Of a stretch of 21,000 bases of DNA, positions 1 to 21,000 are shown one piece after another. Within the stretch, counting starts at the first letter, position 1, and every line of letters starts with the position of its first letter. This DNA is from a virus: positions 1 to 21,000 of IMG/VR virus record IMGVR_UViG_3300042465_002626; one strand, written 5' to 3'. The notes under the pieces were generated by a model. It was not told the DNA's origin and searched no databases. It saw nothing but the letters and a program-made list of their open reading frames with translations. A program made the translations under genes and the position numbers.

Positions 1-855
1 AAAGTAACACAATTTTTCTTTATCAAACCAAATTTCAATCATTCCAATATTTCCGTTTGAACGTGGTTTAATTTTATTAAAGTGTAATTCAGCTAAATTA
101 AATGTAGGGTCTTGCCTGTGTACTGTAATCATACATTTACCACTATTGAACCATTCGCTGCCACCTTTTAAATCGTAAGGAACAGGAGCGTTTCTTTTTC
201 CGTTTTCTTTTTCAGTTAGTTTAGGGTGTATAATTGTATGCAAATGTAAATCGTTGTCTTCTGCTATTTGGTTTCTATACGGCAAAACATATTCTAAATA
301 TTGTGCATAGCCACCGTAATCGTTATATGGGTGGTTTAAGTCCTTCCAACTATCAATTGAAGCTGTGTGTAGTTCATCGTGTTTTTTTAGTTCAACAGCC
401 ATATCCCAAAATTGAATTGGTGTAAGTTTTGCCTTAACATCTTTTTTAGTTAATACCTTAAAATGTTCTAAAACCCAATCAATAGCTTGTGTTATTTCTT
501 TGTCTTCAATCGTGTTCCGGTCTAATGGGTTAAAACTTTTGCCTGTTTTCTTATGTATTAAATCAGCAATTATTTCTACATTAGAACCAACATCAGGGAA
601 ATAAACTAAATGCTTCCAACCATAAAATTTAGAAGTATTCATTAAACATTCCATTAATACTTGCGTTTTACCGCTCATAGGGAAACCTGTCCAATCCGTA
701 CAATTTCCTAAACTCATAGAATAATGTTCGTGTAAACTTTTAAATCCTAAATATTTGCCTTTATTATTGTAATTGTCTCTATACTTAAATAGTTGAGTAA
801 TTACGTCTCCAGCTTCGGTTATTTTATATCCATTTAACTCCACGGTGCTTTCCAT
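1..855 (-). CDS. DnaB-like replicative helicase (RecA-fold ATPase), 3' end beyond window
   Basis: Likely the phage replicative helicase, unwinding DNA at the fork. The frame is open for 285 codons from an ATG at 855-853 to the window edge, so the C-terminus is missing. Seen: a Walker A motif GFPMSGKT at residues 57-64; a hydrophobic strand ending in Asp (ASID, D168) that fits Walker B; and later TIIHP and VHRQD stretches typical of the DnaB/RecA core. Only about 50 residues precede the Walker A, so neither a DnaB N-terminal domain nor a TOPRIM/primase domain is present in the visible part. The ATG overlaps the end of the upstream organiser gene by 22 nt; an in-frame GTG at 843 is an alternative start. 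The tight coupling to a winged-helix organiser is the usual loader-helicase arrangement. The helicase call is inferred from motifs; another phage RecA-fold ATPase is the alternative. Confidence 0.82.
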   Translation of the reverse strand, partial: MESTVELNGYKITEAGDVITQLFKYRDNYNNKGKYLGFKSLHEHYSMSLGNCTDWTGFPMSGKTQVLMECLMNTSKFYGWKHLVYFPDVGSNVEIIADLIHKKTGKSFNPLDRNTIEDKEITQAIDWVLEHFKVLTKKDVKAKLTPIQFWDMAVELKKHDELHTASIDSWKDLNHPYNDYGGYAQYLEYVLPYRNQIAEDNDLHLHTIIHPKLTEKENGKRNAPVPYDLKGGSEWFNSGKCMITVHRQDPTFNLAELHFNKIKPRSNGNIGMIEIWFDKEKLCYF

Positions 856-1457
856 TTTTTAGGTTCATTAACTTCTTGTATTTCTATTGGTTTTTCCCAA
901 GTCCTTACACAAGCCTTCCAATCTATCATTTTATTTTTACCAACCATCCAACCTTTAGAAGAATAAAAATTTAAAAATTTGTTTACATCAACTCCGTTTT
1001 TTCGTTGTGTACAATATTCAAGTATTTCATTAAAAGTAGGTTCTATAAATATACTTCTTTCATTCTTTTCATTCTTAACATTCTTGTTAGTGTTCGTTTG
1101 CTTTATCGTTTGGTGTTCGTTTGCGTTATCGTTTGCTTGGTACTCTTTGTACTTAACTATTGATATTAAAGTAGTTACATTGTTTTTTTGCCTTACTATA
1201 TTTTTATCATTTTCTAACGAATTTAAAAACCTTTCAACTTTGCCCCTTGACCATTTCCAGCGCTTACCTAAACTATCAATATCGTAACCAACTTGTCCTT
1301 CTTTTACATCAACTCGAATACCACGTTTATAAAAATATCCTTCTTTGTGGTTTGCTAATAATAATAAATCAATCCAAGCGTGTGTCCTATCAAATGGCTC
1401 ACAATTGTAAATTGGGTTTTCTAATAAACACCTGTGTACTTTAATCCAACCTTTCAT
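834..1457 (-). CDS. Winged-helix replisome organiser / helicase loader-like protein
   Basis: A 207-aa protein of the phage replication-initiator type. Its N-terminal half (about residues 3-110: GWIKVHR, AWIDLLLLANHK, then RWKWSRGKVERFL) has the pattern of the winged-helix domain common in phage replisome organisers and DnaD-like proteins. A polar Asn/Thr/Lys linker follows (about 112-135). The C-terminal part (about 140-190, ending DWKACVRTWE) resembles the DnaD/DnaB2-like helicase-contact domain. It is followed, with a 22-nt overlap, by a DnaB-like helicase, which supports a role in origin binding and helicase loading. It sits directly downstream of a promoter and a structured leader with an intrinsic terminator, so its expression may be attenuated. 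The family assignment comes from remembered sequence pattern, not from a search. Confidence 0.7.
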   Translation of the reverse strand: MKGWIKVHRCLLENPIYNCEPFDRTHAWIDLLLLANHKEGYFYKRGIRVDVKEGQVGYDIDSLGKRWKWSRGKVERFLNSLENDKNIVRQKNNVTTLISIVKYKEYQANDNANEHQTIKQTNTNKNVKNEKNERSIFIEPTFNEILEYCTQRKNGVDVNKFLNFYSSKGWMVGKNKMIDWKACVRTWEKPIEIQEVNEPKKWKAPWS

Positions 1458-1472
1458 ACTTTAATTTTTTTT

Positions 1473-1502
1473 AAATAAAAAACCCCTGTTGAATCCGCAG
1501 GG
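1473..1502 (-). terminator. Intrinsic terminator/attenuator before replisome organiser
   Basis: On the minus strand a CCCTG (1502-1498), 9-nt loop, CAGGG (1488-1484) hairpin is followed by GTTTTTTATTT. It lies 16 bp ahead of the organiser ATG, at the end of the leader. Its first two bases (CC) are also the last two of the leader's 8-bp closing stem, so the two helices compete. The stem is only 5 bp, so strength is uncertain. Confidence 0.6.
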
Positions 1503-1566
1503 TCTCACTTCTGCTTCATTAACAAGGGTTAATAATTTTTTTTGTTCTATTACGTGAGACCGAACC
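1473..1566 (-). ncRNA. Structured leader or small RNA, about 94 nt
   Basis: A transcript from the promoter at 1573-1602 would begin near 1566 with GGTTC and go straight into GGTCTCAC (1561-1554). That sequence pairs perfectly with GTGAGACC (1508-1501). The 45-nt interior holds a second hairpin, ATTAAC-CCTT-GTTAAT (1533-1518). The closing stem abuts and shares two bases with a terminator hairpin that ends in a U tract. The layout fits either a free-standing phage small RNA or a cis attenuator of the replisome organiser gene that starts at 1457. I do not recognise it as a known riboswitch or RNA family. Confidence 0.5.
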
Positions 1567-1572
1567 ATATCG

Positions 1573-1602
1573 CAAATATAATAATTACTTTTAAATAAAC
1601 AC
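1573..1602 (-). promoter_or_regulatory. Bacteroidetes-type promoter for leader RNA and replication genes
   Basis: The -7 element TATATTTG (1580-1573) fits TAnnTTTG exactly. Nineteen bases upstream lies GTG (1602-1600) where the consensus has TTG, a two-of-three match. The predicted start is about 7 nt downstream, near 1566, right at the 5' edge of the leader's closing stem. The site lies between the DnaA-like stop codon (1606) and the leader. Confidence 0.55.
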
Positions 1603-1605
1603 GAA

Positions 1606-1962
1606 TTAATAAAATTTATTTTTTATTCTTAATTGAATTTTACGCAAGTCTTTTAAGTTCTTTGCTTCTTTTATTTCTTTTCTTAAGTCAAGTTCTGGAC
1701 GTTCTAAACTCAAAAGCAATTTGTAGTATTCTATGTCGTGTAAAAATAACTTGTCGTTTACATCGCTTAAGTCTTGGTAAGTTTTTAAACCGTGTAGTAT
1801 TGTTGCGTGGTTCATATTAAATAAACTTCCAATTCCTTTAAGTGTGTGTCCGTCTTCGCGTAGCTTTCTAAACAAATAAATTCTCCTGTGTACTATTTCA
1901 CGTTTTCGGTTTTTTTGTGCAAGTCCGTCTTGTTCGATTATTTCTTTTATTAGTTCTATCAT
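1606..1962 (-). CDS. Free-standing DnaA domain IV-like DNA-binding protein
   Basis: A 118-aa protein. Residues about 18-62 (RKREIVHRRIYLFRKL, LKGIGSLFNMNHATILHGLK) match the C-terminal DNA-binding domain (domain IV) of DnaA, including the helix-turn-helix and the [DN]H-[AT]-T-[IV]-[LH]-[HG] signature at about N51-G58. There is no AAA+ ATPase domain, so it is not a full DnaA. The remaining residues are charged and helical. Known: DnaA domain IV reads DnaA boxes at origins. Inferred: this protein recognises phage origin or operator repeats, or interferes with host DnaA. Its ATG overlaps the end of the 94-aa gene upstream by 4 nt, and it is followed by the replication leader, organiser and helicase. 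Confidence 0.72.
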   Translation of the reverse strand: MIELIKEIIEQDGLAQKNRKREIVHRRIYLFRKLREDGHTLKGIGSLFNMNHATILHGLKTYQDLSDVNDKLFLHDIEYYKLLLSLERPELDLRKEIKEAKNLKDLRKIQLRIKNKFY

Positions 1963-2243
1963 TTTTCTATTTGTTTAATTTCAATTATAATATCGTCATT
2001 CTTTTGTATTAAGTTTTTAACGTGCTGAAAGTCGTAAGCTTCAACAATTCGTGTTTCTAACTTAACAGGTGCGCCAACATACGCCCAAGTTTTAAATGTT
2101 GCTTTAAATCGTTTCATTTCTTTATATTTTATTTGTTCGTTTTTTTTAATTCTGCATATTTCAAGGTATAACCCCAAGTCAAATGTTCCTCGCCATTGTC
2201 GTTGCCACCAATCTAATTGCTCGTAGGTTGTTCCACTTTTCAT
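1959..2243 (-). CDS. Hypothetical early protein, 94 aa
   Basis: I do not recognise this family. The protein is basic and aromatic: DWWQRQW near residues 11-17, RGTFDLGLYLEICRI next, and a Lys-rich middle. Its C-terminal half (about 45-94) alternates hydrophobic residues and ends in an IIIEIKQIEK strand, suggesting a small alpha/beta fold. It overlaps both neighbours by 4 nt (ATGA junctions), so it is translated together with the 110-aa gene and the DnaA-like gene as part of the early unit. No signal peptide or membrane segment is visible. Confidence 0.6.
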   Translation of the reverse strand: MKSGTTYEQLDWWQRQWRGTFDLGLYLEICRIKKNEQIKYKEMKRFKATFKTWAYVGAPVKLETRIVEAYDFQHVKNLIQKNDDIIIEIKQIEK

Positions 2244-2572
2244 AACTCGTAATAAAAAGTGTAGTTACTATCGTCATTGCTTGTTTTCCATTCCCAAAAG
2301 TTGTAGTGTGCTAAATCGCTGTTTATTGCTTCCTGCATCTCAAGGCGCAAATCTTCCAAAAGACGAACACCTAAAACGTGCGGTTGTAAATTGTCTTCTG
2401 TTTCTGTTTCCCACTTCTGCGAAATTTCAACTTCTAATTCAATAAACGCATATTCCGAAACTTCGTCCCAATCGTTGAACTCCCAAGTTCCTGCTATTGA
2501 ATAAGTCCAACCTGTAAATTCGTAGGTTAATTCCCAACCTTTATTCCAAAATTCTAAATTTCTATTTTTCAT
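2240..2572 (-). CDS. Hypothetical Trp-rich acidic early protein, 110 aa
   Basis: I do not recognise this family. The protein is acidic and unusually aromatic: there are eight or more Trp residues, in GWELTYEF, GWTYS, GTWEFNDW, KWETE and FWEWK. The pattern suggests a compact beta-rich soluble protein, with no membrane segment or signal. Its ATG begins 1 nt after the stop of the 45-aa membrane protein and its end overlaps the 94-aa gene by 4 nt, so it is translationally coupled within the early operon. The length, acidity and early position would suit a host-takeover protein, but nothing in the sequence proves that. Confidence 0.6.
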   Translation of the reverse strand: MKNRNLEFWNKGWELTYEFTGWTYSIAGTWEFNDWDEVSEYAFIELEVEISQKWETETEDNLQPHVLGVRLLEDLRLEMQEAINSDLAHYNFWEWKTSNDDSNYTFYYEL

Positions 2573-2573
2573 C

Positions 2574-2711
2574 TTACAACGCTTTTAAATACATTAAACA
2601 ATAGAACATACCACCCAACACAATAAAAGCCGTTAGAGTGCTTAAAAAGTGCTTTAAAAACGATTTGTGTTCTTGGGTTGTTGGTGTAAAGTAATCAATT
2701 AAGTTTTTCAT
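2574..2711 (-). CDS. Small single-pass membrane protein, 45 aa
   Basis: The frame opens at an ATG at 2711-2709 and stops at TAA 2576-2574. The first 20 residues are polar (MKNLIDYFTP, then TTQEHKSFLK). Residues about 21-44 form one hydrophobic helix (LSTLTAFIVLGGMFYCLMYL), consistent with a single transmembrane segment. It fits tightly between neighbours: its start lies 4 bp after the stop of the gene upstream, and 1 nt separates its stop from the next ATG. That spacing is the main evidence that it is real. The function is unknown; small early membrane proteins of phages often act on the host envelope or block superinfection, but that is inference. Confidence 0.6.
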   Translation of the reverse strand: MKNLIDYFTPTTQEHKSFLKHFLSTLTAFIVLGGMFYCLMYLKAL

Positions 2712-2715
2712 AGTC

Positions 2716-2880
2716 TTATTTTTTAAATTGGTTAAATAAATTTTCTACTTCCTGCAATTGTTCATCGTCTAAAAATGTACATAAGGTTTGAATAATTAAA
2801 TGCAGTTGATTCGTGTTTTGCTTGTCTTCTTTTTGTTGTAGTTCCAAGAAGTCAATTACTTTGCTAAATTCTGTTTTCAT
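2716..2880 (-). CDS. Small helical early protein, 54 aa
   Basis: I do not recognise it. The protein is polar and helical, with alternating Leu/Ile and Glu/Lys/Gln (VIDFLELQQKED, LIIQTLCTFLDDEQL, VENLFNQF), suggesting a helical hairpin or short coiled coil. I choose the ATG at 2880-2878. The frame extends upstream to a TTG at 2907, but an ATG preceded by an A-rich stretch is the better start in a Bacteroidetes phage. It follows the 99-aa gene in the early unit and is followed 4 bp later by a small membrane protein gene. Confidence 0.55.
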   Translation of the reverse strand: MKTEFSKVIDFLELQQKEDKQNTNQLHLIIQTLCTFLDDEQLQEVENLFNQFKK

Positions 2881-2928
2881 AGTTTTTAAATTAGTGTGCG
2901 TTACCAAGTCGCACCCCTTGTTTTTTTA

Positions 2929-3228
2929 TTAATTAACTAATCCTTTAACGTAGTAAACATCTACATTCATATTTTCTTTATCGTCAGGACTTACTGCGCC
3001 ATCATAAAAGGCATCTTTACCAAATACTTTTTGAATATCTATATCACAAATACAACCTTCGTATTCCACAACTAAACAAGCAAATGGAAGTCCGATTGTT
3101 CGAGATAAAAAAATACTATTATTATGCGTACGTTGTGTAGTTTCATTTTTAGAATATAACCATAAATGGTTCATTCCTGCTTTTAAACTTCTTTTATACT
3201 GCTCTGATGTTAATTTAATTGCTTTCAT
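2929..3228 (-). CDS. Hypothetical first early protein, 99 aa
   Basis: I do not recognise this family. It is the first gene after the promoter at 3266-3295, with a leader of about 30 nt, so it should be among the earliest expressed genes. The sequence begins MKAIKLTSEQYKRSLKAGM, then has a central SIFLSRTIGLPFACLVVEYEG stretch (about 38-58) with beta-strand character. A Cys pair lies in GCICDID (about 58-64), and the C-terminus is acidic (DDKENMNVDVYYV). No membrane segment is seen. The fold looks like a small soluble alpha/beta protein; no catalytic motif stands out. Confidence 0.6.
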   Translation of the reverse strand: MKAIKLTSEQYKRSLKAGMNHLWLYSKNETTQRTHNNSIFLSRTIGLPFACLVVEYEGCICDIDIQKVFGKDAFYDGAVSPDDKENMNVDVYYVKGLVN

Positions 3229-3265
3229 AATGTTAGTTTTAAATTGTTTCGTTATTAATTATATG

Positions 3266-3295
3266 CAAATATATATACTATTTTAATAACTACAA
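3266..3295 (-). promoter_or_regulatory. Early promoter, TTG-N19-TAnnTTTG
   Basis: On the minus strand a TTG (3295-3293) is followed by exactly 19 bp and then TATATTTG (3273-3266), a full match to the Bacteroidetes sigma-A consensus. Transcription would start near 3259, about 30 nt before the 99-aa gene, and would serve the early genes down to 1606. Confidence 0.7.
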
Positions 3296-3559
3296 TACTT
3301 TTTAACAATTATTTTTAAATTATTTTTAAAATCCTTGTGTTTATTGCGTTTGCTGAATAGAAAAAAGTGTAATTTATATTCATTCTAAATAAGTAAAACA
3401 CTTAATTAAGGTGAATTTTACTTAATAATGTATTATTATACAGGTAAAACCCTTAAAATCTTTGCTATTATTAAGGTTATAACCATAAAAATGTCAAGTT
3501 TATTAATTAAAAAACGGGACAATTAATCGGAATTAAACCGTTTATTGTAACAATTTGTG
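3296..3559. other. AT-rich non-coding control region: candidate origin/operator
   Basis: No convincing gene is present on either strand. The region holds a nested inverted repeat: TAAGTAAAA (3390-3398) against TTTTACTTA (3416-3424), enclosing the palindrome CTTAATTAAG (3401-3410). It also holds CCTTAA (3451-3456) against TTAAGG (3471-3476), the perfect palindrome GGTTATAACC (3475-3484), and a 13-bp direct repeat GTAAAACxCTTAA at 3393-3405 and 3444-3456. It lies between the late-operon terminator and the early promoter, next to genes for a DnaA-like protein and a helicase. Function as origin or repressor operator is inferred. Confidence 0.4.
3393..3456 (+). repeat. 13-bp direct repeat pair in control region
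   Basis: GTAAAACACTTAA (3393-3405) recurs as GTAAAACCCTTAA (3444-3456) with one mismatch and a 51-bp period. The first copy overlaps the nested palindrome; the second overlaps the CCTTAA/TTAAGG inverted repeat. Two copies are too few to call iterons with confidence. Confidence 0.45.
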
Positions 3560-3608
3560 ACAAAAAAAAACAGCTGCGTGCTGGGGAGCTTACAACTGTT
3601 TTCTTTTT
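3560..3608 (-). terminator. Strong terminator closing the late transcription unit
   Basis: On the minus strand AACAGTTG (3600-3593) pairs with CAGCTGTT (3576-3569), 8 bp with one G-U. The loop contains a smaller GCT-CCCC-AGC hairpin, and an uninterrupted run of T follows (down to 3562). It lies 51 bp past the GIY-YIG stop codon and ends the run of late genes. The plus strand also has a T-rich tail (TTCTTTTTTT), so it may work in both directions. Confidence 0.75.
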
Positions 3609-3623
3609 TTCAACTATGAATGA

Positions 3624-3631
3624 CAAATATA
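3624..3631 (-). promoter_or_regulatory. Possible -7 element ahead of the 3560-3608 hairpin
   Basis: TATATTTG matches TAnnTTTG, but no TTG sits 19 bp upstream; the nearest TTG has a 16-bp spacer. If active, transcription would start near 3617 and stop at the hairpin, giving an RNA of about 55 nt. It may be chance in AT-rich DNA. Confidence 0.25.
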
Positions 3632-3651
3632 CTATAAATTATTTAATCAAA

Positions 3652-4326
3652 CTAAAAAATATGCGAAACTTTACGTTTCCATTTAAATTTTTTATAACTT
3701 TTTAATTTGTCATTTATACATAAACTTATAGATGAAATATTATAGTCTAATTCTCTTTTAATATCCATTAAACAATTCCATTCTTTTACAAATTTATTGT
3801 CTAAATCAAATTGTAATACTTTAATACTTCTTGGGTGTTGTTCTGAAAAAATACCTTTTCTATTACTTATCCTTCCTTTTCTACCTTTACTTTTATTAAT
3901 TTCATCAGTAAATTTTATTCCTGTTTTAGTCAAAGATATTTTGTCTTTTGTTTCTTGAGTGTGTTTTTTACCTAACCAATTTTGATTGCCCATTGAAGCT
4001 TCAGACATTTTCTTTAAAGTCTCAATTGAAACTTTTCCGCTTTTATCGTTTGTTTTTGTTAAAACACAATTTAAACCATTATTAAGACAATTATATAATT
4101 CTTGATAATACCTTTCATAATTATTTAATTCTTGTTCCAAACATTCTTGAACTATTTCAAATATATGATTAACAACACCATATTTTAAAAAAGACCTGTG
4201 TAACTTTATTTGTTTTTTATTTTTAACATACATTCTTTTATAACCAATAAATCTTTTTTCAATATTTACACTTTGACCTATGTAAATTTTATTGCTTGGA
4301 CTTGTTATTTTATAAATTCCTATCAT
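3652..4326 (-). CDS. GIY-YIG homing endonuclease with NUMOD DNA-binding repeats
   Basis: A 224-aa free-standing homing endonuclease. The N-terminus carries the GIY-YIG nuclease: GIY at 3-5, YIG at 15-17, the conserved Arg at about 25 (EKRF), and a candidate catalytic Glu at about 71 (NYERYYQELYN). A NUMOD3-type segment follows (about 108-136: SEASMGNQNWLGKKHTQETK, then KISLTKTG), then a second short repeat (about 143-158). The last 50 residues (KVLQFDLDN, EWNCLMDIKREL, then NISSISLCINDKLKSYKKFKW) look like NUMOD1. This is the layout of T4 Seg and I-BmoI relatives, which cut a specific site and spread their own gene. It sits between the phosphoesterase gene and the terminator, a typical insertion position. 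It looks more AT- and Lys/Asn-rich than its neighbours. No intron is evident. Confidence 0.85.
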   Translation of the reverse strand: MIGIYKITSPSNKIYIGQSVNIEKRFIGYKRMYVKNKKQIKLHRSFLKYGVVNHIFEIVQECLEQELNNYERYYQELYNCLNNGLNCVLTKTNDKSGKVSIETLKKMSEASMGNQNWLGKKHTQETKDKISLTKTGIKFTDEINKSKGRKGRISNRKGIFSEQHPRSIKVLQFDLDNKFVKEWNCLMDIKRELDYNISSISLCINDKLKSYKKFKWKRKVSHIF

Positions 4327-4358
4327 AATTAAAGATACAAAAAAAAATGATTAAACCA

Positions 4359-5396
4359 TTAAAAAACGTGGGTAATTCGGGCGACTTGCCCAAATTCTTT
4401 GTGATGTATGTAACCTTCAACCGCTTTTGGAACTCCTGTATATCCGTTTTTATGATGCCAACTGTCGCTTCCTGAAGGACTGCGTAACGTTTCAAATGTT
4501 ACTCCGATGAAATCTTTACTTGTTTTGTGGTGTATATGGTGCGAATAAATATATCGGTGTTTAGTTTCGCTCCAAAGTATTGGAAATTCAGTTGCTAACA
4601 ATAACGGTAAGTGTTCGATTTTCGCTCCGTCTCCGTGTGTAGTTCCGATTAGATTGTTTCCGTATTTAAACGCCTTACGATGCTTTAAATCTACGTTAAA
4701 ATTGATTGTGGACTTGCTAAAGTGTGCTTCGATTAATTGCATTAAAAAGAAACCGTGCGTTAAGTCGTGATTGCTTGGATTGTAAACAACTTCGACTTCA
4801 GCGAAACTTAATAACTTTTCTAACAAATCAATGTATAGATTTTTAGCCATTATAAAATTGTCGTACCACATTCCGTCCGTGTCTTGTGGTGTTCCACCTG
4901 TTGTAGTTCGCCTTGTGTTGTCGGTGTGTAATATGTCGTTTCCTGCAACAAATAATACTTTGTCAATATAAAACCCTTTTGCTTTGTTTAAAATGCCTTG
5001 TAGTCCTTCTTTTGCACGTTTAACGGCAATCTGTGAATTATAGTCTTCGCCTGTTTCAAATGCTGTTGCAAGTTTTCCTATATGTAAGTCCGCAATATCA
5101 ATTACAAGTAAATGCGTGTCTTCGCTTTTAATAGTTTCTATTGCGTGGTATTTCGGAGCGTATAACTTTACTTCTTTTATACATTCGTCTTTTATTTGTT
5201 GAATAGCGTTTAGTTCTTCCTGTTTAAAGTTTGGGTTCTTAAAGAACAAAGAAGCTTGTTTAGTTTTTAGCCAACCGTGTTTAACGTCTTTGTCATCAAC
5301 TCCAGCTTCATCGGTTGCTTCTTTTATTCCACGATACTGCATAAGTATTTCAATTTCGTCTTGTTTTAAACGAAACCTTGCGCTGCTATTTTTCAT
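4359..5396 (-). CDS. Calcineurin-like metallophosphoesterase
   Basis: A 345-aa enzyme of the binuclear metallophosphoesterase fold. Metal-ligand motifs occur in the expected order: D-L-H (103-105), GND (152-154), NHD (209-211, within NPSNHD), a lone His in THGDG (H254), and H-x-H in SHHIHH (287-289). The first 60 or so residues precede the catalytic domain and look like a small helix-turn-helix (YRGIKEATDEAGVDD). Known: such enzymes hydrolyse phosphodiesters or phosphomonoesters, and some act on DNA ends or cyclic nucleotides. The substrate here cannot be told. It follows the lysis genes with a 7-bp gap and precedes the homing endonuclease, an unusual place for a nucleic acid enzyme. The final residues ARITHVF close the fold, so it looks complete. 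Confidence 0.82.
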   Translation of the reverse strand: MKNSSARFRLKQDEIEILMQYRGIKEATDEAGVDDKDVKHGWLKTKQASLFFKNPNFKQEELNAIQQIKDECIKEVKLYAPKYHAIETIKSEDTHLLVIDIADLHIGKLATAFETGEDYNSQIAVKRAKEGLQGILNKAKGFYIDKVLFVAGNDILHTDNTRRTTTGGTPQDTDGMWYDNFIMAKNLYIDLLEKLLSFAEVEVVYNPSNHDLTHGFFLMQLIEAHFSKSTINFNVDLKHRKAFKYGNNLIGTTHGDGAKIEHLPLLLATEFPILWSETKHRYIYSHHIHHKTSKDFIGVTFETLRSPSGSDSWHHKNGYTGVPKAVEGYIHHKEFGQVARITHVF

Positions 5397-5403
5397 AAAA
5401 TAT

Positions 5404-5853
5404 TTAGATTAATGATTGTTTTGCATACTTCCATAGGAACGAAAGTAGTAAACCTATTCCAACACCAACGAATAAAAGATTTAAATTTCCTTTAGGTCGG
5501 TTTAATTTGACTTGCATTTTTGCCTTTTTACCTTCAGCTCGTGCCTGTGCTTTTTCAACTATTCGTTCTTTGTATATAGTCTTAACCTTAATTCTATATT
5601 CAATTTTTTTATCTAATCGTGTTTTTGGAACGTAAACAGTTTTGTATTGTATAACCGTGTCTTTAGTGCTTATAAACTTTTCCCAAACTATTGTGTCGTT
5701 TACAATTACCGGAATACTATCCAAAGTTGTAATACGAATTGTATCGCCTGTTTCATCGCATTTAAAACCCTTCTTAATTGCTTTGTTCAAATGGTATTGA
5801 GCCGAACACGAATAAAGTAAAATGCTAATAATTAGAATAAATAGTTTTCCCAT
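5404..5853 (-). CDS. Candidate unimolecular spanin (lipoprotein with C-terminal TM)
   Basis: A 149-aa protein with two membrane anchors. The N-terminus is a lipoprotein signal peptide (MGKLFILIISILLYSC) with a lipobox cysteine at residue 16. Residues about 123-143 (LNLLFVGVGIGLLLSFLWKY) form a transmembrane helix near the C-terminus. Between them lies a charged, beta-prone periplasmic segment (about 30-120, many Thr/Val/Lys). An outer-membrane lipid anchor plus an inner-membrane C-terminal helix is the topology of unimolecular spanins such as T1 gp11, which fuse the two membranes in the last step of lysis. The gene overlaps the end of the endolysin gene by 29 nt, the classic spanin position. 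The residues after Cys16 (SAQY) lack the acidic export signal known for Bacteroidetes surface lipoproteins, so retention on the inner face is plausible. The spanin role is inferred from topology and position. Confidence 0.65.
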   Translation of the reverse strand: MGKLFILIISILLYSCSAQYHLNKAIKKGFKCDETGDTIRITTLDSIPVIVNDTIVWEKFISTKDTVIQYKTVYVPKTRLDKKIEYRIKVKTIYKERIVEKAQARAEGKKAKMQVKLNRPKGNLNLLFVGVGIGLLLSFLWKYAKQSLI

Positions 5854-6259
5854 TTTTTTTGGTTGCTTTTAATACTTGTTTACGATTTTTAGAACTGAAA
5901 CTAACGTGAACCCACGAAGGATTTTCATCGTTTCCAAACTCCCAAATTAGTTGGTCGAACTCTAATTTGTCTTTGATAAAATGAAACCCTTTAGAACCTA
6001 TTTGTAAGTCCATTGCTTCGCCTTTTGTATGTTGTGAAGTCTTAGAACCACCTATCATTTTATTGACCTGTAAACTACGAAAACCCGAACTAATTTCTAT
6101 CGGTCTGTTTAGGTAAATTCTTAAAGGTTCAAACACGTTTTCACACAAAAGTTTTGCGGACGCAATTTGCGACTCGTTCATTTCGTTATTAAGGTTGCGT
6201 AACGTTGCTATTCCTGAAGCTTGAAACTCTTTTAATGTAACGTGTGCGCTTAAATTCAT
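5825..6259 (-). CDS. Endolysin, peptidase M15 family
   Basis: A 144-aa zinc peptidase of the M15 group (D-Ala-D-Ala carboxypeptidase / L-Ala-D-Glu endopeptidase type), acting on peptidoglycan cross-links. Seen: SSGFRS at 57-62, VNKMIGGSKTSQHTKGEAMDL with ligands H77 and D84, and SWVHVSF with ligand H118. These give the H-D-H zinc set of the family in the right order. The length matches single-domain phage M15 endolysins. There is no signal peptide, so release depends on the holin encoded just upstream (4-nt overlap). The candidate spanin gene overlaps its 3' end by 29 nt. Confidence 0.88.
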   Translation of the reverse strand: MNLSAHVTLKEFQASGIATLRNLNNEMNESQIASAKLLCENVFEPLRIYLNRPIEISSGFRSLQVNKMIGGSKTSQHTKGEAMDLQIGSKGFHFIKDKLEFDQLIWEFGNDENPSWVHVSFSSKNRKQVLKATKKNGKTIYSNY

Positions 6260-6717
6260 TTTAATTTATTAATGTTGTCTTTAACTTCTTTTGCTCTTGC
6301 AAACAATAACTTTGCGCTTTGCCAAATGTCTATTCCTTTAACAACTTTGTAATTTTCGTTTATACTCATAACTTCTATTGAAGCAAGTACCAACGCTAAA
6401 ACTTTTGTAAGCATTAATGGAACTGAAAAGAATTGTAAAATTATTTGGTTAATAATAAAATAGTCTATAAGGTAAAAAAGTATAACCGTCAACTCGTATA
6501 AAAGTAATTTAGAAACTATTGCCGAAAGTTTGCGTGATGTTATTTCTTGTTTTAGGTGTTTAGCTTTCCAAATGCCTGTAGCTGTGTCCGACAATATCAA
6601 CGCAAATAAAAGTCCAAGTATTCCGCTAATAGGTAAAAAAAACGAAAAGCAAATAGTTAATAGTTTCAATGCGGAATTTTTAATTGTGTAAAGTAATAAA
6701 TATAATTGTAGTCTCAT
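6256..6717 (-). CDS. Holin, phage holin family 4-like
   Basis: A 153-aa membrane protein. Hydrophobic helices are visible at about 16-45 (LLTICFSFFLPISGILGLLF and on) and 68-90 (LLLYELTVILFYLIDYFIIN), with further apolar stretches to about 118. The LILSDTATGIWKAKH motif (about 40-54) and a following basic ITSRKL stretch are typical of the phage holin 4 (Cph1/TcdE-like) family, where the loop after the first helix carries D-x-x-TG. The C-terminal tail is charged (RAKEVKDNINKLK). It opens the inner membrane for the endolysin encoded next, whose ATG overlaps its stop by 4 nt. The upstream two-helix protein also overlaps it by 4 nt. Confidence 0.75.
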   Translation of the reverse strand: MRLQLYLLLYTIKNSALKLLTICFSFFLPISGILGLLFALILSDTATGIWKAKHLKQEITSRKLSAIVSKLLLYELTVILFYLIDYFIINQIILQFFSVPLMLTKVLALVLASIEVMSINENYKVVKGIDIWQSAKLLFARAKEVKDNINKLK

Positions 6718-6878
6718 AATCCTAAATCTTCAAGTGCTTCGGTTAAACTGAAAGTTAAGTAAAAAAACAAAGTAACTCCTGCCAAATTAATGTAGGGTTC
6801 TGTGCCTTGACAAATCAAAGAAAACGAAGTTAAAAAACCCGCTATAAAATAAAGACTTGCTAAATAGTTACTTTTCAT
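6714..6878 (-). CDS. Two-TM small protein ahead of holin, 54 aa
   Basis: The frame opens at an ATG at 6878-6876 and ends in a TGA that overlaps the holin ATG by 4 nt. Two hydrophobic helices are visible, about 5-23 (YLASLYFIAGFLTSFSLIC) and 29-46 (INLAGVTLFFYLTFSL), joined by a short polar turn (QGTEPY); the C-terminus is acidic (TEALEDLG). The size, hairpin topology and placement fit an antiholin or a second holin. It is directly joined to the 51-aa gene upstream, whose TAG ends 1 bp before its ATG. The lysis role is inferred only from topology and context. Confidence 0.6.
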   Translation of the reverse strand: MKSNYLASLYFIAGFLTSFSLICQGTEPYINLAGVTLFFYLTFSLTEALEDLGL

Positions 6879-7034
6879 CTATTCCCCTTTAAGTGCTTTC
6901 AACTCTTCGTACATAGCTAAAAGCTGTGCTTCTTTTTCTTGTATTAATTCTTCTTGAGTAGGACTTTCTACTTCAATAAACTCGACTTTTACAAGTCCGT
7001 TCTCATCATAAATTTCGTTTCTAAATTGTGCCAT
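6879..7034 (-). CDS. Short coiled-coil protein between fiber and lysis genes, 51 aa
   Basis: The frame opens at an ATG at 7034-7032, 8 bp after the fiber stop codon, and ends in TAG at 6881-6879. Residues about 1-24 are mixed polar and hydrophobic (FRNEIYDENGLVKVEFIEV). About 27-50 form an acidic amphipathic helix (QEELIQEKEAQLLAMYEELK). Short proteins of this look recur after fiber genes in Bacteroidetes phages as I remember them, which would suit a fiber-associated or chaperone role. I cannot assign a function from sequence. Tight packing between the fiber gene and the two-TM gene supports it as real. Confidence 0.6.
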   Translation of the reverse strand: MAQFRNEIYDENGLVKVEFIEVESPTQEELIQEKEAQLLAMYEELKALKGE

Positions 7035-7041
7035 AATTTTA

Positions 7042-8241
7042 TTATTTTTTCATTGATATTTGAATTGTACTACCAGAAACAAAAGCATTTACACCTGCTA
7101 CACTTGGCGCCCCACTTGCGTATGTAAGTCCAGTTTGAGACCAAGAAGTATGTTGAGTACCCGTAGTAGTACAAGATAATGGTATAGAAGATGCGTTATT
7201 TATTCCTGTAAATGAAATACTATTAACATTTGTTTGAATACCTAACCAATAAATTGTTCCTTGTGTAAAAACAAAAGAAGATATAACACTTTTTGTACCT
7301 GTTGTTGAACAATCTAAATCAGTACTACTATATAATAAATTAGTAGGTTGATTATTACTTGAAGAATAAACACAAATCCTTGCTAATCCTGTTGCTTGTG
7401 CAGTTATTACATTAATAGCGAACTCTACACAAGTAAAAGTTGTGTTTGGTATATAAGGAACGTATTGCATACTAGCACTTGAAATACTATGAGTTGAAGC
7501 AGTACCAGCAGTTAGTGCGTTTGATGTTCGAAAACCAATTAAAGAACTATAAACCGCTGATTGTAAACCTGTACTACCACCACCGCCACCACCTGAAGAA
7601 TTAATAGTCTGATTAGGGAAAGTCCCTGTAATAGTTACATTAGTTCCTGCTACCAAACTTGGAGTTGCTGTGCCTGTACCACCATTAGCTACTGCTACAA
7701 TTCCTGTAACGTTGTCTGCCGTTCCTGTAGTGTTTTGGTTCAGTGTAGGAATATCTGCGCCAACAATCGCTCTAAATGTCGGAACTCCTGCCGTTCCGTT
7801 TGGTGCGGCTAAAATATTATTTGCAGTCTTTGAAGCATACGGATTTTGAGTGTCTCCATAATTTGAAGCCAAACTAATAACAGGTGTTGTCGTTCCTGTT
7901 GCAACTACAGGTGTTGTTGCTGAAACTGAAGATACACCGCCGGTTATTACTAAATCGCCACTTCCTAAAATCGAATTACTATTTATGGTTTTTATGTTTG
8001 TGCCACTTACTAAAGTAGGTTGCACTGTTAAGTCACCGCTACCTAATAATGTATTGCTATTAATGGTTTTAATATTAGTACCACTTATTAAAGTGTTTTG
8101 CTTTGAACCTATAATATTTGCACCTGTTACCGACTTTGTTACATAACCACCTGCTCCATCGCTTTCACTAATTTCTACTAAATCAGTATTTGCTATTGGT
8201 GTTCCTTTTGCTGTTAATTGACTAATTTTAATATCTGCCAT
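7042..8241 (-). CDS. Tail fiber / receptor-binding-type protein
   Basis: A 399-aa fiber-like protein. Residues about 1-45 form a conserved N-terminal attachment-like segment (MADIKISQLTAKGTP). Two copies of a 21-residue module follow (51-71 and 77-97), sharing SGTNIKTINSN and LGSGDL. A Thr/Val/Gly-rich shaft then includes VANGGTGT (about 184-191), a motif common in phage fibers. A six-Gly hinge at 217-222 separates the shaft from a C-terminal domain (about 240-399) rich in beta strands, Ser and Thr, which looks like a beta-sandwich head for receptor binding. Low charge, many Gly/Thr/Asn and no catalytic motif fit a structural trimeric fiber. It lies between the cysteine-rich 79-aa gene and the lysis genes. 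Confidence 0.75.
   Translation of the reverse strand: MADIKISQLTAKGTPIANTDLVEISESDGAGGYVTKSVTGANIIGSKQNTLISGTNIKTINSNTLLGSGDLTVQPTLVSGTNIKTINSNSILGSGDLVITGGVSSVSATTPVVATGTTTPVISLASNYGDTQNPYASKTANNILAAPNGTAGVPTFRAIVGADIPTLNQNTTGTADNVTGIVAVANGGTGTATPSLVAGTNVTITGTFPNQTINSSGGGGGGSTGLQSAVYSSLIGFRTSNALTAGTASTHSISSASMQYVPYIPNTTFTCVEFAINVITAQATGLARICVYSSSNNQPTNLLYSSTDLDCSTTGTKSVISSFVFTQGTIYWLGIQTNVNSISFTGINNASSIPLSCTTTGTQHTSWSQTGLTYASGAPSVAGVNAFVSGSTIQISMKK
7967..8092 (-). repeat. Duplicated module inside fiber gene
   Basis: Residues 51-71 and 77-97 of the fiber are near-identical (SGTNIKTINSN, S/T, I/L, LGSGDL), and the DNA of the two copies is recognisably similar but not identical, with synonymous drift. 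This points to an old tandem duplication of a shaft module. Confidence 0.7.
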
Positions 8242-8251
8242 TTTATTTTAT

Positions 8252-8491
8252 TTATTGTGTTACTCTTTTGTCGTTATTTTCTGTTATTCTTTGGTCGCTT
8301 ATTTCTGTTATTCTGTATGCACTTGGTATAATTATTGGAACGGCTACACCATCTATAACTCCTATTCCTTGTGCGCTTAAACTTCCGTTACAACACTTTA
8401 TAGAATACCTTTTTCCGTCTTTACATAGGCAACCACGTTGACCGCCTTTTGGACTTGTTCTCGAAGGTAAAGAACCCCAACTACTTCCCAT
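8252..8491 (-). CDS. Cys-rich small phage protein with RIT repeats, 79 aa
   Basis: A two-part small protein. Residues about 1-45 (SLPSRTSPKGGQRGCLCKDG, then KCCNGSLSAQGIG) hold four cysteines as C-x-C (21, 23) and CC (33, 34), suggesting a disulfide or metal-bound knot. The C-terminus (about 57-79) has three imperfect repeats: YRITEISD, QRITENND, KRVTQ. I recall the same architecture, with varying numbers of RITE repeats, in Bacteroidetes phages next to head-tail and fiber genes. The function is unknown; a minor virion or fiber-linked role is inferred from position. It starts 63 bp after the connector stop and ends 10 bp before the fiber start. Confidence 0.6.
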   Translation of the reverse strand: MGSSWGSLPSRTSPKGGQRGCLCKDGKRYSIKCCNGSLSAQGIGVIDGVAVPIIIPSAYRITEISDQRITENNDKRVTQ

Positions 8492-8554
8492 TTTGTAATT
8501 TATTTAGGTAAGTCTTTAACTTTACGATATTAACTTCCTTTGGTTTGTATGTTC

Positions 8555-9055
8555 TTAAATGTACCATCCAGTGTAATTATTATTTGTATCTGGAAACATA
8601 TCACTTGTTGAATTTGTGTTATATTCAGGAAACAAACTCGTGTTGTTGCTTATGTAATCAATAAAACGTTGTGTGTAGTGTTGTGCTATTTGTGTTTCTT
8701 TTTCAATTAAAAAGTCTATTTCGTTTTTTTCTACGCTTGTTGAATTTTCGGAATTGTGTTTGTAAACTCCTTTGTTTGAAATCGTGTAAGCTGCAAACGG
8801 CAAATAATACTTCATTGCTAAATGAATTAACATCGGCTTTAAATAAGTCGTTGTAAGCGTTAAATAATTACCACTTAATGTATTTGCTATTATGTCCGCT
8901 TTTATCTTGTCTAATAGCTTTGTTCCTGTGAAATTTTGCAAGTCTGTATCTTGTGCAATCTTGATGTATTGTATAAAATTGTCCGTGTCAACATTTCCGT
9001 TTAACGAAGTAAATTTAACTATGTCTTGTCTTGTGACTAAAAGTGCGTCTGCCAT
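8555..9055 (-). CDS. Head-tail connector / adaptor-like protein
   Basis: A 166-aa, largely helical protein. Its pattern (RQDIVKFTSLNGNVDTDNF, then YIKIAQDTDLQNFTGTKLLD, a long central helix, and a later YLKPMLIHLAMKYYLPFAAY) resembles the gp6-like head-tail connector fold seen in many Bacteroidetes phages. Such proteins form a ring below the portal. Its start overlaps the stop of the portal gene by 1 nt (TAATG), so the two are translationally coupled, which supports a partnership. The C-terminal 45 residues are Asn/Thr/Ser-rich and probably flexible. The family call is from remembered pattern; another neck protein is possible. Confidence 0.6.
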   Translation of the reverse strand: MADALLVTRQDIVKFTSLNGNVDTDNFIQYIKIAQDTDLQNFTGTKLLDKIKADIIANTLSGNYLTLTTTYLKPMLIHLAMKYYLPFAAYTISNKGVYKHNSENSTSVEKNEIDFLIEKETQIAQHYTQRFIDYISNNTSLFPEYNTNSTSDMFPDTNNNYTGWYI

Positions 9056-10821
9056 TATCGTGTTATTGTTCTTGGTGGTTGTGGGTTGCTTGGTAAAAAT
9101 CCGTAGTTATCCATATCAACAGGACGTTTAGCAACAAGTTCCGGATTAACAACTATGTAACCACTAATTGCGGCTTTTAGTTGTCCTATTTTTTTTGCAT
9201 CATTTATATTAATTCCTTTTCCTAAAGGAACAACATAAACTTGTTTATTCCATCGATGGTAACAATTTCCACCACCTTTATAGAGCCATATTGAATACGT
9301 TGATGCGCCTTTTGCTCCCCAACCTTCGTTTACTGCAACATCGCCCATTGCTAAAATATCTTCTTTTCTATAAACTTTATTTGCACTTATCATTTGAGTA
9401 CAAAAAGGTCTTGTTTTTTCGTTTATTGCTCCTACATATTTATAACGTACAATAAATTTTAATTGCTTAATTATCTTATCTTGTGCGCTTGTTATGTTTG
9501 GTCTTGCTTCTCCTGTACTAACCAAGTTTACAATTTTACTTAATAAACTTTGTTTTGGCTCTTTACTCAACAACTCGTTTTCTTCGTCATCTGTGTCGTA
9601 GTCAACTTCTTTTTCATCTATTAAAATCCAATTGTCTTGTGGTTCTTCTCCTAAATCAATTAATGGGTTTGTATGTGCGCTTAATTCTGTTCCTGTTTCT
9701 TCAGCTACTTGTTCTTCGTTCTGCGTGTTTTCCAAGTCCGTAAATTCAAGTGGTTGTAAAGTCTTGAAAAATAACTTTAAAGCAATTCCGTTGTAAGCTA
9801 AAATGCTATCAAAAGCGTCTAATAGTTCTTCTTGAAACGGTCTTATAACCATATTGTCAAAAAGTATAGATGAATTTTTTAGTTCTTCTGCGTTACTTGA
9901 AAAACCATTTGTTGAAGCAACACCAAATAATAAAGGTGAAGTTATATTGTGTCCTAACATTATTTTGCGTAAACATTCTTCGCTTAAATACGTGTAGTGT
10001 TCTGGAGCATCGTTTAACGGAATGTCTTCAACTGTTGTTTTGCTTTCTGCGTTGTTGTTAAAAGCTACAATTACTTTTTGTCCGCGTGAACCTGTTAATT
10101 TGCTTAAAACTTTATTTGAAATAATACTTTGTTGTTCGTCCGTTGGTATTCCGTTATTAAAGTTTACAACTTTAGTTCCACTAAATCCGTTTTGTACTTC
10201 GTTAATTAAGTAGTCTGCAACTTCTTCTTCTAAAAGTGTATAAGGAACTGCACCTTGATAGTCCGGATAAGCGTAATATTTCATTCCAACCGAATAAGGT
10301 TTTGAATAAAGTATTTCTATTTTGTCTTTGCTATAACCAAAAGCGTTAAATCTAATTGGCGCAAACTTTTTAGTATCGTCCCAATTGTCAGAATAATAAT
10401 AACCTGTTATGTTTCCGTCTTTGTCGCATTTTTCAGCTCGTAATAAATTAACAGGAATATGATATGCTTTTAATATTTTGTCGTGCTTGTCATTATAATG
10501 TACTTGGATAGCAAATTGCCCAAACATTTTTCTATCCAAAACCATTTTTCTAACGTCTTCTTTGTGAAATAAAGACATCATTTGTGCGTATTCATTCGGC
10601 TTTTTATTAGCGTCCAATGCACTTAAACCTTTTCCGTAAATTAATCGTGCTACGTTGTTTATAATAGCGTTGTTTGTGGTTGAATTGCTATATCTCTCAA
10701 TTAAGAATTGAAAGTATTGGTCGCCGTCTTCGGTTAAAAAGTCAACCCAATTTTCTCGGTTAGTTTCCGAAATAACAGGTGACGTATAAGCCGACAAGTT
10801 TAAAACGTGTAAATTATTCAT
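9055..10821 (-). CDS. Portal protein fused to MuF-like C-terminal domain
   Basis: A 588-aa protein in two parts. Residues about 20-355 have portal character: an N-terminal part leading to GLSALDANK and DRKMFGQFAIQVHY; a stem/wing region; and a conserved stretch at about 243-340 (GSRGQKVIVAFNN, DAPEHYTYLSEECLRKIMLGHNITSP, LLFGV, SNAEELKNSS, RPFQEELLDAFD). A long acidic linker (about 360-440) leads to a C-terminal domain (about 455-535) with EKTRPFC (R471, C474), then GWGAKGAS, GGGNCYHRW (C520, H522, W524). That resembles the C-terminal domain of SPP1 gp7 / Mu F minor head proteins. No separate minor head gene is seen in the window. The portal forms the 12-fold DNA entry ring; the second domain could place the ejection or minor head function in the same chain. 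It overlaps the 110-aa gene by 8 nt. Confidence 0.8.
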   Translation of the reverse strand: MNNLHVLNLSAYTSPVISETNRENWVDFLTEDGDQYFQFLIERYSNSTTNNAIINNVARLIYGKGLSALDANKKPNEYAQMMSLFHKEDVRKMVLDRKMFGQFAIQVHYNDKHDKILKAYHIPVNLLRAEKCDKDGNITGYYYSDNWDDTKKFAPIRFNAFGYSKDKIEILYSKPYSVGMKYYAYPDYQGAVPYTLLEEEVADYLINEVQNGFSGTKVVNFNNGIPTDEQQSIISNKVLSKLTGSRGQKVIVAFNNNAESKTTVEDIPLNDAPEHYTYLSEECLRKIMLGHNITSPLLFGVASTNGFSSNAEELKNSSILFDNMVIRPFQEELLDAFDSILAYNGIALKLFFKTLQPLEFTDLENTQNEEQVAEETGTELSAHTNPLIDLGEEPQDNWILIDEKEVDYDTDDEENELLSKEPKQSLLSKIVNLVSTGEARPNITSAQDKIIKQLKFIVRYKYVGAINEKTRPFCTQMISANKVYRKEDILAMGDVAVNEGWGAKGASTYSIWLYKGGGNCYHRWNKQVYVVPLGKGININDAKKIGQLKAAISGYIVVNPELVAKRPVDMDNYGFLPSNPQPPRTITR

Positions 10822-11146
10822 ATACTATAAAATCATTTGTTGTTGCATTACTTACATATTGATTGTTGTTAACCGAAAATGTAACTAATGGTTGTGCCGT
10901 GCAAAAAACACGGTCTTTAAATATTATGGTTGTGCCTACTCTTAAAACTAAATTGTAAAAATGTCCTTCTACTAAACCAAAGGTTGCTGTAATTGTATAA
11001 ATGTAGTCTCCAACAGTTCTTGAAGTAATCGCTACAGGCGTTGTTACGTTTGTTTGTTCGTCTGTTAGTTCTAAAACATTAAACGTATTGTTACGTGGAA
11101 TAAAACTAAACGTCTGCGGACTTCCTGAAGGTGTTAATACTATCAT
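10814..11146 (-). CDS. Small beta-rich structural-type protein, 110 aa
   Basis: I do not recognise a named family. The protein is beta-rich and low in charge: repeated strands (FSFIPRNNTFNVLEL, YIYTITATFGLVEGHFYNLVLRVG, TIIFKDRVFC) suggest an Ig-like or beta-sandwich fold, ending in an Asn/Thr tail. It lies between two terminators' downstream side and the portal, whose ATG lies inside its 3' end (8-nt overlap). A head or neck decoration role is inferred from its place among virion genes. Transcription must read through the terminator at 11191-11220 or start from an unseen promoter to reach it. Confidence 0.55.
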   Translation of the reverse strand: MIVLTPSGSPQTFSFIPRNNTFNVLELTDEQTNVTTPVAITSRTVGDYIYTITATFGLVEGHFYNLVLRVGTTIIFKDRVFCTAQPLVTFSVNNNQYVSNATTNDFIVYE

Positions 11147-11190
11147 ATTAGTATAATTAAATATTCGTGTTTTTGTTCTTTTTTTAAGAC

Positions 11191-11220
11191 AAAAAAAAAG
11201 CCGAACTTACGAACGGCTTT
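11191..11220 (-). terminator. Intrinsic terminator after the 187-aa structural gene
   Basis: On the minus strand AAAGCCG (11220-11214), a 10-nt loop and CGGCTTT (11203-11197) form a 7-bp stem followed by a T run to 11191. It lies 19 bp past the 187-aa stop and 45 bp ahead of the 110-aa gene. It would lower transcription of the portal and fiber genes relative to capsid genes. Confidence 0.75.
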
Positions 11221-11238
11221 AAAAATAATTTTTTAAAT

Positions 11239-11802
11239 TTAGTTGTCGTCAACTGTTGCTCCTGTGAAACAGCTACTAACCAATAAAGCATCTGTGTAAG
11301 GTGAAGTAACTGACAAGTGATTTGCAGGAAGTGCTTCTTGTCCTACAAGTGTCATTGTGTAACCGTTTAAGTCACCCATTGCAGTACCGTTAGAAATTAA
11401 ACCTGTTGTTACGTCCATTCCATTACGAAGTCCAGCTATAAAGAAATTGTTAGCGTTTGTCTTAATTACAACGTGTGGTCTTCCCCAAGCAAGTAATTTC
11501 ATTTGCTTTGTAGTTACTGCGTCTAAACCTTTAATTGTAAAAGTTAAAGTTTGCTCTACAAATGTAGTTCCGTTTTCACGTGAGCTTGTAATTGTTTGCT
11601 CGAAAGAATTTGCACCTTTCAAATCGTATTTAAAAAGTGTTGTAACTCCTGCTATTGTGTCAATTTGGTCTTCAAAGTCTGTTGAACTATCAAAAGTAAT
11701 TGTACCCATTCCACCGTAGTTAATAAAGTAAATTGACTTTATACCGCCAACGAACTCTTTGCATTGCTCTGCACGTCCGTGTGTTAATAAACAATTTGAC
11801 AT
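11239..11802 (-). CDS. Abundant structural protein: probable major tail tube or capsid auxiliary
   Basis: A 187-aa protein, mostly beta strand with little charge. The central segment (KYDLKGANSFEQTITSSREN, then GTTFVEQTLTFTIKGLD, MKLLAWGRPHVVIK, NFFIAGLRNG) and the later AMGDLNGYTMTLVGQEALPAN resemble tail tube-like proteins I know from Bacteroidetes phages: a beta-sandwich with an E-Q-T strand and a final 'GY-T-hydrophobic' strand. It follows the major capsid gene and is bracketed by two intrinsic terminators (11824-11857 and 11191-11220), an arrangement that suits a high-copy product. The alternative is a capsid decoration protein. No tail assembly chaperone frameshift follows it. Confidence 0.5.
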   Translation of the reverse strand: MSNCLLTHGRAEQCKEFVGGIKSIYFINYGGMGTITFDSSTDFEDQIDTIAGVTTLFKYDLKGANSFEQTITSSRENGTTFVEQTLTFTIKGLDAVTTKQMKLLAWGRPHVVIKTNANNFFIAGLRNGMDVTTGLISNGTAMGDLNGYTMTLVGQEALPANHLSVTSPYTDALLVSSCFTGATVDDN

Positions 11803-11823
11803 TTTTTTTTGTTTTTAAATGTG

Positions 11824-11857
11824 AATAAAATAAAGCGGAATTTTTACACCCCGCTTT
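11824..11857 (-). terminator. Intrinsic terminator after the major capsid gene
   Basis: On the minus strand AAAGCGG (11857-11851) pairs with CCGCTTT (11838-11832) across a 12-nt loop, followed by ATTTTATT. It begins 11 bp past the capsid stop codon. The tail is less U-rich than at 11191, so partial termination is likely, letting the 187-aa gene be read. Confidence 0.65.
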
Positions 11858-11867
11858 TTATTTAATG

Positions 11868-12812
11868 TTATACTCCGTAAAGAACTACGTCTGAACCAAT
11901 ACCGTATTGAATACCTGCGTTGTAACGTAAAATAACTCTAACGTTGTTACTTCCGTCAATATCCGCCATATCAATAGTTTTCACAAGTGAATTGTCATTT
12001 AAAAGTCCGCATCCAAAATAAAGGTTGTCTACAGTTGTTGCAATCATATTGTTTGCACCAAGTCCGTTAGCCATAAAAATTGGAATACCATCATAAGATA
12101 AACTTCCGTTTGTGTACCATTGTGTTCCTTGTGTGTTTGTTCCGTTTGCCCCTAAACCTGAAGCTGCAAAACCACCCAAAGCACGAACGTACAATTTAGC
12201 AATCTTTTGAGAAACATAAATTCTTAATCCTTCGTTTCCATAAAGTGAAGCTGGAATTAAATCTACTGTTCTTCCTATTTCGCCAATTACAGTTGTTGCG
12301 TCTAAAGTTGTTGTCAATGGAGAAGAAACGTCGATAACGTCTGCGTCTGCTAACATCAAAGTTTTAAATCCTGCAAATTCTCCTGCTGTTGCGTTTGTTC
12401 CGTTCCAAATTGTAGTTTCAATTTTAGCTGCTACTTTAGCTGCTACGTGTGCAATTAAAAAGTCTGCAAAAGTTTTAGGCAACGTTTTGAACGCTGAATA
12501 ACCCATACTTGCCGATTGCCAAGATTGTGCAAGGTCTAACTTGCAAAGTTGTAAATTTACTTGAAATTCTTCTGTTGTTAATACTCTTTCAGTTAGTGTT
12601 ACCGTTCCTGAAGCGGTAAAATCACAAGTTGCGTTTGCTACGATGTCACCTGTAGCGACTTTTTGCATAACTTGTTTGTAAGCAACGTTTGGAAGTATAG
12701 ATACTCCGCCTTGCTCTAATGTTGGTGCAGACAATAAAGCTGCTGCTAAATACTTACCTGCAAACTCACCTGCGTAAGTTGTGGTAATTGCTGGGTTTGA
12801 ACCAAATGGCAT
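11868..12812 (-). CDS. Major capsid protein, HK97-fold type
   Basis: A 314-aa protein with the composition and layout of an HK97-type major capsid protein. A flexible N-arm region is followed by alternating strands and helices (LSAPTLEQGGVSILPNVAYK; TERVLTTEEFQVNLQLCKLD; a helix at FADFLIAHVAAKVAAKIETT). Next come NGTNATAGEFAGF and an A-domain-like C-terminal half with YDGIPIFMANG and VDNLYFGCGL, the last typical of capsid proteins just before the final strands. It lies after the protease, 45-aa and scaffold genes, the canonical protease-scaffold-capsid order, and is followed by its own terminator. Length is normal for a phage with a separate scaffold. It forms the icosahedral shell. Confidence 0.8.
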   Translation of the reverse strand: MPFGSNPAITTTYAGEFAGKYLAAALLSAPTLEQGGVSILPNVAYKQVMQKVATGDIVANATCDFTASGTVTLTERVLTTEEFQVNLQLCKLDLAQSWQSASMGYSAFKTLPKTFADFLIAHVAAKVAAKIETTIWNGTNATAGEFAGFKTLMLADADVIDVSSPLTTTLDATTVIGEIGRTVDLIPASLYGNEGLRIYVSQKIAKLYVRALGGFAASGLGANGTNTQGTQWYTNGSLSYDGIPIFMANGLGANNMIATTVDNLYFGCGLLNDNSLVKTIDMADIDGSNNVRVILRYNAGIQYGIGSDVVLYGV

Positions 12813-12838
12813 TTTGTTAAGTTTTTAAATTGTTAATA

Positions 12839-13414
12839 CTAATTGTTTATTTTTTCTATAATTGAATCCATTATTGAACGTGGTCTTTTACTTGCGTATT
12901 GGAAATGTTCAACTTCATTCGTGTTTTCAGGGTTAAACGCAATTGGCTTTACGTCTGCAAGTTCGGTTACTTCTGTTGTAACTTCGTCAACTTTAGACAA
13001 CTTTTCTAATTGTGCTTTTAACTCTATATTTTCTTGTGTTAATTTTTCTATTTCTGCAAAGAATGTTTCTTTAACTACGCTTTCAATTGTCTTCTTTGCT
13101 GTTGGTGTTGCTTGTGCTTCAACTTCTTCTTCAACTTCTGGCGTTTCTTCAACAACTTCTTCTTCTGTTGCAACTTCTTTTATTTCTAAAATAATTCCTT
13201 CAACTTCTACTACTAAAATACGTCCGTCTTCTAACTCATATTCTCCAATTGGAACAGGAATTTTTTGTTCGTCTTCCGTTACAATAAAAACTTCTTTGTC
13301 CATTTCAAAAGCATCAGCTTCAAAAATTGTTATTCCGTCCATTAATTTCATTGTTTCAAGTTTTACTTCCATTCCAAGTAAAGTTTTGATTTGGTTAATT
13401 ACGCTTGTTTTCAT
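12839..13414 (-). CDS. Candidate capsid scaffold protein
   Basis: A 191-aa, strongly acidic protein. Residues about 15-80 form a small beta-rich part (KLETMKLMDGITIFEADAFE, PVPIGEYELEDGRILVVEVEG). A Glu/Val/Thr low-complexity linker follows (about 82-104), and then a coiled coil (about 110-145: SVVKETFFAEIEKLTQENIE, LKAQLEKL). The C-terminal end is basic (KRPRSIMDSIIEKINN), where scaffolds commonly contact the capsid protein. Together with its position between prohead protease and major capsid genes, this supports an internal assembly scaffold that the XkdF-type protease would remove. The N-terminal beta part is unusual for a simple scaffold and may have another role. There is no sequence-level family match that I can name. 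Confidence 0.65.
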   Translation of the reverse strand: MKTSVINQIKTLLGMEVKLETMKLMDGITIFEADAFEMDKEVFIVTEDEQKIPVPIGEYELEDGRILVVEVEGIILEIKEVATEEEVVEETPEVEEEVEAQATPTAKKTIESVVKETFFAEIEKLTQENIELKAQLEKLSKVDEVTTEVTELADVKPIAFNPENTNEVEHFQYASKRPRSIMDSIIEKINN

Positions 13415-13475
13415 TTGTTTGTTTTAGGTTATATTTATATAATTTAATTGTTTATTTTTTGTTGTATTTTCAAAC

Positions 13476-13613
13476 TTAACGTCCTTGTCTTGTATAAGTT
13501 TTAGTATAATTTTTACTTGACTTTAATTTACTATTTCGTGTTTTTGCGTGTACTCCTGCACGTTTAACTTTCGGTTTTTTAAGATGAATTTTAACGTTAG
13601 TTTGCTTCGCCAT
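13476..13613 (-). CDS. Small very basic head-region protein, 45 aa
   Basis: The frame opens at an ATG at 13613-13611, 17 nt inside the end of the protease gene, and stops at TAA 13478-13476. The product is highly basic: MAKQTNVKIHLKKPKVKRAG, then VHAKTRNSKLKSSKNYTKTY, ending TRQGR, with no Asp or Glu at all. It is probably disordered and nucleic-acid binding. I recall similar tiny basic proteins beside the head genes of flavobacterial phages. A role in packaging charge balance or prohead assembly is inference. Tight coupling to the protease gene and normal codon use support it. The 49 bp between it and the scaffold gene hold nothing notable. Confidence 0.65.
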   Translation of the reverse strand: MAKQTNVKIHLKKPKVKRAGVHAKTRNSKLKSSKNYTKTYTRQGR

Positions 13614-14181
13614 TTAAAATAATTTCTTTTATTTTGTCCATTAAAATTTGCTCGTCATTTACTAAACTCATTTCGTATTTGTCCGCAAAATAACCTTCAA
13701 TAGAAAATCCTTTTACTTCACCAAGTTTTACTTTGTTCCAAATTTCATCGTTGTTTACTTTCATAGAAATAACCCAAGTACCTTTTGGAAAATTAAATCC
13801 GTAGTTCGTGCTTTTGTCGTTTTTCCCTTCTGTAATCCAACTTTCGACAACCGACATTCCGTCTAACTTTTGTTTATGTTCTAAAGTTGCGTTGTTCTGG
13901 TTGCTATTCATAAAAAATAACTCACTTGCTTTTCTTACAGTTTCTTCAGAAAAGTAAATATAGTATTCTTCGTTCTTGTCGTTTTTGCGGTAAATTTGTT
14001 TGTTAGGAATTAACGCTGCACCCATTAAAATACGCTTTTCAGCATCAACTTCTTTTAACTCTATTTCGTGTTTTTTTAGTGCTATAAAGTCGCTTTCGAT
14101 TGCAGGACTTGACACTACTGAAACTGCGTCTATTCCGCTTGTCTCGTCTTTTTCGTCAATTATTAATTCAACTATTCGCAT
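13597..14181 (-). CDS. Prohead protease, XkdF-like (herpesvirus-type serine protease)
   Basis: A 194-aa protein with the pattern of PBSX XkdF / peptidase S78-type prohead proteases. Seen: an N-terminal strand region (GIDAVSVVSSPAIES at 16-30), LMGAALIPNKQIYR (52-65), YYIYFSEETVRKASELFF (73-90), a candidate catalytic His in TLEHK (H102), VVESWI (111-116), PKGTWVISMKV (132-142), and a candidate catalytic Ser in VKGFSIEGYF (S160). In this family the nucleophile Ser lies after His in just this GxS context. It cleaves scaffold and capsid N-termini during maturation. It is followed by the 45-aa, scaffold and capsid genes. The length is normal and the gene looks intact. Confidence 0.83.
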   Translation of the reverse strand: MRIVELIIDEKDETSGIDAVSVVSSPAIESDFIALKKHEIELKEVDAEKRILMGAALIPNKQIYRKNDKNEEYYIYFSEETVRKASELFFMNSNQNNATLEHKQKLDGMSVVESWITEGKNDKSTNYGFNFPKGTWVISMKVNNDEIWNKVKLGEVKGFSIEGYFADKYEMSLVNDEQILMDKIKEIILNGEAN

Positions 14182-14219
14182 AATATATTAATTAAATTAT
14201 TGTTTGTTTGTTGTATTTT

Positions 14220-16319
14220 CTAACCGCCTAAAGTTGCGTTTGCTAACCTGTTCCTATCTAACGCCTGTTGTGAAGTTACTTGTCCTGAAACAACGTATGC
14301 TTGTATTGGTTGTTGGTTTAGACTTGCTAACTGATTAACTCCACTTTGTCCAACTACGTTAAATTGTGGTGCTGACATTGTTGGAGCTGTTGGAACGTTA
14401 CCGCCACCACCACCACCTGCTGAACTACCACCACCTTCAAATTGTGTTCCTGCTATTTTTGCTATTTGAATTGCTCCGGTTGCAGCTGCTATTCCTGCTT
14501 CAACAAATTGCATTCCTGTTGCTAATTTAATTGGGTTACCACCCGCAGTTAAAGCGCCTGTAACTGCTAAATAAGTATTTGCAATAGCTGAAGCGAGGTT
14601 AAATGCTTTTTGTGTTTTAAACGCTTTACGTTGGTCTTTTTCGCTTTTACCTGCGCTCATTTGAAAAGCATCGTTTAAAATAGATAAAGCCGACATTGCC
14701 ATTTGTATTTTTTTATTTGTATTGCTTCTTGTTTTTGTAAGTTCTTCGTTTTCTAAAGTTTCTTTATCTTTTGAATATTTTATATCAAGTGCTTTTAAAA
14801 TTTCTTTATTGTCCTTGTATAATAATTGGTCGGCTTCGTATTGAGTTGTTAATTTTGATAATTTTAATTCTTCTTCACTTAACGTAAGTTCTTTTAACTT
14901 TAAATCTTCAGCAGCTTTTTTGTCTTTGTCTGCTTTGTCTAATACGCCTTTTTTCTTTAAATAATCGTTTTCTAATGCTAACAATAAATCTTTATTTCCT
15001 TTAGCCGCAGTTATTTCTTTTTGATAAGCATCATAAAGTTTTTGTTGCTCGGTGTCGGTAAGTGCCGCAATTTTATCAAAAATTTGTTGGTCGTATTTAT
15101 CTTCAATTTTTAATTTTTCTGCGGCTTCTGTTTTTTTTAATTCTGTTATGTCTAATTTATGTTTTGCCGCTTCATCGTAAAGTTCTTTGTATTTTCTTTG
15201 AACTCCAACAATTTCTTTTGCTTCATCACTTAATAAACTATCTGAATATGCTGTTTCAAGTTCTTTAATTTTCTTTAAAGCATCTTCTTTTTGTTTTACT
15301 CTTTCTTTTTCCTTTTCTGCGTTTTCTTTTCCACGTTCTTTAGCTGCATTTATTGCTTCTTTATTTTCGGCTGTTTCTTGACGCGCTAACATTTTTTTCT
15401 GCCTGTTCAATTTAATGCCAGTCATTGCACCTTCGGTTTCCGCTTCGTTCAACGCAATAGTAGCTTCACGAATTTCTTGCTTCATTTTTATTTCTGCCTG
15501 TCCGCCTAATGCCTTTGCTTTTCCTTTTAAAATTTCTAAATCTTTAGCAGCTATTCTTGTGCGTTCTGCTGCGGCTTTATTTTCTTCTTTTGTTACTAAC
15601 GCAAGTGCTTTGCGTTTTTCATTCATTGAAGTAGTTTCATCCGTTAAAATCTCTCTTGACTGAACAAGTAATTTATTAACTTCTGATTGTGCTACTGATT
15701 GTTCTTTTTTGGCTTTATTATTTGCTTGTTGTTCTTTTTCTAAAGCTCTAACAATTTTAAAAGTTTTACCACTTGCTGCGTCTCCTAATTGTTTAAACGA
15801 ATCAGCCGCTTCTCCGTTTGCGTTTTTAATCGCTTCGGAAGCACCTTTAAAATCTAAAGTTAAAAATTTATAAGCTGCTTGTACTGCGTAACCAAAAGCA
15901 CGGACTAAACCCATAGTTGCGTCTTTTACTTGTGTACCAACTGCGCTTAAACCTTCCCAAACTGCCGCTATTTCTTTACCGCCTTTAACGTTAGATTGAA
16001 ACGCTTCGTAAACAAGTTTTAAACCTGCAACGATTCCCGCAATAAGTAAAACAATTGGGTTTTTAAGCAAGTTCATAAATTGAGCGCCCAACTTCATTAC
16101 GCCACCTTCTGCCGCTCCAAGTCCCGGTACAAGTCCTGTAATTGCAGTTTTAATTGCTGCAAACGTTCCCATTTTAGCGCCTGTTGCTGCACTTGCATTT
16201 CCTAAAGTTGTAACTCCTGCCGCTGCCGCTGTTGATGAAGCTGCAACTCCACCTATTTCAGCAGATGCCTGAGAAGCGTTTGTTTTAACTTGTATTTCAA
16301 TTACTCTTTTTTCAGCCAT
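14220..16319 (-). CDS. Tail tape measure protein
   Basis: A 699-aa protein spanning the tail lumen. The N-terminus (about 1-80) is Ala/Gly/Thr-rich. A hydrophobic segment follows at about 88-106 (PIVLLIAGIVAGLKLVYEAF). About 190-560 is a long Lys/Glu/Ala-rich coiled coil. A second hydrophobic stretch lies near 573-620 (AFNLASAIANTYLAVTGALT). A Gly-rich hinge (GGGSSAGGGGGG) and a Gln/Ser-rich tail end it. This is the standard tape measure layout. If the whole chain spans the tail at about 0.15 nm per residue, a tail near 100 nm would follow, an inference. The protease gene comes next, so the tail module precedes the head module. Its ATG overlaps the 54-aa gene by 8 nt. Confidence 0.83.
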   Translation of the reverse strand: MAEKRVIEIQVKTNASQASAEIGGVAASSTAAAAGVTTLGNASAATGAKMGTFAAIKTAITGLVPGLGAAEGGVMKLGAQFMNLLKNPIVLLIAGIVAGLKLVYEAFQSNVKGGKEIAAVWEGLSAVGTQVKDATMGLVRAFGYAVQAAYKFLTLDFKGASEAIKNANGEAADSFKQLGDAASGKTFKIVRALEKEQQANNKAKKEQSVAQSEVNKLLVQSREILTDETTSMNEKRKALALVTKEENKAAAERTRIAAKDLEILKGKAKALGGQAEIKMKQEIREATIALNEAETEGAMTGIKLNRQKKMLARQETAENKEAINAAKERGKENAEKEKERVKQKEDALKKIKELETAYSDSLLSDEAKEIVGVQRKYKELYDEAAKHKLDITELKKTEAAEKLKIEDKYDQQIFDKIAALTDTEQQKLYDAYQKEITAAKGNKDLLLALENDYLKKKGVLDKADKDKKAAEDLKLKELTLSEEELKLSKLTTQYEADQLLYKDNKEILKALDIKYSKDKETLENEELTKTRSNTNKKIQMAMSALSILNDAFQMSAGKSEKDQRKAFKTQKAFNLASAIANTYLAVTGALTAGGNPIKLATGMQFVEAGIAAATGAIQIAKIAGTQFEGGGSSAGGGGGGNVPTAPTMSAPQFNVVGQSGVNQLASLNQQPIQAYVVSGQVTSQQALDRNRLANATLGG

Positions 16320-16476
16320 TATCTTTTATTTTTTTTCTTAAGTTTCTTCTTAATGCTTGTTTATATTGTTCTTTTATGGAAGTAGTAAATTTATATTTAC
16401 CCTTTGCGATGTCAATGTTTTCACTTTCACCGTAAAAATCACTTAACAAAAGCATTTCTATTATTTTGTTTATCAT
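16312..16476 (-). CDS. Small basic protein before tape measure gene, 54 aa
   Basis: The frame opens at an ATG at 16476-16474 that overlaps the stop of the 779-aa gene by 4 nt, and its TGA lies 8 nt inside the tape measure gene. The sequence starts MINKIIEMLLLSDFYGESEN and ends with a basic helix (SIKEQYKQALRRNLRKKIKD). It is probably helical. It occupies the slot where long-tailed phages keep tail assembly chaperones, just before the tape measure gene, but it is far shorter than known chaperones and I see no slippery frameshift site. Double overlap strongly supports that it is translated. Function unknown. Confidence 0.65.
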   Translation of the reverse strand: MINKIIEMLLLSDFYGESENIDIAKGKYKFTTSIKEQYKQALRRNLRKKIKDNG

Positions 16477-18812
16477 ACTTGGTTTATTATTATGTAACTT
16501 GTGTCCGTGTTTCCGTTAGTGTAGTTACTTGTTAAACTTATTGTAATTGTTCTTGCTGCGTTTGGTGGTACTCCTATTATTAGAAAACCTTCAGCTGTAA
16601 AAAGTAAACTTGACAAAGTAACATTACTTGCATTTGCGCTTTTTTGAACTCTTACTTCATAAACTCCTGTGCTAAAATAAATTGCTATTTTGTGATTGCT
16701 TCCTGTTCCTACTGGACTAATTTCGTACTTAATTGGTTTTATTTCTGCAAAGTCATTAATTAAAGTAAAGTTAACATCTCCTGTTGTCAAATCGCTTTGC
16801 ATTTCATTTATTAAATAACGTTTATCTCTTATAACAAGTCTGTCGTTTAACTGAAGTTGTGTAAGTAAAGAAATAGGAAGTATCGTTTTTACTTTTACAA
16901 GCCTATTTTTTTTGTTGTATAGGTTAATTAAATAACTTGCATAATATACAGAATAAAGAGAACTATCGTTTACAACATTATAAAAACTTGAAATTTCTGC
17001 ACCAAAATTTAATGTAACAGGAAAGAAACCGCCTAATGAATTTAATATATTTGTGTCTTGTCCAAATGGAACGTATTCTGGTATATGTGGACTTCCGCCG
17101 TCCCAATGTAAAGGTGTGCCTATTATAGTTGTTAATTGGTTCATATACAACAAGCAAGGTTTTGGTATGTAAGATGTCAACTCTTTATTTAAAGAATAAC
17201 CTACTTGCAAATTGTTTCCAAAGTTTGTATGTAATAAATTTTCAAATGGACTTTCTATTTTGTATTCTCCACCGTCATAATTCCAACCTATTTTTACATT
17301 TCCATAACCGTGTGCATCTGCATTAAATGGACTTTCAAGAAAGTATTTGTTCATAAAACATTCGCTATCTTGATACTTAAATTCGATTGACTTATACAAC
17401 TTCATTCGTTCAATTTCAATGCTTGTAACATCAGTAAATTGCGTTATATCTCTAATAATTCCCCTTCCATACCAAACGGGTAACGGGTCAAAAGTAAATA
17501 CGTTCTTCTCATTTGAGTAAACTGTTATATTAAACTCTTTGCATATTCCTGTAATAAAATCAGATATTTTCATATCAGGTGCTAAACCTGCTAAATCAGT
17601 TTGTCCACTACAATTTACAGTTGCTGTTGCTTGTCCAAAATAAAGTGGAATGTAGCCCGGAAGTTGATATGCAATATAATCAAAAGTAAGATTAAAAATA
17701 ATTGGTGTATTTGTTCTAATAATAAAACTTACTATTCCATTTCCATACCATCCAATATCGATAGGAAAATTTATTAAGCCGTCAACAATACTATATGCTA
17801 CTGCAAAAACTCCATTAACATAAAGGTCTAAATAACCAACAGCTCCTGCTGGAGTTGTTGAAGTTACAGAAATATAAAGGTTGTGTTGTATTCCACCATT
17901 TACAGGTGGTTGAAAAACGCCAACTTGAAAAGTGTTATTTGTTGTGTTAAATATTGTTGGGTCTAAAGAAGGTGTTCCAGATGTTGTTGCCCAAGTAACA
18001 ATAGTTGGAGAATTTACTTCAAATATTTGGCTTTTGTTTTTATACCATAAAAATGCTTTTCTAAATAAATCAGTTTGTAAAAATAAACCATTAAATGTTA
18101 TTCCGTATTGATTTTGTATTAAATCAAAAATACTTGCAACTCTAACCGCAGGAAATAATTCAGTATAAAAAAGTCTTCCGGTATTATGCCCTAAATTATT
18201 TACATTGCTTGAAGGATAGTTGTACCATTCTGGAAGGTTTGCTGTTGGTAATGGAACACTTGAACCAAATTGCCAAACTCGTTTAGAACTTATTAAAGGA
18301 TAACGAACGTCGTAATCAGTTACTAAACTATCTATTGTTATCCTATCAAAAACTTCTTTTTCAGTAAAATCGTGGTTTAAACTTGTATAATCTAATTGGC
18401 TTAATTTGTCTTCGTTGAAGTAATCTTTTAAACTTACACCTGCTCCGTAAAAAGTTACTGAATAACTATCGGGTCTTCCGTTTTTTAGGTTCGTCTTTTC
18501 AAGTTGAATTTTACCACGTCTAAATAACACCGTGTCAACTTCAATAAAAGCGTTGTATCTATTTTGGTAATCTATTATTCCTAAAGAGTCAACATCATTT
18601 TGGTAAAAGTGTTTAAATATAGCGTTGTTAGTTGGTGAACACGGAATTGTAAAACCTTGTGAATAGTCTGTAAAAATTTTACTTATATCCGAAATATTTT
18701 GTATTGTTGAACTTACGGAAATTTTTTCATCGTTAAATAATTCTAAACGTGCAAAGTTTGTTTCCGCTTGTGCAAAATCTGTTTCAATAAAAATGCCAAC
18801 TTCTCTTTTCAT
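16473..18812 (-). CDS. Large tail-tip / baseplate candidate protein, 779 aa
   Basis: A 779-aa virion protein. The N-terminal 135 residues (LFNDEKISVSSTIQNISDIS, IFTDYSQGFTIPCSPTNNAI, RGKIQLEKTNLKNGRPDSYS, VTFYGAG) form a conserved block that I associate with Bacteroidetes phage tail proteins placed next to the tape measure gene. A middle region (about 240-400) is beta-rich. About 470-700 holds hub-like strands ending RLVIRDKRYLINEMQSDLTT, reminiscent of tail-tip hub proteins that close around the tail end. The last 80 residues look like an Ig-like or Fn3-like beta sandwich. It overlaps the 346-aa gene by 1 nt (TAATG). A role as tail-associated hub or distal tail structure is inferred; no lytic domain is seen. 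Confidence 0.55.
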   Translation of the reverse strand: MKREVGIFIETDFAQAETNFARLELFNDEKISVSSTIQNISDISKIFTDYSQGFTIPCSPTNNAIFKHFYQNDVDSLGIIDYQNRYNAFIEVDTVLFRRGKIQLEKTNLKNGRPDSYSVTFYGAGVSLKDYFNEDKLSQLDYTSLNHDFTEKEVFDRITIDSLVTDYDVRYPLISSKRVWQFGSSVPLPTANLPEWYNYPSSNVNNLGHNTGRLFYTELFPAVRVASIFDLIQNQYGITFNGLFLQTDLFRKAFLWYKNKSQIFEVNSPTIVTWATTSGTPSLDPTIFNTTNNTFQVGVFQPPVNGGIQHNLYISVTSTTPAGAVGYLDLYVNGVFAVAYSIVDGLINFPIDIGWYGNGIVSFIIRTNTPIIFNLTFDYIAYQLPGYIPLYFGQATATVNCSGQTDLAGLAPDMKISDFITGICKEFNITVYSNEKNVFTFDPLPVWYGRGIIRDITQFTDVTSIEIERMKLYKSIEFKYQDSECFMNKYFLESPFNADAHGYGNVKIGWNYDGGEYKIESPFENLLHTNFGNNLQVGYSLNKELTSYIPKPCLLYMNQLTTIIGTPLHWDGGSPHIPEYVPFGQDTNILNSLGGFFPVTLNFGAEISSFYNVVNDSSLYSVYYASYLINLYNKKNRLVKVKTILPISLLTQLQLNDRLVIRDKRYLINEMQSDLTTGDVNFTLINDFAEIKPIKYEISPVGTGSNHKIAIYFSTGVYEVRVQKSANASNVTLSSLLFTAEGFLIIGVPPNAARTITISLTSNYTNGNTDTSYIIINQV

Positions 18813-19852
18813 TATATTACTGAATTAATAACATCGTATGCAAACTCAAACTCTAAAGAATAATTAATTTGTTTCGTGTTTATATGCTTAAACAACTCCG
18901 TGCTTTTAGTATTAATCTTTGCAGGTTTGTTGTCTATTAGAATTCGTTCGCTTAACATTATTTGTTTTAATACTTCCTTCCAAGTTTCGTAAACCCAACC
19001 TGTATTTACCTTAACACTTTTTTTGCCGTTAGTATTAAATGTTTTTCTTTGCCCTTCTAATCCACTATAAAAAGTTGTTGGAAATTGTGAAGTCTGCATC
19101 AAATTGTATTCCGTGTTTTCAACATTAAAGTTATCTGTACTTGCTTTAAAAAAGAATTCTCTTTGCCAAGCTCCGTACTTGTTTACAAAGTCAATTATAA
19201 CAGGTGTATATTTGCATTCTTCAAGCGGATAAAAATACCAAGTTGCTTGTACTGCTGAAGCTCCGTTTAAAATTTCTACTTTGTTTCCTTCGTTTACGTT
19301 TGCAGTTCTTACTCGTGGAATATCAAATGTCGAACTTGCTACTGCTAAACTTGTTACTACTGCGGTGCTTAAATTTGTGTAACGTGCTGTAAAACTTGCG
19401 CCTGTTGTTACTCTTATTTTTCCTGCGTCTGAAGTCGGGTTGTAGTAATAATTTCCTGCGTCAAGTCCGTAGTTTCCATTGTCAAAATTAAATCCTTGTT
19501 CGTAATATGAATAACCATCAAATGCTATGTAATCAATTGTATTTAAAAGAGTATAAGTCAAACCTACTAACTTATAACGTTTAACCCTTACGTTTACTCG
19601 TTCATTTGTTGGGTTAGTTGCCGCAGCGTTTCCACCTGCTGAACAACTTGTAAATCTTATGTATTCACGAATGTATGGTGATATGTCGTAAAGTGTTTCA
19701 ACGTTGTTTGACGCTGGTATTAATTTACTCAACGTATATTGTGGACTTCCTAAAAAAGAACCATTTGCTAAAAACAATTCTAATTTTGAGCCATTTTGCC
19801 CTGTTTCTGCAATCCTAATTAAATACGGTGAACGTGCAAATATATTAGCCAT
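18812..19852 (-). CDS. Tail structural protein candidate, 346 aa
   Basis: A 346-aa virion-type protein, mostly beta strand and low in charge. The N-terminus (ARSPYLIRIAETGQNGSKLE, then YTLSKLIPASNNVETLYDIS, PYIREYI, about 6-66) is a block I recognise from flavobacterial phage tail modules, always beside a protein like the 779-aa one. A Tyr/Asn-rich part follows (about 115-137: YYEQGFNFDNGNYGLDAGNY). A C-terminal part (about 225-345) has GAWQREFFFKAS and YSLEFEFAYDVI. It is coupled at both ends by 1-nt TAATG overlaps to the 182-aa and 779-aa genes, so the three are translated in step. A distal tail or baseplate component is the best guess; I cannot name a homologue with certainty. Confidence 0.5.
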   Translation of the reverse strand: MANIFARSPYLIRIAETGQNGSKLELFLANGSFLGSPQYTLSKLIPASNNVETLYDISPYIREYIRFTSCSAGGNAAATNPTNERVNVRVKRYKLVGLTYTLLNTIDYIAFDGYSYYEQGFNFDNGNYGLDAGNYYYNPTSDAGKIRVTTGASFTARYTNLSTAVVTSLAVASSTFDIPRVRTANVNEGNKVEILNGASAVQATWYFYPLEECKYTPVIIDFVNKYGAWQREFFFKASTDNFNVENTEYNLMQTSQFPTTFYSGLEGQRKTFNTNGKKSVKVNTGWVYETWKEVLKQIMLSERILIDNKPAKINTKSTELFKHINTKQINYSLEFEFAYDVINSVI

Positions 19853-20400
19853 TATTTCTTTTCGTTTTTAAATTGTGTTTGTTTAAATAAATTCATTGCA
19901 TCAAGTCCAAACTTTTCAACAAGTTCATCAGGCAATCTTTTAAATGCAGCTTCAAAGGGTTTGGTAAAAAATAAACTTGGTTTTATACCTTGTGCAAATA
20001 TTCTTTTCTGCAACCAAAAACCCAAAGTCTTATAACCACCCTTTGCAAATGTTCCGTCTGCATTTCTAAATCTTATATTCTTTTTTTGCGCCCATTTACT
20101 CAAAGGTTCAACAGGTGGCATTTTACTTTTAAAACTAAACGGACTATTCGGAGCTTTTTGTTTTCCGTTTTTTACTAAACTTGGGTTTGCGCCTTTAACT
20201 CCTTTGTCCTGAAATTGCCCGTATTGGTTCATTTCAAAGTCCATACTGAAACTATTCGGCATTGCCTTAACATTTCCTTTTAAACTTTCGTAAAGTCCTT
20301 TAGAAACGTTCTTTTGACTTCGAGTTAAATTCTTTCGTGCTTCTTTAATAACGTAATCACGAAACCTTTCAAGTTCTTTTTGTACTTCGCTTTGTTTCAT
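19852..20400 (-). CDS. HK97 gp10-like tail completion / neck protein candidate
   Basis: A 182-aa basic protein. The N-terminal helix (QKELERFRDYVIKEARKNLT, about 6-26) is followed by a 'G-L-[YK]-x-S-[IL]'-like segment (KGLYESLKGNVKAM, about 34-47). A strand-turn region follows with SMDFEMNQYGQFQDKGVKG (about 52-70) and PPVEPLSKWAQKKN. This order (helix, GLxxSL, then a YGxFxDxGxxG motif) is the signature of the gp10-like family of minor tail/head-closure proteins, which sit between head and tail. The C-terminal half (about 120-182) carries GYKTLGFWLQKRIFAQGIKP, usual for the group. The stop overlaps the next ATG by 1 nt, and 1 nt separates it from the 151-aa gene upstream. Confidence 0.68.
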   Translation of the reverse strand: MKQSEVQKELERFRDYVIKEARKNLTRSQKNVSKGLYESLKGNVKAMPNSFSMDFEMNQYGQFQDKGVKGANPSLVKNGKQKAPNSPFSFKSKMPPVEPLSKWAQKKNIRFRNADGTFAKGGYKTLGFWLQKRIFAQGIKPSLFFTKPFEAAFKRLPDELVEKFGLDAMNLFKQTQFKNEKK

Positions 20401-20401
20401 C

Positions 20402-20857
20402 TTAACAAATAGTCATTTCATTAGGTGTTACTACGTCAAAAGTCATAGTCCAACCTGCCATATAATTTTCGAACCTTTCAGTAAATGGTTCTAAATTTGC
20501 AGTTCCTTCAACCATAAATAAGTCGTATGCTAAACTTCCGTGTTTTATTATTTCGTATGCCCTGTTTAATACTGCGTGTTGTGTATTGAGTACGTCAATT
20601 TCGTTATCGTTACCTAAAAATATATTTGTTGTTGCGTTCTTGGACAAGTCTACAACATCCATTGCTATTAAACTAATATTCCAAGTTGTTGTGCGTTCGT
20701 CTAACGTGCAGTTGTTTACCATTATATGTAATAAAGGAAATATTGTTTGTTTACTTAAATCAACTTTAAATATGTCACCTTGTGTTACCGTGTTAACAAT
20801 AACGTCTGCGTCAAAGTGTGTTTTTAATTTGTCTAATAAGTTGTAATAACCTGTCAT
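20402..20857 (-). CDS. Tail terminator-like protein candidate, 151 aa
   Basis: A 151-aa alpha/beta protein. It begins with a helix (MTGYYNLLDKLKTHFDAD), then strands (VIVNTVTQGDIFKVDLSKQT, IFPLLHIMVNNCTLDERTTT, then WNISLIAMDVVD, about 62-73). A helix-strand tail ends GWTMTFDVVTPNEMTIC. A short helix, then a long strand pair carrying 'FPLLHI', is the pattern of tail terminator/completion proteins (gpU-like), in which the sheet forms a hexameric ring that caps the tail. Its position directly before the gp10-like gene matches the usual neck gene pair. Its ATG overlaps the stop of the upstream gene (ATGA). The family call is inferred from pattern and neighbours. Confidence 0.5.
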   Translation of the reverse strand: MTGYYNLLDKLKTHFDADVIVNTVTQGDIFKVDLSKQTIFPLLHIMVNNCTLDERTTTWNISLIAMDVVDLSKNATTNIFLGNDNEIDVLNTQHAVLNRAYEIIKHGSLAYDLFMVEGTANLEPFTERFENYMAGWTMTFDVVTPNEMTIC

Positions 20858-21000
20858 CGTTTTAGTTTATTAAGTTGGCGTTGTTCAATTTCTTGCTTTT
20901 GTTTTTCGAAGGTAAGATAGTTGAGACACATAGTAAGTCGATATCCGGTGACTGTGTCAAATCTTGTAATGTCTCCTTGAGCGAGTGCATAAACTGATTG
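20854..21000 (-). CDS. C-terminal fragment of an unknown phage gene (runs off right edge)
   Basis: The frame is open from the window edge (codon 1 at 21000) through 48 codons to a TGA at 20856-20854 that overlaps the next ATG by 4 nt. Visible sequence: VYALAQGDITRFDTVTGYRL, then MCLNYLTFEKQKQEIEQRQL, and a basic tail. It ends in an amphipathic charged helix. The start lies beyond the window. The fragment reads like the C-terminus of a small phage virion-assembly protein, but I cannot name it. The ATGA coupling with the tail terminator-like gene shows that the late operon continues further right. Confidence 0.6.
   Translation of the reverse strand, partial: QSVYALAQGDITRFDTVTGYRLTMCLNYLTFEKQKQEIEQRQLNKLKR

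Follow-up and report, generated by a model that had tools for sequence, protein, structure and literature searches.

Genes and sequence features of the locus

We examined positions 1-21,000 of the virus record IMGVR_UViG_3300042465_002626; this whole stretch of 21,000 nucleotides is called the window below, and the RNA element described here lies on its minus strand. Upstream of the element is a gene for a protein of 118 amino acids (1606-1962, minus strand) that matches the C-terminal, DNA-binding domain of DnaA just below the family cut-off (PF08299, E = 6e-7). The protein comes without the ATPase domain and may bind the phage origin or act as a regulator; its gene lies outside the RNA and is found upstream of it in most members of the class that includes the window (class I). 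Downstream, the first gene encodes a DnaD-like helicase loader of 207 amino acids (834-1457, minus strand; phrog_2514, E = 7e-26). The second gene of this operon, cut by the window end, encodes a helicase-like ATPase (1-855, minus strand; phrog_5482, E = 1e-74) that also matches the primase/helicase family phrog_18375 (E = 5e-14).

A candidate promoter -7 element of the Bacteroidota TAnnTTTG type, TATATTTG, was recognized from its sequence at 1580-1573, with a predicted transcript start at 1566, both as described in an earlier note on this DNA. Position 1566 opens the 5' arm of helix P1 (GGUUC, 1562-1566), whose 3' arm is GAACA (1543-1547); in the window P1 has four standard pairs, formed by the core GUUC (1565-1562) and GAAC (1547-1544). 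Within the loop of this first hairpin lie the 5' arm of helix P2, GGUCUCAC (DNA GGTCTCAC, 1561-1554), and a GUAAUA segment (1548-1553) that leads from P2 to the P1 3' arm. An A-rich linker (1530-1542) joins hairpin 1 to hairpin 2. The stem of the latter is P3, with the arms ACCCUUGU (1529-1522) and ACAGGGGU (1489-1482), and its upper part (1494-1517) comprises a purine internal loop (GAA, 1517-1515; GGA, 1496-1494) and helix P4 (GCAG, 1514-1511; CUGC, 1500-1497). The P2 3' arm, GUGAGACC (DNA GTGAGACC, 1508-1501), sits in the apical loop of hairpin 2 and is a perfect 8-bp complement of the 5' arm. A U-tract (1477-1482) follows P3, and 19 nt separate its end at 1477 from the ATG of the helicase-loader gene at 1457. 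The arms of P1, P2 and P3 were assigned by covariation, the upper part of hairpin 2 by conservation and covariation, and the U-tract by the T count after P3 in homologues.

Folding the window sequence by itself gave a minimum-energy structure that contains P3 and P4, with an unremarkable z-score of -1.9. Such a fold is uninformative here, because the tool models neither pseudoknots nor crossing helices.

Two further features lie elsewhere on the minus strand of the window. An unrelated terminator-like hairpin (AAACAGTTG..CAGCTGTTT) followed by a T run occurs at 3567-3610 in an AT-rich gap of ~400 nt and likely marks a boundary of gene blocks. A GIY-YIG/NUMOD3 homing endonuclease is encoded at 3652-4326.

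Covariation supports two hairpins joined by a kissing loop

Two protein searches of viral contigs yielded 44 and 80 loci, and in many of them the same element followed the stop codon of the dnaA-like gene. Several sequence types could be told apart, which differ in their letters and have the shape in common. A first alignment of 32 distinct sequences, with P2 treated as a pseudoknot, had 95.9% of its cells paired and 152 double-changed cells versus 47 in shuffles. We then built a covariance model (R1) from P1, P3 and P4 only, leaving P2 out. With R1, most of the RNA-bearing phage contigs of ~20-30 kb gave a single strong hit, and several relatives gave no hit. A degenerate pattern for the 3' half of the RNA added many further divergent members from viral contigs among the matches listed, and members on contigs of two Sphingobacterium genomes.

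Among the matches listed, R1 aligned 89 distinct sequences, one of which is a partial class II-like element (see below). In this alignment the four-helix structure was paired in 98.6% of 2,200 cells (shuffle mean 69.7%) and carried 622 double-changed cells against a shuffle mean of 171. Pairing was 98.9% for P1, 97.0% for P3 and 99.7% for P4, with changes on both sides in five of five, six of eight and four of four pairs, respectively. P2, although outside the search model, was paired in 99.6% of cells, with six of its eight pairs changed on both sides and 185 double-changed cells versus 56 in shuffles; sliding its partner by 1-3 columns lowered the pairing to 27-45%. Judging from the counts for the four helices and for P2, together with the slid-partner control, we consider the element to be one RNA with a kissing loop. 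The comparison of homologues thus shows four covarying helices and a kissing topology for the predicted transcript. The earlier note had staked its structure on compensatory changes in homologues, and these were found; the perfect 8-bp stem that it had pointed out is P2. Its 5' edge had been placed at 1566, which is instead the edge of P1, as the 8-bp stem starts at 1561.

In 5' to 3' order, P1 (5 bp) is followed directly by the P2 5' arm and a short loop ending in AUA, the whole loop of hairpin 1 measuring 14 nt. After the linker, which is 13-14 nt long in 75 of 88 homologues, hairpin 2 consists of P3, GAA/GGA, P4 (4 bp), an invariant A and the P2 3' arm, with the U-tract last. P2 joins the loops of the two hairpins by 8 bp and crosses the other helices, i.e., it forms a kissing loop. 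Conservation among 88 sequences reached 97-100% for the GAA/GGA internal loop and 98-100% for the AUA of the loop segment. Taken as a set, an unpaired A and the AUA beside P2, the GAA/GGA loop and the A preceding the P2 3' arm were conserved at 94-100%. In all, ~15 nearly invariant positions outside the terminator stem and U-tract are concentrated in three places: the distal end of P2, the AUA loop and the GAA/GGA loop. The RNA therefore has a feature known from riboswitches, namely conserved unpaired nucleotides inside a compact pseudoknotted fold. The genes themselves point to no particular ligand. The P2 5' arm itself exists in 32 distinct versions among the 88 sequences.

Promoter, terminator and distance to the first gene

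The flanks of the RNA were then compared among homologues picked to differ by more than about 5%, which are related to each other, so that the following counts are not independent. In 72 of 83 distinct homologues, TAnnTTTG precedes P1 by 3-7 nt, most often by 5 nt, and in one more by 11 nt; among background windows, 1.4% contain it. At least five T within the 8 nt past P3 were present in all 85 homologues and at least six in 83. Hairpin 2 has the makings of an intrinsic terminator, i.e., a G+C-rich stem and a U-tract directly after it. Hence, P3, the purine internal loop and P4, together with the U-tract, are the predicted terminator, and we infer from these signals that transcription starts at P1 and stops at the U-tract. 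An ATG that opens at least 40 codons begins 5-29 nt past P3 in 82 of 85 homologues, compared to 15% at random places. Between P1 and that ATG, none of these 82 leaders contains a second promoter of the TAnnTTTG type. The layout is that of an attenuator leader: a promoter, a terminator and the first gene, with no intervening TAnnTTTG.

These comparisons also bear on how the terminator was drawn in the earlier note. Its hairpin CCCTG/CAGGG can be drawn in the window; in the homologues it was paired in 49.7% of cells against a shuffle mean of 51.5% and did not covary, and the conserved stem is P3. The same applies to an inner hairpin ATTAAC/GTTAAT, which was paired in 51.3% of cells (shuffle mean 48.5%), again without covariation. 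The note had also derived a switch from two bases common to the 8-bp stem and the terminator; the conserved P3-P4 hairpin shares no base with P2. Thus, the promoter-driven, discrete and structured leader of ~90 nt that has a terminator and precedes replication genes holds up, and the proposed switch does not. Since P2 and P3 have no base in common, they could exclude each other only sterically, and by geometric reasoning the four helices appear able to exist side by side in one molecule.

Gain, loss and exchange of the cassette

The kind of operon downstream of the RNA is kept across very different phages: a loader-like family (D0) adjoins the RNA or is separated from it by one small gene, and the helicase (D1) comes next. 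The gene upstream of the RNA varies. Annotations downstream include a DnaD-like helicase loader, DUF6291, a DnaB- or primase/helicase-like ATPase, NinG and HNH/NUMOD4 insertions. In seven relatives the whole cassette is absent and the dnaA-like gene abuts the next gene. Because these relatives join the two genes directly, promoter, RNA and terminator seem to come and go together. As a separate observation, NUMOD4/HNH homing-endonuclease genes have been inserted repeatedly ~13-14 nt past the end of the RNA (four loci).

Chromosomal copies were rare, with hits in five of 301 genomes of the Sphingobacterium family sample, in one of 395 genomes drawn from the phylum and in one of 397 of the Zobellia family. 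On re-examination by eye, six of these seven hits show P2, which is not part of the model; the remaining one (L463) lacks it and is doubtful, probably false. The cultured Bacteroidota phages P12024S, 11b, 6H and RAP44 contain no credible copy (best E = 0.19). A DNA-level search of GenBank phages retrieved no relative of the window or of RNA types B and D, and scanning genomes for the dnaA-like protein family likewise gave no relative. Judged from the collections searched, the element is mainly one of Bacteroidota phages that are seldom integrated.

When phages with dnaA-like genes of 92-97% identity are compared, their RNAs are 63 to 100% identical, without a trend. This spread fits recombination of RNA cassettes; as mosaicism is common in phages, such allele exchange does not by itself indicate selection for diversity. 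One contig, IMGVR_UViG_3300044639_000820, carries two class I RNAs of different types. At 47,246 bases it has ~1.5 times the usual genome size and may be a chimera, two phages having been merged by the assembly.

A second class of kissing-loop leader

More distant phages carry an element of other sequence, with the same plan and in the same genomic place, which we call class II (L200-L202, L207-L210 and L329-L371, before DUF6291-like replication genes). Its hairpin 1 reads AUUG-GUCGGA-CAAU, and the loop kisses a UCCGAC of the terminator hairpin, which has an AGUA/GAAA internal loop that resembles a loop-E motif. Over 12 sequences, 98.3% of cells were paired, with 18 double-changed cells versus 6.7. 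Furthermore, a sequence-independent scan for a promoter, kissing hairpins and a terminator gave 113 distinct hits when run on the viral loci, and no hit after these loci had been reversed; as most of the 113 are members already known, the scan tests the architecture rather than serving discovery.

Class II-like elements also occur in phages that have class I. In L140, a close relative of the window that shares its contig with L002, a class II element occupies 4564-4658, ~2.4 kb downstream from the class I RNA. It precedes a homing-endonuclease gene and further genes, one of which seems, by visual inspection, to encode an Erf-like annealing protein. Others are located at 3513-3608 in L216, near 3956 in L272 and near 110-13 (minus strand) in L287; these elements, too, precede homing-endonuclease or other genes. 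Their presence beside class I suggests that a phage can carry several such leaders.

A probable attenuator of the replication genes

Considering the structural and genomic data together, we think that the element is probably a cis-acting transcription attenuator of the phage replication genes that operates via loop-loop pairing. Transcription would start at P1, and the nascent RNA would fold hairpin 1, whose loop presents the P2 5' arm; hairpin 2 would fold next with the P2 3' arm in its loop, and the two loops would kiss. RNA polymerase would be stopped by hairpin 2 and the U-tract, giving an RNA of ~90 nt, and the promoter at P1 would supply the loader/helicase operon only when polymerase reads through. 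A putative signal, be it a ligand, a protein or an RNA, would determine whether the kissing loop is formed or blocked and thereby set how often polymerase stops. Both the control of stopping by P2 and the existence of a signal are what we infer from the arrangement. We favor this reading because the RNA has its own promoter, a terminator without a later TAnnTTTG promoter, a narrow spacing to the first gene and a conserved type of operon behind it. The near-constant linker is as expected for an intramolecular contact, and the second class, which has the same architecture in the same place and also stands before another gene cluster, counts in its favor. What speaks against an attenuator is the compatibility of the four helices, owing to which the sequence reveals no alternative fold that would let polymerase read through. 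Moreover, some relatives do without the cassette, so control by the leader is not essential.

The anatomy of promoter, ~90-nt body and terminator is also that of a complete small-RNA gene. The element might therefore be a discrete phage small RNA that acts in trans and lies beside replication genes by chance, its kissing loop stabilizing it or presenting a surface to a host or phage protein. Such a gene would agree with the single strong copy in most near-complete RNA-bearing contigs searched, and with an element that is cleanly present or absent where the genes on both sides are much alike. However, nothing would make an independent RNA gene keep a narrow distance to an ATG without a TAnnTTTG promoter in between, or a conserved operon downstream while the upstream gene varies, and the position of the second class before another gene cluster does not fit either; we regard this reading as unlikely. 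Less likely still is a constitutive promoter with a terminator that insulates, the pseudoknot merely protecting the RNA or tuning a fixed, unregulated read-through. Joint gain and loss of promoter and terminator and the ability of all four helices to form at once would suit it, but a plain terminator needs neither a covarying loop-loop helix nor the nearly invariant positions outside its stem and U-tract.

Two proposals involve contacts between molecules. The terminated ~90-nt RNA could pair with nascent leaders of the same type and alter their termination, acting as a copy-number or superinfection-immunity determinant, to which we give a slim chance; pairing in trans of the P4 CI type is possible given the self-complementary loops. 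If it were so, the P2 loop alleles would be immunity types swapped by recombination, similar to P4 CI and made of one self-complementary RNA. Alternatively, loop 1 might pair with loop 2 of another molecule to build multimers with a structural role in the phage, as in a pRNA-like or dimerising RNA. Within each sequence type both loops are complementary, as the many distinct P2 5' arms illustrate, so intermolecular pairing could occur. The near-constant linker, which fits a contact inside one molecule, the location at a replication operon and not at packaging genes, and the lack of an Rfam match make this highly improbable. An anti-CRISPR repeat mimic was considered as well and found no support in the Rfam comparison, the one comparison made for it.

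Comparison with known RNAs

The window has no match at gathering score in Rfam 15, which includes the guanidine riboswitches, c4, pRNA and Flavo-1; the best sub-threshold match was ClpQY_promoter on the plus strand, with 21.4 bits against a cut-off of 42. This agrees with the earlier note, which knew of no described family of this shape. We found no description of such an RNA in the open-access literature searched. Hence, we rate the element as a new RNA family whose function is akin to that of leader attenuators. To our knowledge, few regulatory RNAs are known in Bacteroidota phages, and a sizeable undescribed family appears to head their replication operons. Because it covaries strongly, keeps a narrow distance to the replication genes and is gained and lost as a module, this RNA could be a convenient model in which to study how RNA controls the replication of phage DNA. 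The members found on contigs from two named Sphingobacterium genomes would offer a growable system, as would the element of Sphingobacterium alimentarium DSM 22362.

Several characterized RNAs share parts of this plan. The packaging RNA of phage phi29 (pRNA) has two loops that can kiss; unlike pRNA, the phage leader gives no Rfam match, and its position and constant linker favor an intramolecular leader. In type III toxin-antitoxin systems, ToxI is arranged as a promoter, a pseudoknotted RNA and a terminator followed by a gene. A type III antitoxin was rejected here, as tandem repeats are absent, the window holds one copy and replication genes, beginning with the helicase loader, lie downstream. 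The c4 antisense RNA of phages P1 and P7 is a short phage RNA that pairs with a nearby leader. The c4 family is listed as RF01695 (PMC2864571), and the element described here differs from it in structure, hosts and gene context and has no Rfam match.

Two systems come closer. In the satellite phage P4, the CI RNA is a small RNA from the leader of the replication operon that stops transcription through its pairing with complementary sequences on either side of it, seqA and seqC (PMC4825925). Both are small RNAs in the leader of a phage replication operon; in our case, however, both pairing partners belong to a single RNA of ~90 nt and covary, and the phages are seldom seen as integrated elements. 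In the guanidine-IV (mepA) riboswitch, the nearest precedent in mechanism, a kissing loop involving the terminator hairpin has been proposed to drive read-through (PMC11611296). The phage leader differs in its sequence, in the lack of an Rfam match, in its occurrence before replication genes of Bacteroidota phages and in loop-pairing sequences that vary with compensation, and guanidine binding has no support. Both have a kissing loop with the terminator hairpin whose proposed role is to choose between stop and read-through, and the leader may add to the natural examples of terminators governed by a kissing loop.
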